This document shows, one piece after another, positions 1 through 64,000 of a stretch of DNA of 64,000 nucleotides. Positions within the stretch are counted from its first letter, which is position 1. Each line of letters opens with the position of its first letter. The stretch comes from a virus. Under the pieces are notes generated by a model. The model ran no database searches, was not told the DNA's origin, and was given only the letters and a program-made list of their open reading frames with translations. A program made the position numbers and the translations under genes. The DNA is taken from positions 1 to 64,000 of IMG/VR virus record IMGVR_UViG_3300032093_000012; one strand, given 5' to 3'.

Positions 1-591
1 GCCGTATCCCTCATTAATATCATTCTTAATTTGAGCCACATCCTTTTCTACAAGGATGCCGTTATCCCAAACCCATTCCTTACCTTCCATGATTCCGTTA
101 GCAAGAGCTTGTGGAGCCGATGGATCAGCAACGATATCCGCAGCGGTAGCGAGATGGAAGTCATTCTGGACTTCCATGATATCACCCTTCTTAACGAGTG
201 ATCCCATACCGCGAGAAGAAAAGCCCAGTTTGGCACCTTCCTTCATAAGATTCTTTACGATATTTCCGTATGGAGTATCCATGATCTTTGCTTTGCCGAT
301 GAAGTTATCACCTTCTTGGCGCAGAGACTTGATCATGTGTGATACGCGCTCGAGATTGATGGTTGGTCCTTGTGGATGTCCAAGCTCACCATAAGCGCGA
401 TTCTGCTCAACGAACTCACGATTGTAACGTGCAACTTCGTTGGCTAGAGTTTGTGTTGGATAGATACGTCCGTTCTTGTTCTTAAGATTACCCTGCATGA
501 GGATACCTTCAAGGAAGAACTGCTTTTCACCTGCTTCATTAGATTCTGTGATGATTTTTAAGTCTTCATTGACTTCGCAGATGAGTTTCAT
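1..591 (-). CDS. 21: Prohead core protease, T4 gp21-like (C-terminus cut by window edge)
   Basis: Translating the minus strand from the ATG at 591 gives 197 residues that run off the left edge with no stop. The protein resembles the T4 gp21 prohead protease, which cleaves scaffold and capsid proteins during head maturation. Likely catalytic positions are His72 in GELGHPQ and Ser125/126 in GFSSRGMG; a downstream VADPSAP segment is also typical of the family. The ATG overlaps the stop of the upstream gene (TAATG), indicating translational coupling. T4 gp21 is about 212 aa, so only a short tail is missing. The neighbours (gp67- and gp68-like genes) support the call; the scaffold and major capsid genes would be expected to the left of the window. 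Confidence 0.88.
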   Translation of the reverse strand, partial: MKLICEVNEDLKIITESNEAGEKQFFLEGILMQGNLKNKNGRIYPTQTLANEVARYNREFVEQNRAYGELGHPQGPTINLERVSHMIKSLRQEGDNFIGKAKIMDTPYGNIVKNLMKEGAKLGFSSRGMGSLVKKGDIMEVQNDFHLATAADIVADPSAPQALANGIMEGKEWVWDNGILVEKDVAQIKNDINEGYG

Positions 592-977
592 TAGTATTGC
601 GAGCCTCCACTGATTGATGTTGTCTTATGCAACTTAAGAATAAGTGTAGCAGGGCCAGAACCAACTTTTGTTACTACTACATTTGATGTTGCTTCCGCAT
701 CACCATTGTCGATAAGGCGCGAGTCTGACATATCCATGACATGCTGACCGTCTGTTAACAGTAGGATTGTGTTTGCGCCGCGCTGAACTTGCCAATACAC
801 GTTGTTACCACACGACCACTCAGCAGAAACGATGTTCATGCGAGTAACGTTTTCACCCGCAGAGTTAGCACCAATTGTAGGCGTTGGATGATTTCTTTTA
901 ATGAAACCACTTGCATTAAACTTAGCGATGAACCAACCGCCCTTGACGTGTTTATTTACAATTCCTTCAGCGGCCAT
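591..977 (-). CDS. Hypothetical protein in the prohead operon
   Basis: This is a 128-aa protein between the gp68-like and gp21-like genes, with its stop overlapping the gp21 start and its own start overlapping the previous stop. It begins MAAEGIVNKHVKGGW and is predicted to be mostly beta-strand, with no signal peptide, membrane segment or catalytic motif that I recognise. Its place inside the head-assembly operon suggests a virion or head-decoration role, but that is inference from context. T4 has no gene at this position, so it is an insertion relative to T4 order. Confidence 0.75.
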   Translation of the reverse strand: MAAEGIVNKHVKGGWFIAKFNASGFIKRNHPTPTIGANSAGENVTRMNIVSAEWSCGNNVYWQVQRGANTILLLTDGQHVMDMSDSRLIDNGDAEATSNVVVTKVGSGPATLILKLHKTTSISGGSQY

Positions 978-1555
978 TACTCATCCTCGCTCATTATGTC
1001 AGCAACGAAATCGAGGATGCGCTCGAATGAATCGACGCTCTCGTTAACAGCTGCTTTGAATACGGCTTGATTACCTGTGGTCAATCTATGGAACACTTCG
1101 TGAATAGAATTGTAGATGTCGGCGTTGATTTCGATAACGTCGCCGTTCATAAGTTCAAATTCCATCACGTCTTCATCCGACTCACTGATGACTGGAGCAT
1201 TGATGAAAACTGATTCACCAAATGATGGGGCTTGAACAGATGAAGGAGATGTCTTTAGTGGCTTCATGTCGCCTTGTGTCTTGTCAGCGCGAGTGAGCGG
1301 AGTCTTGCTACCCTTGAAACCAGACTGATCTTTAAGGTCTGAAGTACCTTGCTTGATAGGTCCGCGATCACCATTGTTTGGCTGATGATCAGCTAGTTTA
1401 GTTTCTCCGCCCTTGCTGGATACTGGATAATCTGTTACGTTGCGCGTATGTGCATCGTAAAAATCTTGTTCGCCCTGTGCGCGAGGACGCAGAGCTTTTG
1501 CCTCAGGATTTTCTTCCTTAGCCAGAGCTTCACGCAGTTGTCTGAATGTCTTCAT
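977..1555 (-). CDS. 68: Prohead core protein, T4 gp68-like
   Basis: I chose the ATG at 1555 (MKTFRQLREALAKEEN, 192 aa) rather than the longest frame, which starts at 1627. A clear AGGAG lies about 9 bases upstream, and the longer frame would overlap almost half of the upstream gene. The protein is charged and low in hydrophobic residues. Its middle is rich in Lys, Gly and Ser, and its C-terminus is acidic (ends DIMSEDE), as expected for an internal scaffold component. Position between gp67-like and gp21-like genes matches T4 order 67-68-21. Sequence similarity to T4 gp68 is weak to the eye, so the assignment rests mainly on order and composition. Confidence 0.6.
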   Translation of the reverse strand: MKTFRQLREALAKEENPEAKALRPRAQGEQDFYDAHTRNVTDYPVSSKGGETKLADHQPNNGDRGPIKQGTSDLKDQSGFKGSKTPLTRADKTQGDMKPLKTSPSSVQAPSFGESVFINAPVISESDEDVMEFELMNGDVIEINADIYNSIHEVFHRLTTGNQAVFKAAVNESVDSFERILDFVADIMSEDE

Positions 1556-1745
1556 CTGTCTCAATCTCCTGCTCGGCTGCGAGCTCTTCGTCCTGCTGTG
1601 GGTTAAACATATTTGAAGCGATTTCAACCTTCTTCAGCTCAAGCGCGTCTTCGATCTTAGCTGCAAGCGCGGCTCCGATAGCGTCGCGAAATGAGTTTGC
1701 GTCCTGATCGGCGGCGGCTTGAATAGCTGTATAAATCTGTTCCAT
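1530..1745 (-). CDS. 67: Prohead core protein, T4 gp67-like
   Basis: This 71-aa protein (MEQIYTAIQAAADQD start) has a helical, Ala-rich N-terminal half and a strongly acidic C-terminus (DEELAAEQEIETDED). Size and composition match the T4 gp67 internal core protein of about 80 aa. It is the first gene after a T4-type late promoter at 1767-1774 and has a CGGAGT ribosome-binding site. It overlaps the next gene by 26 bases. The assignment depends on size, acidity and gene order rather than a diagnostic motif. Confidence 0.6.
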   Translation of the reverse strand: MEQIYTAIQAAADQDANSFRDAIGAALAAKIEDALELKKVEIASNMFNPQQDEELAAEQEIETDEDIQTTA

Positions 1746-1766
1746 AATGATACTCCGTTGTGAATC

Positions 1767-1774
1767 TATTTATA
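1767..1774 (-). promoter_or_regulatory. T4-type late promoter for 67-68-21
   Basis: The minus strand reads TATAAATA, an exact match to the T4 late promoter element. Transcription would start near 1761, leaving a 16-base leader with a ribosome-binding site before the gp67-like ATG at 1745. Confidence 0.75.
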
Positions 1775-1777
1775 AAA

Positions 1778-4700
1778 TTACCCAATAATCCAACCCCAAC
1801 TATATCCAATCACAGGAGCATTTGCAAATATCCAACCACTGTTATTTCCGCCATCTGTAGAAGCTGCTCCAGCATACCAAGTTGCTCCTCCAGTTGCGTT
1901 AGAGTAGCTGATGGAAAGATAATTGGCGTTAACAGTGCCGCTTGCCTTGGACAGCGTGTGAGAAGCCGCTGTGCCACTTTGAATAGTCACCAAATTGCCT
2001 GCGGTCCCGTTGATGTTCCAGTTGGTCAGAGTTGTGGTGGTGCCAGCCGTGAAACTGAACGTGGTAGGTTGGACGCTGTTGGCAAGCGTGATGAACGTGT
2101 TGCTATCGGTAATGGTAAGCGCACCCGCACCCCCATTATTAAGTGTGCAGTTGTAAGTTGACCCACCGCCCACAAAGGTCTTGGCGCTTGCCGACGTCAT
2201 GTTAATGGTGCCCGTACCAGTACCCGCAGTGGTGGTGAAACCAGTTGGTGCAGCATTATTGAAGGAGGTCGCGCCTGAGCTGGGACATGTTAAAGTGCCA
2301 CCATTGAACGTCAGGTTCTTGGTACCTGCGGCAGTCGTGTAGGACGTGCCAGTGGTCAGTGTAAAACCGTTGAGGTCCAACGTACCGTTGGTGTGGGTAA
2401 GTGTGCGTGTTGATCCCAAGGTCAAGGCACTGAGCAGTCTGCAAGTGCCGCCTATGCCATTGAAAGTGATGGGAAAATCAAGCGTCTTGCCATTAGTTGT
2501 AATTGTTTGAGTGCCTGTAGTAGCGAATGTCCAAGCATTAACACCAGCAGTCAATGTTGGAGAAGTACCGTTAACAGTAAGGTTTCCGTAGATAATAATA
2601 GCTACGTTTGATAGTGTAAATGCACTGTTATCAATAGTAAGATTTTTAATTGTATTAGATGTTGTAAATGCAACAGATCCTGAAGTTAAACTTAATTGAA
2701 AACTTACAGCATCTGCTTCTGAAAGTGCTCCCGCCCCTATTTGCTGCCCGGCAGTAGTACCAGTTATCTGAACCAAAATATTTCCATCTGTCGATAAATT
2801 GGTTACAACAGTTGTAGTCCAAACCGTGCCCAATGTATTTCGCGAAATAACAAACTTACCACCGGAGCCAGACATTTGAATTCTTCTTGTGCCAGTTCCT
2901 GAACCAGAAAATACTCCAAAGATAGTAAAATTATATGAATTTAATTCTAACGTTCCTGTTGTAAATGTAACAGTTCGAATTGCTGATGCACCAACAGACA
3001 AAGCACTTCCTAGAGAATAAGTACCAGTACCACTAAACGTAATTGGAAAGTCAAGAGTCATACCATTTGTAGTTATTGTTTGTGTTCCAGCCGTACCAGC
3101 AAATGTCCAAATATTTGTACCTGCAGTAAGTGTTGGTGTAGTACCAGCAATTGTTAAATCACCGTAAATTGTAATTGCAACGTTTGATAGTGTAAAGGAA
3201 TTGTTGTCAATTATAAGATTTTTTACACCGTTACCTGAAGTAAATGTTACAGTGCCTGAAGTTGTTGATAGTTGAAAATTATATGATCTGTTTGATACTG
3301 CTGGGCCAGCAGATATAGTTTTAGTTGTAGCTCCTCCACCAGTTAGTTGTACAAGAAGACTACCAGAGATAATTAAACCGTTATTAGTGGTAGTATCCCA
3401 TACAATTTCTGCAGACGATGATGTGAGTACTATCCTACCAGTACCAAAATTTATTGCTCTAGTATTAGAGTTATTGGAGTCAAATTTATTACAAGTAAAA
3501 GTAAATGCTCCTAGAGCTAGAGTTCCAAAAGTAAGAATAGCAGTACCAGTTGTTGTTAATGCATCCTGGAGAGTCCACTCACCTAGTGGACCATTGAATG
3601 TAATTGCAGAAAATACATTACTATTTGTTGTAATAGTTAACCCAAGCTCACCGCCAGCAAAAGTTAGAGTACCTGTATAACTCTGTGTAAAATTGGTTGA
3701 AGGTAAAGACAAGCTACCATAAACGGTTAAAGTTGAACTGCCACTAAGTGTCATATTATTATCTAAACCAGAGGCTGTCATTGAGTGACATACTGCTCCG
3801 GTGCTTACTGTAACTGCAAAGCCTGCGCCTGAATCTGAGTTTGCATCAAATATAACATCTGTATATTGATCTGGAATATAAGAACTAACACTTCCACCCG
3901 AAGTATTTGACCAATTAGCATTAGAGGAAGCATTCCAAGTGCCACTACCACCTATCCAATAAAGAATAGGATTTGCAAACATTATATTGTTGTTGTTGCC
4001 ATTATCAACTGAACCGTTTACCATATACCATATATTTGGAACGTTTGCAGAAATATCTCTAACAGCTGCATATGGAACAACAATACGAGTTGCTCCTGTG
4101 TAAACAATATTTGCACGAGATCCAACAGTGCTTGCTCTAATAGTATTAGTAGACGAGCGAGTAGCTCCACTAGTCGTAAGAGAAGCAAATGTATTAGTAG
4201 TTGTTGATTGTAGTATTAAATCACAAGCATTTTGTAAAGTTAAATTATTAAAAGTGTTGCTTCCATTTACAGATAGGTGACCATTTCCTGCAGATCCTGT
4301 AAACGAGACATTGTAGTAAGTTTTGCTCCCACCACTGAAAGTCGTGGTTCCGGTATTAGTAAGTAAAATTGTAGATGAGCTAGCATTTAGAGTTAAATTA
4401 GTACCATTTATATTCCACGATAAACCAGAGCTAGATATAGTCCAGGTACCAGTTCCTAAATTGAGTGTTCTAGTGTTAGTTACGTTTGAGCTGAAGACTG
4501 GAATAGTAACATTATACGTGGCCGCACTAAATGTGCCGTTTGTCAGAGTCACACTAGAAGAAGTAGTTAAAGCACTTTGAAGTGTCCAAGAACCTCCTAC
4601 ACCATTAAATACAATTGGAAAATCGAGCGTTTTGCCATTAGTTGTAATTGTTTTTGAAGATGTTGCTGCAAACGTCCAATTGTTTACACCAGCCGTTAGT

Positions 4701-6367
4701 GTAGGGCTAGTACCAGCTATAGTTAAATTTCCGTAAATTGTAATAACTATATTAGTGGATATGCTAAAACTATTGTTATCAATAGTAAGATCTTTTATAG
4801 TATCAGATGTTGTAAAAGCAACTGTTCCAGCTGTTGTAGATAATTGAAAACTTATAGAATTTGCTTCTGTTAAAGCACCTGCAGAAATTGTTTTGGTTAC
4901 TGCACCACCACCTGTTAACTGGACAAGAACATTTCCATCAGTTGTTAAGTTAGTTACCGTAGCGGTATTCCAAACTGTGGCAAGAGTATTCAACGATAAT
5001 ACAATTTTGCCGCCTACGCTAGACCTTTGTATTTTTCTAACACCTGTACCCGAAGAAGAAAATATACCAAATAATGTAAACGTATATGAATTTAATTCTA
5101 ATGTACCAGAAGTTAATGTAACTGTTCTAGATGTAGAGGTTCCAACAGACAAAGCACTTCCTAAACTGTAGGTTCCAGTACCACTAAACGTGATAGGAAA
5201 ATCTAATGTTTTGCCATTAGTAGTAATAGTTTGAGTGCCAGAGCCTGCAAACGTCCATGCGTTTGCACCAGCGGCAAGTGTTGGTATTGTACCATTAATT
5301 GCCACATCACCATAAATTGTAATTGCAACGTTTGATAGTGTATAGGCGCTGTTAGACAAACCTAAACTTTTTACTGTATCTCCAGCTGTAAATGATGTAG
5401 TTCCATTGAGAGATGAAATAGAAAATCTAATAGCATTAGCTTCAGATAATTGACCAGCTGAAATAGTTTGCGATATATTGTTAGTACCAAATACAACAAC
5501 TAAAACATTTCCATCAGTTGTTAAGTTAGTTACCGTAGAGGTATTCCAAAATGTTGCAGCTGATACAGGTCTTACGGTTATGATACCATTACCAGACCTT
5601 TGAATTCTTCTAACACCTGTACCCGAAGAAATAAATGTACCATAGATATCAAAGCTGAACGAATTTACTTCTAACGTTCCTGTTGTTAATGTAACATTTC
5701 TATCAGCAGCAGTTGTACCAATAGTTACAGCACTATTCAAAGAATAAGTCGCTGTTCCCGCAAACGTAATTGGAAAATCTAATACTTTTAAAGATGCAAC
5801 AGTTATGTTTTGGGTTCCACCTGTTTTTGCAAAAGTTTGAGTGTTTGTTCCACCAGTTAGTGTCATGCCGGAGGAAACCGTTAGGTTCCCGTAAATAGTT
5901 CTGGCAGCATTTGAAAGTGTTCCTGCAAATCCCGTAAAATTAAGAGACCGCACGTTGCCCGTAAGCGTTAGCGCGTAAGTCCCAGCGGTGAAATTGAAAC
6001 TGATGCTATTTGCTTCACTTACCGCAGTGGCGGCTACTGTCGTAGCTGTTGCTGTATTGTTTGTGATATTGATAACAGGTGTACCAGTTACGGTGACACC
6101 CGTTCCTCCAGTGAAAACTGTGCCAGTGCTATTAAGTGAAATTGTGTTGGTTCCAAACGCAAGAGTCCCTGTATAGCCGGTCATTGTTAGCGTTTGAATT
6201 GTGACGCTGCTGTCTAAGGTGGCAACGCCTGTTCCAGATGAGGCGTTAAAGATTGCAGCATCGTTCGTGCCAGGCACAGATGCGCCGCCCGCGCCACCAG
6301 ATGTCGCTGACCACCGAGCAGTATCACTCCAGTTGCCGGTACCGCCGACCCAATATCTATTTGCCAT
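1778..6367 (-). CDS. Giant repetitive fibre/adhesin-like virion protein
   Basis: This 1529-aa protein is almost entirely Thr/Ser/Gly/Asn-rich beta-strand sequence, with no signal peptide or membrane segment. It opens with ANRYWVGGTGNWSDTARWS. A second copy of the same W-x-GG-x-G-x-W pattern (YWIGGSGTWNASSNANWS) occurs near residue 800. Between and after these are about five degenerate modules of roughly 192 residues carrying ITIYG...PTL.AG.N.WTFA...ITTNGKTLDFPI. The pattern suggests a long beta-helical or beta-solenoid fibre. It sits where T4 has the portal region, next to head genes, so it could be a tail fibre or a head-surface fibre. Host receptor binding is inferred, not shown. Codon and base use differs between the ends and the middle. 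Confidence 0.75.
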   Translation of the reverse strand: MANRYWVGGTGNWSDTARWSATSGGAGGASVPGTNDAAIFNASSGTGVATLDSSVTIQTLTMTGYTGTLAFGTNTISLNSTGTVFTGGTGVTVTGTPVINITNNTATATTVAATAVSEANSISFNFTAGTYALTLTGNVRSLNFTGFAGTLSNAARTIYGNLTVSSGMTLTGGTNTQTFAKTGGTQNITVASLKVLDFPITFAGTATYSLNSAVTIGTTAADRNVTLTTGTLEVNSFSFDIYGTFISSGTGVRRIQRSGNGIITVRPVSAATFWNTSTVTNLTTDGNVLVVVFGTNNISQTISAGQLSEANAIRFSISSLNGTTSFTAGDTVKSLGLSNSAYTLSNVAITIYGDVAINGTIPTLAAGANAWTFAGSGTQTITTNGKTLDFPITFSGTGTYSLGSALSVGTSTSRTVTLTSGTLELNSYTFTLFGIFSSSGTGVRKIQRSSVGGKIVLSLNTLATVWNTATVTNLTTDGNVLVQLTGGGAVTKTISAGALTEANSISFQLSTTAGTVAFTTSDTIKDLTIDNNSFSISTNIVITIYGNLTIAGTSPTLTAGVNNWTFAATSSKTITTNGKTLDFPIVFNGVGGSWTLQSALTTSSSVTLTNGTFSAATYNVTIPVFSSNVTNTRTLNLGTGTWTISSSGLSWNINGTNLTLNASSSTILLTNTGTTTFSGGSKTYYNVSFTGSAGNGHLSVNGSNTFNNLTLQNACDLILQSTTTNTFASLTTSGATRSSTNTIRASTVGSRANIVYTGATRIVVPYAAVRDISANVPNIWYMVNGSVDNGNNNNIMFANPILYWIGGSGTWNASSNANWSNTSGGSVSSYIPDQYTDVIFDANSDSGAGFAVTVSTGAVCHSMTASGLDNNMTLSGSSTLTVYGSLSLPSTNFTQSYTGTLTFAGGELGLTITTNSNVFSAITFNGPLGEWTLQDALTTTGTAILTFGTLALGAFTFTCNKFDSNNSNTRAINFGTGRIVLTSSSAEIVWDTTTNNGLIISGSLLVQLTGGGATTKTISAGPAVSNRSYNFQLSTTSGTVTFTSGNGVKNLIIDNNSFTLSNVAITIYGDLTIAGTTPTLTAGTNIWTFAGTAGTQTITTNGMTLDFPITFSGTGTYSLGSALSVGASAIRTVTFTTGTLELNSYNFTIFGVFSGSGTGTRRIQMSGSGGKFVISRNTLGTVWTTTVVTNLSTDGNILVQITGTTAGQQIGAGALSEADAVSFQLSLTSGSVAFTTSNTIKNLTIDNSAFTLSNVAIIIYGNLTVNGTSPTLTAGVNAWTFATTGTQTITTNGKTLDFPITFNGIGGTCRLLSALTLGSTRTLTHTNGTLDLNGFTLTTGTSYTTAAGTKNLTFNGGTLTCPSSGATSFNNAAPTGFTTTAGTGTGTINMTSASAKTFVGGGSTYNCTLNNGGAGALTITDSNTFITLANSVQPTTFSFTAGTTTTLTNWNINGTAGNLVTIQSGTAASHTLSKASGTVNANYLSISYSNATGGATWYAGAASTDGGNNSGWIFANAPVIGYSWGWIIG
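2460..5900 (-). repeat. Degenerate ~576-bp internal repeats in the giant fibre gene
   Basis: Modules of about 573-576 bp recur inside the fibre gene. For example, the segment starting ccatcagttgttaagttag occurs at 4935 and again at 5511, exactly 576 bp (192 codons) apart. The ggaaaatcaag-type segment recurs at about 2472 and 3045, 573 bp apart. Four good copies and one diverged copy of the TTNGKTLDFPI module are visible in translation. A different block at about 3200-4560, holding the second W-GG-G-W motif, separates the two pairs. Confidence 0.75.
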
Positions 6368-6372
6368 TATAA

Positions 6373-6585
6373 TTACTCTGAAGAAGATTCTTGAATAACG
6401 GGTTCTTCCACCACAGGTTCAGGAGGATTTAAAATCATATCTAACCATCTGTCAAATCTAGCTTGCTTCATTGCTTCAATTTCTTCATCTGTATATGAAT
6501 GATTGATTGGTAAATGCAAGGCATCAGAAAAAGAATACACACCATCTTCGCTTGTCTTTGTAAAATCAATTTTAATCATTTCCAT
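6373..6585 (-). CDS. Small hypothetical protein downstream of a fibre gene
   Basis: The start is set at the ATG at 6585 (MEMIKIDFTKTSEDG, 70 aa) because an AAGGAG site lies 7-8 bases upstream. The longer frame from 6630 would run back into the preceding gene. The protein contains SFSDALHLPINHSYTDEEIEAMKQARFDRW followed by a Pro/Glu-rich tail (PPEPVVEEPVIQE). That layout, a compact N-terminal unit plus an acidic tail, is common for small proteins paired with phage fibre genes. An accessory or assembly role is possible, but I do not recognise a defined family. Confidence 0.65.
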   Translation of the reverse strand: MEMIKIDFTKTSEDGVYSFSDALHLPINHSYTDEEIEAMKQARFDRWLDMILNPPEPVVEEPVIQESSSE

Positions 6586-6596
6586 AATATTCTCCT

Positions 6597-7331
6597 TTAT
6601 GCTTCTTGTGCTACAGCTATAACATCCCAACGACTATCTGTGGAATTATATATAGCGCCTACATATGCTGTTTTGTTTGCCACAGTTGTAGTTGGAAGAG
6701 TAGTTCCTATAACTCTAAACGAATTTGATACGCCATTAGTCCAAGTTAAAGATCTTGCTGTACCATTATCTTCAAATCTAAAAATGATTTTTCTTCCATT
6801 TACTGGTGTAGCAGAATCTGCAGATATTGTGCAATTTTCTGCCAAAGCAGTAAGTTGATACTGTTCATAATTATCACTATTCCACGCAAGAGTTGCAGTG
6901 GAAGTTGCTGTATTTACTCTTGGAGCAATTGTTGATGCCCAATAGGTAGCAGTACCATTACTTGTTAATACTTGACCTGATGTGCCATTAGAACTATTAG
7001 CAGTAAACGCACCAGTAATTACAAAATTGTTTACGGATATGGATTGACCATTTGTAAAACCGCCACCACCTGAAACAGTTGACCAATAAGTAGCAGTACC
7101 ATTACTTGTTAAAATTTGTCCAGCAGTGCCAAAAGAACCATTAGCTTTTATTCCTCCGGTAATGTTGATATTTGTAACGTTACCTGCAGGTTCAAATATA
7201 TTTGTACCATCTGAAGAATATAATTTTTTATCGGTAAGATTAATAGCCAGCTCACCTGTGCTGAGTGTAACTGTATTAGGTGTTTTTCCCGCTACAGATG
7301 AGCGCTTAAGCTGAATAGTTGTATTTGCCAT
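6597..7331 (-). CDS. Fibre-like structural protein with Mtd-type N-terminal domain
   Basis: This is a 244-aa protein whose first ~45 residues (MANTTIQLKRSSVAGKTP, then LSTGELAINLTDKKLYSSDG) match the N-terminal attachment domain found in many phage receptor-binding proteins such as major tropism determinant. It continues with two copies of the pattern GTAGQILTSNGTATYW near residues 67-84 and 118-131, then a beta-rich C-terminal region. An AAGAGG site precedes the ATG. Its neighbours are other fibre-like genes, so it is probably a short tail-fibre or adaptor subunit. The receptor is unknown. Confidence 0.7.
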   Translation of the reverse strand: MANTTIQLKRSSVAGKTPNTVTLSTGELAINLTDKKLYSSDGTNIFEPAGNVTNINITGGIKANGSFGTAGQILTSNGTATYWSTVSGGGGFTNGQSISVNNFVITGAFTANSSNGTSGQVLTSNGTATYWASTIAPRVNTATSTATLAWNSDNYEQYQLTALAENCTISADSATPVNGRKIIFRFEDNGTARSLTWTNGVSNSFRVIGTTLPTTTVANKTAYVGAIYNSTDSRWDVIAVAQEA

Positions 7332-7362
7332 ATGGCCTCTTTATTCACCAGTATATACTGGA

Positions 7363-7890
7363 TTAAAAATTATCATCCTTCTTTTTAGAAGGTTTTTTTA
7401 TATTTATATTTGCCTTAAGATCTTCATTTTCTTTATACAAAGATTGAAGTTCTTGTGTCTGTCTTTCTAATTCTCTTTTATGATTTTCAATAGTACGTTC
7501 AGCATCATTTAATTGATTTTTAGCTTGATCTTTCTGTGATGTTAAAGATCCAGCATCTGATTTTAATTTATCACATTCATTTTGCAGATTACTAATTGTT
7601 TTAGTTAATTGATCAATTCTATCAGATAATTCTTTATTTTTAATAGTTAAACTTTCTATAGAATTAGTAGCCTGACCCATAATATCATTTGAAATACCTA
7701 CATTTTTCTGTGATTCTTCAAATTTTAATTCTGATTCATTTAAAGAATTATTAAGTGCTATCACAGAGTTGTTAAGAATACTAACTTTGATATCTAAATC
7801 TATATTTTTTCTTATCAGCTCTGTGATATAGTGCTCTTGCTTCTGTATATAAGCAAGAGCATATTGTTCTTTATTTTCATCATTAATCAT
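7363..7890 (-). CDS. Coiled-coil protein of unknown function
   Basis: This 175-aa protein is rich in Lys, Glu, Asn and Leu. It shows nearly continuous heptad-like spacing from about residue 15 to 165, indicating a long coiled coil, followed by a basic tail (KKPSKKKDDNF). No enzymatic motif is visible. It is flanked on both sides by fibre-like genes, so it may be a fibre-connecting rod or an assembly chaperone. Both ideas are context inference. An AAGGA site is present upstream of the ATG at 7890. Confidence 0.65.
   Translation of the reverse strand: MINDENKEQYALAYIQKQEHYITELIRKNIDLDIKVSILNNSVIALNNSLNESELKFEESQKNVGISNDIMGQATNSIESLTIKNKELSDRIDQLTKTISNLQNECDKLKSDAGSLTSQKDQAKNQLNDAERTIENHKRELERQTQELQSLYKENEDLKANINIKKPSKKKDDNF
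7401..7408 (-). promoter_or_regulatory. Possible T4-type late promoter inside the coiled-coil gene
   Basis: An exact TATAAATA on the minus strand lies in the last codons of the coiled-coil gene. Transcription would begin near 7395 and give a leader of about 64 bases for the fibre-like gene starting at 7331. Because it lies in AT-rich coding sequence, it could be coincidence. Confidence 0.4.
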
Positions 7891-7907
7891 TATATAAATC
7901 CTTCAAT

Positions 7908-9938
7908 TTAGAATGATCCACCATCTAGTACGCCATAGACAAGAGCTGAACCGTTTGACTGAAGAACATAACCATCAGATCCAAGCGAGAGCTTTGATAG
8001 AGTATTACCGGTATTCGCTACTAGTAAGTCACCACTATTATATGTATCAAATCCAGTACCACCATCTGTAGCTGCAAGTGCAGTAGCTAATGATAATGTA
8101 TTTGCTGTAATTGCTACGTTTACTGTTGAGTTAGCAGTAATAGCAACATGTGTTGCATTTGATATTAATCCATTTGACTTAAGATAAGCCTGTAATGTGC
8201 CTTGTGTATATCCTGTACCAGCTATATCAACAGATGTTGTTGGAGAATCTTGAAGACCATAGAATATTTTGAAAATGCCATCATCAGAAGCATCTCTGAA
8301 TAAACCTGTATGTTCATGAGCACCACCAGCTACCTGATAGTTTCCATAAAAACCAATATCAAGAAGGTCTGTTGATGTATTATTTGTTGCAAGCTGGATG
8401 AGAGAGTCTTCAACAGCAAGAGTTGCAACGTTAACTGTTAATGCTTCACCGAGAACTACAAGGTTGCCAGAAACTTGAAGGTTCCCATCGAAATAACCAT
8501 CTACTGAGTGAACGTTAGCAGCGTGAATTTCTCTCCAACGAGATGTATTTGTGCCAAGATCATATGTTACGTTAGCACTTGGCGTAATAGCAGTATTAAC
8601 TGCTCCATTAATAGAAACGATATCTGATGAGTTACTACCTAATACTGCGTTACCAGATACTGTTAGATTTTCACTAATAGAAGCATTATTTGTTGATAGT
8701 GTTCCAGTTGCATCAGAAAGAGTAACGTTACCAAGAACGAGTGTTGAGCCAGAAAGATAAAGATCTTTCCATCTCATTGTTGTTGAACCAAGATCATATG
8801 TAACGTTAGCTGCTGGAACTAGTGCTGTATTAATTCTACCATTAACAGAAACAACATCACTGCTGTTACTACCAATAATTGTATTTCCGTTGATAGTAAT
8901 ATCATTAAATGTTACGTTATCTGAAGTACCTACTGCTTGACCAATATGAACACCGGTAGCATTTACTGTAACACCGGTACCGCCCTTAACGAACACACCT
9001 GTAGAGTTTGTTGTAAGACCGTCTTGACTGTTTACAAACACACCAGAAGAGTTAGAAACTATACCGTTGTTTGCAACTACAGCAATAGTAGCTGCTCCAC
9101 CTTCTGAAGAAGATGAACCAGAAATACCAGCACCAGCTGTAATAGAGGCAACATAGTTACCTGTTGTATCTGTACCAAGAGCTACAGAGTCAGCAGCAAT
9201 AGTTGCAGTAAGTGTACCACCAGTAAGATCTGTAAGTGTTATAGAACCAGAAAGGTCACCGCCAAGAGTAATTGTTGGTGATCTATTAATAGTGCCTGTA
9301 ACAAATAGATTTGATGAGATTACGGTATTTGTACCAGCAAATGTATTATTTCCACTATAACTACCATTTCTTGATAGTGTATCTGACATTGCATTTGAAT
9401 AAGCATTTGCAGCTTTATTGTCTGCATATGTATTTAAATCAGAGGCAGTATTTCCACCAACAGTTACAGCATTAACAGAGGTAACAGAAGCACCATTACC
9501 AGCAATATTTGTTACTGTAAGTGTATTTGTTGTTTTATTAAAAGTAAAGTCAGCATCACCGGCAAGGGCACCATCATCATTGAACTGTACCTGAGTATTG
9601 GCGCCAGAAGTAGTTGCCGCGGGAGCTGACCAATAAACACCGCCTGATGAGTTAGAAGTAAGGATTTGACCGGCAGTTCCAGATGCACCATTTGCATATA
9701 CAGCAGTAGGAACAAGGTTTGCTACGATAATCTTATCTATGCCAGAAGTAGCGTTTGCAACTAGCGCTTGGTTAGCAGTAAGAGTACCAGGATATCTTTT
9801 GCCTGAGATTGGTTCTACAACACCATTTGCACCGATGAAGAGTACATCACCATTAGATGACCAAGCTAATTCACCATTAGCAAGAGAAGTTGGTGTTGCT
9901 GTAGTAGTACTTCTTTTAATTTGAATTTGGTTTGCCAT
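7908..9938 (-). CDS. Tail-fibre-like protein with Mtd-type N-terminal domain
   Basis: This is a 676-aa protein. Residues 1-45 (MANQIQIKRSTTTATPTSLANGEL, then SSNGDVLFIGANG) resemble the phage fibre attachment domain. The central part is repetitive: GTAGQILTSNSSGGVYW near residue 85-100, followed by stretches of NGIVSNSSGVFVN type and two copies of a VTYDLGS/TNT.RWRE/KDLY unit. That second unit is a signature of marine T4-like fibre and hinge proteins. The C-terminus ends DGYVLQSNGSALVYGVLDGGSF. It has its own late promoter at 9964-9971 and a GAGGG ribosome-binding site, so it is probably a major virion component. Confidence 0.72.
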   Translation of the reverse strand: MANQIQIKRSTTTATPTSLANGELAWSSNGDVLFIGANGVVEPISGKRYPGTLTANQALVANATSGIDKIIVANLVPTAVYANGASGTAGQILTSNSSGGVYWSAPAATTSGANTQVQFNDDGALAGDADFTFNKTTNTLTVTNIAGNGASVTSVNAVTVGGNTASDLNTYADNKAANAYSNAMSDTLSRNGSYSGNNTFAGTNTVISSNLFVTGTINRSPTITLGGDLSGSITLTDLTGGTLTATIAADSVALGTDTTGNYVASITAGAGISGSSSSEGGAATIAVVANNGIVSNSSGVFVNSQDGLTTNSTGVFVKGGTGVTVNATGVHIGQAVGTSDNVTFNDITINGNTIIGSNSSDVVSVNGRINTALVPAANVTYDLGSTTMRWKDLYLSGSTLVLGNVTLSDATGTLSTNNASISENLTVSGNAVLGSNSSDIVSINGAVNTAITPSANVTYDLGTNTSRWREIHAANVHSVDGYFDGNLQVSGNLVVLGEALTVNVATLAVEDSLIQLATNNTSTDLLDIGFYGNYQVAGGAHEHTGLFRDASDDGIFKIFYGLQDSPTTSVDIAGTGYTQGTLQAYLKSNGLISNATHVAITANSTVNVAITANTLSLATALAATDGGTGFDTYNSGDLLVANTGNTLSKLSLGSDGYVLQSNGSALVYGVLDGGSF

Positions 9939-9963
9939 TAGTGGTCCCTCTATTTTTTTTAAT

Positions 9964-9971
9964 TATTTATA
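9964..9971 (-). promoter_or_regulatory. T4-type late promoter for the 676-aa fibre gene
   Basis: An exact TATAAATA on the minus strand lies in the short intergenic gap. The predicted start near 9958 gives a 20-base leader with GAGGG before the ATG at 9938. Confidence 0.75.
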
Positions 9972-9973
9972 TT

Positions 9974-10246
9974 CTAGAACGTTCCACCTTCTAGAGTGCC
10001 TTCTACTTCACTCAAATTCACTTTTTTAACCTCATATGTATCTGTATTTGCATTGTATACTAAAGTAGAACCATCCTGTGGTGTTTCTGGTTCTAAAACA
10101 TCGGCTAATTGATCTAATCTTCCAGCATTAGTACTAATTTGAGTTGTATTTTTTAATGTAACTGGAGTAGAAGATTGAATGACTTCTCCTGTTACATTAG
10201 CTGACACTCTTATAGACTTCTTTGCAGAAACTACTATATTAACCAT
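9974..10246 (-). CDS. Small virion-associated hypothetical protein
   Basis: This 90-aa protein begins MVNIVVSAKKSIRVSANV and ends GTLEGGTF. That ending closely resembles the C-terminus of the next fibre gene (LDGGSF), hinting at a shared assembly or trimer-closing motif. It includes DGSTLVYNANTDTYEVKKV, a pattern seen in small phage structural proteins. Its start overlaps the stop of the preceding gene (TAATG). The function is not recognised; a fibre or baseplate accessory role is inferred from location. Confidence 0.65.
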   Translation of the reverse strand: MVNIVVSAKKSIRVSANVTGEVIQSSTPVTLKNTTQISTNAGRLDQLADVLEPETPQDGSTLVYNANTDTYEVKKVNLSEVEGTLEGGTF

Positions 10247-10575
10247 TATCTAGTAACCTGTGGTGTGACTGTAACTATACCTTCAACTATTCTTGATATA
10301 GAATTTGAAGCATCTGTTAATTCAACATCATATACATATCTTCCACCAACCATATTTGCTGTTTGATTTGCAGTCAATGAGAGAGTTATAACTCCAGCAG
10401 TTGCATTTATAGATGTAGAAAAAACTACAGAGTTTGATGAAGTATAATGTTTTCTAATCTGTGAATTTGCAGTATAACCAGAAAGAATTAGAGGATCACC
10501 ATTTTCATCAGTCAAGTTTAGATCAGTTGTATAAGTTGTTCCTTGGTCTATTACTAAGTTTGCTTTAGTTGCCAT
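10246..10575 (-). CDS. Small beta-rich structural protein
   Basis: This is a 109-aa protein starting MATKANLVIDQGTTYTTDLNL. It is built of alternating beta strands with the pattern DENGDPLILSGYTANSQIRKHY and a C-terminal IVEGIVTVTPQVTR. Similar small Ig-like proteins occur in the baseplate or fibre regions of many tailed phages, where they bind fibres to the baseplate. It is translationally coupled to the following gene. I cannot assign a T4 equivalent. Confidence 0.65.
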   Translation of the reverse strand: MATKANLVIDQGTTYTTDLNLTDENGDPLILSGYTANSQIRKHYTSSNSVVFSTSINATAGVITLSLTANQTANMVGGRYVYDVELTDASNSISRIVEGIVTVTPQVTR

Positions 10576-10577
10576 TT

Positions 10578-11723
10578 TTATACACCCAGTGCAAATCGAG
10601 TAAACTTAACAGTTGTGTTTGTCGAAACAGGAGTACAATTAATAAACATATGAGTAGCATTTGCTCCAGCAGATATTCCAATAACCGAAGTATTAGTAAA
10701 CATTGTTCCGTATTCAGTCACATACGCCGTTGTGCCGTCATGTATGACTAATATTTTACTAACTTGATATGCATTTGCTGTATTATTATTCGCTGATATT
10801 AGATATTCGGCTGATCTAGTAGAAGATAATGTTACACTATCCATTACTTGTGAAGAAGTTCCAGTAAAAGTAATAGTATTTGAATTAACAAAAGATCCTA
10901 AAGAAGAAGCTAAAGTAGAAACTGTAACAACATTACTGCTGTTCAGAACTATCATTGATGAATTAACTACTACATTTACAGAAGAGTTACCCACATTTAT
11001 CTGAGAAGTTGTTATATTAACATTAGCACCAACATTAATGCCTGTAGTAGCATTTGCTGTAGTTGTATTGAGACCGCCAGAAGCATTAGCAAGTCCAACA
11101 ACTGTTAAAGTATTAGAAAAAGAAACAGAATTAGTTACAGCTAGCTGTTGGCTAATTGAAACGTTAGAACTAAATGTAGCATTACCTGTTACTGCTAAAG
11201 TATTAGAAAGAGTTGTGTTACCAATTACTACAAGCGTATTAGAAAGTGTAGTATTGCCTGTTACTGCCAACGTGTTAGAAAGAGCTGTGTTACCTGTTAC
11301 TGCTAGTGTATTTGCGAACGTTACACTTCCATTTACTACTAGAGTGTTAGAAACTGTAGTATTACCTGTTACTGCTAGAGTATTAGAAAAAGTAGTATTG
11401 CCCGTTACTACAAGCGTATTAGAAAAAGCGACAGAGTTAGTTACAGCTAGCTGTTGACTAATTAAAACGTTTGCACTAAATGCAGTATTTGTTTGAAAAG
11501 TTATAACACTATTTGTAGTAACGTTGCCGCCTTTAATATTTGTAGCAACAAGGGTGTTTGCTCCAAAGTGGCCATTTACGAAACCATTACCAGAAGTTAG
11601 AGCTCCAGCCGCATTAGCAGTAACTACTTCAGTGTCTATAAGTGTAATGATAGCATTCGTTCTATCAACCCAGTTCTGGAATGTGTCAGATGCTGTATTG
11701 ATAGATGAAAGTGTTTTAGACAT
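10578..11723 (-). CDS. Repetitive fibre-like structural protein
   Basis: This is a 381-aa protein. Its N-terminus (SKTLSSINTASDTFQNWVDR, then TNAIITLIDTEVVTAN) is a distinctive start seen in marine T4-like structural proteins. Residues 100-183 form seven 12-residue repeats of F/L-SNTL-A/V-VTGNTT, bracketed by two copies of ISQQLAVTNSV. This predicts a regular beta-helical or triple-stranded stalk. The C-terminal ~130 residues are non-repetitive and may form a head domain. It lies between a coiled-coil gene and small structural genes. A fibre role is inferred from repeat architecture and location. Confidence 0.7.
   Translation of the reverse strand: MSKTLSSINTASDTFQNWVDRTNAIITLIDTEVVTANAAGALTSGNGFVNGHFGANTLVATNIKGGNVTTNSVITFQTNTAFSANVLISQQLAVTNSVAFSNTLVVTGNTTFSNTLAVTGNTTVSNTLVVNGSVTFANTLAVTGNTALSNTLAVTGNTTLSNTLVVIGNTTLSNTLAVTGNATFSSNVSISQQLAVTNSVSFSNTLTVVGLANASGGLNTTTANATTGINVGANVNITTSQINVGNSSVNVVVNSSMIVLNSSNVVTVSTLASSLGSFVNSNTITFTGTSSQVMDSVTLSSTRSAEYLISANNNTANAYQVSKILVIHDGTTAYVTEYGTMFTNTSVIGISAGANATHMFINCTPVSTNTTVKFTRFALGV
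11175..11426 (-). repeat. Seven tandem 36-bp coding repeats
   Basis: Seven in-frame copies of a 36-bp unit encode 12-residue repeats of the form xSNTLxVTGNTT. Copies differ at several bases, so this is a coding tandem array rather than a CRISPR or a recent slippage product. Confidence 0.8.
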
Positions 11724-11726
11724 AAA

Positions 11727-11996
11727 TTAATTCCGTTCTACGACTTTAATTAAAATGTTTTTTAGTTCTTCTATTTGATTCTCTAGATTTTTCACTTTTT
11801 CAGCAGCTTCAATTTGTTTTTTAGCATTTTGTACTGCCGCTTTCGTTAACAATAATTCATTTTTATTTCTATTTATTATGAATCCGGTCTTCTTATCTTT
11901 AAACATACCTGTAGCAGATGTTTTAGTATACTTTTTCCGAAACATTTTTTTTCGTTTTTTCTTATCTTTTTTTACATCTTCTTCTTGTGTTGTCAT
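11727..11996 (-). CDS. Small basic plus coiled-coil protein
   Basis: This is an 89-aa protein with a very basic N-terminus (KKDKKKRKKMFRKKYTK) and a coiled-coil C-terminal half (residues ~50-89, KKQIEAAEKVKNLENQIEELKNIL). Its start overlaps the end of the 907-aa structural gene. The charge pattern would suit binding nucleic acid or an acidic protein such as the Asp-tailed neighbour at 14755-18930, but there is no direct evidence for either. No recognised domain. Confidence 0.65.
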   Translation of the reverse strand: MTTQEEDVKKDKKKRKKMFRKKYTKTSATGMFKDKKTGFIINRNKNELLLTKAAVQNAKKQIEAAEKVKNLENQIEELKNILIKVVERN

Positions 11997-14716
11997 GTAG
12001 ATGTTGCCACAGCTCGCATGTTACTTATAAACGGTGTAATGTATTGATCATTTGATAAGAATACTATCTTAAGAGCAAATGTATCAAACTTATCAAATTC
12101 TGTCATGCTAGAACTATAATATCTAGCAACGTTATCATTTGCTTTATTATTGAAAGCCTGATACTTATAACCTAACTTATCTATTTTAAGACCAGATCCA
12201 GCAACACTTACATTTGATATCTCTGTTTGTAGAGTTATTAAAGTATTATTAACTACATTTGATACTACTGCTATTTCATAAGTATTTGGGAATAACGCTG
12301 GATATATTTTAACTAAGTCATTATTAGCAAAATTTGTAGTAAACGTTGTATCTACACCAATAACATTTGTTTGGTTTATTGTAGTAGTTACAACACCATT
12401 TGAAGTAAATGTTGTGTTTGGATATTGCGGAAGTCCATAAGTAAATTCAATCAAATCAGATGTAGTAGAAGAAAATAATTTACTTGCTGAAGACTTAAAC
12501 TCTAACAAACTCCAATCTTTATCGTCATACGCATCTTTATCTTTATTGTTATAAAGTTTTGCATAAACTCTAAAGTTTGTACCCTGTGGTCTGTAACCAG
12601 TAATGTAAACTAATAAATCTTCACCAGATACTTGTGGATCAAGATTAATTCTTGTAGTTATATGTTTACTAAAAGCATTACCATATTTTGTATTTTCATT
12701 TGTATCATCGTCATTAATAACATAACGATACAACACGATGTTAGCTAGATTACTCTGCATTTTTGGTGCAACAAAATCATTGTTAAATGATGGTGTTATA
12801 GTAATAGCTACTGCGTTACTCTGTTCATACGCATATATTGGAGATGTATTAATAGTTACTATTTCACGAGATCTAGATGGCACGACGATAGCGTCTTCTT
12901 TTTTATAGAAGTATTCGTTGAACATTCTAATAGGTTGCGTGAAAGGAGTAGCATCAACTATGACATCTCCGTTTGTCGCTAGAGTATAATTAAACTTTGC
13001 TTCTGCATCAAATGTAGCTTGTGCAGGAGCAATAGTATCAATAGCAGCAACCATTCTGTTTACTTTAAAATCTACTATATTAACGTTTGAAACTGAAGCG
13101 CCGGATTGATCGCCAACTATAGTAGAGTTATTAGTAAAGTATAGATCGCTGTTTGCCTGTGAATAATAAAGCATTAATAGTTTAGCTCTACCACCGTCTA
13201 AATATGAATTTTTAAGTGAATGAACCCAAGCAACAGGTGTCTTATAAAAAGTACTTGTCGTATTTGTAAATGAAGTAGGTCTATCGATAGTTAGTATCGT
13301 GTTAGATGTTACACCTACTACTTCCCTTAGTTCGACGTTTGCTCCATTATTAATAGCAATATATTCTGAATCTGAACCCTGTAAAAATGTCGTATCAAAA
13401 GTAGTTCCATTGCCGGTTACAGTAGTAGAACTATTACTTACAGAGAGTGTTCCTGATAAGTTTGATTTTACCTGAAAAACTTTTTCATTACCATAGAAAT
13501 TTGTAGTCGAGTTCAATTCATTAAAATGCATGAATTCATAAGATTTATTTCTAACTTCTAGAGCAGTAACATTTGAAATAGCAGTACCTTCATAAGCATA
13601 TCTGGCAGCATTAATATTAAATTTTAAATCTATATTTGCTGATGATATCCAATTACTAGTATAAGCAGAATAAGTAAAATAATTACCAATATATTGACCG
13701 TTTACACCACTAGATAGAGTTTTAGTACCTAGTAACCATTCATTTTCTTTTGCTGTATATAGTTTATACTCAGGTGTGTTACCATCATATCTTACAACTA
13801 TAGCATATTCTGTATTTGTTTTAGTAGGAATGGTGTCTGCAAATACAAACTTAGTAGAAACAGACGCGTCTGTACTTGTATTTATTTGATCATATTCTAG
13901 TCTTGCAGATGGCATAGAACCGAGACTGCTTATGACCGGTAATCTATTTTTACATGGAACCAATAAAACAGTTACACCTGGGCTTTTCAAGCCACCAACA
14001 CTTTTAGGAGTTGGTTTTTCTTTAAAAAATAATTCTACACTACTAATACTAACTTCTGTAGCGTTTTTTACTACTGAAGGATCAATAAAAAACGTTTGAG
14101 CTAAAGTAAAAGTAGGAGCAGGTTCTCCAACAGTTGAAAATGAGTTATTATCAATAGTATCAATATTATAGTTTTTTAGTAAACTTCTTCCAAGAATTAA
14201 AGTTTTTTTACTTGTACCGTCAGGAGTTTTTACTATAAACTTTTTATTTAAAAAAGCACCAAAGTTATCGAACTTTAATTTAGTCTTTTTTAGTTCTTGA
14301 CTAGTATTCGTTTCGGGTACGAAGAAATAAAATGCTAGAGTACCATTTTCATCTGTAACTAATGGATCACCTATCTCACCTATCGTTATTACATCATCTT
14401 TTCTAGTATTAGTATCACTAAAATTATAATCATCAAAAAATATTTTTCTATTAATATGATCTGCATTATATGGAATAGCATTTCCAGATGAATCTTTATT
14501 CTGACTCTTATTATTATTAAGATGATTATTATATACAGCTTGATAATTAGTGCTTTTTTTAACCTGTAAAGTATGTTGTGTTATGTCAGTAACATCTTCT
14601 TCATAGAACTTATGTTCAGTATTTGGTTTTAAACCATAAATCAGTATTTCAACAGTTGTATTTTTCAACTTGAATTTTGAAGGGTTTTTATACTGACTAA
14701 TATAGGCTTTTGACAT
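11993..14716 (-). CDS. Large virion structural protein next to DUF4815 protein
   Basis: This is a 907-aa beta-rich protein starting MSKAYISQYKNPSKFKLKN. It contains several NGxTV/TxFxTxF...GD segments (for example GNGTTFDTTFLQGSDSEYI near residues 436-454 and GVDTTFTTNFANNDLVKIYP near 775-794). These resemble short repeated modules also seen in the adjacent 1391-aa protein. No signal peptide or membrane segment. It follows the DUF4815 protein in the same operon and probably forms part of the outer baseplate or fibre network, taking the place of T4 gp9-gp12. That placement is inference from gene order. Confidence 0.65.
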   Translation of the reverse strand: MSKAYISQYKNPSKFKLKNTTVEILIYGLKPNTEHKFYEEDVTDITQHTLQVKKSTNYQAVYNNHLNNNKSQNKDSSGNAIPYNADHINRKIFFDDYNFSDTNTRKDDVITIGEIGDPLVTDENGTLAFYFFVPETNTSQELKKTKLKFDNFGAFLNKKFIVKTPDGTSKKTLILGRSLLKNYNIDTIDNNSFSTVGEPAPTFTLAQTFFIDPSVVKNATEVSISSVELFFKEKPTPKSVGGLKSPGVTVLLVPCKNRLPVISSLGSMPSARLEYDQINTSTDASVSTKFVFADTIPTKTNTEYAIVVRYDGNTPEYKLYTAKENEWLLGTKTLSSGVNGQYIGNYFTYSAYTSNWISSANIDLKFNINAARYAYEGTAISNVTALEVRNKSYEFMHFNELNSTTNFYGNEKVFQVKSNLSGTLSVSNSSTTVTGNGTTFDTTFLQGSDSEYIAINNGANVELREVVGVTSNTILTIDRPTSFTNTTSTFYKTPVAWVHSLKNSYLDGGRAKLLMLYYSQANSDLYFTNNSTIVGDQSGASVSNVNIVDFKVNRMVAAIDTIAPAQATFDAEAKFNYTLATNGDVIVDATPFTQPIRMFNEYFYKKEDAIVVPSRSREIVTINTSPIYAYEQSNAVAITITPSFNNDFVAPKMQSNLANIVLYRYVINDDDTNENTKYGNAFSKHITTRINLDPQVSGEDLLVYITGYRPQGTNFRVYAKLYNNKDKDAYDDKDWSLLEFKSSASKLFSSTTSDLIEFTYGLPQYPNTTFTSNGVVTTTINQTNVIGVDTTFTTNFANNDLVKIYPALFPNTYEIAVVSNVVNNTLITLQTEISNVSVAGSGLKIDKLGYKYQAFNNKANDNVARYYSSSMTEFDKFDTFALKIVFLSNDQYITPFISNMRAVATST

Positions 14717-14754
14717 TTATAATTTCCTCGTTCTTCTTAACATACTATTTAGTA

Positions 14755-17700
14755 TTATTCATCGCCGTCATCATCATCATCATCATCGTCATCTTCACCA
14801 TCATCGGTATCTACACCACCATCTTCTGGATCGCCGTGAGGTGAATCAGCCCACTGATAGCTATCAGTATTATCATCTACATCAGGTGTTGTGACTTGAC
14901 CACCGCCATCAGGTTCATCTGTTGGTAGTGGTAGACCGGTCAGGCCACCATCTATATAATCTCCGGGATCATCTCCCGGATCACCATCCTCAGTAATGAC
15001 TATGACGTCGCCGCCTCCGCCGCCACCATCAGGTGTTACTACTATTCCATCATCATTTGGAGGTGGAGGTTGAGGTACAATTACTACTGGTTCTGTAGCA
15101 ATATTTTGTGATACTATAGCTACTTCTGTATATGGAAAATCATATACATCACCAGTATCTAAGCTAACATTCAAAAGTTCTGTAAGAGGATGTAATTGTC
15201 TATTAGCAGCATCTAGATAAGATGTATATTCTGGGTTCTTAGTATCACTAAGATTATTATTTGTAAAATCATCAATAAAGAAACCATACTTAAATCTATT
15301 AATATCTGGAGATATTGAACTTGGAATCACTTTGTTTTTGAGTTGGCTTTCTGCTAAGCTCAATGAAACAGCATATTCTAAGTTACGCACTCTTTGATCT
15401 ATACGTGCGATATCTTTCATTTTATAAGCTTTTGGTTGAGATTCTTTAATCTCACCATTACTAATTAGATCTCTAACTATTTTGTTATTAACTCTGCTTG
15501 TAAGATATCTTTCACTTACAATTTTTTTATCTAAAATTGTTTGTACATTAGCAGATGGATTTTGTGCAATAGTTGGATAAGCAGGAATACTTAATAGGGA
15601 AATATCTATACTGTCTCTATTAGTACCTGATCTCTTTTTATCTGCTTTTTCACCGTTTGTACCAGTCTTAATTGTAATCGTATTATTTTTATTAACTGTT
15701 ACAACGTCTGTTCTTCCAACATAATACTCAATAGTGCCAGTTAATACTGTTCCTGGATATGGAAATTTCTTTTCAGAAGAACCAATATTAAGAGTAGTGT
15801 TACTTGGTGGATTTACAGTTGCAGCTTCCGAGTTTGTTGTTAGTGTTGCAGAAGATATGACTGCTGGTCTAAAGTCAAATGTTGTCAATAGATCATAGTA
15901 GATACCTACATCAGTTTTTAATTCTGGAACTTCAAGAGTGTTTATCTGTGTTGTTAATGCACTTAATGCTTTTGAATCAACATTTGCTATCTGCGCAGCA
16001 TTTGCTGTCAAATAAGACACAGGTGTATAATAACCGTTTGTTGACGTATTAAATCTATCAACCTGTACTAACAGCCAGTTGGTAGTGTTTGGTCTAAACG
16101 AGATATCAGGCTTAACATACAGATAACCCTGATCATAATAATCTGCTGTTTGATTATGATCTACATAGAAATAATCAGTAACATCAGTACTACTTGTATT
16201 AACTGAACTGTTTGTTCCTAGATAAACTTTTCTAAGTCTAAAAATGTCTGATACACCGAGATGCCAAGGACCAGTGTTATTTGCTTCATTATTTGCCATA
16301 GCAAGTTTGACAAATAAGTTTCTATCAGCAGTCTTAGTTCCTTGAGCTGCACCATCTCTTCTAACATTATAGCCAACTATCATGTTAGAATTACCTGGTG
16401 ATTGGATAGCGAGACCCATATTAATAGTTAGAATATTATTATTAGCATCTACGTTTGCAGAATAACCATCTCTATCACCAAACGGAATAGAGATATATCT
16501 AGGAAAATATCTCTTGATTTTTGAATTAGCTTGAGTAAATGATAAGTTTGAATTTAATTGAATAAAAGTATTATTTACAACATTAATTACTAGTTTTTTA
16601 TCATATGCTGTGCTATTTGCATAGACATAAACATAATCACCGATTCTGAGGTCTGTAATAAAAGAAGTACCGGTGCCAACAAGATTTGCTGAAGTAGTTG
16701 TAGCTGCTGCATTACCAGTGATTGCTACATTGGCGATCATGCCTTCTTGAGCAGGAGCTACATAAAGTTCTCTAAGTTGTTCATCACTTAATGTAGCATT
16801 AGATGAATATGGGAAAAACTCATCTGGTGTTGATGATAATGAAAGTGTAATACTTCCTGAAGTAGAATTAAGAGAAGCGTTTGATACTATGGTTCTATAG
16901 ATATATTTAATATTATTAGCATTTTTAAGGTATCTTGTAGTATCAAATATTAATCTACCTCTACCCTTAATATTTGCTATGTCTACAGCTGTTGTTGGAT
17001 CTAGATCTAACACTATATCAGCAATGCCATCAGCAGCAGCGCCATTATAATAAACGCTCTTAACATCTTTAAAGTTTTTACCAGAATCCATATCAATATC
17101 AAAAAGATATAATCTATAGATTGCAGAACTTGTGCCAGGCACACCATTTTCTAAGGTCATTGATCTCATTCTAGCATAACCAATTTTGGTTCCTGCTGGA
17201 GCGATTGTTTCTGCTAGAGCCAACGATGAATTAGAAACATAGTCTCTTGCTGTATCATAGAGTTCTAACTGATCACCAGTATTAAATTGGAATAAGCCAG
17301 CAACATCTGATATTCTAATGTAATTTTGATAACCTAAGCTGATACTAAAAGTATTTGTTACAACTGTATCAGTACCTTTTTTGATATCCTGAACATAGTT
17401 TGCATCAGTAACTACTCTATAACCGTTTATATAACCTCTACCAGGATCTACAACAACTGAAATAGTATTTCCTTCAAAAGAACTATTTGCTGGTGATCTC
17501 GTAGTGACATTGAACTGGTCTAAAACATAATTGCCGCTGGCATCTCTGGTTCTTTCTGCCATCTCATCGTTTATGACGTTATAAGCAGTAAATTGATTTT
17601 GTTTATATGGCGAACCATCAGAGAAGCTAGTAAGTATATAAGCTTCTGCATTTGATTCTGCTATATCTGTATTAGATAATACTAAGTTGGCAGTAAGCTT

Positions 17701-18930
17701 TAATCTGTCTGCGCCGGGAGCAGTTTCGTTTTGAGTACCAAGAGCGTTATCAAGTAAACTAGTATCGATGTTAGAATTAATAATATCTTCTTTTGTTTCA
17801 AAAACTACCGAAATATTATTCGGTGTATTATTATATTTTGATACTATGATATTTTGAGGATACACTTTAATAAAGTGACCTTTTTGATATATGATACCTT
17901 CGCCTACACCAAATTGATAGCTATTACCCGTAGCAGACGCTCCAGAAGCGACTTTAATTTTTTGAACAAAGTTTCTAGCTTCCAAATCTAGTACAGCCAA
18001 ACCGCCGCTGTTGTCTATAGATCTTACTCTAATATTTGGTGCTATGCTATAGTTTATACCTCTTTGTACTACATCTATAGTATTAATCTTACCGGCAGCT
18101 GTTGTTTTTAGAACTGCAGAAGCTCCAGAACCAATCTTTCCTACGACTGTACCAACAGCTGTATTTCCTGTGTTTCTTATTTCTGAATTTGCTGCTATAG
18201 TCCAACTATTAGATGTAGCAGATGAGTTCGCTAGAACAACATCTCTCGGCTTTATTTTTAATATGACATAACCTGAAGAAGCCAGCGTTGTATTATCAGC
18301 TTCAATAATCTCTACGTTAGCGCCAGTAGTTTGGTCGATTATATATTGGCCATTAGTAAATGTACCGGTAGATGTATTTACAACTATAGCAGATGTGATG
18401 ATAACACTATCTGAGTTAGAAAATGATATACCACCATTGTTAATAATAATAGAACCTAAATTATAATCTTTTGAATATACTGTTAGTTCTTGATCTGAAG
18501 AAAAACTATATTCATTTCCGGAAGCACCAGCATTAATATATGTAAGATAAAGTGTCTTTAGATCCGGATCTGTACTCTCATAACCATCTGATACGTTAAT
18601 GATTCTAGCTACAACGTTGTTAGCATTTTTTACTCTGAAACTTTGATTCAAGTAGTCTACTGATACGGGATTATTATCAATATCAGTATCAAGAATCTTT
18701 ACATATTTAATAGTATTAGTATAGCTAAAGTTACATCCATCTATAATAGTACCGCGCTTGAAGATATTATTCCCAAATCTTTCGATCTGTGATTGTAGTA
18801 TGGCTTGCATTTGGTTGAGTTCTCTAACCTGGACAGAAACACCAGGCTTGAACAAAACTCGATGAAAGTTCTTTGTCTCATCATAATCATCGAAATATGG
18901 AGATACGTTGAGATCTTTTTCGATAGCCAT
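14755..18930 (-). CDS. DUF4815-type baseplate/fibre structural protein
   Basis: This is a 1391-aa protein. Its N-terminus (FDDYDETKNFHRVLFKPGVS, then VQVRELNQMQAILQSQIERFG) is the hallmark of DUF4815 structural proteins of marine T4-like phages. The body is long and beta-rich. Residues ~1285-1391 are a Pro/Gly/Asp-rich, low-complexity tail ending in a run of Asp (DDDDDDDDD). An AGGGG site precedes the ATG. It lies directly after gp8 in the baseplate operon, where T4 has gp9-gp11, so an outer-wedge or fibre-anchoring role is likely. The acidic tail is unusual and may bind cations or the basic small protein nearby. Confidence 0.8.
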   Translation of the reverse strand: MAIEKDLNVSPYFDDYDETKNFHRVLFKPGVSVQVRELNQMQAILQSQIERFGNNIFKRGTIIDGCNFSYTNTIKYVKILDTDIDNNPVSVDYLNQSFRVKNANNVVARIINVSDGYESTDPDLKTLYLTYINAGASGNEYSFSSDQELTVYSKDYNLGSIIINNGGISFSNSDSVIITSAIVVNTSTGTFTNGQYIIDQTTGANVEIIEADNTTLASSGYVILKIKPRDVVLANSSATSNSWTIAANSEIRNTGNTAVGTVVGKIGSGASAVLKTTAAGKINTIDVVQRGINYSIAPNIRVRSIDNSGGLAVLDLEARNFVQKIKVASGASATGNSYQFGVGEGIIYQKGHFIKVYPQNIIVSKYNNTPNNISVVFETKEDIINSNIDTSLLDNALGTQNETAPGADRLKLTANLVLSNTDIAESNAEAYILTSFSDGSPYKQNQFTAYNVINDEMAERTRDASGNYVLDQFNVTTRSPANSSFEGNTISVVVDPGRGYINGYRVVTDANYVQDIKKGTDTVVTNTFSISLGYQNYIRISDVAGLFQFNTGDQLELYDTARDYVSNSSLALAETIAPAGTKIGYARMRSMTLENGVPGTSSAIYRLYLFDIDMDSGKNFKDVKSVYYNGAAADGIADIVLDLDPTTAVDIANIKGRGRLIFDTTRYLKNANNIKYIYRTIVSNASLNSTSGSITLSLSSTPDEFFPYSSNATLSDEQLRELYVAPAQEGMIANVAITGNAAATTTSANLVGTGTSFITDLRIGDYVYVYANSTAYDKKLVINVVNNTFIQLNSNLSFTQANSKIKRYFPRYISIPFGDRDGYSANVDANNNILTINMGLAIQSPGNSNMIVGYNVRRDGAAQGTKTADRNLFVKLAMANNEANNTGPWHLGVSDIFRLRKVYLGTNSSVNTSSTDVTDYFYVDHNQTADYYDQGYLYVKPDISFRPNTTNWLLVQVDRFNTSTNGYYTPVSYLTANAAQIANVDSKALSALTTQINTLEVPELKTDVGIYYDLLTTFDFRPAVISSATLTTNSEAATVNPPSNTTLNIGSSEKKFPYPGTVLTGTIEYYVGRTDVVTVNKNNTITIKTGTNGEKADKKRSGTNRDSIDISLLSIPAYPTIAQNPSANVQTILDKKIVSERYLTSRVNNKIVRDLISNGEIKESQPKAYKMKDIARIDQRVRNLEYAVSLSLAESQLKNKVIPSSISPDINRFKYGFFIDDFTNNNLSDTKNPEYTSYLDAANRQLHPLTELLNVSLDTGDVYDFPYTEVAIVSQNIATEPVVIVPQPPPPNDDGIVVTPDGGGGGGDVIVITEDGDPGDDPGDYIDGGLTGLPLPTDEPDGGGQVTTPDVDDNTDSYQWADSPHGDPEDGGVDTDDGEDDDDDDDDDGDE

Positions 18931-18939
18931 TTAAACCCC

Positions 18940-20988
18940 TTAGAATTCAAAAATTATTTTAAACGTTTCTTTTTGTGTATTGCTTCTTTCAACCGCTTCA
19001 ATATTATTCAAATATAAAATCTCGCCAGATCCATATACTAGTTCTCCAATATAAGAATTGGATACATGAGCTATAGCAGTGCTATTTGAACCAATTACCG
19101 TATAAGATACATTACCAACATTACCAAATTGAAAATTGCCAGTAGTATTTGAAACATAAAGTATCACACCATTACTAACTGTATTTATAGTGGAATGAAG
19201 AGCAGCTTTTGCAACGGTCGTGTTAGTTTGATATATTATTTCATTTTCGCTAAAAGTACCAGAAACTACATTTCCAATAAACTTATTAAGTTGTATAAAT
19301 GTATTAAATCCTTTAGATACATCGCTAATAGTAATAGTACTAATATTTGCATGAGCTCCGGACTGTTCACCTATGACCACATCGCCAGTAGCAAATATAC
19401 CTTGAGTGTTTGATAATAACACCGAGTTAGCTTGAATGATATCTGATATGTATGCATTTGAAGTAATATTCGGTATGTATATCCAAGCGTTATTAGAAGT
19501 AAAATTACTATTTGATGTTAACGTTATCTGTGAAGAATTAACAATTGAATTGACTGTTACAAGAGAGTAGTCAGAAGAATCTGACTTCATTAAAAGTAGT
19601 TTATCACCGACATTTACTTGATTCTCAAAGTCAGCTGTGCTACATATAATATTAGCAGTTGATGAATTAGAAATAGCATTTATATTAATTCTAACTGGTT
19701 CTATTTTTACTATCTTTTCTCCTGACGTCAAAGATCCAGTAATTGTATCAAAATTTAGTTTAACGTTATTGAACAGAGGATCTCTTAATAGACCTACTTG
19801 ATTAAACTTATTTGAAGTTAGTATTGTATTGCTTTCATTATTTGAAAATTCAACACTTATTATTGCTGATGTGCTATATAATTCATTTTCTGGGCTTGAA
19901 CCGTGACCACCTGGAGGTGAATATATTGGTCTAACATTTGCTTCAACAAATCCATTAGCAGCTTTTACTATTGAATTAGCTTCTATAACAGCAGTATGAT
20001 AGGTATATCCAACACCCTGATCGAGCATCTCAATTCTATATACACTATTACTTGAGCTGCTGTTTATTAAAGCTCTTGCTACAGCATTTACTGTTTCTGT
20101 TTTAGAACTAGTTATTTTAATGCTTGGATATATTTCATATTCGGAACCATTTGTAGGTGAAATAGTAAATGCAGATTCTAATTCTATATAATTTCCATTA
20201 GAATTCGTGAAATAGTTAGTTATTTTTTTAAACTGACCTAATCCAGTTCCACCTGAAATATAGATTAAACAATCTGTATAAAATCCATTAGATAGACTTA
20301 ATGAATTATTAGAAATTTCATATAAAGTAGAATTACCATTTACTTTAATTTGACTGCCAATAAAAGTTCCTTCTGTATAATTATCATATCTTTTTCCAGG
20401 ATCAATAATATTGATGATATTGATAGAGCCGGCTACTGCGTAATTAATTACAGATGTATTTGCTACTATTGGAAAATAATCTTGATTTGAAAATTTGTTT
20501 TTATCTGCTGCAGATACAGAATACATGTATTTCCAACGATAACCATCGGATGTTTCATACACGTCAGTATTTGCTCCAGAAATATGTGATATATCAGGAG
20601 TAATAGTAGAATATGTGTTTCCATTATTATCTAAACATTTATATACGTGATAATAAGAAGAAGCATTAACTATGGCATAATAATCTTTTGTATACAATAA
20701 TGTATCTGTATCATCATACATTGCATATTTTGTATTAGAAACATATGGTATATTTCTAATAGCTAACTTTACGTCGTTAGGTGTAACACGTTTTCCCATT
20801 ATCATGTTTTGATAAGTATCAAATATAACATCTCTGTCACTAGTAGATATGTCTCTAATTTCTGCTCTATCATATTGATCACCAACAAATACATAATATG
20901 CAGTATTAGTTGTCTCAGAAACAGACTCTATAAATTGAGTTGCAACATGGTGTTTATTATGTATAGTTACTAATTTAGTTGCCATCAT
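18940..20988 (-). CDS. 8: Baseplate wedge protein, T4 gp8-like
   Basis: This is a 682-aa protein, about twice the length of T4 gp8 (334 aa). The N-terminal third matches gp8 pattern: AYYVFVGDQYDRAE, then YYHVYKCLDNNGN, then SDGYRWKYMYSVS followed by a FPI segment. These parallel the conserved VYRCLD and DGYVWEYLF segments of gp8. The remaining C-terminal ~400 residues are repetitive and beta-rich, and appear to be an addition. The ATG overlaps the gp7 stop (ATGA). Order gp25-gp6-gp7-gp8 is the same as in T4. It is expected to be a wedge subunit. Confidence 0.78.
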   Translation of the reverse strand: MMATKLVTIHNKHHVATQFIESVSETTNTAYYVFVGDQYDRAEIRDISTSDRDVIFDTYQNMIMGKRVTPNDVKLAIRNIPYVSNTKYAMYDDTDTLLYTKDYYAIVNASSYYHVYKCLDNNGNTYSTITPDISHISGANTDVYETSDGYRWKYMYSVSAADKNKFSNQDYFPIVANTSVINYAVAGSINIINIIDPGKRYDNYTEGTFIGSQIKVNGNSTLYEISNNSLSLSNGFYTDCLIYISGGTGLGQFKKITNYFTNSNGNYIELESAFTISPTNGSEYEIYPSIKITSSKTETVNAVARALINSSSSNSVYRIEMLDQGVGYTYHTAVIEANSIVKAANGFVEANVRPIYSPPGGHGSSPENELYSTSAIISVEFSNNESNTILTSNKFNQVGLLRDPLFNNVKLNFDTITGSLTSGEKIVKIEPVRININAISNSSTANIICSTADFENQVNVGDKLLLMKSDSSDYSLVTVNSIVNSSQITLTSNSNFTSNNAWIYIPNITSNAYISDIIQANSVLLSNTQGIFATGDVVIGEQSGAHANISTITISDVSKGFNTFIQLNKFIGNVVSGTFSENEIIYQTNTTVAKAALHSTINTVSNGVILYVSNTTGNFQFGNVGNVSYTVIGSNSTAIAHVSNSYIGELVYGSGEILYLNNIEAVERSNTQKETFKIIFEF

Positions 20989-23477
20989 TCTACCGTTATA
21001 TCTGTATCTAATATATTAATTTGTGCATTTAATACATCAGAATAAATGAATCTTGCAAAATACTTTGTTCCGGCCAAGTGAAGGACCTGTTTTAGCATCT
21101 CTTCATATTTATTAAGTTTTACAGAAGACTGTATTTCATATGAATAATCTTGATAATATAAACCATCAAACAGCTTCTTAGTATCACTCAAGAACCCATC
21201 ATTTTGTTTATAAAATCCACTAGCTTCTCCATGTGTTTTTAACACAGCAGTTCCAGTAGCAATAGAATCATTATTTGTTGATGTGATGGTAACGGATTCT
21301 AATTTTTTATAACCATATCCGGAGTCTAGTATCTGTAACTCACTTATTGCACCTATTGAAGTCTGTGTTTCATCGTTAATGACTGCATTAAATCCTAAGT
21401 AATCTGAAGTAAATTGTATTTGAACGTTTGTAACATTCGCAAATGAACCACCTGTTTCACCATATATTCTAGTTGAACTATTCGTTGTAATAGTAAAATT
21501 ATTTGTGTCTTTAAATCTCAATCTTTCTAAAATCAACGTTGTAGTATTTGCAAATTTTACTATGCCTCTGGAACTATTATTATCTTGAGTTACAACTTCT
21601 CCAACTGCGTAGCTGGAAGTAACGTTTGCTATGTTTAGTATAGCATCTTGTTTTAAATAACGATATGTTTTTGGTTCATATACAAGTACGAAAGGCGGAG
21701 CACTATAATTAGATCCTGGATTAATTGCTCTAAGAGCGTTTATTTTACCAATCTGATTATTTGTATAAGTTAATGCATTCGCAATTACTGTAGTTAAATT
21801 TGCTGTCGGTAAAGCAGTAAAGTTATAAACACCACTAAGAGCATTAGATGATACACTTGAAATATAATTTGTGTTTATATCAACATATTCTGTATAGATT
21901 AAATCATTTGATATGCTAAAAGAAGCTCCGCTTCCGGTACTAATACTTTTTACTACAGCAGTAGTATTATAATTTTCTGTGTTTGAATAGAAATAATTAT
22001 TGCTATAGCTAGAGAAAGAAAAAGCTGGATCTATTATGCCAATTTTTATTTCAACAGAATCAATGTTAGCAATTAAGTTATTACTATAAAGTGGCAATGT
22101 TCTTCTAAATACACCATGACTGTCAGATACTGTTAATATGCCATTAGAACCAACGGTAGTTACATATTTTATTATTGTACCATTAGCTATGACAGTGTTA
22201 GAGCCAGGATCAACCTGATACACAATATTGTTAGCAACAAAAACATTATTGCTATTAACAGTGTATAGTATTAAATTACTTGAAGTACCAATCACATTTC
22301 CGGTTGCTGTTCTATCTGCATAACCATTTGATACTGATTGATTAGCAGATACAGCATTTCCTGTTGTATAGAATGCATTTGCTTGTAAGTTGCCAGAATA
22401 TTTAATAATGAATATTTGACCATTTGTAGCTGTATTTGTAGAAGACGATATAACTTTTCCTTCACCCCTTACTGCATTATTTGGGTGATATGTGTAGATA
22501 TAATCTCCAGATGTAAATACACCTGTACAGTTTAAGAAATTTATATTAGCTAATGGTTGTACAACACTATTAAATATTTCGAAATAATTATTGGTACTTA
22601 TATTTGAAGTTACAACATTACTTAATGTTAACACTTTATCTGATACTAATACTTCTGCATTTGCTGTATACGCATATCCACCATTTATTAGTTCAAAATT
22701 TACAGTTCCAATAGTACTAGCAATATTACTTACTCTAGCTTTAGCACCAGCTCCAAAGGTAGATTCAAGATTTACTATATCACCAATATTGTATCCGGCG
22801 CCAACACCATATGTGCTAACTAAAACTTCATTTAATGAACCTATAATATGAGGTTTTTTTTCACTATCAAATATATTTTCTGCAGTATTGACTGCTTCAT
22901 CTGTTATAAAATTGCCATTTAATGAAGAAATATAAGCTATATCTACCAATACATTTTTAATACGTTTTCTGACTATTGCATCTACATATGCAGTAGCTTT
23001 GCTAGTCTGACCTGTGATTGTTTTTCCGGTTAACTTATAATTATGTGGACTGCAGTTTAATTCTAAATATTTTTGTTTTTTCCAAACACCAGAAGATAAT
23101 GAAAATACATCTTCAGCTGGATAATATATCTCAGCAGGAACACCGAAAACTAGTTTAAACATTAAGTCTATAGCTCTTTCGGTACCCTTAGATCTATAAA
23201 GATCTAGTGTATGCTTCAAGAGTTGTCTAGTATTAGTAGTTGTTTCGAATTGAATATTTTTTAAATATTTCTCTTTAAAATAAACTAAGAATTGATCTGT
23301 AGTTTCATCAAGATCTTTATACTCGAAAAAATTTCTTGAATGTTTTAAAGAGTTTTCTTGTTCTAACCATCTATAATATTGTTTAACAAACTCAATAAAA
23401 ACTGGTCCTTCTTCTCTATAGATAGAAGGAAATTGACTTTCTATGAAGTTTGAAATCTTTTTTTGTACAACTTCCAT
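20985..23477 (-). CDS. 7: Baseplate wedge initiator, T4 gp7-like
   Basis: This is an 830-aa protein (T4 gp7 is ~1032 aa). The N-terminus contains IESQFPSIYREEGPVFIEFV, then YYRWLEQENS, then GTERAIDLMFKLVFGVPAEI. These are typical of the gp7 family in marine T4-like phages, and the second part resembles the tail-protein-I type of baseplate subunits. The middle is made of repeated beta modules. It is coupled to gp6 upstream (TAATG) and gp8 downstream (ATGA). Its role is to nucleate wedge assembly by binding gp6, gp8 and gp53. Confidence 0.78.
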   Translation of the reverse strand: MEVVQKKISNFIESQFPSIYREEGPVFIEFVKQYYRWLEQENSLKHSRNFFEYKDLDETTDQFLVYFKEKYLKNIQFETTTNTRQLLKHTLDLYRSKGTERAIDLMFKLVFGVPAEIYYPAEDVFSLSSGVWKKQKYLELNCSPHNYKLTGKTITGQTSKATAYVDAIVRKRIKNVLVDIAYISSLNGNFITDEAVNTAENIFDSEKKPHIIGSLNEVLVSTYGVGAGYNIGDIVNLESTFGAGAKARVSNIASTIGTVNFELINGGYAYTANAEVLVSDKVLTLSNVVTSNISTNNYFEIFNSVVQPLANINFLNCTGVFTSGDYIYTYHPNNAVRGEGKVISSSTNTATNGQIFIIKYSGNLQANAFYTTGNAVSANQSVSNGYADRTATGNVIGTSSNLILYTVNSNNVFVANNIVYQVDPGSNTVIANGTIIKYVTTVGSNGILTVSDSHGVFRRTLPLYSNNLIANIDSVEIKIGIIDPAFSFSSYSNNYFYSNTENYNTTAVVKSISTGSGASFSISNDLIYTEYVDINTNYISSVSSNALSGVYNFTALPTANLTTVIANALTYTNNQIGKINALRAINPGSNYSAPPFVLVYEPKTYRYLKQDAILNIANVTSSYAVGEVVTQDNNSSRGIVKFANTTTLILERLRFKDTNNFTITTNSSTRIYGETGGSFANVTNVQIQFTSDYLGFNAVINDETQTSIGAISELQILDSGYGYKKLESVTITSTNNDSIATGTAVLKTHGEASGFYKQNDGFLSDTKKLFDGLYYQDYSYEIQSSVKLNKYEEMLKQVLHLAGTKYFARFIYSDVLNAQINILDTDITVE

Positions 23478-25270
23478 TATACTCTAACCGGCTCGATACT
23501 TACTTTAATCTCGGAAGATTCAATTGTTAATATAGTGTTTTTACCAACACTAATATCATTGTCTTTTGGTTTTGCATATATTTTGAAGTCATTTCCCTGG
23601 AATGCATCTGGTATAAAATTAATTAGTTTAAGAGTTCCAGTATCATAATTAACTGTACCAATATCAATTATTTTTTTATGCACATCGCCTATTAGTTGAA
23701 CTATTTTTAATATTCCACTGCTATTATCTTCTATTAAACATTCAATACCGTTGAATGTAAATACTGAACTAGTTATAGTGTGTCTATCTGTTGCTAGATA
23801 TTGATCTGGTAATTCCGGAAGATCATTAATTAAAGGAACGTTGAAATTAATATCATAGTTTTGTCCTACACCCAGCTGTAATTTAATCTTTTTATAGATC
23901 TGTAACTCTGTTAAGTTACTAACAATACTTGTATCAGAACTATCTATAGAAGAATTAAATTTACTATATCTAAGTGTAGTATTAAAATCATTTAAATATT
24001 CAGTATTATAATTTGTAATAGATTGAGTTACTAGTGATTTTAATCTTTCAGGTGTAGCTTTAGATATATTGATATTGTATCTGACTTTACTTGTGACAGA
24101 AATATATGTGAATATAGGTTCGATTATGATCGGATCAATTGACAGTGGTGATCTTCTTTTTATGAAAGAATAATACTCGTTCTTTCTATTTTCCGGTATA
24201 CCTTCTACATCAGAAACATCGATAGCTATGAATACTTTACCAAATCTAGGAGGATCAACTTCTTCGCCACCATAAACAGATAAAGTATTGATTTCCGGAA
24301 ACTGTGTCTTTAATATGATCTCATAATCAGAAGGTGTTACAGCTCTTTCTTGTATTTGAAAGTGCCTAGGAGCATAGTACTTAACTGAATTAATTGATTC
24401 TCTTTCTAATCCACCAATAGATTCTTCTAATACAGTTAAACTCGGAGTTTCTAATAAATCTCCACCAGTTGGATCAAAGTTTATACTTAAATCTTTAGCT
24501 CCATTGCCTATAATTCCTCTAGAAACTCTATAGTCTAATATGATAGTAGATCTATCTTTTGGCTTTTTACCAATAATACCATCACCAAATATTACTTCGT
24601 AATTTCCTAGATCACTAGCCTGTAAGAAAAACACTTTAGATGTATTGCTTAATCCTAAAAGTGTTGAAGCTAATGAGTAGTTTTCTCCTACATCATTGCC
24701 ATCTTCATATACAGTAACTGTCAAACTTTCTGTATCGATATTTTTATTTGTAGCTATAAATCTTTGATTTTCTTGATTATAATCTACTATAAAAGATTCT
24801 TTTAAATAGATACCTTCATACACATATGTTTCGAAATTAAAAGATGTATTAGGAGAAGAAACCGTAATACTTTCTGGAATAGTAAAGATAACAGAATCAT
24901 TTTTAATGATAGATGTGAATGAAGAACCCTTCTCAATTAAGTACGGCTGTGTATCTCCAGAAGCTTGAAAATCAACTCGTATTTTACATCTTGAAGATCT
25001 AGCAGATCTAGGAACATAATTCAATTCTTTAGCATGTGAAAGCACAGAAGCTTCAAGCTGGGAAGAATCTAAGAAAGCTTCTGACACAGCCATATTAAGA
25101 TAAAAAGCATTCTTATAAGAGTTATAAGCAAGTAGGTCCATTAATACCGAAATATTAGAACCTTCGAAATCATAATCTTTAAAAGTATCTTGTGATCTTA
25201 AGAAGTTTTTAAAGTCATTTTTTAATGTATTAAAATCTAAACCTACTAGGTTTAATGAGCTGTTTGCCAT
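23477..25270 (-). CDS. 6: Baseplate wedge protein, T4 gp6-like
   Basis: This is a 597-aa protein, near T4 gp6 (660 aa). The conserved N-terminal block DYDFEGSNISVLMDLLAYNS, then FYLNMAVSEAFLDSS, then ELNYVPRSARSSR is characteristic of gp6 and the related P2 gpJ family. A central GGLERESINSVKYYAPRHFQ, QERAVTPSDYE segment is also typical. gp6 forms the iris-like ring of dimers that holds the wedges together and rearranges on sheath contraction. It lies between gp25 and gp7 as in T4, with overlapping start and stop codons on both sides. Confidence 0.92.
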   Translation of the reverse strand: MANSSLNLVGLDFNTLKNDFKNFLRSQDTFKDYDFEGSNISVLMDLLAYNSYKNAFYLNMAVSEAFLDSSQLEASVLSHAKELNYVPRSARSSRCKIRVDFQASGDTQPYLIEKGSSFTSIIKNDSVIFTIPESITVSSPNTSFNFETYVYEGIYLKESFIVDYNQENQRFIATNKNIDTESLTVTVYEDGNDVGENYSLASTLLGLSNTSKVFFLQASDLGNYEVIFGDGIIGKKPKDRSTIILDYRVSRGIIGNGAKDLSINFDPTGGDLLETPSLTVLEESIGGLERESINSVKYYAPRHFQIQERAVTPSDYEIILKTQFPEINTLSVYGGEEVDPPRFGKVFIAIDVSDVEGIPENRKNEYYSFIKRRSPLSIDPIIIEPIFTYISVTSKVRYNINISKATPERLKSLVTQSITNYNTEYLNDFNTTLRYSKFNSSIDSSDTSIVSNLTELQIYKKIKLQLGVGQNYDINFNVPLINDLPELPDQYLATDRHTITSSVFTFNGIECLIEDNSSGILKIVQLIGDVHKKIIDIGTVNYDTGTLKLINFIPDAFQGNDFKIYAKPKDNDISVGKNTILTIESSEIKVSIEPVRV

Positions 25271-25689
25271 TATCTTACTCTATTTAAAATTAAATTTAAT
25301 GTTATCTCTTCAGGTATATTTATGATTTTAAATACGACTTTTACATAGTAAGCATTATTTTCGGCGTTAGGTTGAACATCAATGTTAACAAGTCTGGCTC
25401 TTGGTTCATGGTTCTCAATAGATTCTTCAATAGTTGTTCTTACTAATTCTGCTGTAACTGGATCTATTGGCTCAAATAATAATGTAGCCATCTTAGAACC
25501 AATAGTTGAATTAAAAAATCTTTCACCATTACCTGTTAGTACTAAGTTTTTAACTGAATTCTTAACTGCGTTCTCGTTAGTAGTTTTGGCCAGATACCCA
25601 GTTAAAGGATTCAAATCTAGATTATTTGTAAAGTCTGCATAGAATATTGGTTTATCTGATAAACCGGTGTATCTGTCTGAACGTGCCAT
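25270..25689 (-). CDS. 25: Baseplate wedge protein, T4 gp25-like
   Basis: This is a 139-aa protein matching the size of T4 gp25 (132 aa). It has the family pattern: FTNNLDLNPLTGYLAKTTNE near the N-terminus, then NAVKNSVKNLVLTGNGERFF, a FEPIDP segment, and ENHEPRARLVNIDVQPN. gp25 sits at the core of each wedge and connects to the first sheath ring. The start codon is 4 bases downstream of the PAAR gene stop, and the stop overlaps the gp6 start. Confidence 0.92.
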   Translation of the reverse strand: MARSDRYTGLSDKPIFYADFTNNLDLNPLTGYLAKTTNENAVKNSVKNLVLTGNGERFFNSTIGSKMATLLFEPIDPVTAELVRTTIEESIENHEPRARLVNIDVQPNAENNAYYVKVVFKIINIPEEITLNLILNRVR

Positions 25690-25693
25690 TTAA

Positions 25694-25984
25694 TTATCCT
25701 GCGAATACGTTTCCTGAGCCAGCTGCTACAGATGTACAGCCTGAAATTCCATCTCCAACTCTACCACAACCTTTACCATTAATAAACACTTTTGTAGAAC
25801 CAGTAGTTATTGGCGCACTATGTGAAGGACAAGGATCATCACTCGGAAGAAGATGTGATGTATTATTATCACCTTGTCTACTTACACCAATACCATTAAC
25901 AAACACATCACCAGAACAACCACTCCTTACCATGCCGGAACAGTGTGCAACATCTGCATCGCCTTGTCTAGTTACTGCTGGCAT
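25694..25984 (-). CDS. PAAR-repeat spike-tip protein
   Basis: This is a 96-aa protein with the PAAR-type layout: MPAVTRQGDADVAHCSGM at the start, then VFVNGIGVSRQGDNNTSHLL, then KVFINGKGCGRVGDGISGC. His and Cys residues at the expected positions could bind the metal that sharpens the tip of the cell-puncturing spike. It lies between the spike and wedge genes. T4 uses gp5.4 for this role. The cone would cap the beta-helical spike encoded at 26181-26708. Confidence 0.9.
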   Translation of the reverse strand: MPAVTRQGDADVAHCSGMVRSGCSGDVFVNGIGVSRQGDNNTSHLLPSDDPCPSHSAPITTGSTKVFINGKGCGRVGDGISGCTSVAAGSGNVFAG

Positions 25985-26181
25985 TACTTTGTTTCTCTCT
26001 TCATTAGTTCTTGTAATCTATGATTCCACTTATCAATCTCATTGTGTTGTTCATGTGTATGAGGACCATCAGGTACTTCTGGTATAAATTTTATTACATT
26101 ATCAAAAGAATCAGGTATATCTTCATATTTATCGTATTCAAAAAGAATACCATCTTTTAATATGACGAATAAGTGTGCCAT
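25984..26181 (-). CDS. Small hypothetical protein in the spike operon
   Basis: This is a 65-aa protein (MAHLFVILKDGILFEYDKYE), with start and stop overlapping both neighbours. It has an acidic centre, then a His-rich segment (DGPHTHEQHNEIDKWNHR) and a helical C-terminus. No recognised domain. Its tight coupling between the spike needle and PAAR genes suggests a chaperone or linker for spike assembly, but this is only positional inference. Confidence 0.65.
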   Translation of the reverse strand: MAHLFVILKDGILFEYDKYEDIPDSFDNVIKFIPEVPDGPHTHEQHNEIDKWNHRLQELMKRETK

Positions 26182-26708
26182 TAGTTCAGATCAATCCTTG
26201 GAGCTGTCTGTGTCATGTTACCATCGGAAGCAATGTTTGTACTACCACCAACAAGAAGATTAAAGTTACCAGAACAATTGAGATCCATATTTCCACGAGC
26301 TCCAATATAGACGTCTTCTCCTGCCATCTTTAAATTGCCATGAGCATGAACCAGAGCATCACCACCGACTGCGATAGATGCATCTCCACCAATCTCAACA
26401 TGTGCTCCTGCTCCAACACTTAATCTTGCATGACCACCTATCTTTATATCGCCATTTTCTTGAATTGTTAGTGTTAGACCACCTTTTAAATAGTTTTGTT
26501 TATTACCAACACATACTTCTACTGATTTACCATCATCTGATATCTCTGTATAAGTTCCAGACGGGTGTTCAACTCTATATCTTTTTGCACCATCAGTATC
26601 ATCCATAGTGATTCTATGTCCACCAGGTGATTCTGTTACATTTACTTTAGAATACTTTGCATTAAAAGTAGTTTCTGGTAATCTTTCATCGTCTCTCTGA
26701 ATAGCCAT
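26181..26708 (-). CDS. Central spike beta-helix protein (gp5 C-terminal domain-like)
   Basis: This is a 175-aa protein. Residues ~20-60 resemble a small OB/lipoyl-like entry (SPGGHRITMDDTDGAKRYRV). After that comes a series of short repeats (GDIKIGGHARLSVGAGAHVE, GGDASIAVGGDALVHAHGNL) typical of the triple-stranded beta-helix of T4 gp5 C-terminal domain, VgrG and gpV spikes. In T4 this needle is fused to the gp5 OB-fold and lysozyme; here it is a separate gene. It is expected to form the membrane-piercing needle beneath the hub and be capped by the PAAR protein. Confidence 0.82.
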   Translation of the reverse strand: MAIQRDDERLPETTFNAKYSKVNVTESPGGHRITMDDTDGAKRYRVEHPSGTYTEISDDGKSVEVCVGNKQNYLKGGLTLTIQENGDIKIGGHARLSVGAGAHVEIGGDASIAVGGDALVHAHGNLKMAGEDVYIGARGNMDLNCSGNFNLLVGGSTNIASDGNMTQTAPRIDLN

Positions 26709-26709
26709 A

Positions 26710-27693
26710 TTATACCTTCTTTAAACTTTGTATCTGTGCAGATATTGATTCTCTTAGTTTTATGCTATTTGTTTTAATTAAATCAACGTGAGATGGCAAT
26801 TTGCTTGAACCAGTATCTGCGATCTTAGTGCCGAGATCTACTATCAAATTACATTGTTGTGTATATAGTATTTGATTCTTTAATGTCTCAGTAGATTTTA
26901 TGATCTTACTAGAATTAGATCTATATGTCGCCGCATCTTTGGGGTTTATCGAATCGATTGTTTTAATAACTTGATTAACTAATTCCAGCAGAGCGATTAG
27001 TTGCAATAGTAAATTATTATTATTATCTTCTTTTTTATTTTGTGTTACTTGTTTTAAAACTTGTTGAAACGCTGCAGCACCTACCATATTCAAAGCTTTG
27101 CCTGCAGGTGAATTCTGCAAACCCTTCATCATGCTAAGAGCTCCAGCACCGAGTGTTCCGGCTGCATTTGATGGATCAACTTTTTTTATTTGATCTATAG
27201 CATTTGCACCAGTAGGCACTTGTGTTCCAAGTGTTTTTAGATCACCAAACTTAGATGGACCATTTGCTTCTTTCTTAGCAAAAGAAGTTAGTCCTTTAGT
27301 ATCAAGTTTTCTTTCTCCTGTAGCAGATACAATATATCTTAGATCTTCTGTCTTAATATTAAATTTTCCAGGATCTTTAGATATACCAGATGGGATATCT
27401 CTACTCTCTTGACTTAAACTGCCATGTTTACCAGCGCTTGGCGCAGTAGCTAAAATATATGGTATCTGTTTATCGTTATCAATAAACATACCAAGAACAC
27501 GTGTACCTTTTTGATAAGCTGGAGTTGCACCAGCTCCATCTTTAGAAGCACTAGTTACTGGAAATAGTGGACGAGCATATCTTAATTCGCTGTCTTTAAG
27601 CTCAGTCTGATCACCCATGATTCTAATCTTAGCACGACCAGATTTTTCATCATCATTCTCAACATCAACTATTTCTGCCCAGAAAAAATTCAT
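26710..27693 (-). CDS. 5: Baseplate hub protein with gp5-type OB-fold, no lysozyme domain
   Basis: This is a 327-aa protein. Residues 1-95 (FFWAEIVDVENDDEKSGRAK, LRYARPLFPVTS, GTRVLGMFIDNDKQIPYILA) match the OB-fold of T4 gp5 that docks onto the gp27 hub. The remainder is helical and charged, with no recognisable lysozyme catalytic pattern, so the cell-wall hydrolase normally inserted in T4 gp5 is missing. Wall-degrading activity may instead reside in the large hub protein at 33408-36914. It is directly upstream of the spike needle gene and after the gp27-like hub gene. Confidence 0.8.
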   Translation of the reverse strand: MNFFWAEIVDVENDDEKSGRAKIRIMGDQTELKDSELRYARPLFPVTSASKDGAGATPAYQKGTRVLGMFIDNDKQIPYILATAPSAGKHGSLSQESRDIPSGISKDPGKFNIKTEDLRYIVSATGERKLDTKGLTSFAKKEANGPSKFGDLKTLGTQVPTGANAIDQIKKVDPSNAAGTLGAGALSMMKGLQNSPAGKALNMVGAAAFQQVLKQVTQNKKEDNNNNLLLQLIALLELVNQVIKTIDSINPKDAATYRSNSSKIIKSTETLKNQILYTQQCNLIVDLGTKIADTGSSKLPSHVDLIKTNSIKLRESISAQIQSLKKV

Positions 27694-27696
27694 TAA

Positions 27697-28935
27697 TTAA
27701 GTTCCTTTGTTATACCCACCCTTAGCTAACTCTAATATAGTAGTAGCTTTAGGTTTAGCATTATACATCTTTATGTGGTGTCTTAAGTTTATTACTAGCA
27801 TATCACCACCAATAGGATTTCCGGATTGCGCATTAGTCATATCACCTATAGGTTGTGATATATCTGCTGAGACAGCTTTACCAACTGTGCACTTTATACC
27901 TGAGTCCATCAACACTTGTATAGTACATTGAGGACCATTTTTTACTTCTTGAACATATCTTTGTTCTTCTGCACTCTTCTCTGCTTGTACTGAGTTTTTT
28001 TCTAATCTCTTATCATGTGGTATAACAGTTGTAGATCTTGGTTTACCACTACTGCCATAATTATCATTAACTTTAAACTCACCACCTTTTTTTCCTTCAG
28101 CAGGATCTTTTACTTGGCCTTTATTAAACTTAGATTCTGAAGTACTATAGGTGCTAACCTGTGCAGATTTTCTAGAGTTCATGACATCACCAATATCAAA
28201 CCTGCCGCCAGGACTAAAAGATGTTTTTTCTTGAAAACCAATTATATTATAACTCTGACCTTCCATGTCTTTTATATTTCCACCTTGCGTAGACTTATGT
28301 GTAAACTTTGCTACTGGTGACATGTTATCAAACAACTCTTCTAATTGTTTAAAGATATAGTTTCCTTCTTTGTCTTCAAAAAAACAATAAGCTCCAGTCT
28401 TATATTTGTCACCGGTTATTCTAGTTCTTATACCATGTATTGCTTCAAATGGATTTAAGTTAGAAACTATATAAGGCTCATTCTCACCTATCATACCTTT
28501 ACTGCTAGATGCATCAAGGTTACCTTTAACACCAAGTTCATCAAATATCTTTTTTACAGCATCAGAACCGGTTATATTTTTAAATGATTTCTGTACAGTA
28601 GTAGTTTTATTCTTTAAAAAAATCTCACTAACTAGATTTAATTTTACACCTTGCACTCTCATATTCTGAGAAGAGTTACCATTTTCTGGTGATAATACTT
28701 TAAACTTTCCTGTGTATATTTCACCAGCACATTCAATACTCATCTCTACGTCTTCATTTCCTTTTATTTCTAAGTTTTTCATTACGTTATTTGTATCAGT
28801 AATGGTAACTTCAGCAGCTCTAAAGGGTTTAAAAAGACTTTCATAAATCGATAGTTCATAGACGTAAGGTGATAAGTCTGTACCATTTACAGATAATTGT
28901 CTTATGGTAACTTCACCAGGTGTTGGCATACTCAT
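27697..28935 (-). CDS. 27: Baseplate hub protein, T4 gp27 / late-control-D-like
   Basis: This is a 412-aa protein (T4 gp27 is 391 aa). It begins GEVTIRQLSVNGTDLSPYVY and contains ESLFKPFRAAEVTITDTNNV, YTGKFKVLSPE, and PFEAIHGIRTRITGD, the pattern of the hub fold shared by gp27, gpD and VgrG N-terminal domains. It forms the torus linking tail tube and spike. It lies next to the gp5-like OB-fold gene, its expected partner. The C-terminal ~150 residues are charged and less conserved. T4 gene 27 lies elsewhere in that genome, so the order here differs. Confidence 0.78.
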   Translation of the reverse strand: MSMPTPGEVTIRQLSVNGTDLSPYVYELSIYESLFKPFRAAEVTITDTNNVMKNLEIKGNEDVEMSIECAGEIYTGKFKVLSPENGNSSQNMRVQGVKLNLVSEIFLKNKTTTVQKSFKNITGSDAVKKIFDELGVKGNLDASSSKGMIGENEPYIVSNLNPFEAIHGIRTRITGDKYKTGAYCFFEDKEGNYIFKQLEELFDNMSPVAKFTHKSTQGGNIKDMEGQSYNIIGFQEKTSFSPGGRFDIGDVMNSRKSAQVSTYSTSESKFNKGQVKDPAEGKKGGEFKVNDNYGSSGKPRSTTVIPHDKRLEKNSVQAEKSAEEQRYVQEVKNGPQCTIQVLMDSGIKCTVGKAVSADISQPIGDMTNAQSGNPIGGDMLVINLRHHIKMYNAKPKATTILELAKGGYNKGT

Positions 28936-28939
28936 GTTG

Positions 28940-29827
28940 TTAATCCAATAACTTTACTCTTAAGTTTTCAGCGGCTTCTAATGCAAAGTTTGAATCAAGC
29001 AATCTAATAGTCTTATTTGCTTCATTTTTTCTTCTTTCATATTCGTAACAAGAGATTGCAGTCCAATATATCGTTTCATCACTTGGTATGTTTTGTGATA
29101 TGACTTCGCTGTTAGTATATTGAGCTATAGTATTTGTTGAAGGTTGTACCACGTAAAAATTATTAGCTATACTGCCTTCTACATTTTTAATAGTTACTAC
29201 CGTGCTATTAGCAACAACGACTTCTGCATTAGCTGTAGTTTCAGATGTTGCATAGTTCTGTTTGATATTTACAATCTCACTGGTTGTAAATGAGTTGCCA
29301 TTTACATTTGAAGTTATAAATGAACTTAAATTTAATTTCATTATTTTATTCGTATTAACTATCCAATCTTCTTCCCTGAGTTTATAAGAAACGATTTTAA
29401 CACCAGCTCCATAGTCTGGTACATAATATTTTTTTAAAACATCCGGTAAATTATTATTATAAAAAGATACAGATATATCTGAAAGTTCGCCAAACCAATT
29501 AAGTTGATAATATTTTATTTTTTGTAAAGCTTTTTCATATGATCCATATGTATCTACTATCATATTATTAAAATCATTTTCAGAGATATACCATCCATAG
29601 TATGGATCTATGATTTCATTTTGTAAGTATATTAGCCATTCATATGCAGGATCATTATAATAATAATTTGAAACTTGATCTGGTCTTAAATCATTTTCAA
29701 TCTCATATAGATAAAACAGATTTTTTCTTCTCAAGATTTTTTGAGAGATAGAAACTCTTTTTGTTATATCTGTACAAGATGTATCATTGTACACAGTATT
29801 TGGGAATTTAGTAAAATATGTTTCCAT
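28940..29827 (-). CDS. 53: Baseplate wedge protein, T4 gp53-like
   Basis: This is a 295-aa protein, longer than T4 gp53 (196 aa). The conserved block LFYLYEIENDLRPDQVSNYY, then YNDPAYEWLIYLQN, then IIDPYYGWYISEND is the gp53 signature (T4 has an equivalent DPYYGW segment). gp53 binds the wedge and links it to the hub. The C-terminal ~110 residues form a beta-rich extension absent from T4. It lies between the tube-fold protein gene and the hub gene with only a few bases between them. Confidence 0.88.
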   Translation of the reverse strand: METYFTKFPNTVYNDTSCTDITKRVSISQKILRRKNLFYLYEIENDLRPDQVSNYYYNDPAYEWLIYLQNEIIDPYYGWYISENDFNNMIVDTYGSYEKALQKIKYYQLNWFGELSDISVSFYNNNLPDVLKKYYVPDYGAGVKIVSYKLREEDWIVNTNKIMKLNLSSFITSNVNGNSFTTSEIVNIKQNYATSETTANAEVVVANSTVVTIKNVEGSIANNFYVVQPSTNTIAQYTNSEVISQNIPSDETIYWTAISCYEYERRKNEANKTIRLLDSNFALEAAENLRVKLLD

Positions 29828-29830
29828 TAC

Positions 29831-30565
29831 TCAGTAATCTCCAAAATTTTGTACAGCGTTAGAATCACCATTCAATACACTGCCTGTAGCTGGAATAACC
29901 TGTGTTTGTTTTACTACTTCACCAAATATATTTGGTACTCTCGAAGATACTTCTTCAAATCTAGAAGAATTTTGAACGCTTTCATTTCTCCAAGTGAAGA
30001 ATGTAAATGTAACTGGTATTTTTATGATGCTATTTGTATCTCCCCAGTTTAATGGTATATCACCAATAGATATTGGGAAAGCTTCATCCATAACATAATG
30101 AGCGACTATAAAACCTGAATTATCAAATACTTCTAAATCAATAGTTGATCTGTATTCAGACTTGTATTCTAGTAAAAATTTACTATTAGTACTATTATTG
30201 ACATCATAGTCCATAATACTACTTACCCATGTTTGAAAGAAATCGTAATTTTTTCTTTTTGCATCAAAATAAATGTTAAATGTGGCATCAGCAAATGATA
30301 CGGAGTATGGTCTCTTTTCCATAGGACCATAACCATATCTTCTAATTTCATGTGTATTTAAATTAACACCAGGGATAGATGCACTTGCACAAAAATATTC
30401 TAAAGTCCTAGCACCGCTTGTTATACTTGCTTTAGTGTCTTCGTTATATTTTTGACTACTACTTAAAATAGTAGGTGGTGTTATAGTTAAACGAAACTTG
30501 TTGTTCTGAACTAAGCCGCCAGCTTCATTTATTCTTGATACGAAGTTTTGTACATTAAATGACAT
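29831..30565 (-). CDS. Tail-tube-fold protein (gp19/gp54-like)
   Basis: This is a 244-aa protein with the tail-tube pattern seen in T4 gp19: ASIPGVNLNTHEIRRYGYG, then SFADATFNIYFDAKRKNYDF, FQTWVSSIMDY, EYRSTIDLEVFDNSG, and AFPISIGDIPLNWGD followed by VTFTFFTW. The main tube gene in T4 lies beside gp20, outside this window. This copy is embedded in the baseplate operon, so it is more likely the tube initiator (gp54-like) or an equivalent ring between hub and tube. Fold confidence is high; the exact T4 equivalent is less certain. Confidence 0.78.
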   Translation of the reverse strand: MSFNVQNFVSRINEAGGLVQNNKFRLTITPPTILSSSQKYNEDTKASITSGARTLEYFCASASIPGVNLNTHEIRRYGYGPMEKRPYSVSFADATFNIYFDAKRKNYDFFQTWVSSIMDYDVNNSTNSKFLLEYKSEYRSTIDLEVFDNSGFIVAHYVMDEAFPISIGDIPLNWGDTNSIIKIPVTFTFFTWRNESVQNSSRFEEVSSRVPNIFGEVVKQTQVIPATGSVLNGDSNAVQNFGDY

Positions 30566-31155
30566 TAGATCTTACTCATTGAGTCTGCCCAAACTTTATC
30601 TTTTGACTTACCAACAAATCTTTCTGTTGGTAGCATTATTGCTTTGTCCCAATCTTCAGGACTTACATACTGAAAGTTTGATACAACATGACTGAACAAA
30701 TATCTCTTTATACAAGGTTTAAATTCTTTAAATCTACCAGCAGCATTTAAGAGTTCATAGCTAATCTTAAGTTTAGTTGTATTATCATATTTCTTATTAT
30801 TTATAGTAGAATACAAAGAGTCCATTAACTTGGCTCTTGTATATGGTGGTATATAATGAAGATTAATTCCTAAGAATCCATCTTTATAAAAGTTAATAGG
30901 AAATATTAATGGAAATCTATCATAGTATGGCAAACTATCTTTTGTTTTTGGATCATAAAAAAACATAAACATCTGACCAATAGACGCTGGACTCATCTGT
31001 GGACTATCGAAAGCAGTCTGCATCAGTTTATTTGTGTTTACTTTCTTTATATTACCTGCTTCTGTCCTGAACCACTCGCGAGCATCTGCTACATCTTTCT
31101 GAGAGATGTTTGCTTTACCTGCCTGTTTGGATAATTTTTGAAAAATATATGCCAT
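30565..31155 (-). CDS. Conserved hypothetical protein of the tail/head-completion operon
   Basis: The start is set at the ATG at 31155 (MAYIFQKLSKQAG, 196 aa), because it overlaps the gp4 stop as TAATG, the coupling pattern used throughout this operon. The longer frame from 31203 would lie inside gp4. The protein contains MFMFFYDPKTKDSLPYYDRF, then PLIFPINFYKDGFLGINLHY, then a helical Lys-rich region. I do not recognise a domain with known function. Its position beside gp4 corresponds to the region of T4 gene 2, but no clear similarity is visible. Confidence 0.7.
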   Translation of the reverse strand: MAYIFQKLSKQAGKANISQKDVADAREWFRTEAGNIKKVNTNKLMQTAFDSPQMSPASIGQMFMFFYDPKTKDSLPYYDRFPLIFPINFYKDGFLGINLHYIPPYTRAKLMDSLYSTINNKKYDNTTKLKISYELLNAAGRFKEFKPCIKRYLFSHVVSNFQYVSPEDWDKAIMLPTERFVGKSKDKVWADSMSKI

Positions 31156-31595
31156 TAGTATTTTATGTTCAACTCTTTTTCTGTTAAAATAAGAAACTGC
31201 CAATTACGTTCTTTACAGAACTCATGAGCAGCTTTCCACTTAGAGCTATTTATTCCCCAAGTCATGACTTCATTAATATATCTCTTTGTCTTCTTATTTT
31301 GCTTTTCTGGTTCTACAGTTTGTTTAAGAGGCTTAATCTCGACAACCAGAGTTTGTGATTTTCCATCTTTAACTTTTTTCTTGATATAAAAATCTGGAAA
31401 ATAGCGATGTATTCTACCATCTATCGGTGATCTATATGGTATTGAAAACTCTTCACTTCCCCATTCTAATATTTCTGGATGAGAATCTACATAAAGCATG
31501 AATTTAAGTTCCCACCCTGACCTATAAATAATATTAGTCGGGTCGCCTTTATATTTTTGAGGATTTTTTGGTTTGAAGTAGCCTTGATGTAACAT
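31155..31595 (-). CDS. 4: Head completion protein, T4 gp4-like (nuclease fold)
   Basis: This is a 146-aa protein (T4 gp4 is ~150 aa). It contains IYRSGWELKFMLYVDSHPEI, then WGSEEFSIPYRSPIDGRIHR followed by YFPDFYI, then TLVVEIKP. The E...D-F...E-I-K series is the PD-(D/E)XK-type nuclease arrangement known for gp4 and TnsA-like proteins. gp4 completes DNA-filled heads before tail joining. It is the first gene of the minus-strand baseplate operon, reading from a late promoter at 31601-31608. Confidence 0.88.
   Translation of the reverse strand: MLHQGYFKPKNPQKYKGDPTNIIYRSGWELKFMLYVDSHPEILEWGSEEFSIPYRSPIDGRIHRYFPDFYIKKKVKDGKSQTLVVEIKPLKQTVEPEKQNKKTKRYINEVMTWGINSSKWKAAHEFCKERNWQFLILTEKELNIKY
31524..31531 (+). 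promoter_or_regulatory. T4-type late promoter for the plus-strand hub operon
   Basis: An exact TATAAATA on the plus strand lies within gp4 (antisense to it). Predicted transcription start near 31537, about 80 bases upstream of the gp48-like ATG at 31618. It is the only exact late-promoter match found upstream of this operon. Confidence 0.6.
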
Positions 31596-31600
31596 ATGAG

Positions 31601-31608
31601 TATTTATA
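31601..31608 (-). promoter_or_regulatory. T4-type late promoter for gp4 and the baseplate operon
   Basis: An exact TATAAATA on the minus strand lies in the 22-base divergent gap. With T4 geometry (element at -13 to -6) transcription would start at about 31595, which is the A of the gp4 ATG, implying a leaderless or nearly leaderless message. Confidence 0.65.
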
Positions 31609-31617
31609 GGAAAAAAG

Positions 31618-32499
31618 ATGGCATCTAATTTACAGACTAATCAGTCTAATTCAACACAAAAAACAGAAGCGCCGGGTGTAGCTACACCGGCTGTTGGTGT
31701 ATCATCTACAACACCAGTAGATGATATTAGTAAAAAACAAAAAGAAGCAACCGGTTCACCACAAAGATATAACTTTTTAGAAGATGAACCTAGATTTTTT
31801 GTAAGTATAGGTGTTGGTTCTTTCGAAAGACTTAATGCATTTGAAGTATCAAAAACGACTACATTAGGACAAATAGTATTACCTATTCCTGCAGGAATAA
31901 CTGATGCTAATCATATTGAATATTCACCTGATACTCTTGGTGATCTTGGTGCAGCTGCGGTTGCTGGAGCAGGAGCTTTAAAGAGTGATGAAGCAACTGA
32001 AAAAAATGTTGGTGCGATGGCAGCAGGCATAGGTGCTGGTGCTGTTGCTTCTGCTTTTGGAAATGCTCTTAGTAAAATGACGGGTGGTTCTAATGTAGCT
32101 GGGGCTGCTGGTCAAATATTTGGTATGGCTAAAAACAATTTTCAAGTTATCATGCTTAAAGGTCCTTCATATAAAAAACATGAAATGAATTGGAAACTTG
32201 CACCTAAATCACAGACAGAATCTGATGAATTAAAAAAAATGATTAATCAAATAAATAATTGGTCAGCACCAGGTATAGCATTTAGTGGAACTTATTTCAC
32301 ATTTCCAAAAGTATTTAATATATCATTTGTTGGAACTGATTATCTTTATAAATTTAAACCTTGTGTATGTACAGATGTCTCAGTAAACTACACTGCTTCT
32401 GGTGTACCATCGTTCTTTAAGAATGGTGCACCTGAAAGCGTTAATTTAAAACTAAGTTTTTGGGAATTAGAATATTGGTTATCAGGCCAATTTGGATAA
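31618..32499 (+). CDS. 48: Baseplate tail-tube cap, T4 gp48-like
   Basis: This is a 293-aa protein (T4 gp48 is 364 aa). The N-terminal ~50 residues are Thr/Gln/Ser-rich and probably disordered. The central part holds a hydrophobic Gly/Ala segment (~residues 118-170). The C-terminal half matches the gp48 pattern: YKKHEMNWKLAPKSQTESDE, then IAFSGTYFTFPKVFNISFVG, then KPCVCTDVSVNYT. gp48 caps the baseplate and, with gp54, starts tail-tube polymerisation. An AGGA ribosome-binding site precedes the ATG. Confidence 0.85.
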   Translation: MASNLQTNQSNSTQKTEAPGVATPAVGVSSTTPVDDISKKQKEATGSPQRYNFLEDEPRFFVSIGVGSFERLNAFEVSKTTTLGQIVLPIPAGITDANHIEYSPDTLGDLGAAAVAGAGALKSDEATEKNVGAMAAGIGAGAVASAFGNALSKMTGGSNVAGAAGQIFGMAKNNFQVIMLKGPSYKKHEMNWKLAPKSQTESDELKKMINQINNWSAPGIAFSGTYFTFPKVFNISFVGTDYLYKFKPCVCTDVSVNYTASGVPSFFKNGAPESVNLKLSFWELEYWLSGQFG

Positions 32500-32522
32500 T
32501 AGTTTAATAATGGAGAAATATA

Positions 32523-33239
32523 ATGTTACCTAAGCTTACACACCCAACTATTGACGTGACTATTCCATCTACTAAGAAGAAGATTCGTCTTAGACCAATG
32601 CTAGTTAAAGAAGAAAAGATACTTCTCTTTGCTAAAGAAAGTAAAGAAGATATCGATATCTTTACGGCTATCAAACAAGTAGTAAATAATTGCATAGTAA
32701 CACCTAATGCAAACGTTAATGATTTTACTATCTTTGATCTTGAATATGTCTTCTTAAAGATAAGAGCATTTTCTATCAGCAACTCTAGCAATGTTTCATA
32801 TGTTGATAATGAAGATGAAAAGATCTATGATTTTGTTGTAGATCTAGATAAAGTTGAAGTTGTATTTCCAGAATCTGTATCAAACATGATCAAGGTTGAT
32901 GATAAGATTAATATACAATTAAGACATCCTTCTGCAAAGATGTATGATGATAAAGAAATGCTTTTAAAATCTGACAATTTAAACGAGCTTGTAGATTATG
33001 TGATTAAATCATGTATTGAAAAGATATTTGTTGGAGACGAAATACACGATATCAAAAATGCTACTGATAAAGAACTTAATGAGTTTTTAGAAAGCCTTCC
33101 GGTTAAAGTCTATGATAGCATTAAAGACTTCTTTAATAATGTTCCATCAGTGAGATATGAAATAAATTATAAGAACTCTCTTGGTAATGACAGGAAGATT
33201 GTGCTCTCTACGTTAAACGATTTTTTTACGTTTCGCTGA
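32523..33239 (+). CDS. 26: Baseplate hub/assembly protein, T4 gp26-like
   Basis: This is a 238-aa zero-frame product (T4 gp26 is 208 aa). It starts MLPKLTHPTIDVTIPSTKKK and contains RLRPMLVKEEKILLFAKESK, the pattern of the T4-type baseplate hub family, then several conserved acidic and aromatic segments. A GGAG site precedes the ATG. It ends just after a run of seven T at 33221-33227 (zero-frame TTT TTT ACG TTT CGC TGA). A family-like C-terminus continues in the -1 frame from that run, so this ORF probably makes both a short form and a frameshifted long form. Confidence 0.85.
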   Translation: MLPKLTHPTIDVTIPSTKKKIRLRPMLVKEEKILLFAKESKEDIDIFTAIKQVVNNCIVTPNANVNDFTIFDLEYVFLKIRAFSISNSSNVSYVDNEDEKIYDFVVDLDKVEVVFPESVSNMIKVDDKINIQLRHPSAKMYDDKEMLLKSDNLNELVDYVIKSCIEKIFVGDEIHDIKNATDKELNEFLESLPVKVYDSIKDFFNNVPSVRYEINYKNSLGNDRKIVLSTLNDFFTFR

Positions 33240-33418
33240 GCCATAATACACTTGAGAATTACTATAAGACAATATTTAGCTTGGCTCAGCATCATAAATA
33301 TTCGATAGAAGAAGTTGAAAATATTATACCATTCGAACGTGATATCTATGTTACACTTCTAAATGAATATCTTAAAAGATTAGAAGACGAACAAAAAGCG
33401 AAGAAAAATGGCAGATAA
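33227..33418 (+). CDS. 51: gp51-like C-terminal extension of gp26, read by -1 frameshift
   Basis: This reading frame has no start codon of its own. It joins the gp26 frame at the T_TTT_TTT heptamer (33221-33227). After a -1 slip the protein continues YVSLSHNTLENYYKTIFSLA, QHHKYSIEEVENIIPFERDI, YVTLLNEYLKRLEDEQ and stops at 33416-33418, 11 bases into the next gene. The SHNTLENYYKT...QHHKYS...PFERDIY pattern looks like the conserved end of gp26/gp51-type hub assembly proteins. The full-length product would be 298 aa. The alternative is a one-base homopolymer miscall (8 T rather than 7), which would make a single continuous gene. Confidence 0.7.
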   Translation, partial: YVSLSHNTLENYYKTIFSLAQHHKYSIEEVENIIPFERDIYVTLLNEYLKRLEDEQKAKKNGR

Positions 33419-36400
33419 AAAGCAGCGTACTCCAGAAAGACAGAGACAAGTAGAATCTCGTGCTAGTCGCATGGAAAGTACTAGAAATGCCAGAAATTGG
33501 GATAATTCAGAAGCCAACTTATCTACCGGTCAAAGAGTCAGAGGAATGGCAAGAGCTTCTGTTGCTGAAGCTATTGGTGATAAGTTTGGTATATTAGGAC
33601 AAAGAGCAAGCGATAAAATAAAAGGTAAGACCGGTCCTAGTATCGGTCAGATGGCCAAAGCCGCTGGTAAAGAAGCTATTGCTGAGAAGTTTGGACCTCT
33701 CGGTAAGATAGCTACGATGAATAGAGGTGATAAAAAAGAAAGTAATGCTACCAAATCTAAATCAGATTCGGCTACAGAAAAAACCTCTAAACAATTAACA
33801 GATATAAAAAATAGCAATGCAAATAATGCTAATATGCTTAGAAGTATGAAAGGCAGTCTTAGAGCTATAGATCAAAAGCTAGAAGATATTCTATTCTCAC
33901 AAGAGAGAATGGAAAATATGCTTAATAGAATGATGATGGATAGAAAAGCTTCTGCTTTTAGTGGTGATACTTCTCAATCATATGTGCCAACTCAAGATGA
34001 CGGTCCACCAGATAATGGTGGTGGACCAAATATTGATATTGATATTAATCGTAGAGGTAGAGGAGCTAGAGGTCGACCTGCGCCTAGAGGTGCAGGAGGG
34101 GCTGCAAGAGGAGCAGGTTTAGCTTCAAGAGCAGGTAGCTTTTTAGGTTCTGCTGGAAGACTTGCAATGGGTGCAGGTCGTTTAGCTATGATGGCAAATC
34201 CTTATGTATTAGGTGCAACTGCTGTCGGTGGTCTTGGTTATCTTGCATATAATGCTGCTAGATCTAGAAAAGAAAAACCAGAAGAAGCAGAAAAATTTGA
34301 TCAGACTCTTAAAACTGGTGGTGCTAGATCACAAGTCATACAAGGTCCAGAAGCTGAGAGACAGCAATTTGCAGATAAACCAATACCAGAAAAGAAGCTT
34401 TCACCAACTGAGCTTCTAAAGAAATTTAATCTAACGCAAAATGATGTTGTTGGTATAAGAGGCAACATCATTTCGCTTAAAGATGGCAGAAAAATTGATA
34501 CTGTTCAACAGACATTTGTTGATATTAAAGATGCTGCAATGGCGCAATCTGCTATTGATCAGAAAACTAATCCGCTTCCAGAAGAAAGATATGATACTGG
34601 TGCAGATTTTAGAGAAGCAGAAGTCGTAATGAGAGACGCTGCTATCAGTTCTAAAGATCCAAGAGAACATCTTATAGCTGCAGTTAAATCTGGTAAAATT
34701 AAAGACTTTAATAGTTTTATGGAAGGTTTAAGAGCAGCGGTATCTGCTGCTGGTATTAAAGATAACAGAGATATAGAGATCTCGAAACTTAGAACATGGG
34801 CTTTTGGTCAAGTTGCTAAAGCTCGTGGCGGGCAAACCAGTGGCTCTGGTCCAGAATTAGTAGAAGCATTCATAAGATTATATGGCGGTACGCCAGATGC
34901 ATCAAATCTAGAGTTTGAAAAATCTGCAGCCGAAGAGATGAAAAAATCTATGTCTGGTGAACCTCAGACCGGAGCAGCAGAAATGCCATCGACACCTGCT
35001 CCTGCTGCTGGCGGTGACTCTGCAACACCATCAACACCTGCTCCAGCAGGTGGCAGCAGTGAAACACCTCCTGCGGCTGGCGGTGCAACTACTCCTTCTG
35101 TAGCTGGTGGAGCGACACAGGCTGGTCCTCCAAGTGCTGTTACACCTTCTGCCGGTGGTGATAAAGGTGCTACACCTAGAAGTGGTTCTGAACAATCATT
35201 ATTAAGTGCTGCAAAAACTGCTGGTATAAAAGATACTGAGTTAGCTCAGTTCATGGCACAGATGGCGCACGAAAGTGGTAACTTCAAGTATCTTCAAGAA
35301 ATTTGGGGACCAACGTCTACACAAAAAAGATATGAAGGAAGAAAAGACTTAGGTAACACACAGCCAGGTGATGGTTATAAGTTTAGAGGTAGAGGGTATG
35401 TACAACTAACTGGTCGTGCTAACTATAGATCGTTTGGTCAACAGATTGGTGTAGACTTAGAGAATAATCCAGACTTGGCTTCTCAACCAGATATAGCAGC
35501 AAAACTTGCTATAGCTTACTGGAATACACGTGTAAAGACAAAAGTAAGAGACTTTGAAAATACAAGATTAGTAACAAGACTTATTAATGGTGGTTTCAAC
35601 GGGCTCTCAGATAGAGAAGCAAAGTTTAAGAAGTATAAAGAACAAAAAGATTTAGGAGCAGCCGGTGGCGCTGCTGGATCTGCTGCACCCGGAGCTGAAG
35701 GTGGTGGTGCTACATCCGCCCCATCACCAAGTGCTGGTGGTGCTGGTGGTCCTGCAGCTCCGGGTTCTGCGCCAGGTAGTACAATGGAAGGCTTTATGCC
35801 ACCAGGAGCTCCTCAAGCCGGAGGCGGTGCTGGCGGATCGGCTGGCGGTGCTGGAGGTACTGGAGGTGCCGGTCCTGCTGGCGGAGCTGGAGGCGCTCCT
35901 GGAGCTACAGAAGGACCACCAGCACTTGCTCCTCCAGGATCAGGACCAACTGGACCAGCAACTGAGGGAGCTGGTCTTGCTGCTGGTGATAAGTCAGGTC
36001 AAAACGGTATGTTGCCACCATCATCTCTTGCACCTGTTGGTGTAGGAAGTCATAAAGCTCAACCAGTAGCAGCTGATGCATTTAAAGCAATGAGAGCAGC
36101 TGCAGCAAAAGATAAAGTAGATCTTGGCATAACAGACTCTTATAGATCTTATGCTGCGCAGGTTGATGTTAAGAGAAGAAAGCCAAATCTAGCTGCTACT
36201 CCAGGCAAGTCAAATCATGGTTGGGGACTTGCATTTGATATGAGTTTTGGTAGCAATCAAAACAGCCCTGGTTATAAGTGGATGGTCCAAAACGCATCTA
36301 AGTTTGGATTTAAAGGACCACTTCAAAAACCATTCGAACCGTGGCATTGGGAATACAAGGGTGGTGGTAGCCCAGATGCAATGGCAGCAGCAGGAGCTGG

Positions 36401-36914
36401 TGGCCAAAAAGATGCAGCACCTGCAGGTGCTGAGGGTGGTGGTGCAACTGCTGCACCTAGTCCTGCCGGAGGAGCAGGCGGTGGCGGTGGTGGAAGTGGT
36501 ATGCCTTCAGAAGGTGCTAGCGGTGGTGGTGCAGGAGGTGGTGGTTCTATGGCTGCAGCTTCTCCAGCAGGTGGTGGCGGTGGAGCTCCATGTCCACCAG
36601 CAGAAAATACTGCTAGACCTGCAACAACACCAGTAGAGACTGGAGCAGATCTTAATAGACGATCAACAGATGTCGAACTATCAAAAAGTTCAGCGCAGCC
36701 ACCGATTGTTGTTGCTGGTGGAGCTGGTGAAAAAGCTGGTCATACAGTACCGAATGGTGGTGGAAATGCTGAGGGTGGTGCAATGTCAGCTGTACCACAA
36801 GGCGGGTTTGCTGAACAACTGGCTTCTGGAATTGCTGGATCTCTTGTTGAGAGTACAGGCAGTAACAGCATGAGTATGAATAGAAGAGCAGCTGGCGGAT
36901 CTATGGTTGCATAA
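33408..36914 (+). CDS. Hub/tape-measure-like protein with GH19-type and VanY-type hydrolase domains
   Basis: This is an 1168-aa protein. Residues 1-190 are helical and charged, and ~225-285 form a Gly/Ala-rich hydrophobic segment (AGSFLGSAGRLAMGAGRLAM, then ANPYVLGATAVGGLGYLAYN) like that of tape-measure proteins. Residues ~590-750 match GH19/chitinase-type muramidases (QMAHESGNFKYLQEIWG, YKFRGRGYVQLTGRANYRSF). Residues ~880-985 match VanY/D-Ala-D-Ala carboxypeptidases (SYRSYAAQVD, SNHGWGLAFDM, PWHWEY, giving metal ligands His, Asp, His). Long Pro/Gly/Ala linkers separate the domains. Position after gp48 and gp26/51 is that of T4 gp29. It probably degrades peptidoglycan during DNA entry, replacing the missing gp5 lysozyme. 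Confidence 0.78.
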   Translation: MADKKQRTPERQRQVESRASRMESTRNARNWDNSEANLSTGQRVRGMARASVAEAIGDKFGILGQRASDKIKGKTGPSIGQMAKAAGKEAIAEKFGPLGKIATMNRGDKKESNATKSKSDSATEKTSKQLTDIKNSNANNANMLRSMKGSLRAIDQKLEDILFSQERMENMLNRMMMDRKASAFSGDTSQSYVPTQDDGPPDNGGGPNIDIDINRRGRGARGRPAPRGAGGAARGAGLASRAGSFLGSAGRLAMGAGRLAMMANPYVLGATAVGGLGYLAYNAARSRKEKPEEAEKFDQTLKTGGARSQVIQGPEAERQQFADKPIPEKKLSPTELLKKFNLTQNDVVGIRGNIISLKDGRKIDTVQQTFVDIKDAAMAQSAIDQKTNPLPEERYDTGADFREAEVVMRDAAISSKDPREHLIAAVKSGKIKDFNSFMEGLRAAVSAAGIKDNRDIEISKLRTWAFGQVAKARGGQTSGSGPELVEAFIRLYGGTPDASNLEFEKSAAEEMKKSMSGEPQTGAAEMPSTPAPAAGGDSATPSTPAPAGGSSETPPAAGGATTPSVAGGATQAGPPSAVTPSAGGDKGATPRSGSEQSLLSAAKTAGIKDTELAQFMAQMAHESGNFKYLQEIWGPTSTQKRYEGRKDLGNTQPGDGYKFRGRGYVQLTGRANYRSFGQQIGVDLENNPDLASQPDIAAKLAIAYWNTRVKTKVRDFENTRLVTRLINGGFNGLSDREAKFKKYKEQKDLGAAGGAAGSAAPGAEGGGATSAPSPSAGGAGGPAAPGSAPGSTMEGFMPPGAPQAGGGAGGSAGGAGGTGGAGPAGGAGGAPGATEGPPALAPPGSGPTGPATEGAGLAAGDKSGQNGMLPPSSLAPVGVGSHKAQPVAADAFKAMRAAAAKDKVDLGITDSYRSYAAQVDVKRRKPNLAATPGKSNHGWGLAFDMSFGSNQNSPGYKWMVQNASKFGFKGPLQKPFEPWHWEYKGGGSPDAMAAAGAGGQKDAAPAGAEGGGATAAPSPAGGAGGGGGGSGMPSEGASGGGAGGGGSMAAASPAGGGGGAPCPPAENTARPATTPVETGADLNRRSTDVELSKSSAQPPIVVAGGAGEKAGHTVPNGGGNAEGGAMSAVPQGGFAEQLASGIAGSLVESTGSNSMSMNRRAAGGSMVA

Positions 36915-36918
36915 AAAA

Positions 36919-36940
36919 GAAGGGGGCTTTCGCCCCCTTT
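36919..36940. terminator. Bidirectional terminator between the hub operon and gp32
   Basis: The hairpin AAGGGGGC-TTTC-GCCCCCTT lies between two convergent genes. On the minus strand it is followed by TTCTTTTTT, a good intrinsic terminator for gp32; on the plus strand the following TTTAAGTTT is weaker. Confidence 0.85.
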
Positions 36941-36944
36941 AAGT

Positions 36945-37847
36945 TTAAGCCTTAAGCTTCTTGAAGAATTCCATCTCATCTTCCTCTTCTTCACTTTCTT
37001 CAATCTTAGGAGAAGGTGAAGATTTAAATTGAGGAGCAACTGAAGTACGAGCCCACGGCACATCTTCTTCTTCAGCTTTACGAGAAGTCGCAGCAGCAAC
37101 ATCAAGGACTGTGTTGAGCTTAGTCTTCAAATCATCATAACTCTTGAAGTTTTCAGGAGCAAGGAAAGTCTGAAGAGTATACTCTTTCTTCCACAACTTT
37201 TCAAGTTCTTCATCATCACTAAGCAATGCAGAAGTTGCGCTGAACTCTGACTTATCATAGTTGCGATAGCCTTCAACATTACGAATCTTCAAGTTGAAGT
37301 TAGCTCCTTGCCAGAAATCAAACGGGTTGATAGGAGCTTCATCAGGAAACTGAGGATTCATTAGATCGTTGAGCTTATCAAAGATCTTCTTGCCATACTT
37401 AAACAAGAATACCTTTCCTTCATTTTCAGGATTAGCAGGATCCTTAACAACATAGATGTTAGAGATATAATGAAGGCGGCGCTTCTGTGCACGAGCTTGC
37501 TTACGAGACTCTGAATTATCATCTGATGACAGATTCCACAGATAGCTATTGTACTCGCTAACAGGATCTTTCTGTCCGATTGAAGTAAGAGAGTTTTCGA
37601 TGTACCATTTACCCGATGGTCCCTTAAAGCCATGATCAAAGAGACGAACGAACGGAATATCTTCCCCCGCTGGTGCAGGAAGGAAACGAATTACTGCGTA
37701 ACCGTTACCAGCTTTATCTACTGAAGGTGACCAGAAACGATCATCACCCTTCTTCTGTTCTTGGGGATTTGAAAGCTTATTAAGTTCAGCAGTAAGTTTA
37801 TCGAGTGACTGCGAAGATGCTTTCTTAAGTTGTGAAAAGTCTACCAT
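36945..37847 (-). CDS. 32: Single-stranded DNA-binding protein, T4 gp32-like
   Basis: The start is set at the ATG at 37847 (MVDFSQLKKASSQSLDKL, 300 aa; T4 gp32 is 301 aa), with GGAG 8-9 bases upstream; the longer frame from 37910 lacks support. The core matches gp32: KAGNGYAVIRFLP, FDHGFKGPSGKWYIENS, NIYVVKDPANPENEGKVFLF, GANFNLKIRNVEG. The C-terminus is acidic (EESEEEEDEMEFF) as required for partner binding. The protein has no Cys at all, so the structural zinc site of T4 gp32 (three Cys and one His) is absent. Neighbours gp59 and gp33 match T4 order. Confidence 0.92.
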   Translation of the reverse strand: MVDFSQLKKASSQSLDKLTAELNKLSNPQEQKKGDDRFWSPSVDKAGNGYAVIRFLPAPAGEDIPFVRLFDHGFKGPSGKWYIENSLTSIGQKDPVSEYNSYLWNLSSDDNSESRKQARAQKRRLHYISNIYVVKDPANPENEGKVFLFKYGKKIFDKLNDLMNPQFPDEAPINPFDFWQGANFNLKIRNVEGYRNYDKSEFSATSALLSDDEELEKLWKKEYTLQTFLAPENFKSYDDLKTKLNTVLDVAAATSRKAEEEDVPWARTSVAPQFKSSPSPKIEESEEEEDEMEFFKKLKA

Positions 37848-37913
37848 TGTATTTCTCCATATAAGCGTTGTATTGCGTTGTATAACAGTGTGTAACAGCA
37901 ACAGCTGCACATC

Positions 37914-37944
37914 TATTTATATTCTCATCAGCTAAATTTGTCAA
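37914..37944 (-). promoter_or_regulatory. Overlapping sigma70-like and T4-late promoters for gp32
   Basis: On the minus strand TTGACA (37944-37939) and TATAAA (37921-37916) are separated by 17 bases, a good sigma70-type promoter. The -10 is embedded in an exact late element TATAAATA (37921-37914). The -35 lies in the last codons of gp59. The same site could therefore serve early and late transcription of gp32. Confidence 0.65.
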
Positions 37945-38521
37945 CTATAATAGATTTTATTTTAGCTGTATCAAAGTTCAAGAAAGCTCTATACTTCTTG
38001 ATCTTAAAAGAAACCTGATCCCAGATAGGATCGTCTTTAAGTTTCTTATTCCAATGTTTGAAACAACCAGTCACTTCAACTAAGATGACAAGTGTCTCTA
38101 TTGAAATCTCTTTTCGAAGGTAAAGTTTTAGAAGATGTGGATGATCATACTCTTCTACCAAGAAGTTTTCATCAAAGTTTTCTTTGAGCTTTGATAGTTC
38201 TGACTTAAACATATAAGACAGTGACTCGATCCTCTTGATCCAATCATTGTATCTAGTCTGAGCGACTTCATTATATGCTAGGTCTTTAATCCATACTTTT
38301 TGATCTTCAACGAAATTAGCGATCAAGAAACCCTTAGGATCTTTATGCTTAGCTAATTTTTCGAAGAAGATCCTATCTTTACGAGTGTTAAATGAATCTG
38401 CTCTAACACTAGTCTTACCATTATATTTTATGTAGTCATAACTCTTCTGAGTAAAGTGGTTCTTTAAAGCCACATACTCTTTATAACAATCAAAAGCAGT
38501 CATCTTACGATCTGTATCCAT
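37928..38521 (-). CDS. 59: Helicase loader, T4 gp59-like
   Basis: This is a 197-aa, basic, helical protein (T4 gp59 is 217 aa). It shows the gp59 layout: TAFDCYKEYVALKNHFTQKS, then YDYIKYNGKTSVRADSFNTR, RKDRIFFEKLAKHKD, and LIANFVEDQKVWIKDL, with a C-terminal IWDQVSFKIKKYRAFLNFDT. gp59 loads the gp41 helicase on gp32-coated DNA. It lies between gp33 and gp32 exactly as in T4. An internal ATG at 38503 is a possible alternative start. Confidence 0.88.
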   Translation of the reverse strand: MDTDRKMTAFDCYKEYVALKNHFTQKSYDYIKYNGKTSVRADSFNTRKDRIFFEKLAKHKDPKGFLIANFVEDQKVWIKDLAYNEVAQTRYNDWIKRIESLSYMFKSELSKLKENFDENFLVEEYDHPHLLKLYLRKEISIETLVILVEVTGCFKHWNKKLKDDPIWDQVSFKIKKYRAFLNFDTAKIKSIIVDKFS

Positions 38522-38749
38522 TTAAATTGGAAGTCTTGCACTCTTCTTCATGAAATTAAGATTCTCTGCTTCGTATTGAAGCTTTGATTTCATCACTGGA
38601 TCTTTCTTAATAATGCTAGCCAAGAACTCAATCTCTAGTCCTGACTTCTCACAGTAGTGCACGATCGCATCGATATACTCTATGTTTTTATCTCTCACTA
38701 AGTTCTCGATCTCTTGCACATAGTTCACATTAAAAATAAGATCTTTCAT
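38522..38749 (-). CDS. 33: Late transcription co-activator, T4 gp33-like
   Basis: This is a 75-aa protein (T4 gp33 is 112 aa) starting MKDLIFNVNYVQEIENLVRD. It has the compact helical pattern YIDAIVHYCEKSGLEIEFLA, SIIKKDPVMKSKLQYEAENL, NFMKK found in marine T4-like gp33 proteins. gp33 links the sliding clamp and host RNA polymerase at TATAAATA promoters, several of which occur in this window. It lies immediately upstream of gp59, as in T4. Confidence 0.78.
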   Translation of the reverse strand: MKDLIFNVNYVQEIENLVRDKNIEYIDAIVHYCEKSGLEIEFLASIIKKDPVMKSKLQYEAENLNFMKKSARLPI

Positions 38750-38765
38750 TGATTACTTTCTAAAT

Positions 38766-38857
38766 TGGTAGGGGTGCCCGGATTCGAACCGAGTCAAGAA
38801 CGCTAATCGGGCGCTAAAGGGATTATAAGGCCCTCCCGTGTACCAACACCCACCCCC
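38766..38857 (-). tRNA. Class II (long variable arm) tRNA, Leu-like body, apparent anticodon UAU
   Basis: Acceptor GGGGGTG pairs with CACCCCT (first pair G-U), followed by A73 and an encoded CCA. T-arm CTCGG-TTCGAAT-CCGGG is perfect. A variable stem AGCGC-CCGATTA-GCGTT marks class II. The anticodon stem-loop AGGGC-CTTATAA-TCCCT gives UAU with a C-U mismatch at 31-39. The D-arm is minimal (GTG-TTGGTA-CAC). Body and discriminator look like tRNA-Leu, yet UAU would read the Ile codon AUA. It may be a diverged or decayed tRNA-Leu, or a recoded tRNA. Confidence 0.7.
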
Positions 38858-38864
38858 ATAAACT

Positions 38865-38975
38865 TTAATGATTGTTATATTGCTTACGCCAAAGCCAAGA
38901 GTTGAACTGTGTCGTCTTATGACCAATCCAATCAAGAAAATTGCTATTCCAAAACCAATGGTTATATCTACCCAT
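38865..38975 (-). CDS. Trp-rich 36-residue peptide between tRNA genes
   Basis: The ORF starts at the ATG at 38975 with GGGAG six bases upstream, a strong ribosome-binding site, and ends with TAA at 38865-38867. The peptide reads MGRYNHWFWNSNFLDWIGHK, then TTQFNSWLWRKQYNNH. It has five Trp residues and no hydrophobic stretch long enough for a membrane helix. It fills the gap between the class II tRNA and tRNA-Arg. A second Trp-rich small ORF lies in the nearby tmRNA spacer. Function unknown. Confidence 0.55.
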   Translation of the reverse strand: MGRYNHWFWNSNFLDWIGHKTTQFNSWLWRKQYNNH

Positions 38976-38996
38976 ATTCAACTCCCAACTTTGTAA

Positions 38997-39073
38997 TGGC
39001 GATCACTGATGGATTCGAACCATCGACCCACAGCTTAGAAGGCTGTTGCTCTATCCTGCTGAGCTAAGTGACC
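38997..39073 (-). tRNA. tRNA-Arg (UCU)
   Basis: Acceptor GGTCACT pairs with AGTGATC, discriminator G, encoded CCA. Anticodon stem-loop ACAGC-CTTCTAA-GCTGT gives anticodon UCU, reading AGA. The T-arm GATGG-TTCGAAT-CCATC is canonical. AGA is a codon favoured by AT-rich phage genes. Confidence 0.93.
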
Positions 39074-39083
39074 AATAAACTGT

Positions 39084-39228
39084 GGTGGGGATTCTGTTTC
39101 CAAGCTCCCCACCGAGCTCATGCTTAGGCAGCTACTGCCATAGCGAAAGGTGCATTATCGTTTGCATCTATACGTTGCTTTTGGTCTCTTCGTACTTTTA
39201 CTACGCACGTCGATCCTATTTCGCCCCC
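39084..39228 (-). ncRNA. tmRNA coding piece with proteolysis tag ANDNAPFAMAVAA
   Basis: The piece starts at G 39228 (5' acceptor half) with the D-like GGATCGACG. The tag frame runs from the resume codon GCA at 39165 to TAA at 39124, coding A-NDNAPFAMAVAA. The bases just before the resume codon (TATAGAT) keep the UAG determinant also present in the E. coli tmRNA. A strong hairpin GGTGGGGA...TCCCCACC (39113-39084) probably marks the 3' end, 10 bases before tRNA-Arg. The hydrophobic AVAA end is typical for ClpXP recognition. Confidence 0.9.
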
Positions 39229-39240
39229 AACATAAACACA

Positions 39241-39342
39241 TTACATACAAAGATCTTCATACAAAGAAGTGTGCTTGCGATGTCTAGCAAGATCACCATA
39301 GTATGGTGCATTTGTAAACCAATTCCAAACAAGCCAAATCAT
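39241..39342 (-). CDS. 33-codon Trp-rich ORF nested in the tmRNA spacer
   Basis: The ATG at 39342 is preceded by AGGA at 8 bases; the frame ends with TAA at 39241-39243. The peptide is MIWLVWNWFTNAPYYGDLAR, then HRKHTSLYEDLCM. The first nine residues are strongly hydrophobic and aromatic, the rest polar. The ORF fits wholly inside the ~132-base segment (39229-39360) between the CCA end of the acceptor piece and the 5' end of the coding piece. It would be translated only from unprocessed precursor or from the excised spacer. Function unknown. Confidence 0.55.
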   Translation of the reverse strand: MIWLVWNWFTNAPYYGDLARHRKHTSLYEDLCM

Positions 39343-39360
39343 TGTAGTATCCTGTGTTTA

Positions 39361-39430
39361 TGGTGGAGGCGGCGGGTACTGCCCCCGCGTCCGAAACGTT
39401 TATTCTGAACGCCTCAACGACCTCAGCATA
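39361..39430 (-). ncRNA. tmRNA acceptor piece
   Basis: This segment contains the T-arm, the 3' half of the acceptor stem (CGCCTCC), discriminator A and CCA at 39363-39361. The T-stem is GCGGG/CCCGC (39388-39372), but the loop is GGCAGTA rather than the usual TTCRANY. The 5' end near 39427-39430 coincides with the start predicted from the late promoter at 39433-39440. Confidence 0.88.
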
Positions 39431-39432
39431 GT

Positions 39433-39440
39433 TATTTATA
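39433..39440 (-). promoter_or_regulatory. T4-type late promoter for the tmRNA
   Basis: An exact TATAAATA on the minus strand, with predicted start near 39427. This is right at the 5' end of the tmRNA acceptor piece, suggesting that tmRNA and the tRNAs downstream of it are expressed late. Confidence 0.65.
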
Positions 39441-39443
39441 CCA

Positions 39444-39878
39444 CTACTGTCTAATGTTGTAAACAGTTAATTTGTCTTTTTCTACTTTTAATGTACAACT
39501 TTTAATATCTTTAAAACGCGATCCACCGAAGCGTGAGTAGTCACGTCCACCATCTACAAAGAAATCACCGTAGTCTTTATAGTCATGACGATAACGGGAG
39601 TAATATGCAGTATCATCTACGATGATACCATAGAATGGTTCAGTAGCACTAATACCATTAGAGATCATGACATGACCGATATCGTCGAACCAGATAGCAA
39701 AATAGTTCGAGCCTTCTGGATGTGGTTCTTCTGTATAAAAGATAGAGACAGGAAAATTACACCAGTCGCCTTTCTTATTTTTAAGACAACTCTCAAACAC
39801 AAACTTACCGTTGTATTTCTTTTCGATAAGTTCTAGTTGTGCATGAGTAAACATGCTACATTCATTGATGATCTTCAT
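39444..39878 (-). CDS. Conserved-looking hypothetical protein
   Basis: This is a 144-aa soluble protein beginning MKIINECSMFTHAQLELIEK. It contains HPEGSNYFAIWFDDIGHVMI, then FYGIIVDDTAYYSRYRHDYK, DYGDFFVDGGRDYSRFG. It is rich in Tyr, Asp and Gly, with no signal peptide. Its start overlaps the end of the 377-aa gene by four bases, so the two are co-transcribed from the promoter at 41031-41058. I do not recognise a family. Being in an early-promoter operon, a host-takeover role is possible but unproven. Confidence 0.7.
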   Translation of the reverse strand: MKIINECSMFTHAQLELIEKKYNGKFVFESCLKNKKGDWCNFPVSIFYTEEPHPEGSNYFAIWFDDIGHVMISNGISATEPFYGIIVDDTAYYSRYRHDYKDYGDFFVDGGRDYSRFGGSRFKDIKSCTLKVEKDKLTVYNIRQ

Positions 39879-41008
39879 GATACCACCTTCAAAAGGATCG
39901 TGTGTTCATTAATACGAGCAGCCAGAGGTGCATCTCCCTTAGCTTCATCCATAATCTTTCTTAGAACAAGCTTACCACCATTGAGAACTTTGTCAACAAA
40001 ATATTCTGGTTTACGACCACACCGCTTAGTCATCGTGGTAGACTCATCGTAACCAATGATAGTGGTACGCTTAACATCAAGACCAGCATGTCCACGTGCG
40101 CGGAACACTGTAAGCAACTTATACTTCGTATTGAAAGTCCAAAGTTCCTGAGCGCCAATCACTTTATCCGGAGAGATAGAAGCAATCTTGTACTCATTGC
40201 TTTCTTTCATGTAGATAAAGTTCTTAAGCTTCTTCTCAGCAGAGACAGCTCGCGGTTTGCGAGGCGCTCGCAGCTTCTTGGTGACATCGCCATAACGCTC
40301 AGCATCTTCGATCAACGAATTGATGAACAGCACGCGTGCTTCAAGTTGTTTCTTGGTGAGATGCTTGTATGCTTCTTTAAGCTGGTCGCACTTACCCTCA
40401 TGAGCTTCGCATAGCTCTTCGAGCCAAGGACGATAATGTTCAACAATCTTGGAAGCATACATAGCTGGTATCTGGTTTTTCTGGAGATGTTCATAGAGAG
40501 AAAACTCAGTACCAGAGTCAATGATCTCTTCAATGTCGCCGATGATATCGTTTGTACGTTCTTTCATACGATCTTGAATAGAGACTTTTTCAACAGCGAC
40601 TTCAGGTTTATCAGTCTCAACAATACGCGAAAGAGATTCCTTGAGCTTAGACTCAAAGAAAGACATGCTGCTATCTGACAACTTACAACCACGAGACATG
40701 AGTCGCGAGAGAGATCCTATAGTAGACGGAAAAGTTTGATCAGAGACTTTCATGATCTGCTTGGCTTCGATATCACGCTTGACTGACTTAAGATAATCAC
40801 GCGTGTACTCTTTACATTCGCTGACACTGGTCATAGCATTATACCAGTTAAGCGCTTTACCAAGCTGGCTGTCGGTCAGCAACCCCTTGAATTCAGGCTC
40901 TTCGCCCATGTACTTGAGATTAACCAAGTATGCCTCAGATCGTGTGACCCTGGGCTTCTTGATCTTAGTACGCGATGTGAGTGCCGGTCTACGTGATGCT
41001 TTAGCCAT
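39875..41008 (-). CDS. Early-operon protein of unknown function (377 aa)
   Basis: The start is set at the ATG at 41008 (MAKASRRPALTSRTKIKKPR), which has AGAGGTG about 6-7 bases upstream; a GTG three codons earlier is a less likely alternative. The N-terminus is very basic; the rest is helical with no recognised enzyme motif. One stretch near residue 275 (FIYMKESNEYKIASISPDKV) leads into an aromatic segment. A TTGACA-16-TATAAT promoter sits just upstream, so this is an early, probably well expressed gene. The base composition is less AT-rich than neighbouring structural genes. Confidence 0.75.
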   Translation of the reverse strand: MAKASRRPALTSRTKIKKPRVTRSEAYLVNLKYMGEEPEFKGLLTDSQLGKALNWYNAMTSVSECKEYTRDYLKSVKRDIEAKQIMKVSDQTFPSTIGSLSRLMSRGCKLSDSSMSFFESKLKESLSRIVETDKPEVAVEKVSIQDRMKERTNDIIGDIEEIIDSGTEFSLYEHLQKNQIPAMYASKIVEHYRPWLEELCEAHEGKCDQLKEAYKHLTKKQLEARVLFINSLIEDAERYGDVTKKLRAPRKPRAVSAEKKLKNFIYMKESNEYKIASISPDKVIGAQELWTFNTKYKLLTVFRARGHAGLDVKRTTIIGYDESTTMTKRCGRKPEYFVDKVLNGGKLVLRKIMDEAKGDAPLAARINEHTILLKVVS

Positions 41009-41030
41009 GATTATCACCTCTTATAAGATT

Positions 41031-41058
41031 ATTATACCAAAGCAGGAAAAAATGTCAA
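41031..41058 (-). promoter_or_regulatory. Strong sigma70-like early promoter
   Basis: On the minus strand TTGACA (41058-41053), a 16-base spacer and TATAAT (41036-41031) are perfect consensus hexamers. It drives the 377-aa gene. Its TTGACATTTTTTC core is shared with the promoter at 59701-59728. Confidence 0.8.
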
Positions 41059-41153
41059 CTGGTATTTTCGCTGCCTCATTGACCATATGTATATACTACC
41101 ATAGAGACCGGCAAAGTAAACCGATTTTTTTTCGAAAAAAGTGATTTTGGCTG
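41059..41153. promoter_or_regulatory. Divergent early regulatory region
   Basis: This non-coding region lies between two outward-facing sigma70-type promoters. It contains a palindromic TTTTTTCGAAAAAA (about 41127-41140) and is otherwise AT-rich. The dyad could be an operator, but no regulator can be named. Confidence 0.4.
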
Positions 41154-41181
41154 TTTACAAATGATGAGGACTTGGTATTAT
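41154..41181 (+). promoter_or_regulatory. Sigma70-like promoter for the DUF932-like gene
   Basis: TTTACA (41154-41159) and TATTAT (41176-41181) are separated by 16 bases on the plus strand, about 50 bases upstream of the ATG at 41233. Spacing equals that of the divergent promoter. Confidence 0.65.
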
Positions 41182-41232
41182 CAAAAAGTAAGCTGAATAC
41201 AGACACTAACCAATCACACAGGAGTATATAGC

Positions 41233-42192
41233 ATGGCACACATGATTGAGATGCTCAATGGCAAGGCTCAGATGGCCTACGCTGGTGAGACCCCTTGGCA
41301 CGGCCTTGGTACTAAGGTTCCTGCCGACCTGACCCCTGCCCAGATGCTAGAGGCAGCCGGTCTTGACTGGACCGTTACGAAGGTTCCGGCCTTCGCTGAG
41401 GTTGCTGGCAAGAAAGTTCCGGTTGGCCGCTCTGCGCTGGTCCGTAGCGTTGACGACAAGATCATCGACGTCGTCTCTGATGACTGGAACGAGGTCCAGA
41501 ACCAAGAAGCTTTCGACTTCTTCAATGACTTCGTCCTCTCTGGTGACATGGAGATGCATACGGCTGGCTCTCTTCGCGATGGCCAGATCGTGTGGGGTTT
41601 GGCCAAAGTCAAGGAATCTTTCGAGCTCTTCAAGGGTGACGTTGTTGAGTCCTACCTCTTGTTCTCGAATTTCCATAAGTATGGCTTCTCCACCGACGTG
41701 CGCTTCACTCCAATTCGTGTGGTGTGCAACAACACTCTGACCCTTTCGCTTAACTCTGCAGTCGAGCGGATGGCAAAGATCTCGCATCGCACCAAGTTCG
41801 ATCCGGACAATGTGAAGCTGATGCTTGGCATTGCTGCTGACAAGCTTGCACAGTACAAAGAAATGGCTGGCTTCCTTGGCTCCAAGAAGTTCAACGACGA
41901 GACCATCGTCGACTACTTCAAGCGTATCTTCCCTGTGACTGGTGCTACTGAGAACACCAAGAAAGAGATGTCAAAGAATGCTGGCATCGCTCTTGAATTG
42001 CTCGACCAGCAGCCCGGTGCAGAGTATGCTCAGGGTACTTGGTGGCAGGCTTTCAATACGGTTACCTTCATGACTGATCATGTCATGGGTCGTAATCAGG
42101 ATACGCGCCTTGCCTCTTCTTGGTTCGGCACTAACCGCAACCTCAAGACTCAGGCTCTCGAGACTGCAATCGAAATGGCAGAAGTAGCCTAA
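41233..42192 (+). CDS. DUF932 / phage-plasmid-like protein (TIGR03299 type)
   Basis: This is a 319-aa protein. The N-terminus (AHMIEMLNGKAQMAYAGETP, then WHGLGTKVP) is the signature of the DUF932/TIGR03299 phage-plasmid protein family. It continues with NEVQNQEAFDFFNDFV, FTPIRVVCNNTLTLSLN and a C-terminal NTVTFMTDHVMGRNQDTRLA. The family's biochemical function is unknown. The gene stands alone between a sigma70-type promoter and a strong hairpin, with an AGGAG site. It uses many GCC, GGC and CTC codons unlike the AT-rich neighbours, which suggests high expression or recent transfer. Confidence 0.8.
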   Translation: MAHMIEMLNGKAQMAYAGETPWHGLGTKVPADLTPAQMLEAAGLDWTVTKVPAFAEVAGKKVPVGRSALVRSVDDKIIDVVSDDWNEVQNQEAFDFFNDFVLSGDMEMHTAGSLRDGQIVWGLAKVKESFELFKGDVVESYLLFSNFHKYGFSTDVRFTPIRVVCNNTLTLSLNSAVERMAKISHRTKFDPDNVKLMLGIAADKLAQYKEMAGFLGSKKFNDETIVDYFKRIFPVTGATENTKKEMSKNAGIALELLDQQPGAEYAQGTWWQAFNTVTFMTDHVMGRNQDTRLASSWFGTNRNLKTQALETAIEMAEVA

Positions 42193-42198
42193 AATTAT

Positions 42199-42234
42199 AG
42201 AGGACGGTGGCCCCAATACCAACTACCGTCCTCT
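42199..42234 (+). terminator. Hairpin after the DUF932-like gene
   Basis: AGAGGACGGT (42199-42208) pairs perfectly with ACCGTCCTCT (42225-42234) around a 16-base loop, with further A-T pairs at the base. There is no long T run, so it may be a processing or stability hairpin rather than a classic terminator. Confidence 0.65.
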
Positions 42235-42288
42235 CTATAAATTCTATATCTGGTAGAAGCTAAAGTAGAAACCTCTAGGAGATATATA

Positions 42289-42396
42289 ATGAAGAGCGAA
42301 CTCGAAATCCTCGTTGAAGAAGACATGATCATGGCTGGATATGATCCTACCATATGGGCTGACGTTTTGGAATATTGGAGGGAATACCTTGATTGA
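42289..42396 (+). CDS. Small acidic protein upstream of glutaredoxin
   Basis: This is a 35-aa ORF starting with AGGAG 8 bases upstream (MKSELEILVEEDMIMAGYDP, then TIWADVLEYWREYLD). It overlaps the glutaredoxin start by eight bases (TTGATTGA), an arrangement that usually indicates translational coupling. It is acidic and helical, with no recognised domain. The strong ribosome-binding site and coupling make it a likely real gene. Confidence 0.6.
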   Translation: MKSELEILVEEDMIMAGYDPTIWADVLEYWREYLD

Positions 42397-42649
42397 AATT
42401 TATAGCAAAGATAACTGCGTTTACTGTGTATCAGCTGCTAGTCTTTTGACTACTAGAAATAAACAGTTTACAGAATATAAACTTGGTGTAGATTATACCA
42501 GAGAACAAATACTGGAAAAGTTTCCTAATGCTAGGTCTTTTCCGGTAGTTGTTATCGATGGATATCACATCGGTGGATATATTGAGTTGAGTAAAATCTT
42601 GACTGAAGAATCACAAGATCCGCGCAGGCTATTGAACGAGGAAAAATAA
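42389..42649 (+). CDS. Glutaredoxin
   Basis: I set the start at TTG 42389 (86 aa), preceded by GGAGGG; the longer frame from 42341 lies over the 35-aa gene and has no ribosome-binding site. The protein has the glutaredoxin layout: IEIYSKDNCVYC with redox Cys10-x-x-Cys13, then SFPVVVIDGYHIGGY, giving the cis-Pro and the GG of the glutathione site. It probably supplies reducing power to the phage NrdA/NrdB ribonucleotide reductase. It overlaps the next gene by one base. Confidence 0.85.
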   Translation: MIEIYSKDNCVYCVSAASLLTTRNKQFTEYKLGVDYTREQILEKFPNARSFPVVVIDGYHIGGYIELSKILTEESQDPRRLLNEEK

Positions 42650-42924
42650 TGATTACAGATCGTGAAGAAATGGTGAAGCTCCTCAAGCGAGGAGCTGTTG
42701 ATATTACATTTACAAAGGTTGATGGTTCACTTCGTACATTGCGTGCTACCCTTAATCCTAATCATATGCCACCGCAGATGAAGAACGAAGATCTCGAAGC
42801 TGCTGAGACACATCGAAAGGAAAATCCTGATGTTCTTCCAGTTTGGTCGATCAATGATCTCGGATGGAGATCATTTCGTCTTGATAATATCCTAAGTGCA
42901 CAGTACATCGAGGGATATGAATAA
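42649..42924 (+). CDS. DUF2693 / WYL_2-type small protein
   Basis: This is a 91-aa protein. The pattern LLKRGAVDITFTKVDGSLRT, then LRATLNPNHMPP and PVWSINDLGWRSFRLDNILS is that of the DUF2693 (WYL_2) family common in T4-like marine phages. The beta-rich fold with a WRSFR motif is thought to bind a ligand or nucleic acid, but the function is not established. It is coupled to glutaredoxin and followed by an intrinsic terminator. Confidence 0.8.
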   Translation: MITDREEMVKLLKRGAVDITFTKVDGSLRTLRATLNPNHMPPQMKNEDLEAAETHRKENPDVLPVWSINDLGWRSFRLDNILSAQYIEGYE

Positions 42925-42932
42925 ATAACAAG

Positions 42933-42960
42933 GCTCTTCGAAAGAAGAGCTTTCTTTTTT
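42933..42960 (+). terminator. Intrinsic terminator
   Basis: Perfect hairpin GCTCTTC-GAAA-GAAGAGC (42933-42950) with a GAAA tetraloop-like turn, followed by TTTCTTTTTT. It ends the glutaredoxin/WYL_2 operon. Confidence 0.92.
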
Positions 42961-42983
42961 CTAATTATAGGAGTTCAAATGAC

Positions 42984-43349
42984 ATGGCATATTGGGGTTA
43001 TCATCTCGTATTAGACTGCGCCGATCTTGATGCACACGCTATCAATGATTACGATACAATTTATAGATTTACAAAGCAATTGGTTAATGATATAGATATG
43101 GTTGCTTATGGTGAGCCACAGATCGTTAGCTTCGGTAGTGGAAACAAAGCCGGTTACACTCTTGTACAGTTGATTGAGACTTCAAACATCTGTGCTCATT
43201 TTGTTCCTGATGATCTCGATGGTGGCAACGCAATGTACCTCGATGTATTTTCTTGTAAGCCATACGATAATCAGATCGTTATTGATCTCGTAAAGCAATA
43301 CTTCAAAGCAAAGTCAATTAGACCCTCTTTCTTGACACGCCAAGCTTAA
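42984..43349 (+). CDS. speD: S-adenosylmethionine decarboxylase-like protein (SpeD)
   Basis: This is a 121-aa protein, the usual size for bacterial SpeD. It starts MAYWGYHLVLDCADLDAHAI and contains MVAYGEPQIVSF, GYTLVQLIETSNICAHFVPD, and YLDVFSCKPYD. By alignment with Thermotoga SpeD, the self-cleavage Ser is Ser67, the catalytic His is His72 and the Cys is Cys91. The residue before Ser67 is Thr, with Glu one position earlier, instead of the usual Glu-Ser. SpeD makes decarboxylated AdoMet for spermidine synthesis; phage copies probably raise polyamine for DNA packaging. AGGAG lies upstream of the ATG. Confidence 0.82.
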   Translation: MAYWGYHLVLDCADLDAHAINDYDTIYRFTKQLVNDIDMVAYGEPQIVSFGSGNKAGYTLVQLIETSNICAHFVPDDLDGGNAMYLDVFSCKPYDNQIVIDLVKQYFKAKSIRPSFLTRQA

Positions 43350-43367
43350 TTAAAGGATGACTATATT

Positions 43368-44333
43368 ATGGAAGTGAATGAACTATCTGTTAATGCCAAG
43401 GGTGGCACTGAACTCATGATGGAAAGACTTTATCAGAGTCTTGATAAAGATCTACTAGAACAGTGTCAGATCATCCCGTCTCGTGTAAGAGATTTAGATG
43501 AGACAAAGGTTAGGATTCTTTGGCAGCATGATCTTCCTGGTGATCCTGAATCAGAGCATTTAAAGAACGGCGGACACGATCGTTTTCATAAGATTGTGTT
43601 CGTCTCTAACTGGCAGATGCAACAATATATTAATCATTATAATATTCCTTGGTCAAAGTGTGTGGTCATGCAAAATGCTATCATGCCAATTGAACCACAT
43701 GAAAAGCCTAAAGATAAGATTAAATTGATCTATACACCTACACCACATCGTGGGTTGCAGATCCTTGTGCCTGTATTTGAAAAGCTATGTGAAGAGTTTG
43801 ATAACATCGAGCTTGATGTATATTCTTCTTTTAAACTGTATGGTTGGGAACAGAGAGATGAACCTTTCAAAGAGTTGTTTGATCGTTGTAAGTCACATCC
43901 TAAGATTAACTATCATGGCACAGTTAGCAATGAAGAACTGAGAGAAGCTCTCAAGTCTGCACATATCTTTGCTTATCCTTCTATCTGGCCAGAGACGTCA
44001 TGTCTTTGTTTGCTAGAAGCTATGAGCGCTGGTTTGATATGTGTTCATCCTAATTTTGCTGCTCTTTCAGAGACTGCTTCAAACTGGTCATACATGTACC
44101 AGTGGAATGAAAATCCATCAGCACATGCTGGAACATTTCATATGATCCTTTCTGATGCTATCAAGAGCATTGATGACAACAATGTACAGAATAAGCTTGA
44201 TTTTCAGAAGTCTTATATAAACGGTTTCTATAATTGGGAAGGACGTAAACACCAATGGGCAGCACTTATTAGAAGCCTATTGGATGAACCAAGAGAGTTT
44301 CCTAAGCCTACATGGGTATATAGAACTACTTGA
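43368..44333 (+). CDS. Glycosyltransferase, GT4-like
   Basis: This is a 321-aa protein with a GT-B fold pattern. The N-terminal part has GGTELMMERLYQSLD and VFVSNWQMQQYINHYNIPWS. The C-terminal part has LIYTPTPHRGLQILVPVFEK, NYHGTVSNEELREALKSAHI and FAYPSIWPETSCLCLLEAMS, the E-x7-E type donor-binding motif of family 4. It starts with AAGGATG upstream of the ATG. Phage glycosyltransferases can modify viral DNA, virion proteins or host surface sugars; the substrate cannot be read from sequence. Confidence 0.85.
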   Translation: MEVNELSVNAKGGTELMMERLYQSLDKDLLEQCQIIPSRVRDLDETKVRILWQHDLPGDPESEHLKNGGHDRFHKIVFVSNWQMQQYINHYNIPWSKCVVMQNAIMPIEPHEKPKDKIKLIYTPTPHRGLQILVPVFEKLCEEFDNIELDVYSSFKLYGWEQRDEPFKELFDRCKSHPKINYHGTVSNEELREALKSAHIFAYPSIWPETSCLCLLEAMSAGLICVHPNFAALSETASNWSYMYQWNENPSAHAGTFHMILSDAIKSIDDNNVQNKLDFQKSYINGFYNWEGRKHQWAALIRSLLDEPREFPKPTWVYRTT

Positions 44334-44335
44334 AA

Positions 44336-44343
44336 TATAAATA
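44336..44343 (+). promoter_or_regulatory. T4-type late promoter
   Basis: An exact TATAAATA on the plus strand starts two bases after the glycosyltransferase stop. Predicted start near 44349 gives a ~24-base leader with CAAGGAAAA before the ATG at 44373. Confidence 0.7.
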
Positions 44344-44372
44344 TCCAATGATATCCTTTTCAAGGAAAACAT

Positions 44373-44780
44373 ATGGCAAATGTAATAGAGTTAAAGAATA
44401 GTGATAATATTATACAATTTCCCGGCAGTACTAGGGAAGTACCAAAAAATCAAGAAGAAGTTACACAAAGAGTAGATAATATTAAACACCTTCATATACA
44501 AGAAGTATTATCTACGATGGTGCCTATAATCTTCAATCAAATGGCTACAGCTGGTTTCGATTTTATTGATGATGAAGAAACAGGTGAAGTTAATAATGTA
44601 AAGGATGGCGCTTTCTTGGTTGAAGCTTTAAGATCTATTATGCTTAAGCACTACGGTATAGATCACCCAATGCAAACACTTGCCGAGAATTTATTTAATG
44701 AAGATAGAGATAGCGGTGTACTTATTCTTAGACATGATGTAATATCATCTATGTTTGAAATTCAACAGGAGAAGAGCTAA
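44373..44780 (+). CDS. Hypothetical protein upstream of RNase H
   Basis: This is a 135-aa protein beginning MANVIELKNSDNIIQFPGST, with a helical core (HIQEVLSTMVPIIFNQMATA) and an acidic segment (DDEETGEVNNV). The C-terminal part is MLKHYGIDHPMQTLAENLF. It has a late promoter directly upstream and precedes the RNase H gene by 14 bases. No recognised domain. Similar small proteins beside rnh occur in marine T4-like phages, but their role is unknown. Confidence 0.7.
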   Translation: MANVIELKNSDNIIQFPGSTREVPKNQEEVTQRVDNIKHLHIQEVLSTMVPIIFNQMATAGFDFIDDEETGEVNNVKDGAFLVEALRSIMLKHYGIDHPMQTLAENLFNEDRDSGVLILRHDVISSMFEIQQEKS

Positions 44781-44794
44781 GCTCTATATACATC

Positions 44795-45661
44795 ATGATC
44801 ATCATTGATCTTAACCAAGTAATGATCTCAAACCTAATGATGCAGCTTGGCAACCACACGAACGCTCAGCTAGAAGAGAATATGGTTCGCCATATGGTTC
44901 TCAATGCTATTAGGTCTTTCAACCAAAGGTTCTCACGTGAATACGGTGAAATCATCATCGCATGTGATAACACAAATAACTGGCGTAAAGTAGAGTTTCC
45001 TTACTATAAAGCTAATCGCAAAAAGAATCAAGAAAAATCAGAACTCGATTGGAAAGGCATCTTTGATTGTCTTGGCAAGATTCGTCAAGAACTTAAAGAT
45101 TATTTTCCTTATCGTGTGATTGATGTTGTCTCTGCTGAGGCAGATGATATCATCGCTACTCTTGTACATACATATGGTAAAGTAGTTTCATCGGAGAATG
45201 ATGAGAAGATCTTAATCTTGTCTGGTGATAAAGATTTCATCCAGCTTCATGTGTATTCCAACGTTCGTCAGTACGATCCAGTTCGTAAGAAGTTTATAGA
45301 GCACAATGACCCTGAACGTTATCTTCAAGAACATGTTCTTAAAGGCGACTCTGGTGATGGTGTTCCTAATATTTTGTCTAACGATGATTGCTTTGTTGTC
45401 GGTACACGTCAAAAACCAATGACTGCTAAAAAGATCGAAGGAATCTTAGAGTTCGGATTAGATGGTAAGTTTGATCATCCGCTATATCGTAATTATATCC
45501 GTAACAAGCGTTTGATTGATCTTAAACATACACCAGAAAATTTGCAAGAAATAATCATGCAACAGTATGAACAACAAGATAAGCGTGATCGTAGTAAGAT
45601 GCTTAATTACTTTATAACAAATAGATTGAAAACTCTTATGGAAAGTATTGGAGAATTTTAA
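44795..45661 (+). CDS. rnh: RNase H (5'-3' exonuclease, T4 Rnh-like)
   Basis: This is a 288-aa protein (T4 RNase H is 305 aa). It has FEN/5'-nuclease motifs: IIDLN near residue 5, ACDNTNNWRKVEFPYYKANR, VSAEADDIIATLV and ILSGDKDFIQLH, which supply the acidic residues that bind two metals, and then GDSGDGVPNIL, the helix-hairpin region. It removes RNA primers and adjacent DNA from lagging-strand fragments. Its stop overlaps the ATG of the next gene. Confidence 0.92.
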   Translation: MIIIDLNQVMISNLMMQLGNHTNAQLEENMVRHMVLNAIRSFNQRFSREYGEIIIACDNTNNWRKVEFPYYKANRKKNQEKSELDWKGIFDCLGKIRQELKDYFPYRVIDVVSAEADDIIATLVHTYGKVVSSENDEKILILSGDKDFIQLHVYSNVRQYDPVRKKFIEHNDPERYLQEHVLKGDSGDGVPNILSNDDCFVVGTRQKPMTAKKIEGILEFGLDGKFDHPLYRNYIRNKRLIDLKHTPENLQEIIMQQYEQQDKRDRSKMLNYFITNRLKTLMESIGEF

Positions 45662-46089
45662 TGAGACTGAGTATTTCAGAGATCTTAGACAGGGTTTCTA
45701 AAGCAAAAACTAAATCAGAAAAGTTGGAAACATTTAGACAATATGATAATCCTACTCTAAGATCAATTCTTAAACATACTCTAGATAAGAATATCGTATT
45801 TGATTTGCCAGAAGGTGCGCCGCCCTATAGACCTAGCGATCATATCGAAAGTCAGGGAATGTTATATTCTGAGGCAAGAAAGATTTACTTATTTGTTAAG
45901 GGTGGTCATCCAGGCCTTTCAAATCTCAAGCGTGAATCTCTTTTTATAACTATGCTTGAGTCAGTCGACCCCAAAGATGCTGAGCTTCTCATAGCAATGA
46001 AAGATAAGAAGCTTCCATATAAGGGGATTACCGCAGCTTTAGTAACAGAGGCATATCCAGGACTAATCGATGAGCAAGTCAACGTTTAA
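45661..46089 (+). CDS. DUF6433-like conserved phage protein
   Basis: This is a 142-aa protein: MRLSISEILDRVSKAKTKSE, then NPTLRSILKHTLDKNIVFDL, PEGAPPYRPSD and HPGLSNLKRESLFITMLESV, DPKDAELLIAMKDKKLPYKG. This pattern is common among T4-like marine phages and is placed in a family of unknown function (DUF6433-like). It follows RNase H with a one-base overlap and overlaps the next gene by 20 bases. A replication-linked role is suggested by context only. Confidence 0.75.
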   Translation: MRLSISEILDRVSKAKTKSEKLETFRQYDNPTLRSILKHTLDKNIVFDLPEGAPPYRPSDHIESQGMLYSEARKIYLFVKGGHPGLSNLKRESLFITMLESVDPKDAELLIAMKDKKLPYKGITAALVTEAYPGLIDEQVNV

Positions 46090-46273
46090 GAAGTTCAAGA
46101 AGAACGATTATTCTTATGAAGATGAAGATGATGAATATTACGATAACCCTCGTAATAGAGTAAATAAAAAAGAAACTAAGAGACTCGAGAGAGCTCTTAA
46201 AACAAAAGATATTAATGCTCTAATTGAAGAAGAAGATTTTGAAGATGAAGAGCATTATTATGAGAGGAAGTAA
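46070..46273 (+). CDS. Small highly charged protein
   Basis: This is a 67-aa protein of mixed charge: a basic start (MSKSTFKKFKKND), then an acidic tract (YSYEDEDDEYYD), a basic middle (NKKETKRLERALKTK) and an acidic end (EEEDFEDEEHYYERK). It is probably disordered. It overlaps the previous gene by 20 bases and the next by one, so it is part of the rnh-phoH operon. No function is recognised. Confidence 0.6.
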   Translation: MSKSTFKKFKKNDYSYEDEDDEYYDNPRNRVNKKETKRLERALKTKDINALIEEEDFEDEEHYYERK

Positions 46274-46521
46274 TGCCGACATATAAGTTCCGTAACAATG
46301 ACACCGGTGAAGAGTATGAAGATTTCATGAGCATCTCTGCTCTTGATGTTTATTTGGAGGAGAATAAAAATGTAACTCAACTCGTAAACGGAGCTCCTGC
46401 AATTGGAGATAGTATTAGACTTGGTCTTAAGAAACCAGATAGTTCATTCAGAGATATTTTGAAAAATGTGAAGAAAGAACATTCGAAAGGATTGACTAGG
46501 TCTACTGTTAATACATTCTAA
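46273..46521 (+). CDS. FmdB-like small protein lacking zinc cysteines
   Basis: This is an 82-aa protein. The N-terminus MPTYKFRNNDTGEEYEDFMS resembles the first strands of the FmdB regulatory zinc-ribbon family (MPTYEY...). No Cys residues are present, so it cannot bind zinc in that way. The C-terminal half is basic (LGLKKPDSSFRDILKNVKKE). It is coupled to the previous gene and precedes phoH. Function unknown. Confidence 0.65.
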   Translation: MPTYKFRNNDTGEEYEDFMSISALDVYLEENKNVTQLVNGAPAIGDSIRLGLKKPDSSFRDILKNVKKEHSKGLTRSTVNTF

Positions 46522-46541
46522 TCATAACAATAAGAGAAACA

Positions 46542-47294
46542 ATGACTCAACAACAAACAAGACTCAACAAGAAACAGAGAAGAGCATTAAGAGAACAAGG
46601 AGTAAGAGTAAACAACGAAGCAAACTTTAGAGTTAATTTTAATCTCAGAGAGATAAAACCTCTAACAGCTAACCAACAAAAAACATTTGAAGCATTCTCA
46701 TCAAAAAAGAATCTCATGCTTCATGGAATTGCTGGTACAGGAAAGAGCTTCATCTCATTATATCTGTCTCTTAAAGAATTGTTTGATGGTAATTGTGGAT
46801 ATAAAAAAGTCTATATTATTAGAAGTGTAGTACCAACACGCGACATGGGTTTCCTTCCTGGTAATCAAAAAGAAAAAGCAAAAGTGTACGAAGCACCGTA
46901 TTATGCAATTTGTTCAGAATTGTTTAATAGGGGTGATGCTTATGATGTACTTAAGACAAAAGATTATGTAGAATTCATTAGTACATCATTTGTACGTGGC
47001 ATCACACTCAATGATTGTATTGTTATTGTTGATGAAGTGGCTAACATGACTCTTCATGAGTTAGACTCTATCATCACACGTATTGGTAGAAACTGCAGGA
47101 TCATCTTCTGTGGAGACTTCAGACAGTCAGACTTTACTTTTGATAAAGATAAGAAGGGTCTTATTGATTTCATGAAGATCTTACAGAACATGAAAGCTTT
47201 TAGTTTCATTGATTTTGATATAGATGACATCGTTAGGTCATCACTAGTGAAAGAATATATTGTTGTTAAAGACAGACTTCAAATCGCGGCTTAG
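46542..47294 (+). CDS. phoH: PhoH-like P-loop ATPase
   Basis: This is a 250-aa protein with Walker A GIAGTGKS at residues 62-69 and Walker B CIVIVDEVAN. Between them come IIRSVVPTRDMGFLPGNQKE and FISTSFVRGITLND, typical of PhoH. The family belongs to the SF1-like ATPases and may act on RNA; in marine phages it is widespread with no settled function. It precedes a nuclease gene that overlaps its 3' end by 35 bases. Confidence 0.92.
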   Translation: MTQQQTRLNKKQRRALREQGVRVNNEANFRVNFNLREIKPLTANQQKTFEAFSSKKNLMLHGIAGTGKSFISLYLSLKELFDGNCGYKKVYIIRSVVPTRDMGFLPGNQKEKAKVYEAPYYAICSELFNRGDAYDVLKTKDYVEFISTSFVRGITLNDCIVIVDEVANMTLHELDSIITRIGRNCRIIFCGDFRQSDFTFDKDKKGLIDFMKILQNMKAFSFIDFDIDDIVRSSLVKEYIVVKDRLQIAA

Positions 47295-47970
47295 CGCCAC
47301 AAGACCAGTTTATAATAGAGGCAAAGTCTTCGAACATTTTTTTACAGAGTTCGAAGACTTTGAAGCTCGTATCATCGACGGTAAAAGATATTACTTCGCA
47401 CCAGATGGTGGTCAATACCCATCTGTTACTACGGTATTAGGTCAGCATAAAGATAAGACTCATCTGCAGAATTGGATCAATAACATTGGCCAAGAAAGAG
47501 CAGAACAGATTAAAGTACAGGCTGGTAACCGCGGTACTGCTATCCATTCTATATGTGAAGACTATCTACTCAATAAAGAGTATTATCCAGAAGGTGTCAT
47601 GCCTGCAAATGTCATGACTTTCTCGAGCATCAAACCAGTACTTGATAAGAGGATTGGTTTGATATATGCTATCGAAGCTCCACTCTATTCTAAGAGACTT
47701 AATACAGCAGGCAGAACAGACTGCATTGCAGAGTTCGATGGTGTTGTAAGCATCGTCGATTTTAAGACTTCGCTTAAGCCAAAGAAAGAAGAATGGATCG
47801 AAGACTACTTTCTGCAAGCCACATGTTATAGTATTATGGCAGAAGATCTTCGTAACCTCGAGATCCCTCAGATAGCTATTATCATAGCAGTTGATGGTCA
47901 GCCCGAACCCCAAGTTTTTGTCAAAGATAAATATCTTTACGTAGAGAAAGTCTTAAAAATCTTTGGCTAG
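47260..47970 (+). CDS. PD-(D/E)XK exonuclease-like protein
   Basis: This is a 236-aa protein. The core has GGQYPSVTTVLGQHKDKTHL, then GNRGTAIHSICEDYLLN, then NTAGRTDCIAEFDGVVSIVD, FKTSLKPKKEEW and YFLQATCYSIM. The D...D-F-K-T with the following Gln/Tyr segment is the RecB/Cas4-type PD-(D/E)XK nuclease arrangement. No ATG lies near the expected N-terminus; a TTG at 47260 inside phoH is used here, so the true start is uncertain. A role in DNA recombination or host DNA degradation is likely. Confidence 0.82.
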   Translation: MLLKTDFKSRLSATRPVYNRGKVFEHFFTEFEDFEARIIDGKRYYFAPDGGQYPSVTTVLGQHKDKTHLQNWINNIGQERAEQIKVQAGNRGTAIHSICEDYLLNKEYYPEGVMPANVMTFSSIKPVLDKRIGLIYAIEAPLYSKRLNTAGRTDCIAEFDGVVSIVDFKTSLKPKKEEWIEDYFLQATCYSIMAEDLRNLEIPQIAIIIAVDGQPEPQVFVKDKYLYVEKVLKIFG

Positions 47971-47981
47971 GGGAGACGATC

Positions 47982-48452
47982 ATGGATGTTACAATCTACG
48001 GTAAGCCGAGTAAGTGTCAGAGAAAGATCATAAGAAAAGCTGCACACTATTATGCATCCTGCTTGATGTCTAATCGACTATCAAGTAACGTATATGTAAC
48101 TGTTAGATTCAAAAAGAATCTATTTAAGAAAGAAGATTTTTACGGTGTATGTGACGCCCTCGACCTTAACAGGCCGAGGGATTTTGATATAGAGATAGAT
48201 GCTGATCTAACCTTTAAACAGACTCTTAGTGTACTAGCACATGAACTTGTCCATGTTAAACAATACGCAACAGGTCAACTAAGAGACTATAATACTTCTA
48301 AGAAAATTAGATGGAAGGGAGATATCCATATTAATGAATATGGATATGATCATATTGATGCATCTTATTGGAATGCTCCTTGGGAAAAAGAAGCATATCG
48401 TTTAGAAAAAACTTTAACGAGAAAGTTTATGAGATACTTTAGAGGATCATAA
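47982..48452 (+). CDS. Zinc metallopeptidase-like protein (HELVH)
   Basis: This is a 156-aa protein. The zinc-binding HELVH motif is at residues 87-91 (VLAHELVHVKQYATG), followed by a conserved W-x-G and an APWEKEAYRLE segment that probably gives the third ligand. This is the arrangement of SprT/DUF45-like peptidases in tailed phages. The substrate is unknown; T4-like phages may use it in head maturation or host protein turnover. GGGGA precedes the ATG. It is the last plus-strand gene and converges on the next one. Confidence 0.8.
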   Translation: MDVTIYGKPSKCQRKIIRKAAHYYASCLMSNRLSSNVYVTVRFKKNLFKKEDFYGVCDALDLNRPRDFDIEIDADLTFKQTLSVLAHELVHVKQYATGQLRDYNTSKKIRWKGDIHINEYGYDHIDASYWNAPWEKEAYRLEKTLTRKFMRYFRGS

Positions 48453-49580
48453 ATTAAATTTATCTATGATCTTAACTAGTTCAGAATTATAATCTTTAAG
48501 ATTATTATTATTTTCTTTTTCCATTAAGCTTAAATATTTTTTAAGATATCCATTCGTTTCATATTCAATATCGCATTTAAGAGCATTGTTAATCTTAGAC
48601 ATTAGATCATATTTTTTTATCTGATACATAGCTCTAAAGTTTTTAGGCAAATTTAAAATAGACATATATTTTGGATATTGTAAAACTGTGCATGTAAAAG
48701 TTATTTCTTGTTTTTCACAAAAATCTACTACTTCTTCAAATACATTAAAGTTTAATATACTATAAACACTATGAGTTCTTAGATACATATTATCTGTTTT
48801 ATTTTCTTTTATAAATTTAACAAAAGATAATATATCAGACCACTTACTACCATATCTAACATATTCATGATAATCACCAATAGCATCTATACTCATATCA
48901 ATATGAACTGCTTTAAATTTTTTAATTAGTTGCCAAATATTATCTTTAGGTATAATACTGGCATTAGTATTAAGCCATAATTCTACATTTGATATATCTA
49001 TTTTTGAATCTAATAAATTTAGAAACCAAAAAACATTATCACTATAAAATGGTTCACCACCACCCATCTTTAATATTTTTAATTTACTGTAATCTGTATT
49101 AGCAGCAACTCTTTTAAAATTATCTACATAACTAGTTAATTCATTATTTCTTTTGAATGAAAAACCATTTTCACTTAGTTCTTTTAAATTAGTTTTTTTA
49201 TTCCATGAAGAACTTTGTACAGGACTGCATGATAAGCAACTCATATTGCATATACTATCTACACTTATATGTAGTATTTCTAATTGAATATCTGTGTCTT
49301 CTATTATTTCATTCCAAAATAATCTAAGAGAATGTGAATTTTGTTTTTCGCCTTCTACACAATGATTGCAATTATCCGGTTGTATAGATTCTCTTAAGAT
49401 TTTCCATTCATCTGTATTTAATGCTTCATTAAAACTATTAATAGTTTGTATCTTATTATTATTCCAATTTACGTCTTTTCCATTTCTAAAAGAACAACAT
49501 GGTTTAACAACGCCACCATTAAGACCTGACATATGTGTTATAGCTACTTGCTTACACTGTAACTTACAATAAGATGTCAT
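48447..49580 (-). CDS. Radical SAM protein (twitch/SPASM-like)
   Basis: This is a 377-aa protein. Cys111-x3-Cys115-x2-Cys118 (CNMSCLSC) is the radical SAM cluster motif; LKMGGGEPFYS supplies the SAM-binding Gly-rich stretch. Extra Cys at the N-terminus (C5, C9, C28, C29, C71, C74) suggest an auxiliary iron-sulfur cluster upstream of the barrel, an unusual order. Radical SAM enzymes make a 5'-deoxyadenosyl radical; the substrate here is unknown. It is the last gene of an operon with tctC and tctA, immediately after tctC. A second radical SAM gene lies at 56830-58092. Confidence 0.85.
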   Translation of the reverse strand: MTSYCKLQCKQVAITHMSGLNGGVVKPCCSFRNGKDVNWNNNKIQTINSFNEALNTDEWKILRESIQPDNCNHCVEGEKQNSHSLRLFWNEIIEDTDIQLEILHISVDSICNMSCLSCSPVQSSSWNKKTNLKELSENGFSFKRNNELTSYVDNFKRVAANTDYSKLKILKMGGGEPFYSDNVFWFLNLLDSKIDISNVELWLNTNASIIPKDNIWQLIKKFKAVHIDMSIDAIGDYHEYVRYGSKWSDILSFVKFIKENKTDNMYLRTHSVYSILNFNVFEEVVDFCEKQEITFTCTVLQYPKYMSILNLPKNFRAMYQIKKYDLMSKINNALKCDIEYETNGYLKKYLSLMEKENNNNLKDYNSELVKIIDKFNL

Positions 49581-50645
49581 CTATTTTAATAACTCTTCTT
49601 TATAAAAGCTTTCTAATTTAATACCATCTTGTGTAAACTTTACAAGATTCTTTAAACTCTTTTCATTGATTTGCTTCTTAATGATAGCGTATGCTTTAGT
49701 CATATCATCACCAATAAACCATTCGTAATCACCACTATCATCATCTAAAGCTTTCTTTGCAGCAGGATCAGCTAGCATCTTTTTAATTGATGCTCTAATA
49801 TGTTCTGCATTTGGATTTGACTTACCAACCCATAGGCTCTTCTGTAGAACATCTCTAAAGTTCTTTACAAGAACATAAGCATCATAGAATTCACCTGATG
49901 GTGCTACTCCCCACTTTTCTTTATAGAGATCTTCGAAGTGATTGGTATTGTAGTTTTTGTCTTTTACGATCTTACCGGTCTTAAGATCAAGAACACCATG
50001 AGAGAACCAAAGCTTGTAATCACCTTTCTCGATCATTGGATTAATAAACTTAAGATGAGATGAATACGTCTCACGCACTGTATTAAGTTCACCACGAAGA
50101 GCAGCAAGTCTTGCCTCTGCTGGTTTCATTCCCTTAACAAAAATCATCTTATCATTATAACACTTGATGTATGCATCCATGTTTGGTTGTGGCCCACAGA
50201 TCATCATAACAATTGCCATAACATCTGGTCTTCTACCTGATGTAGAACCAAACTTTACTTTTTCTTTATAAGGATCAAACTTAGTGCTATGACTTACTAC
50301 AATATTTAAGTTAACAAGACCAATTGGTTCATAGTGCTTATAATCATAGTCGACTTTATCTGTCAAGAAACTCTCAGCATTTCCACCGTGTGCAACCATG
50401 ATTGCATATGGATCTTTCTGCAACTCATTATGAAATCTATTGAATCCAGGAATATCATTAGCACCCGGAATATGTTCTACAATAACTTTAGTACCAATAA
50501 ACTTTTCAAGATGTTGAGCAATGATGTTTGCCCAAACTGATGTGCCACCGCCCGGTTCTTGTGGAACGATTAGTCTATATGATTGTTGTGCATAAACTGT
50601 TGTTGAAAACAATAGTGCCATGAAAAACGCTAATAATCTATGCAT
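49581..50645 (-). CDS. tctC: Tripartite tricarboxylate transporter solute-binding protein (TctC)
   Basis: This is a 354-aa protein with a clear signal peptide (MHRLLAFFMALLFSTTVYA, cleavage near residue 19). The mature start YRLIVPQEPGGGTSVWANII is the TctC/Bug family pattern, and the two-lobed length is normal. TctC binds an organic acid in the periplasm and delivers it to TctA/TctB. The membrane partner TctA is at 52242-53693 in the same operon. The presence of binding protein plus permease suggests functional uptake during infection. Confidence 0.85.
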   Translation of the reverse strand: MHRLLAFFMALLFSTTVYAQQSYRLIVPQEPGGGTSVWANIIAQHLEKFIGTKVIVEHIPGANDIPGFNRFHNELQKDPYAIMVAHGGNAESFLTDKVDYDYKHYEPIGLVNLNIVVSHSTKFDPYKEKVKFGSTSGRRPDVMAIVMMICGPQPNMDAYIKCYNDKMIFVKGMKPAEARLAALRGELNTVRETYSSHLKFINPMIEKGDYKLWFSHGVLDLKTGKIVKDKNYNTNHFEDLYKEKWGVAPSGEFYDAYVLVKNFRDVLQKSLWVGKSNPNAEHIRASIKKMLADPAAKKALDDDSGDYEWFIGDDMTKAYAIIKKQINEKSLKNLVKFTQDGIKLESFYKEELLK

Positions 50646-50648
50646 AGT

Positions 50649-51518
50649 TCACTCCGTGTATGTTATAACATGAATTTTAGTTATACCAAATAATTCTTTT
50701 TTAAGTTGTTCAATATCATTAGTAATAACTTTACCAACAACACCTTTACCTATTGTTGTTTCTAGATTATTTATATCTATATCAATAGATTTAAGATAAT
50801 CTTTTTTTTCTCTTAACCACATGAATAAATTTTTTGCAGTATTTTTACCTATAAAATCATCTAAAACTATATTAAAATCTGAACTTATCTTATGTTGTGG
50901 TAAAATATTTTCATCACCAACATAATCGTCTTGATCTTTAAATACATCAAAAAGATCTTTACCTTTATGACAATATTTTAAATATACATCACCTGCTTTT
51001 ACTCTAGGATAAAAAGCTTTCTTTTCTTCTAAAGTCATTTCTCTAGTAGGTCTATTTTTATAGCTTACAGTAATTTTTGCTGTGTGTCTTTTAGCAATGA
51101 ATCCTTCGTATCTATGAATCAATACATTGAACAACGTTACAGCATCTTTTACTTCTCTTGGAGAATTAATATACCACTCTGGTGGACTTTCATCTTTACC
51201 TCTTAATTGCTCAAAAAATGTATGAAGATAATTCATAGCTTCTTGATCAGGATTTAAATCCAATTTATAATTAATAATATTATCATATGAATTAACTACG
51301 TCAATGCACTCATTCATTTTTATTATAGTATTTTCTGGTGACCACTCGTCATTGAGATGATATATCCTATCTGTCTCAACTAACCAACAATTTTTACTTA
51401 AGATTGCTTCTTTAAGTAAAGCTGCCCATGATTGACCAAGAATATTATTTGCAGGTTCTATGTCAATTTTATGCATAGAACCTGTTTTTTCATTTAAAAG
51501 ATAAAGGTGAAATAACAT
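50649..51518 (-). CDS. Hypothetical protein between transporter genes
   Basis: This is a 289-aa soluble protein. It overlaps the previous gene by 29 bases; an internal ATG at 51476 (MHKIDIEPANNI) preceded by AGG could be the true start. Central features are NPDQEAMNYLHTFFEQLRGK, PPEWYINSPREVKDAVTLFN and a C-terminal domain rich in Lys, Asp and aromatic residues. No recognised catalytic motif. Placement between a 2OG-Fe(II) oxygenase-like gene and tctC suggests a shared pathway, but this is inference. Confidence 0.65.
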   Translation of the reverse strand: MLFHLYLLNEKTGSMHKIDIEPANNILGQSWAALLKEAILSKNCWLVETDRIYHLNDEWSPENTIIKMNECIDVVNSYDNIINYKLDLNPDQEAMNYLHTFFEQLRGKDESPPEWYINSPREVKDAVTLFNVLIHRYEGFIAKRHTAKITVSYKNRPTREMTLEEKKAFYPRVKAGDVYLKYCHKGKDLFDVFKDQDDYVGDENILPQHKISSDFNIVLDDFIGKNTAKNLFMWLREKKDYLKSIDIDINNLETTIGKGVVGKVITNDIEQLKKELFGITKIHVITYTE

Positions 51519-52245
51519 GATAAAATGGACCCAAGTCTCTAGCTTTATTTAATAGTTCATTAGTTTTTGTAGTTGTGTAACCGGTAATTTGCAACATCGG
51601 TCTATCATCCCAACCCATGTTTGCTGTACAATGTGGAATATCTTTCCATTCCCATGTGATGCAATCACCTGCTAACCACTGCCAATACATGGCATTACCA
51701 AGTTGAAATATTTGTCCTGGCTTCCAGTCATCTAGCATGATAGCAAACCTACGCATGATATCTGGGTTCTCATCCATCTCGGTATTTTTAAAACTATTAT
51801 CTCTTTCAGGTCTAGCAGCAAAGTTATCGATATGTAGATGAAGCATCTGACCAGTCTTTTGGTTATGAAACTTGATAGCAGGATTTTCTATACCAAGATA
51901 TTCAGCAATGTATTTAAATACTGGTTCATCATCTGCTGCAGCTCTTAAAAATATTTCTTGATTTGGATCAGCACCTGCTCTGATCAAATCTTGTTGTTCT
52001 GCAGAAGCAGAATATAATCCTTCTTGTGCAATCTTTGGATTAAAATTGTTTCGAGTTGCCCATGTGCTTGCCTGTGCAACTGGAATATATTTTTCAATAA
52101 CATTTTTAAAATAAAAATGAAAGTTACCAACAAATGTATAGCTATCTTTACCGTGCTCAGGATCTCTCATATTATCAAAGTGCCATTTACTTTGACTCTT
52201 CATATATTCCCAACGACTTCCATTCCAATCTTGATAATTTGTCAT
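51490..52245 (-). CDS. 2OG-Fe(II) oxygenase-like protein
   Basis: This is a 251-aa protein. A jelly-roll iron site is visible: H138-x-D140 (LHLHIDN), H205 in IPHCTAN and an Arg215 in DDRPMLQITG that would bind 2-oxoglutarate. The region before (AIMLDDWKPGQIFQLGNAMY) is typical for the barrel strands. Such enzymes hydroxylate small molecules, proteins or nucleic acids. It sits between a transporter permease (overlapping by 4 bases) and an unknown gene. The substrate may be linked to the transported organic acid, but this is speculative. Confidence 0.7.
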   Translation of the reverse strand: MTNYQDWNGSRWEYMKSQSKWHFDNMRDPEHGKDSYTFVGNFHFYFKNVIEKYIPVAQASTWATRNNFNPKIAQEGLYSASAEQQDLIRAGADPNQEIFLRAAADDEPVFKYIAEYLGIENPAIKFHNQKTGQMLHLHIDNFAARPERDNSFKNTEMDENPDIMRRFAIMLDDWKPGQIFQLGNAMYWQWLAGDCITWEWKDIPHCTANMGWDDRPMLQITGYTTTKTNELLNKARDLGPFYHVISPLSFK

Positions 52246-53693
52246 GTATATGTTATCCTTGTCTTGTTAAAGAATATTCCATAGATTGCTAGCATAATAG
52301 ATACTATTATTAAAGTCAATGATATTGGTCTTGTAAAGACTGTGTACCAATCAAATAAAGTTGTATATTGATAGTACATTTTTTCTATCTGATCTGATAA
52401 AACAAACCCAATAATAAATGCAGCTCTACTTATACTAAAGTGTTTTAATAAGAAACCTAAAACTATGAAGACTGCTAAGATAAAATAGTCTTCCCAATAA
52501 CCAGTATACTGCACACAGCTCCACACCAATAGCGCAGATAAAACATAGAACCATATAGAGAATGGTATCTTAAATATATAAGTGATATATTTAATCATGA
52601 CCATAGATACAGCAAATGTTAAAACTAATGAAGCCATATAACTATAGTTCAGAGCTTTAAAGAAAGTCATATCTTTTAATAAGTTTGGTGTTCCTAGTTC
52701 AATACCAACTAAGATAAACAAACTTAAGATGATAGCTTCAAATGGTGCTGCTGGTATACCAAACAAAACTGTTGGTATATATCCAGTTGCTTTCTGAGAG
52801 TTATTAGCACCCTCACAACCAATAACACCCTTGATATTACCTTCACCAAACGGTATCTTTTCATTTTTATTTATTGCTACAGTCTGGCTATACGCTACCC
52901 AGTCTGCGACTGCACCACCAACACCAGGCAATACACCAATAAATGCACCGATAGCACCTCCACGAATGCTATCTTTCCAATGTATGAAAGTATCTTTTAT
53001 TCCTTGTATAGTTTGATTCTTTGCATCAACTATCTTTGTAGTCGTAGCATTATATCCTGTTCTATATGCTTCAATTAGTTCAGGAAATGCTAAGACTCCT
53101 GCGAGAACCGGCATGATTTGAATACCAGCTTTTATGTATTCCCAATCTAATGTCCATCTAGCTGCATTAGTAGTTGGATGTTGACCAACCATTCCAAGAA
53201 ATATACCAAGACATAGACCAAATATTCCTCTCACCCACTTATCACTTGTTATAAATGTAACGCAAGTGAAAGCTAATATCAGAAAACATAATAGTTCAGG
53301 AATACCAAAAGCTAATACTGCTTTAGAATAGAACGGCAAAAAAACAAGAGCGATGATTCCGAATATAAAACCATTCAAAGTTGATGTAGTAATAGCAGCA
53401 CTTAATGCACGAGCCGCTTGACCCTTTTTAGCCAAAGGAAAGCCATCAACGATGGTTGCTGCAGATCCGGATGCTCCGGGTATATTGAGAACAATACTTG
53501 CAAAGCTATCACCTATGGTGCTTGCTACAACTATAGCTGTCGTGAAAACTACTAGTGTGTATGGATCTGCTCTAAAGAAATCTAAAAAGCCGTAAATGGT
53601 AATTAGCGCAGTGCTAGCACCGGCGACTGGTATCAAACCAATTAAAAATCCATATGCTGTACCAAACAGCAACCATAATATATAATCAAACAT
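52242..53693 (-). CDS. tctA: Tripartite tricarboxylate transporter permease (TctA)
   Basis: This is a 483-aa integral membrane protein (bacterial TctA is ~500 aa) with about ten to twelve hydrophobic segments. The N-terminal block GFLIGLIPVAGASTALITIY, then FASIVLNIPGASGSAATIVD and a second half with FIGVLPGVGGAVADWVAYSQ show the conserved inverted-repeat motifs. TctA with TctB and TctC imports organic acids with sodium or proton. No TctB of usual size is present; the 73-aa membrane protein at 54423-54644 is the only small membrane candidate nearby, but it does not resemble TctB. Confidence 0.9.
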   Translation of the reverse strand: MFDYILWLLFGTAYGFLIGLIPVAGASTALITIYGFLDFFRADPYTLVVFTTAIVVASTIGDSFASIVLNIPGASGSAATIVDGFPLAKKGQAARALSAAITTSTLNGFIFGIIALVFLPFYSKAVLAFGIPELLCFLILAFTCVTFITSDKWVRGIFGLCLGIFLGMVGQHPTTNAARWTLDWEYIKAGIQIMPVLAGVLAFPELIEAYRTGYNATTTKIVDAKNQTIQGIKDTFIHWKDSIRGGAIGAFIGVLPGVGGAVADWVAYSQTVAINKNEKIPFGEGNIKGVIGCEGANNSQKATGYIPTVLFGIPAAPFEAIILSLFILVGIELGTPNLLKDMTFFKALNYSYMASLVLTFAVSMVMIKYITYIFKIPFSIWFYVLSALLVWSCVQYTGYWEDYFILAVFIVLGFLLKHFSISRAAFIIGFVLSDQIEKMYYQYTTLFDWYTVFTRPISLTLIIVSIMLAIYGIFFNKTRITYT

Positions 53694-54410
53694 TTATAAT
53701 GACAGTTCTTTATCCTTCAAGCTCTTTTCATATTTATCCATCTTGTCAAGGTAACCCCTGTTACGAAGTTCTTTGAATACAAGATTCTCTTGACTGAACT
53801 CACCACCCTTAGCAATGGCTGCTCCTCTCATGTCTCTTATCTTTGCCTTAAGAGATTGAAATGCCTCTGCGTCCATCTTACTCTTAATCATATGATCTAT
53901 AAGATGCATATAGTCTGAAACTTTTTTCTTAAGATTCTTATCTGTATTAAAGTTGTAAGAACCTTTTGTAGGTTGAACTACCCACTTGTTATTCTTCAAA
54001 GAAAAAACACCCTGTCCTTTCGGATAGGATGTTACAGGATCTTGTGCGTATGGTTCGAGCGAGTAGCCATAGACTTTAACGTCATGTGTTAGTGTCCATA
54101 AAACTTTCTTACTCTGCAGGTAGTCATCAACTAGTTTTCTTTCACCAAGCTTATTTCTATCTATGATTAGATGAACATCAATATCAGACTTTTCGGTGTA
54201 ATTATAATTTACATTACCACCAACCATGATGATATCTTGGATAAGATTCTTTGGGATACTAGCATAGTCTGCCCACGTATCAGCAAACTTCAACAGTTTT
54301 GCTCTTACTTCTGGCTTAAGCTTATTGCCGTTCCACAGTTTAGGATTAAGCTCATCATGATACTGAAGGCTTATCTTTAATTCTTCTAGATATGAATAAA
54401 ATGGTTTCAT
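53694..54410 (-). CDS. Nucleotidyltransferase-like protein
   Basis: This is a 238-aa protein. The pol-beta-type motif is clear: MVGGNVNYNYTEKSDIDVHL followed by IID, giving the paired Asp of the active site. A third acidic position may lie in HDVKVYGYSLEPY. The C-terminal part is helical and basic. It is the first gene of the tctA-tctC operon, with a late promoter at 54428-54435 and GAGGGTGCT before the ATG. Substrate unknown; tRNA or small-molecule nucleotidyl transfer are options. Confidence 0.8.
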   Translation of the reverse strand: MKPFYSYLEELKISLQYHDELNPKLWNGNKLKPEVRAKLLKFADTWADYASIPKNLIQDIIMVGGNVNYNYTEKSDIDVHLIIDRNKLGERKLVDDYLQSKKVLWTLTHDVKVYGYSLEPYAQDPVTSYPKGQGVFSLKNNKWVVQPTKGSYNFNTDKNLKKKVSDYMHLIDHMIKSKMDAEAFQSLKAKIRDMRGAAIAKGGEFSQENLVFKELRNRGYLDKMDKYEKSLKDKELSL

Positions 54411-54422
54411 AGCACCCTCGTT

Positions 54423-54644
54423 TTAAGTATTTATAATGAGGCCTGCTATATAAAGTGCTGACACGACAAGTTGGATTATGATTAGAGACCATTTTTTCCA
54501 CATGTAACCAACTATAAGCCAGCCTAAGTTACCAGCTAAACTAAAATAAATATTAAGAGGATATATGTTCCAAGCAGTCAGCGCCACACCAATCATTAAA
54601 ATTGCTGTAGCAGTCCACTCCATCCACCATTCAAAAGACTTCAC
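54423..54644 (-). CDS. Small membrane protein (DUF6552-like)
   Basis: The start is set at GTG 54644, which overlaps the TGA of the upstream gene as GTGA (73 aa); a TTG one codon earlier is the alternative. The protein has an aromatic start (KSFEWWMEWT) and three hydrophobic segments (ATAILMIGVALTAW, YFSLAGNLGWLIVGYM, SLIIIQLVVSALYIAGLI). This is typical of small marine-phage membrane proteins (DUF6552-like). Coupled to another small membrane protein and ClpP. Function unknown. Confidence 0.7.
   Translation of the reverse strand: MKSFEWWMEWTATAILMIGVALTAWNIYPLNIYFSLAGNLGWLIVGYMWKKWSLIIIQLVVSALYIAGLIINT
54428..54435 (-). promoter_or_regulatory. T4-type late promoter for the nucleotidyltransferase-TctA-TctC operon
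   Basis: An exact TATAAATA on the minus strand overlaps the last codons of the upstream membrane protein. Predicted start near 54422 leaves a ~12-base leader containing GAGGG. It makes the transporter operon a late-expressed unit. Confidence 0.65.
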
Positions 54645-54790
54645 CAATGTCTAATCACTCCCGCTACAATAAAAATATTAGTTATGATATAGCATAGTAC
54701 TATGGCAGTCCTAATGATAGCAATTAAGTCTGCTTCTTTATCATCATTACTTGCTTTTTCTCCTAGCGATTTTGCCCAGAGTCTCCACAT
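54641..54790 (-). CDS. Small membrane protein (49 aa)
   Basis: The ORF runs from ATG 54790, which overlaps the ClpP stop as TGATG, to TGA 54641. It reads MWRLWAKSLGEKASNDDKEA, then DLIAIIRTAIVLCYIITNIF, then IVAGVIRHW. There is one transmembrane helix at about residues 22-44 and a charged N-terminus. Tight overlaps on both sides support a real gene. Function unknown; it may anchor or modulate the adjacent ClpP or DUF6552-like proteins. Confidence 0.7.
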   Translation of the reverse strand: MWRLWAKSLGEKASNDDKEADLIAIIRTAIVLCYIITNIFIVAGVIRHW

Positions 54791-55353
54791 CAATAGAACT
54801 CTACTATCTCATCTGCTATGCCATACTTTACAGCTTCTTTTGCTGTAAGCCAAACATCTTCTGCCGGGAGAAGGTATTTCTTGATTGATTTTTCATCTAA
54901 ACCAGTACAGCGTTTATAGTGTTCAACAATTCTAGCATGTGTATTATTAAATTCTTTGACACGAGCCATCAACTCGTGTTCTTTACCATAACTACCCCAT
55001 GAATACTGGTGTGAAAGAATGGCAGTATTTCTTGTAACATATCTATGACCCTTTTCGCCAGCAATGAATGTCATAAGACCACAACTAGCAATCTCACCAA
55101 GACCATACGTAAATACTGGAATCTTAGATCCCTTGATAGTGTCGATAAGTGCAAATGCTGAACCAACTTCGCCACCCGGTGAATTGATTATCATCTTAAT
55201 ATGTTTAGGACGATCTTTCCTCATCAAGTTTCTTGCTATGATGAATTCCATTGCATCACCGCATGAACTAGGATCAAAATCTTTATTGAACAATAGATAG
55301 TGATGATCTTCTATACTTGGAATACTTGTAATCTTATCTTCTTTATCACTCAT
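54790..55353 (-). CDS. clpP: ClpP-like serine protease
   Basis: This is a 187-aa protein of ClpP size. The catalytic triad is visible: Ser90 in LGEIASCGL, His115 in ILSHQYSWG and Asp166 in AEDVWLTAKEA. The substrate-binding strand IINSPGGEVGSAFALIDTI is conserved. No signal peptide. Phage ClpP may act with host ClpX or ClpA, and tmRNA-tagged proteins are classic ClpXP substrates, so the phage tmRNA may feed it. It is in an operon with three small genes. Confidence 0.88.
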   Translation of the reverse strand: MSDKEDKITSIPSIEDHHYLLFNKDFDPSSCGDAMEFIIARNLMRKDRPKHIKMIINSPGGEVGSAFALIDTIKGSKIPVFTYGLGEIASCGLMTFIAGEKGHRYVTRNTAILSHQYSWGSYGKEHELMARVKEFNNTHARIVEHYKRCTGLDEKSIKKYLLPAEDVWLTAKEAVKYGIADEIVEFY

Positions 55354-55507
55354 CGCGACTTACACTCTTTGTTTGATGAACTAACCAAGCAATAGCAACA
55401 ACTTTTTCAGAGTCAGTCATTGTCTCTGATTTAATAACTCTATCTATATGTTCTAAGATTTGTCTAAGCCAATTTATTTCAACTGTTAGAAGATCCACAT
55501 GTGGCAT
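55346..55507 (-). CDS. Small helical protein upstream of ClpP
   Basis: This is a 53-aa ORF from the ATG at 55507 with GGAG 8 bases upstream; its stop (TGA) lies inside the first codons of clpP, an 8-base overlap. It reads MPHVDLLTVEINWLRQILEH, IDRVIKSETMTDSEKVVAIA, WLVHQTKSVSRDE: two amphipathic helices. Strong ribosome-binding site and coupling to ClpP support expression. It could be a ClpP adaptor, but that is only suggested by position. Confidence 0.65.
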   Translation of the reverse strand: MPHVDLLTVEINWLRQILEHIDRVIKSETMTDSEKVVAIAWLVHQTKSVSRDE

Positions 55508-55621
55508 TATATAACTCCAGTTGTTTTCGACACAGACAAAGATCTTTAGATAAAAAAACTATTTGATCTTTCTCTGTGTCTAATATTATATTATAGCTAT
55601 ATCGCTGTATAAGTACGTATC
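55508..55621 (-). promoter_or_regulatory. Intergenic leader region of the ClpP operon
   Basis: This 114-base gap lies between the cell-wall hydrolase gene and the ClpP operon. It holds a long inverted repeat (55529-55544 with 55565-55580) and, further from the operon, an AT-rich stretch with TATAAT-like sequence but no good -35. I can say only that it probably contains a promoter and RNA structure. Confidence 0.4.
55529..55580 (-). repeat. 16-bp inverted repeat in the ClpP operon leader
   Basis: GACACAGACAAAGATC (55529-55544) and GATCTTTCTCTGTGTC (55565-55580) pair with a single mismatch around a 20-base loop containing a run of seven A on the plus strand. No T run follows on the minus strand, so this does not look like an ordinary terminator; an RNA stabiliser or attenuator is possible. 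Confidence 0.65.
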
Positions 55622-56437
55622 TCACGCTACTACTGGTTTACGATATCCTAATATTTTATTCACAGGAAAATAACCAACTTGCACTGATTTTGCTGTGTTA
55701 CCACCATAAACTTTTATGTATTTAACACCTTCAAACCATTCGTAGCCTTCAAAGAAACCTACATGGCCTGCCATTTGATTACTTCCTCTTTTAGTGACAA
55801 CTATATCACCAATCTCTGGTTCTTTTGTTACCACACCGTAGTGTAAGAAGCTACGGGCCATTAAGCTTCCAGATGTTTCATAACCAGAACGTGCTAATAT
55901 AGCATTCACAAATCCTGCACACCAAGGAATTCTAACAGGATCTACAGGCTGATTATTGTTACCTGCAGCCATCAAGTTTTTAAGTTCGCCACGATTCTTT
56001 TTGGCGTTCTTGCCTTCCCACTTCTTCGCTTCAGCATAGACTGGTTTTGCAACATGTTCTTCTTTGCAAATAAACCAAAAACAATCTTTACGAACTTCGA
56101 GTGCTGTTTTCTTTGGAAGACTCTCGTTCTTTTTAATACCAAGAGAAGAAGCAACTTGTTGTTGCTGTCTTTGCTGTTCTGCTCTTGCACGCTCTCTAGC
56201 CCAGTACTGAGAAGAAGTCTCTTCACTAGTTTCAAACACGAGATCATTGATAACAGTTTGTGGTCTTGGTGCTTGTGCTTGTTGCACTTTCTTTACAGGT
56301 TTTTTCTTAACCTGTTTCTTCTTTTTCTTTACCTGCTGCGAGACCTGAGTATTTTCATTGTTTGGCCTAGCTTCTGCAAGATTTGCTAACGCAAATGGTG
56401 CCAGCATCAGTGACACAATTAAAATAATCTTTTTCAT
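55622..56437 (-). CDS. Secreted cell-wall hydrolase-like protein (TIGR02594/NlpC-P60-like)
   Basis: This is a 271-aa protein with a signal peptide (MKKIILIVSLMLAPFALANL, cleavage near residue 23) and a Lys/Gln-rich linker (residues ~30-100). The C-terminal catalytic domain has Cys173 (RIPWCAGFVNAILARSG) and His225 (AGHVGFFEG). The latter part (GDIVVTKRGS, VYGGNTAKSVQ) is typical of TIGR02594-type CHAP/NlpC peptidoglycan peptidases. It probably cuts cell-wall peptides from the periplasm and may be the endolysin or a wall-remodelling enzyme. It is directly downstream of rlpA. Confidence 0.78.
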   Translation of the reverse strand: MKKIILIVSLMLAPFALANLAEARPNNENTQVSQQVKKKKKQVKKKPVKKVQQAQAPRPQTVINDLVFETSEETSSQYWARERARAEQQRQQQQVASSLGIKKNESLPKKTALEVRKDCFWFICKEEHVAKPVYAEAKKWEGKNAKKNRGELKNLMAAGNNNQPVDPVRIPWCAGFVNAILARSGYETSGSLMARSFLHYGVVTKEPEIGDIVVTKRGSNQMAGHVGFFEGYEWFEGVKYIKVYGGNTAKSVQVGYFPVNKILGYRKPVVA

Positions 56438-56452
56438 GCATTTTCCTTTTTG

Positions 56453-56833
56453 TTATTGGTTTGGCATGATCTCCATAACTAACTTGGAAGTTCCCTTCAT
56501 ATCTATAGCCTTTGCAGCCCCCATAGCTAGATCTAAATCTCTTCCTTTTGTAAAGGGGCCACGATCATTAATCCTAACCAAAATGCTCTTACCATTACTA
56601 GGGTTTGTTACCCTTACCATAGTATTAAATGGTAACTTTTTATGAGCCGCAGTCATACCATGAGGATCAAACTTTTCCCCATTAGCAGTCTTACGACCCG
56701 CTTTATACCACGTAGCATTCACGAGGTACTTTTTATTTATAACATCAGTTTTTTCTAAAAGAGCGGCACTACTAGATGTAGTACCGCATCCACAAAGAAG
56801 ACTAAATGTAGTAATTAATATTATTTTTTTCAT
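56453..56833 (-). CDS. rlpA: RlpA-like lytic transglycosylase lipoprotein
   Basis: This is a 126-aa protein with a lipoprotein signal ([17 protein letters not shown], lipidated Cys probably Cys16). The double-psi barrel is intact: [20 protein letters not shown], then [20 protein letters not shown], then [20 protein letters not shown]. The NDRGPF...RDLDL motif marks RlpA, which cuts peptidoglycan glycan strands lacking stem peptides. Stem-peptide removal by the neighbouring hydrolase could supply such substrate. Its ATG overlaps the stop of the radical SAM gene (ATGA). Confidence 0.85.
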
Positions 56834-58092
56834 TCTTTATAATCTTCTGGATTAAAACTTTCTAACCAAGGAAATGTTTGTTTCCAATTAGTATTTCTTT
56901 TAATATCATTGCTATCTAAATAGTCTTTAAGTTTATAAATTAAATCTGGTCTATATGGTTTAGAATTAGCTAAATTTTTAAAACCAGTTAGTTGTTCTTT
57001 TGAGTTATAAGAATCTTGTACTTCATTAATAAGTGAGTCAAAATCATCATCAAAAAAACCAGTTGGAAAATTACCAATGTATAGATGTTCATGACCTCCA
57101 GCCAAAGCAAAATCATGAAAATTAGAACTTAATTTTGATAGATTAGATTCATTGAATAGTCTAGTAAGATGCATTGTTGTTTTTATATTTAAATTGCATA
57201 AAGTCGAGTGCAATAAAACAGAAAAATCTTTAATAAACTCTGTATCAAGCATATCAAAGTTTTGTTTCCAAAGTTTATTATTTAATCCACTTCTAACATA
57301 TTCACCAGCTGGACTCCACGCATCAATACTAAGTATTAATCTTAAACTTTTTATATGTTTGTTATCTATAAGATCTTTGAATGCCTGTAATATAGTTCTA
57401 ACACGTTGAGTATCTACATTAAAATTTGTGAATATTTGAATATCCAATTCAGGACATGGATTATTTTTAAAGAAATTTATATTTTCCCATATTTCATCTT
57501 GATAAAAAGGTTCACCACCTAAGATTCTATATCTTTTTAGGTTAATACAATTATCCTGCATCCATAGCCAAAAATTATTTTTAGCTTGTTGATAATTCTT
57601 TTTTTGTTTATTGATAAATTCTAATTCATTGTTTTGTGGATTAAATCTTTTATATTCTGATTCTATCTTAGAACTATATCTTGGATAACAATATAAACAA
57701 GCTTGATTACATAGATTTGAAAAATAAACTTCTAATGTTGATGGAGTTACATTAATACTAGTATTATCTTGTTTTAATTCTTTAGGTGTTAAATATGAAA
57801 GCTTATCACTATTATTAACATGCTGACGATCACTTAAACCACCAGCATCTTCAAGATCTTTACAGTATTCGCATCCTTTACCTGGCCAAATACCATTGAG
57901 CATTTTTGTTCGTGCTTCTAATACACCTGGAGTATTGTGAAAATTAAAAGTTTTTATATCAAAAGGTTCTTTATCTACTCTATGACAACTGCTTGAATTT
58001 TGTTGCATAAGATATATTGTAGACCATTCCCATTTTTGCAAGCAAGCTGGTTCACTAATATTAAGTTGTTTATTCCATAAATTTTGTTTCAC
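56830..58092 (-). CDS. Second radical SAM protein
   Basis: This is a 420-aa protein. The radical SAM motif is Cys128-x3-Cys132-x2-Cys135 (CNQACLYC) followed by [11 protein letters not shown]. Upstream Cys (C17, C36, C74, C77) again suggest an N-terminal auxiliary cluster, as in the radical SAM protein at 48447-49580, and the general layout is the same. Sequence differs strongly, so they are not recent duplicates. It starts after tRNA-Met in an operon with rlpA and the wall hydrolase. Substrate unknown; modification of a peptide or envelope component is possible. Confidence 0.83.
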
Positions 58093-58111
58093 TTATTTTC
58101 CTTAAATAGAA

Positions 58112-58186
58112 TGGTGCGCGAGGTAGGACTCGAACCTACACTCAGACCGTTATGAGCGGCCGGCTTCACCTTTAAGCTACTCGCGC
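58112..58186 (-). tRNA. tRNA with CAU anticodon (Met or Ile2)
   Basis: Acceptor GCGCGAG pairs with CTCGCGC, A73, encoded CCA. Anticodon stem-loop GGCCG-CTCATAA-CGGTC gives CAU. T-arm GTAGG-TTCGAGT-CCTAC is canonical. Sequence alone does not settle whether it is elongator Met or an AUA-reading Ile tRNA needing lysidine. Confidence 0.92.
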
Positions 58187-58193
58187 AATTCCT

Positions 58194-58892
58194 TTATTCT
58201 TTCTTCTCACCCAAGATATTCATGAGAGCCATGAAGATGTTGATGAAGTTAATGTAGAGATTAAAAGCACCGATAGCACCTGCCTTATCTCTTTCACTTT
58301 CATCAAGTTCATCGTATGTATTCTTGAGGTTCTGTGTATCATAAGCAGTAAGACCAACAAATACAATTACAGAGATACAACTAATAATCAATGACATCAT
58401 TGAACTCTGCAGGAATACATTGATTAGACCAGCAATAACAAGACCAATCACGCCCATCATTAGGAAGCTACCAAGGCCGGTCAGATCTCGCTTGGTTGTA
58501 TAACCATACAACGACGTAGCACCAAAAGTAGCAGCAGTAATGAAGAATACCTGAGCAATACTTCCAAGCTTAAAGATCAAGAAGATTGAACTCATGCTAA
58601 GACCCATGACGGCAGCGAATGCTACCAAGAAGACACGAGCAGTATAAGCACTCATGTTCTGGACCATGAAAGCAAAAGCAAGACTCATTAAAAGTGGTGA
58701 GAAGATAGCAATCCACTTAAAGCTTGTACCCCAAATCAACTTAAGAAGATCTGGACTCATGCTAATACCAAGCGATACAAGACCACTGACAGCAAGAGCA
58801 AACGTCATATAGTTATAGACACTAAGCATGAAGTTACGTAGACCCTCATCATAGATGAGTTGACTTCTGACTTCTGAAATAGATGGTTGCAT
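58194..58892 (-). CDS. Bax inhibitor-1/YccA family membrane protein
   Basis: This is a 232-aa protein with about seven hydrophobic helices. It starts QPSISEVRSQLIYDEGLRNF and ends in a typical YccA pattern: VFVGLTAYDTQNLKNTYDEL, then GAIGAFNLYINFINIFMALM. Bacterial family members modulate the FtsH membrane protease; others transport calcium. A phage copy could protect the membrane or late proteins during infection, by inference. GGAG precedes the ATG. Confidence 0.9.
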   Translation of the reverse strand: MQPSISEVRSQLIYDEGLRNFMLSVYNYMTFALAVSGLVSLGISMSPDLLKLIWGTSFKWIAIFSPLLMSLAFAFMVQNMSAYTARVFLVAFAAVMGLSMSSIFLIFKLGSIAQVFFITAATFGATSLYGYTTKRDLTGLGSFLMMGVIGLVIAGLINVFLQSSMMSLIISCISVIVFVGLTAYDTQNLKNTYDELDESERDKAGAIGAFNLYINFINIFMALMNILGEKKE

Positions 58893-58902
58893 TGTTTTCT
58901 CC

Positions 58903-59379
58903 TTAAGCAGCGATGATTTCTTTTAGACGATCTGCCGCATATGATGCGGCAAAAGCTTCAGGCTTTACTTTAGGTGCAAAGCCACACATACCACGAATAT
59001 AGCCAGTTGCTTGCTGAATAACACAAGAAGATCCGTGCATTTCATCAGGATTAATATCAAGATGAACTTCACAATGACGATCACCGATTGCTTCTAATAG
59101 ATCAATATACATCTGAGATGCACGATATACTTCGTTCATCAGACGAACAGCTGGTCTATCATGACGCTTATCGTAGTCACGTTCTGTATCTACTTTTCCG
59201 AAGACACGACAGCCTCTAGATGAATCCATGTGTACAACAATAGCAACTGTGTAGTCAGCATACCATTTGTCATCCCTACCACGGTAGCGTTCACTATCTG
59301 CTCCAATATAGACGGAGGTGGTAGGCGAAGAATTGTTGATGTATTGAATAACTTCATCGAGATTAAATTCACGTGACAC
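58903..59379 (-). CDS. RNase H-like protein (DUF458/YkuK family)
   Basis: I set the start at GTG 59379 (158 aa), six bases after AGGAG. The longer frame from 59457 reads through tRNA-Gly and cannot be real. Motifs: SVYIGADSERYRGRDDKWYA, then DYTVAIVVHMDSSRGCRVFG, EVHLDINPDEMHGSSCVIQQ and KPEAFAASYAADRL. The Asp and Glu positions fit an RNase H-like fold as in the DUF458/YkuK family. Nuclease activity is predicted, not demonstrated. Confidence 0.8.
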   Translation of the reverse strand: MSREFNLDEVIQYINNSSPTTSVYIGADSERYRGRDDKWYADYTVAIVVHMDSSRGCRVFGKVDTERDYDKRHDRPAVRLMNEVYRASQMYIDLLEAIGDRHCEVHLDINPDEMHGSSCVIQQATGYIRGMCGFAPKVKPEAFAASYAADRLKEIIAA

Positions 59380-59396
59380 GATAACTCCTATTTCAA

Positions 59397-59471
59397 TGGA
59401 GCGGGTAGCCGGAATCGAACCGGTCCTAGTCAGCTTGGAAGGCTGATGCACCACCATTATGCCATACCCGC
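59397..59471 (-). tRNA. tRNA-Gly (UCC)
   Basis: Acceptor GCGGGTA pairs with TACCCGC, T73, encoded CCA. Anticodon loop CTTCCAA gives UCC, reading GGA. T-arm ACCGG-TTCGATT-CCGGC is good. Confidence 0.93.
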
Positions 59472-59482
59472 ATTATTAGTAT

Positions 59483-59587
59483 TTACTTCTTGCCCTTACG
59501 CTTGCCCTTCAAGCGACGAGCCTTGCGCTTCTTGCTACCGATCTTGCGACGACCTTTTCGAGGTCTATTCTTATGCGGATGCGCCAT
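59483..59587 (-). CDS. Very basic 34-residue peptide between tRNAs
   Basis: The ORF starts at ATG 59587 (six bases after AGGAG; an adjacent ATG at 59590 is too close) and ends with TAA at 59483. Sequence MAHPHKNRPRKGRRKIGSKK, then RKARRLKGKRKGKK: well over half of the residues are Lys or Arg. It uses G/C-ending codons more than its neighbours. Such composition resembles small ribosomal proteins and RNA- or DNA-binding peptides. It is located between tRNA-Gly and tRNA-Leu in one transcript, so an RNA-binding role is plausible. Confidence 0.65.
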   Translation of the reverse strand: MAHPHKNRPRKGRRKIGSKKRKARRLKGKRKGKK

Positions 59588-59606
59588 CATATACTCCTAG
59601 TTAGAT

Positions 59607-59683
59607 TGGTACCCACGGTCAGGTTCGAACTGACACTTGAGAGATTTTAAGTCTCTTGCCTCTGCCTGTTGGGCTACGTGGGC
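59607..59683 (-). tRNA. tRNA-Leu (UAA) with short variable loop
   Basis: Acceptor GCCCACG pairs with CGTGGGT (first pair G-U), A73, encoded CCA. Anticodon stem-loop AGAGA-CTTAAAA-TCTCT gives UAA, reading UUA/UUG. T-arm GTCAG-TTCGAAC-CTGAC is perfect. The variable loop is only five bases (CAAGT), although bacterial tRNA-Leu normally has a long variable arm. Confidence 0.88.
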
Positions 59684-59700
59684 ATTAACTGTATATCTAT

Positions 59701-59728
59701 ATAGTATAAAACTGTGAAAAAATGTCAA
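59701..59728 (-). promoter_or_regulatory. Sigma70-like promoter for the tRNA/BI-1 operon
   Basis: On the minus strand TTGACA (59728-59723), 16-base spacer, TACTAT (59706-59701). It sits just upstream of tRNA-Leu and shares the TTGACATTTTTTC core and spacer length with the promoter at 41031-41058. Confidence 0.72.
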
Positions 59729-59766
59729 CCCATAATCTGAAAAAAATATTTCCGGAAAATTTTGAG

Positions 59767-60180
59767 CTATTTTACCTTCACGTGTTTTTTATGTATCTTA
59801 CACATGATCCAAGAGTTGTAATAATCTTCTTTTTCTAAGACTTCCTCTGCGAACTGATACTTAGCTTCAAAGTATCCGCATTCACCCTTGGTCTTGCATA
59901 AGCGAAGAATTTCTCTCCTAAAATTTATAATACCACAATTTTCAACATCGTACACCAAATCTTTATTGGAACCATAATATTTTTTCCAGTCAGATTCAGA
60001 TTTATAACGCTTTTTCTTTTTCTTGATCACGCGTGTCTTCATTGACCAGAAAAACTTCTTGCCGATATACTGCTTATTATTGAGAGTATTTGTGATTCGG
60101 TAAACGAAACCGTAGAACTCTTCTATTTTATCTGATTCTACTATTTCGTTATTATAATACCACGGATTTTCATAAGACAT
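59767..60180 (-). CDS. GIY-YIG nuclease-like protein
   Basis: This is a 137-aa protein. The GIY-YIG core is G24-F-V-Y27 (YGFVYRITNTLNNKQYIGKK) with Y38-I-G40, followed by a Lys/Arg-rich segment and a catalytic-type Glu in CGYFEAKYQF. T4 carries several free-standing GIY-YIG (Seg) endonucleases. This one is short and its DNA-binding region would be the basic middle. Its ATG is immediately after a hairpin overlapped by a late-promoter-like element at 60200-60207, suggesting translation is timed to late infection. Confidence 0.75.
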   Translation of the reverse strand: MSYENPWYYNNEIVESDKIEEFYGFVYRITNTLNNKQYIGKKFFWSMKTRVIKKKKKRYKSESDWKKYYGSNKDLVYDVENCGIINFRREILRLCKTKGECGYFEAKYQFAEEVLEKEDYYNSWIMCKIHKKHVKVK

Positions 60181-60207
60181 AGAGGGATACCTTTCCCTCT
60201 ATTTATC
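60181..60207 (-). promoter_or_regulatory. RBS-sequestering hairpin with overlapping late promoter
   Basis: Directly before the ATG at 60180 the minus strand reads AGAGGG-AAAGGTAT-CCCTCT, a perfect 6-bp hairpin whose loop and 5' arm hold the GGGAAAGG ribosome-binding sequence. GATAAATA (60207-60200), one mismatch from the late consensus, would start transcription near 60194. That is inside the hairpin, so late transcripts would lack the 5' arm. Confidence 0.55.
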
Positions 60208-60373
60208 ACACATCTTCTTCCCAATTTTCCAAATCTAAGTCTTCATCAAGACTAGAATCATCATACCTCATCTTGTCACCGCAAAACGGACAAAATTCTG
60301 GTGAATCTACTTCATCATGCACTACTTGAAATTCTGCTTCACAATTTGTACAAACTATTTCCTTATCACTCAA
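60206..60373 (-). CDS. Small zinc-ribbon protein
   Basis: This is a 55-aa ORF starting at TTG 60373 with AAAGGAG six bases upstream and ending at TGA 60206. It reads (M)SDKEIVCTNCEAEFQVVHDE, VDSPEFCPFCGDKMRYDDSS, LDEDLDLENWEEDV. C8-x2-C11 and C28-x2-C31 make a zinc ribbon; the tail is very acidic. Its strong ribosome-binding site and intact zinc motif make it a convincing gene. Possible role in transcription or as a recruiter, but unproven. Confidence 0.75.
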   Translation of the reverse strand: MSDKEIVCTNCEAEFQVVHDEVDSPEFCPFCGDKMRYDDSSLDEDLDLENWEEDV

Positions 60374-60388
60374 TTCTTTCTCCTTTAA

Positions 60389-60658
60389 TTAACAAGTTAC
60401 TCGCGTTGGGCATTTTGGATTATTACAAACATAACCCCAAACCCCTGTTCCAAAATTCATTCCACAAACTCTGCAACCAGTCATATCTTGGGTAAGCCCA
60501 TCATTCGGTACAACTGGAGCTGATAGATAAGGATTGCTTCTTGCAAATTCCACGCCGTCTTTAAACCCCTTGCGATAATGCTCGAGCATGTTTCTGTAGT
60601 AATCGGTATCATGCACATCTTTAGTTCCTTTACAAGTACAATCTTCACCACAGCTCAT
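60389..60658 (-). CDS. Cys-rich hypothetical protein
   Basis: This is an 89-aa protein. It has an N-terminal Cys cluster (SCGEDCTCKG), a helical middle (YYRNMLEHYRKGFKDGVEFA) and a C-terminal zinc-ribbon-like segment (CRVCGMNFGTGVWGYVCNNP, then KCPTRVTC). These look like two metal sites. It overlaps the nrdB stop by four bases, so it is co-translated with ribonucleotide reductase. No family is recognised. Confidence 0.7.
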   Translation of the reverse strand: MSCGEDCTCKGTKDVHDTDYYRNMLEHYRKGFKDGVEFARSNPYLSAPVVPNDGLTQDMTGCRVCGMNFGTGVWGYVCNNPKCPTRVTC

Positions 60659-61764
60659 AGACTAAATCCTTTAAATGTATCGTTATTAATATCTTTCTTC
60701 ACACCGCCATTGATATAAGAAGTAATTTCGGTTTCCTGTGGAGCTACTTGCACCTCAGAACCAGAGATCCATTTCTGTGTCCACGGAAGCGGATTACTTC
60801 CACCCTTATATGGTGTAGGTAAACCAACAGCAGTCATTCTTTTATTTGCTATCCACTCTATATATTCACCCAGCAATGCTTCGTTGAGGCCAACCATCGA
60901 ACCGTCTTTAAATAGAAAAGATGCCCACGCTTTTTCTTGTTCAACCGCGGCAACAAACAACTTAATGGATTCATCTTTGGTTTCTTCTGCAATCTTAGCG
61001 AAGTCTTCATCTTCTTTCTGTAAAGCCTTGAGGAGTTGTTGGGTTCCAGCAAGGTGTAAGTTTTCGTCACGTGCGATAAACTTGATGATCTTAGCATTGC
61101 CCTCCATTTTTTTGACTTCAGCAAACGCCCACGAACATGCAAACGAGACATAGAAGCGAACTCCTTCAAGAATATTTACAGACATCAAAGCAAGCCAAAG
61201 AGCTTTTTTATGACCATAGTTAGTTGGTTCATCAAATACATTATCGCGCGCTCGTGGAGATAAATTATTCATCCAGATTAATTCATCATAGTACTTACTA
61301 ATATCGCCGGCGCAATCGACGATTTCTTTAATATCCATTATTTCATCAAAGACTTTCGATGGATTTGGATAGATGTTTCTGATAATGTGAGTATAACTGC
61401 GGGAGTGGATTGTTTCTGAGAATGTCCAGGTTGTAATCCACGTTTCGAGTTCCGGTAATGAGCATATCGGTCCAAACGCAATAATAGGCGCTCGTCCTTG
61501 GACGGAGTCAAGGAGAATCTGACGTTTGAGATTGGATGTAAAAATATGTTGCTCATGTGGCGTTAGATCTTTAAAATCTTTTGCATCTTTATAGATATCC
61601 ACTTCTTCAGGTCTCCAAAAGAAACCCAATTGTTTGTCTGTGAGCTTCTCGATCCAGGAATACTTCTGTCTATCATATCTTGCAATAGTGGGTGCATCAT
61701 CGAAAAAAGCCTTTACTTGTGTATGATCTTTTTTATTGTTTGAATCAAAGACTGAGTAAGCCAT
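60655..61764 (-). CDS. nrdB: Ribonucleotide reductase class I beta subunit (NrdB)
   Basis: This is a 369-aa protein close to E. coli NrdB in length. Metal and radical residues are in place: Asp86 in LLDSVQGR, Glu117 and His120 in FSETIHSRSY, and the radical Tyr124. Each is two positions later than in E. coli (D84, E115, H118, Y122), so it is a normal tyrosyl-radical enzyme. It reduces ribonucleotides together with NrdA, supplying dNTPs. Downstream of NrdA in the same operon; electrons may come from the phage glutaredoxin. Confidence 0.95.
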   Translation of the reverse strand: MAYSVFDSNNKKDHTQVKAFFDDAPTIARYDRQKYSWIEKLTDKQLGFFWRPEEVDIYKDAKDFKDLTPHEQHIFTSNLKRQILLDSVQGRAPIIAFGPICSLPELETWITTWTFSETIHSRSYTHIIRNIYPNPSKVFDEIMDIKEIVDCAGDISKYYDELIWMNNLSPRARDNVFDEPTNYGHKKALWLALMSVNILEGVRFYVSFACSWAFAEVKKMEGNAKIIKFIARDENLHLAGTQQLLKALQKEDEDFAKIAEETKDESIKLFVAAVEQEKAWASFLFKDGSMVGLNEALLGEYIEWIANKRMTAVGLPTPYKGGSNPLPWTQKWISGSEVQVAPQETEITSYINGGVKKDINNDTFKGFSL

Positions 61765-61939
61765 TTTTATAACTTTCCTTTATTACGTATTTTGATGCTT
61801 CTACCCATACTCTTACTGATCCATTTGTATGGTATGCTTCTGTGTTATCAAATGTAGCAACTACACTTGTTGCTACATCTACAGACATTCCATGATAACT
61901 TAAGAATAAATGATAATTTGTTTCGTTTGGTTCAATCAT
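61745..61939 (-). CDS. Small hypothetical protein between nrdA and nrdB
   Basis: This is a 64-aa protein overlapping nrdB by 20 bases and the upstream gene by 8. It reads MIEPNETNYHLFLSYHGMSV, then DVATSVVATFDNTEAYHTNG, then SVRVWVEASKYVIKESYKNG. A compact beta-rich unit with no recognised motif. It is part of the nrd operon by overlap only; function unknown. Confidence 0.62.
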   Translation of the reverse strand: MIEPNETNYHLFLSYHGMSVDVATSVVATFDNTEAYHTNGSVRVWVEASKYVIKESYKNGLLSL

Positions 61940-62156
61940 ATTTTATAGCACTTATCTTTTTTCTACCAGCGGTCTTATTTACTCTTGCTCTGATATTAGC
62001 ATTTTCCCAAGTCCAGCATTCACCATCATCATCTTGAAAACAAACCCATTGCAAATCATTTTCTATACCACTATCAATCAAGAAATGAGCAACAGCTCTT
62101 CCTTTTGGTGTCATAACTGGAATTGGTGGATCAATCCTAACAATATTACTCATCAT
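61932..62156 (-). CDS. Conserved small protein of the nrd operon
   Basis: This is a 74-aa protein: MMSNIVRIDPPIPVMTPKGR, AVAHFLIDSGIENDLQWVCF, QDDDGECWTWENANIRARVN, then a short basic tail. The PIPVxTPKGxAxAHFLIDxG...GECWTxxN pattern is widespread in marine T4-like phages and some bacteria as an uncharacterised family. It overlaps both neighbours. Function unknown; a beta-barrel ligand- or RNA-binding fold is a guess. Confidence 0.72.
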   Translation of the reverse strand: MMSNIVRIDPPIPVMTPKGRAVAHFLIDSGIENDLQWVCFQDDDGECWTWENANIRARVNKTAGRKKISAIKYD

Positions 62157-62346
62157 AAACTCCTATAATATCACGAGGATCTTCTTTATTATCCCATCTA
62201 TATTGACCATTTAAATTTTTAACATGATTCTTACCACCATCATATGCTTTAAAGATAGTTACACCGGCTCTACGTTCAATAAAGACATACTTTGTACCTT
62301 CTCTATCGACGTAGATCTTTCCTTCTTCAAAGATTAGATTTTGCAT
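62146..62346 (-). CDS. Small hypothetical protein downstream of nrdA
   Basis: This is a 66-aa protein: MQNLIFEEGKIYVDREGTKY, VFIERRAGVTIFKAYDGGKN, HVKNLNGQYRWDNKEDPRDI. It looks like a small SH3-like or KOW-like beta-barrel (EEGKIYVDREGTKYVFIE...). It overlaps nrdA by 13 bases and the next gene by 11. Function unknown. Confidence 0.65.
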   Translation of the reverse strand: MQNLIFEEGKIYVDREGTKYVFIERRAGVTIFKAYDGGKNHVKNLNGQYRWDNKEDPRDIIGVYDE

Positions 62347-64000
62347 GACTCACAATCCTCTTCATTTACTTCACCAGCTGGCAGCGGCTTTTCTTCATAT
62401 TCACCAGCACCATCATTAGTATTAAAATAATATAGTTGTTTTCCACCATACTTATAAAACATCAGAAGATGACCAATCATCTCAGACATTGGGATCTTTT
62501 CGTCTTCATAAAATCGTGGGTTGTACGAGGTGTTAACGCTGATACCTTGATCGATGAACTTTTGAAGGATGGCGCAGATTTTAAGATAACCCTCTGGTGA
62601 CTTTTGATCCCAGAGCAAGTCATATTTCTTTTTGAGTTTACGAACTTCTGGTACAACTTGCTTCAATACACCATCTTTTGATTGCTTAACTGAAACGAGA
62701 GAGCGCGGTGGCTCGATGCCGTTAGTAGCGTTGCTAATTTGAGCTGAAGTTTCGGATGGCATGAGAGCCATAAGCGTGGAGTTACGGATGCCTGATTTAA
62801 GTACATCCTCACGTAGTGCATCCCATCTGCACGTGTACACCCCCGCAGCAAGTTCGTCAACATCTCGCTTGTAAGTGTCAATCGGGAAGATACCTTGTCC
62901 ATATTTTGTTTCATTTGATTTAGGGCAAGCGCCCTTCTCCTTTGCTAGATCAATTGATGCTTTAATTAGATAATAAGACCATGCTTCAGTATATTCATGA
63001 AGCTTTTGTAAACCTAATGAGTCAATATTTTGATAACTGAGATCGTTGCGAGCGAGCCAGTAAGCAAGATTGATAATTCCAACCCCAAGAGGGCGACGAG
63101 CCATTGTCGAGTTTCTTGCTGCGAGTACTGGATAGTCTTGATAATCAAGTAGCTCATCCAATGCACGCACAGCAAGAGTACAAGGACGTTCAAAATCAGA
63201 AGGATCACGAATCTTTCCCCAATTGATAGCAGCTAATGTACATAGTGAGATTTCTCCATTAGGATCATTAATATCGGTCAGTGGCTTTGTAGGAAGATCG
63301 ATTTCACAACAAAGATTTGATTGTTTAATTGGTGCAACTTCTTTAATAAAAGCACCATGATCATTTGCGTGATCAACATTCATAAGATAGATACGTCCTG
63401 TATCCTTACGTTCCTGCATGAATGCAGAGAACAAATCAACAGCGGGTATTTGTTTCTTTCTGATTTTGGTAGAACGTTCATACTTTTCGTACAATACCCT
63501 GAATTGTTCAGTATTGGTGAAGTATGCATTATATAAGTCAGGGACATCGTTAGGGCTAAACAGAGTAATGTTCCCACCAGAAAGGAGTCGCTCGTACATA
63601 ACTTTATTAAATTGGACACCATAATCTAATCCTCTAATACGATTATCTTCTGTACCCTTGTTATTCTTAAGAACAAGAAGATCTTCTACTTCCAAGTGCC
63701 AGATAGGATAATAAAGTGTTGCCGCACCACCTCGTACACCTCCCTGAGAGCAACTCTTAACCGCCGCTTGAAAAAGCTTGTAGAAGGGGATAACACCAGT
63801 GTGAGTAGCGTCACCACGGCGAATGGGAGAGCCGAGAGCACGAATATTACCAGCACCAATACCAATACCAGCTTTTTGAGAGACGTACTTAACGATTGAA
63901 GAAGATGTGGCATTGATTGAATCCAATGAGTCATCAGTCTCGATAAGTACACACGAGCTAAACTGCTTTTGAGGACTACGGAGACCCGCCATAATAGGAG
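62334..64000 (-). CDS. nrdA: Ribonucleotide reductase class I alpha subunit (NrdA), N-terminus outside window
   Basis: The frame continues past the ATG at 63992 to the right edge (Pro-Ile-Met-Ala-Gly...), so the N-terminal third is outside the window. About 555 residues remain. Active-site features are intact: QFSSCVLIE (redox Cys), NLCCEIDLPT (Asn, radical Cys and Glu), ISLCTLAAINWG (second redox Cys), KQLYYFNTND (paired Tyr of radical transfer) and the C-terminal CESC shuttle. It makes deoxyribonucleotides with NrdB at 60655-61764. Three small genes separate it from nrdB. Confidence 0.95.
   Translation of the reverse strand, partial: PIMAGLRSPQKQFSSCVLIETDDSLDSINATSSSIVKYVSQKAGIGIGAGNIRALGSPIRRGDATHTGVIPFYKLFQAAVKSCSQGGVRGGAATLYYPIWHLEVEDLLVLKNNKGTEDNRIRGLDYGVQFNKVMYERLLSGGNITLFSPNDVPDLYNAYFTNTEQFRVLYEKYERSTKIRKKQIPAVDLFSAFMQERKDTGRIYLMNVDHANDHGAFIKEVAPIKQSNLCCEIDLPTKPLTDINDPNGEISLCTLAAINWGKIRDPSDFERPCTLAVRALDELLDYQDYPVLAARNSTMARRPLGVGIINLAYWLARNDLSYQNIDSLGLQKLHEYTEAWSYYLIKASIDLAKEKGACPKSNETKYGQGIFPIDTYKRDVDELAAGVYTCRWDALREDVLKSGIRNSTLMALMPSETSAQISNATNGIEPPRSLVSVKQSKDGVLKQVVPEVRKLKKKYDLLWDQKSPEGYLKICAILQKFIDQGISVNTSYNPRFYEDEKIPMSEMIGHLLMFYKYGGKQLYYFNTNDGAGEYEEKPLPAGEVNEEDCESCKI

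Follow-up and report, generated by a model that had tools for sequence, protein, structure and literature searches.

The locus raises two questions: whether a phage really encodes a circularly permuted, two-piece tmRNA here, and what the segment between the two pieces of that gene holds. The window (the whole stretch of DNA analysed, 64 kb) belongs to a virus record of 167,475 bp and has a complete permuted tmRNA on its minus strand, at 39083-39427, as had been predicted from the sequence before our analysis (features are collected in Table 1). ARAGORN reports a permuted tmRNA (tmRNA*) with the tag ANDNAPFAMAVAA on that strand; the outer ends that it gives, 39033 and 39457, are an artefact, an overrun into the tRNA-Arg gene and into upstream sequence. 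The covariance models, which the original prediction had named as a check, are in agreement. Rfam alpha_tmRNA (RF01849) matches 39083-39467 with 111.1 bits (E 1.8e-29; gathering threshold 50) over its full length, positions 1-355 of 355, which bears out the claimed alpha type, and the merged permuted model, tmRNA_permuted (RF04321), matches 39124-39422 with 107.5 bits and ends at the UAA. Folded as a single RNA, 39083-39427 has z = -5.4 relative to 100 shuffles. Both the G3-U70 pair and an encoded CCA can be read in the sequence (GGGGGCG with CGCCTCC plus ACCA), and ARAGORN and Rfam give a tag frame with resume codon and stop (GCA...TAA). The order originally proposed, a T-arm and CCA piece, a spacer, then a G3-U70 piece with the tag, agrees with the sequence and with ARAGORN, and the predicted processing points at 39361 and 39228 coincide with the CCA end and G1 as read here.

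Table 1. Features of the tmRNA locus, in window coordinates, with the basis of each assignment
Feature	Position	Strand	Basis or remark
Acceptor piece, tRNA-like	39361-39427	-	RF01849 and RF04321 alignments, sequence; 5′ end inferred from promoter box
T-arm	39388-39372	-	sequence
Acceptor 3′ strand CGCCTCC	39371-39365	-	sequence
ACCA	39364-39361	-	sequence
Excised intervening spacer, 132 nt	39229-39360	-	between encoded CCA and acceptor G1
Spacer stem 5′ arm TAAACACA	39353-39360	-	pairs with 39240-39233
Shine-Dalgarno-like AGGA, 7 nt before ATG	39350-39353	-	sequence
33-codon ORF MIWLVWNWFTNAPYYGDLARHRKHTSLYEDLCM, HTTKYEDLCM family member	39241-39342	-	family comparison, pN/pS
Spacer stem 3′ arm TGTGTTTA, directly after ORF stop codon	39233-39240	-	sequence and fold
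Coding piece of tmRNA	39083-39228	-	RF01849 alignment reaches 39083
Acceptor 5′ strand GGGGGCG with G3-U70, G1 = 39228	39228-39222	-	sequence
Tag reading frame ANDNAPFAMAVAA and stop	39124-39165	-	ARAGORN; RF04321 ends at UAA
3′ stem GGTGGGG...CCCCACC, inside coding piece	39083-39228	-	RF01849 alignment
TATAAATA, T4-type late-promoter box	39433-39440	-	exact match, predicted promoter
tRNA-Arg(UCU), just downstream of tmRNA	38997-39073	-	ARAGORN; RF00005 68.2 bits
gp33-like late-transcription coactivator, downstream of RNA cluster	38522-38749	-	phrog_254 E 6.5e-16

The tmRNA is genuine, and its kind has been described before, in phages as well. According to the available text of PMC9004378, tmRNAs occur in 402 of 18,146 phage genomes, and 53 of 133 unique phage tmRNA structures are two-piece, 50 of these 53 being marine or aquatic and phage Melnitz being among them; the accessible part of PMC11915505 gives 79 bacteriophage tmRNA sequences. 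Since two-piece phage tmRNAs were already published, the earlier suggestion that they are rarely described in phages does not stand.

What the original prediction did not contain are an ORF in the spacer, an inverted repeat at the spacer ends and a TATAAATA box upstream. The ORF fills the 132-nt spacer (ATG...TAA), its stop abutting the 3′ arm of the spacer stem. Searches of Pfam and PHROG profiles with it gave no match at E <= 1 in either. It belongs to a family that we define by a short N-terminal stretch followed by G-D-[LM]-S-x-H-R-x-H-T-[TS]-x-Y-E-D-L-C-[MK]-stop, the ORF of the window reading GDLARHRKHTSLYEDLCM and then stop. Only one copy was found in this genome; a scan of the collection found relatives encoded on 332 viral contigs, and none of 50,697 phage records was clearly matched, with no credible member in an isolate; the family is an unannotated one. 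In the best 80 relatives and a pattern scan, from which placements were taken, the family lies inside the spacers of at least six unlike phage tmRNAs: besides members in the window's own species (L126, L206, L207) these are L208, L209/L211 (a beta-type tmRNA, 114 bits), L220, L249/L252/L258 and L356, with a divergent member in L120. In L115/L212, L210, L213, L214, L215 and L237 a homologue as long as the window ORF follows shortly after the tmRNA (64% identity for that of L115), and some other contigs have one upstream. The same C-terminal residues are encoded by different codons across the homologues. As uncorrected proportions, with synonymous sites near saturation, pN/pS between the window ORF and homologues in other spacers and outside tmRNAs is 0.30-0.46 (0.55 for the most distant pair); pairs of other spacer ORFs give 0.15-0.47, likewise uncorrected. 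The compared pairs are thus under purifying selection, and a coding function of the spacer ORF is well supported by these sequence comparisons.

The settings of 106 distinct family peptides offer some indication of what the predicted 33-residue protein might do. Spacers contain 8 of them, 7 come shortly after a tmRNA and 24 adjoin holin-like or T4-lysozyme-like genes; the other 67, the majority, have neither a tmRNA nearby nor a clear holin or lysozyme gene as neighbour. For example neighbours, Phage_lysozyme and GTA_holin_3TM have Pfam support, and in L221, L225 and L250 the upstream neighbour resembles the spacer ORF family of L030/L105. Because the neighbours of the relatives include holins, lysozymes and small membrane proteins, an accessory membrane or lysis function is weakly suggested as the best lead.

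Spacer ORFs recur among phage permuted tmRNAs. Permuted tmRNAs fetched from bacterial genomes by the same pattern as the viral set (105 distinct genes) have a median spacer of 34 nt and an ORF of at least 25 codons in 1 of 105; among the viral matches listed, fetched by pattern, the median is 78 nt and 37 of 183 have such an ORF. The viral sets, made up of the matches listed, are selected by pattern and phylogenetically non-independent, and the Fisher p (2.8e-7) is for that reason too small. A first version of the test counted ORFs of at least 25 codons and gave only a weak excess, 30 among the matches listed against a shuffle mean of 15 (maximum 23); spacer coverage and selection were therefore used instead. 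Among the matches listed, 77 viral spacers are 90 nt or longer, and in 36 of these an ORF takes up 60% or more of the length; 300 shuffles that keep the stem arms give 9.5 +/- 2.9 (maximum 17). Further spacer ORF families include WSICAD, DUF6356 (the L016 ORF, over the Pfam cut-off with E 4e-11), a DUF2061-like protein that narrowly misses the cut-off, and a number of small membrane proteins. Two observations concern the arrangement of such ORFs. In L101, L051, L065, L071, L113, L058 and others the WSICAD ORF overlaps, in another frame, an earlier acidic short ORF (e.g. MKEMTSGDSDEESSCKKNIGGDV) with the stronger ribosome-binding site, giving two overlapping genes per spacer; and the 499-nt spacer of L029 has two successive ORFs, one for a KYLSG-type peptide and one for a membrane protein of 120 codons. 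We also note that L430, a contig labelled Bacillus sp. ISL-34, has the alphaproteobacterial-type tmRNA pattern and may be a mislabelled or contaminated assembly.

The spacer of the window is bounded by the inverted repeat TAAACACA/TGTGTTTA. Among the matches listed, a stem score of at least 8 was obtained for 81 of 107 viral spacers, compared with 5% after the halves were swapped between members. The stem is no phage invention: bacterial spacers have paired ends too, shorter and weaker ones, and the phage stem is therefore an enlarged form of a general feature. In unrelated ORFs the ribosome-binding sites lie in or against the 5′ arm and the stop codons against the 3′ arm, and in the SICAD family AAAGGAGATT itself forms the arm, pairing with AATCTCTTTT. 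The spacer as a riboswitch or another known RNA was rejected, Rfam at E <= 1 giving no match within it; the glutamine riboswitch of Melnitz sits after the tmRNA of that phage, outside the spacer.

The closest relatives show how independently the spacer can vary. L126 does not differ from the window. In L127, L128 and L129 the tag is unchanged and the mature tmRNA is 95-99% identical to that of the window, sharing 68-69 of 70 bases in the acceptor piece and 140-145 of 146-147 in the coding piece; in L128, 69/70 and 145/146 mature bases are identical and the spacer is unrelated. Their spacers (87, 93 and 74 nt) align to that of the window no better than unrelated sequence does and carry their own, different paired ends. 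Given near-identical mature tmRNAs with unrelated spacers, the spacer behaves as a swappable cassette; because the ORF is absent from these relatives, it is dispensable. On a tree of the mature tmRNAs, itself built on short sequences, the state of having the family inside the spacer changes at least seven times, in nine rows. We think it quite probable from these comparisons that whole spacers, both stem arms included, pass from phage to phage, and different phages would accordingly hold different small genes there, or none. The ORF-less spacers of 65-93 nt (L127, L128, L129, L115, L002) form long, branched hairpins whose inner stems are short (e.g. CCCAGACGTGGG, CTCGAAAGAG), which are perhaps an unnamed structured RNA.

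The box upstream of the tmRNA starts 80 nt before the CCA end. The same box, TATAAATA, is found upstream of 123 of the 204 viral permuted tmRNAs among the matches listed and of 1 of 103 bacterial ones, and in 2.9% of random 160-nt stretches from the same viral loci. Among the viral matches listed it starts a median of 76 nt before the CCA end (10th-90th percentile, 74-80 nt). At T4 late promoters transcription starts about 6 nt after the box, a spacing that would put the start at about 39427, on or beside the 5′ end of the acceptor piece. A gp33-like protein, one component of the gp33/gp55/gp45 late-promoter machinery, was found in the phage (phrog_254). In Melnitz, too, the box lies 76 nt before the CCA end. 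For that phage the available text of PMC9004378 describes a glutamine riboswitch and a predicted early (sigma-70) promoter of the tmRNA, and neither a spacer ORF nor a late promoter of the tmRNA; the late-promoter box, in itself a sequence match, contradicts the early assignment.

We have good confidence in the following explanation: the locus encodes a permuted two-piece tmRNA of a phage of the T4 superfamily, most likely transcribed late from the TATAAATA promoter, and its excised spacer also serves as a site for small-protein genes. The precursor would fold with the acceptor stem prolonged by the spacer stem, as sequence and fold show, and with the ribosome-binding site, ORF and stop codon in the loop, and the ORF would be translated, from the precursor or from the released spacer, into the 33-residue protein. 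As expected from the tmRNA family, RNase P would cut at G1 and 3′ trimming would proceed to the CCA, giving two mature pieces that, together with host SmpB, would add the tag to stalled proteins. Host SmpB would be needed, since no SmpB gene was found in the 167,475-bp virus record. A stronger version, in which the spacer of late two-piece tmRNAs in T4-like phages of uncultured marine and freshwater bacteria is a dedicated, exchangeable small-protein slot with translation coupled to tmRNA maturation, we regard as rather unlikely. If it were true, one transcript would supply both a ribosome-rescue RNA and a peptide, with the ratio of the two under regulation.

A related possibility is that ORF and tmRNA regulate each other, translation keeping the precursor open and delaying its processing, or folding and processing silencing the ORF, so that the state of translation would set the amount of mature tmRNA. 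The placement of ribosome-binding sites and stop codons against the stem in unrelated ORFs speaks for this, as does the SICAD arm that itself pairs AAAGGAGATT with AATCTCTTTT. So does the Melnitz spacer ORF (L003:2552-2716), which is unannotated, meets no stop codon before the spacer is over and terminates within the coding piece; the spacer, if released, would therefore be a non-stop message. Yet an ORF that fills a short loop will have its ends at the stem with or without regulation, spacer ORFs are missing from many phage tmRNAs, and the HTTKYEDLCM family also occurs far from tmRNAs, so we hold mutual regulation to be doubtful.

That the spacer is non-coding or purely structural and its frame open by chance seems to us extremely unlikely. 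Relatives with near-identical mature tmRNAs do have spacers that lack the ORF and still fold, and ORFs of at least 25 codons are not rare in shuffled spacers of the viral set (the mean of 15 above); but frame, length and C-terminus are conserved and change is mainly synonymous in homologues inside and outside tmRNAs, and long ORFs are in excess over the shuffles. The tmRNA itself might instead serve not in ribosome rescue but as a decoy or inhibitor of the host tmRNA, the role reported for phage DS6A, whose tmRNA is CDS-less (cited in the available text of PMC11915505). Phage tmRNA-like inhibitors exist, and the virus record has no detected SmpB, but the DS6A form lacks a tag, whereas the tmRNA of the window retains a complete tag frame with stop, the G3-U70 pair and all tRNA-like elements; a decoy is very improbable here.

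Known systems resemble this arrangement in part. The Caulobacter-type alphaproteobacterial two-piece tmRNA (RF01849) has the same permuted order, CCA acceptor piece, spacer, coding piece, ANDN... tag and G3-U70, and the T-loop of the window, GGCAGUA, is close to the family consensus GGCgGUA; the 132-nt spacer, conserved small gene and upstream phage late-promoter box set the window tmRNA apart. The ssrA genes of phages Melnitz and Mosig are likewise alpha-type, two-piece, phage-encoded and near a gene of the late-transcription coactivator (PMC9004378), and the annotated SsrA of Mosig is directly followed by a 'late promoter transcription accessory' gene. Melnitz shares both the box and a spacer ORF, although the latter is of another type (KYLSG motif) and reads on into the coding piece, and Mosig has a spacer of about 44 nt with no ORF. 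The accessible part of PMC11915505 describes group I intron tmRNA genes with homing endonuclease genes, in which a protein gene is also nested in a removed segment of the precursor; that segment is a self-splicing intron in the T-loop region, whereas here it is the spacer of a permuted gene with tRNA-type processing, and the spacer proteins are small and not endonuclease-like. The same source gives GCA-2688965, with a tRNA-Ala inside a permuted tmRNA spacer, so a spacer can hold another gene; that is an RNA gene in a single, nominally archaeal case, unlike the recurrent protein-coding cassette seen here. Protein genes in the spacer of permuted tmRNAs were not mentioned in the open-licence literature that we searched, including the available text of PMC9004378 and PMC11915505, and the spacer gene, whole-spacer exchange and the late-promoter box appear to be undescribed there. 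A segment held to be processing waste would thereby become a recurrent site of hidden protein genes; the spacer gene of Melnitz was missed in the published annotation because the stretch was labelled tmRNA. The late-promoter box and spacer ORF together offer a simple handle on when and why phages make their own tmRNA.

The surroundings of the tmRNA are those of a T4-type phage, with gp32, a gp59-type loader, a gp33-like late coactivator and a baseplate wedge protein; the order is tmRNA, tRNA-Arg, small ORF, tRNA-Ile, gp33. Among isolates, the baseplate wedge protein is closest to those of Caulobacter phage Cr30 and Sinorhizobium phages (36-38% identity), and gp32 to those of Prochlorococcus and other marine phages (about 61%). 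No permuted tmRNA was found in Cr30 and phiM12, the nearest T4-like isolates searched. The original prediction of an alphaproteobacterial host is plausible from the wedge protein; the tmRNA type does not settle the matter, since Melnitz, with a tmRNA of alpha type, infects a bacterium outside the alphaproteobacteria (available text of PMC9004378). It had further been suggested that tagged products might feed a phage ClpP. A ClpP-family protein is indeed present (54790-55353, minus strand; PF00574, 110.9 bits), and nothing was found linking it to the tag. Its best PHROGs match is 'head maturation protease'; as separate S77 (gp21-type) prohead proteases occur in two places in the record, it need not be a head protease despite that match.

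A second small gene amid the stable RNA genes, a 36-codon ORF MGRYNHWFWNSNFLDWIGHKTTQFNSWLWRKQYNNH (38865-38975, minus strand), lies between tRNA-Arg and tRNA-Ile, with homologues of 50-56% identity in the same place in L127, L128, L129 and L097. At 49581-53693 on the minus strand are four consecutive genes of 251-483 codons with no PHROG match.
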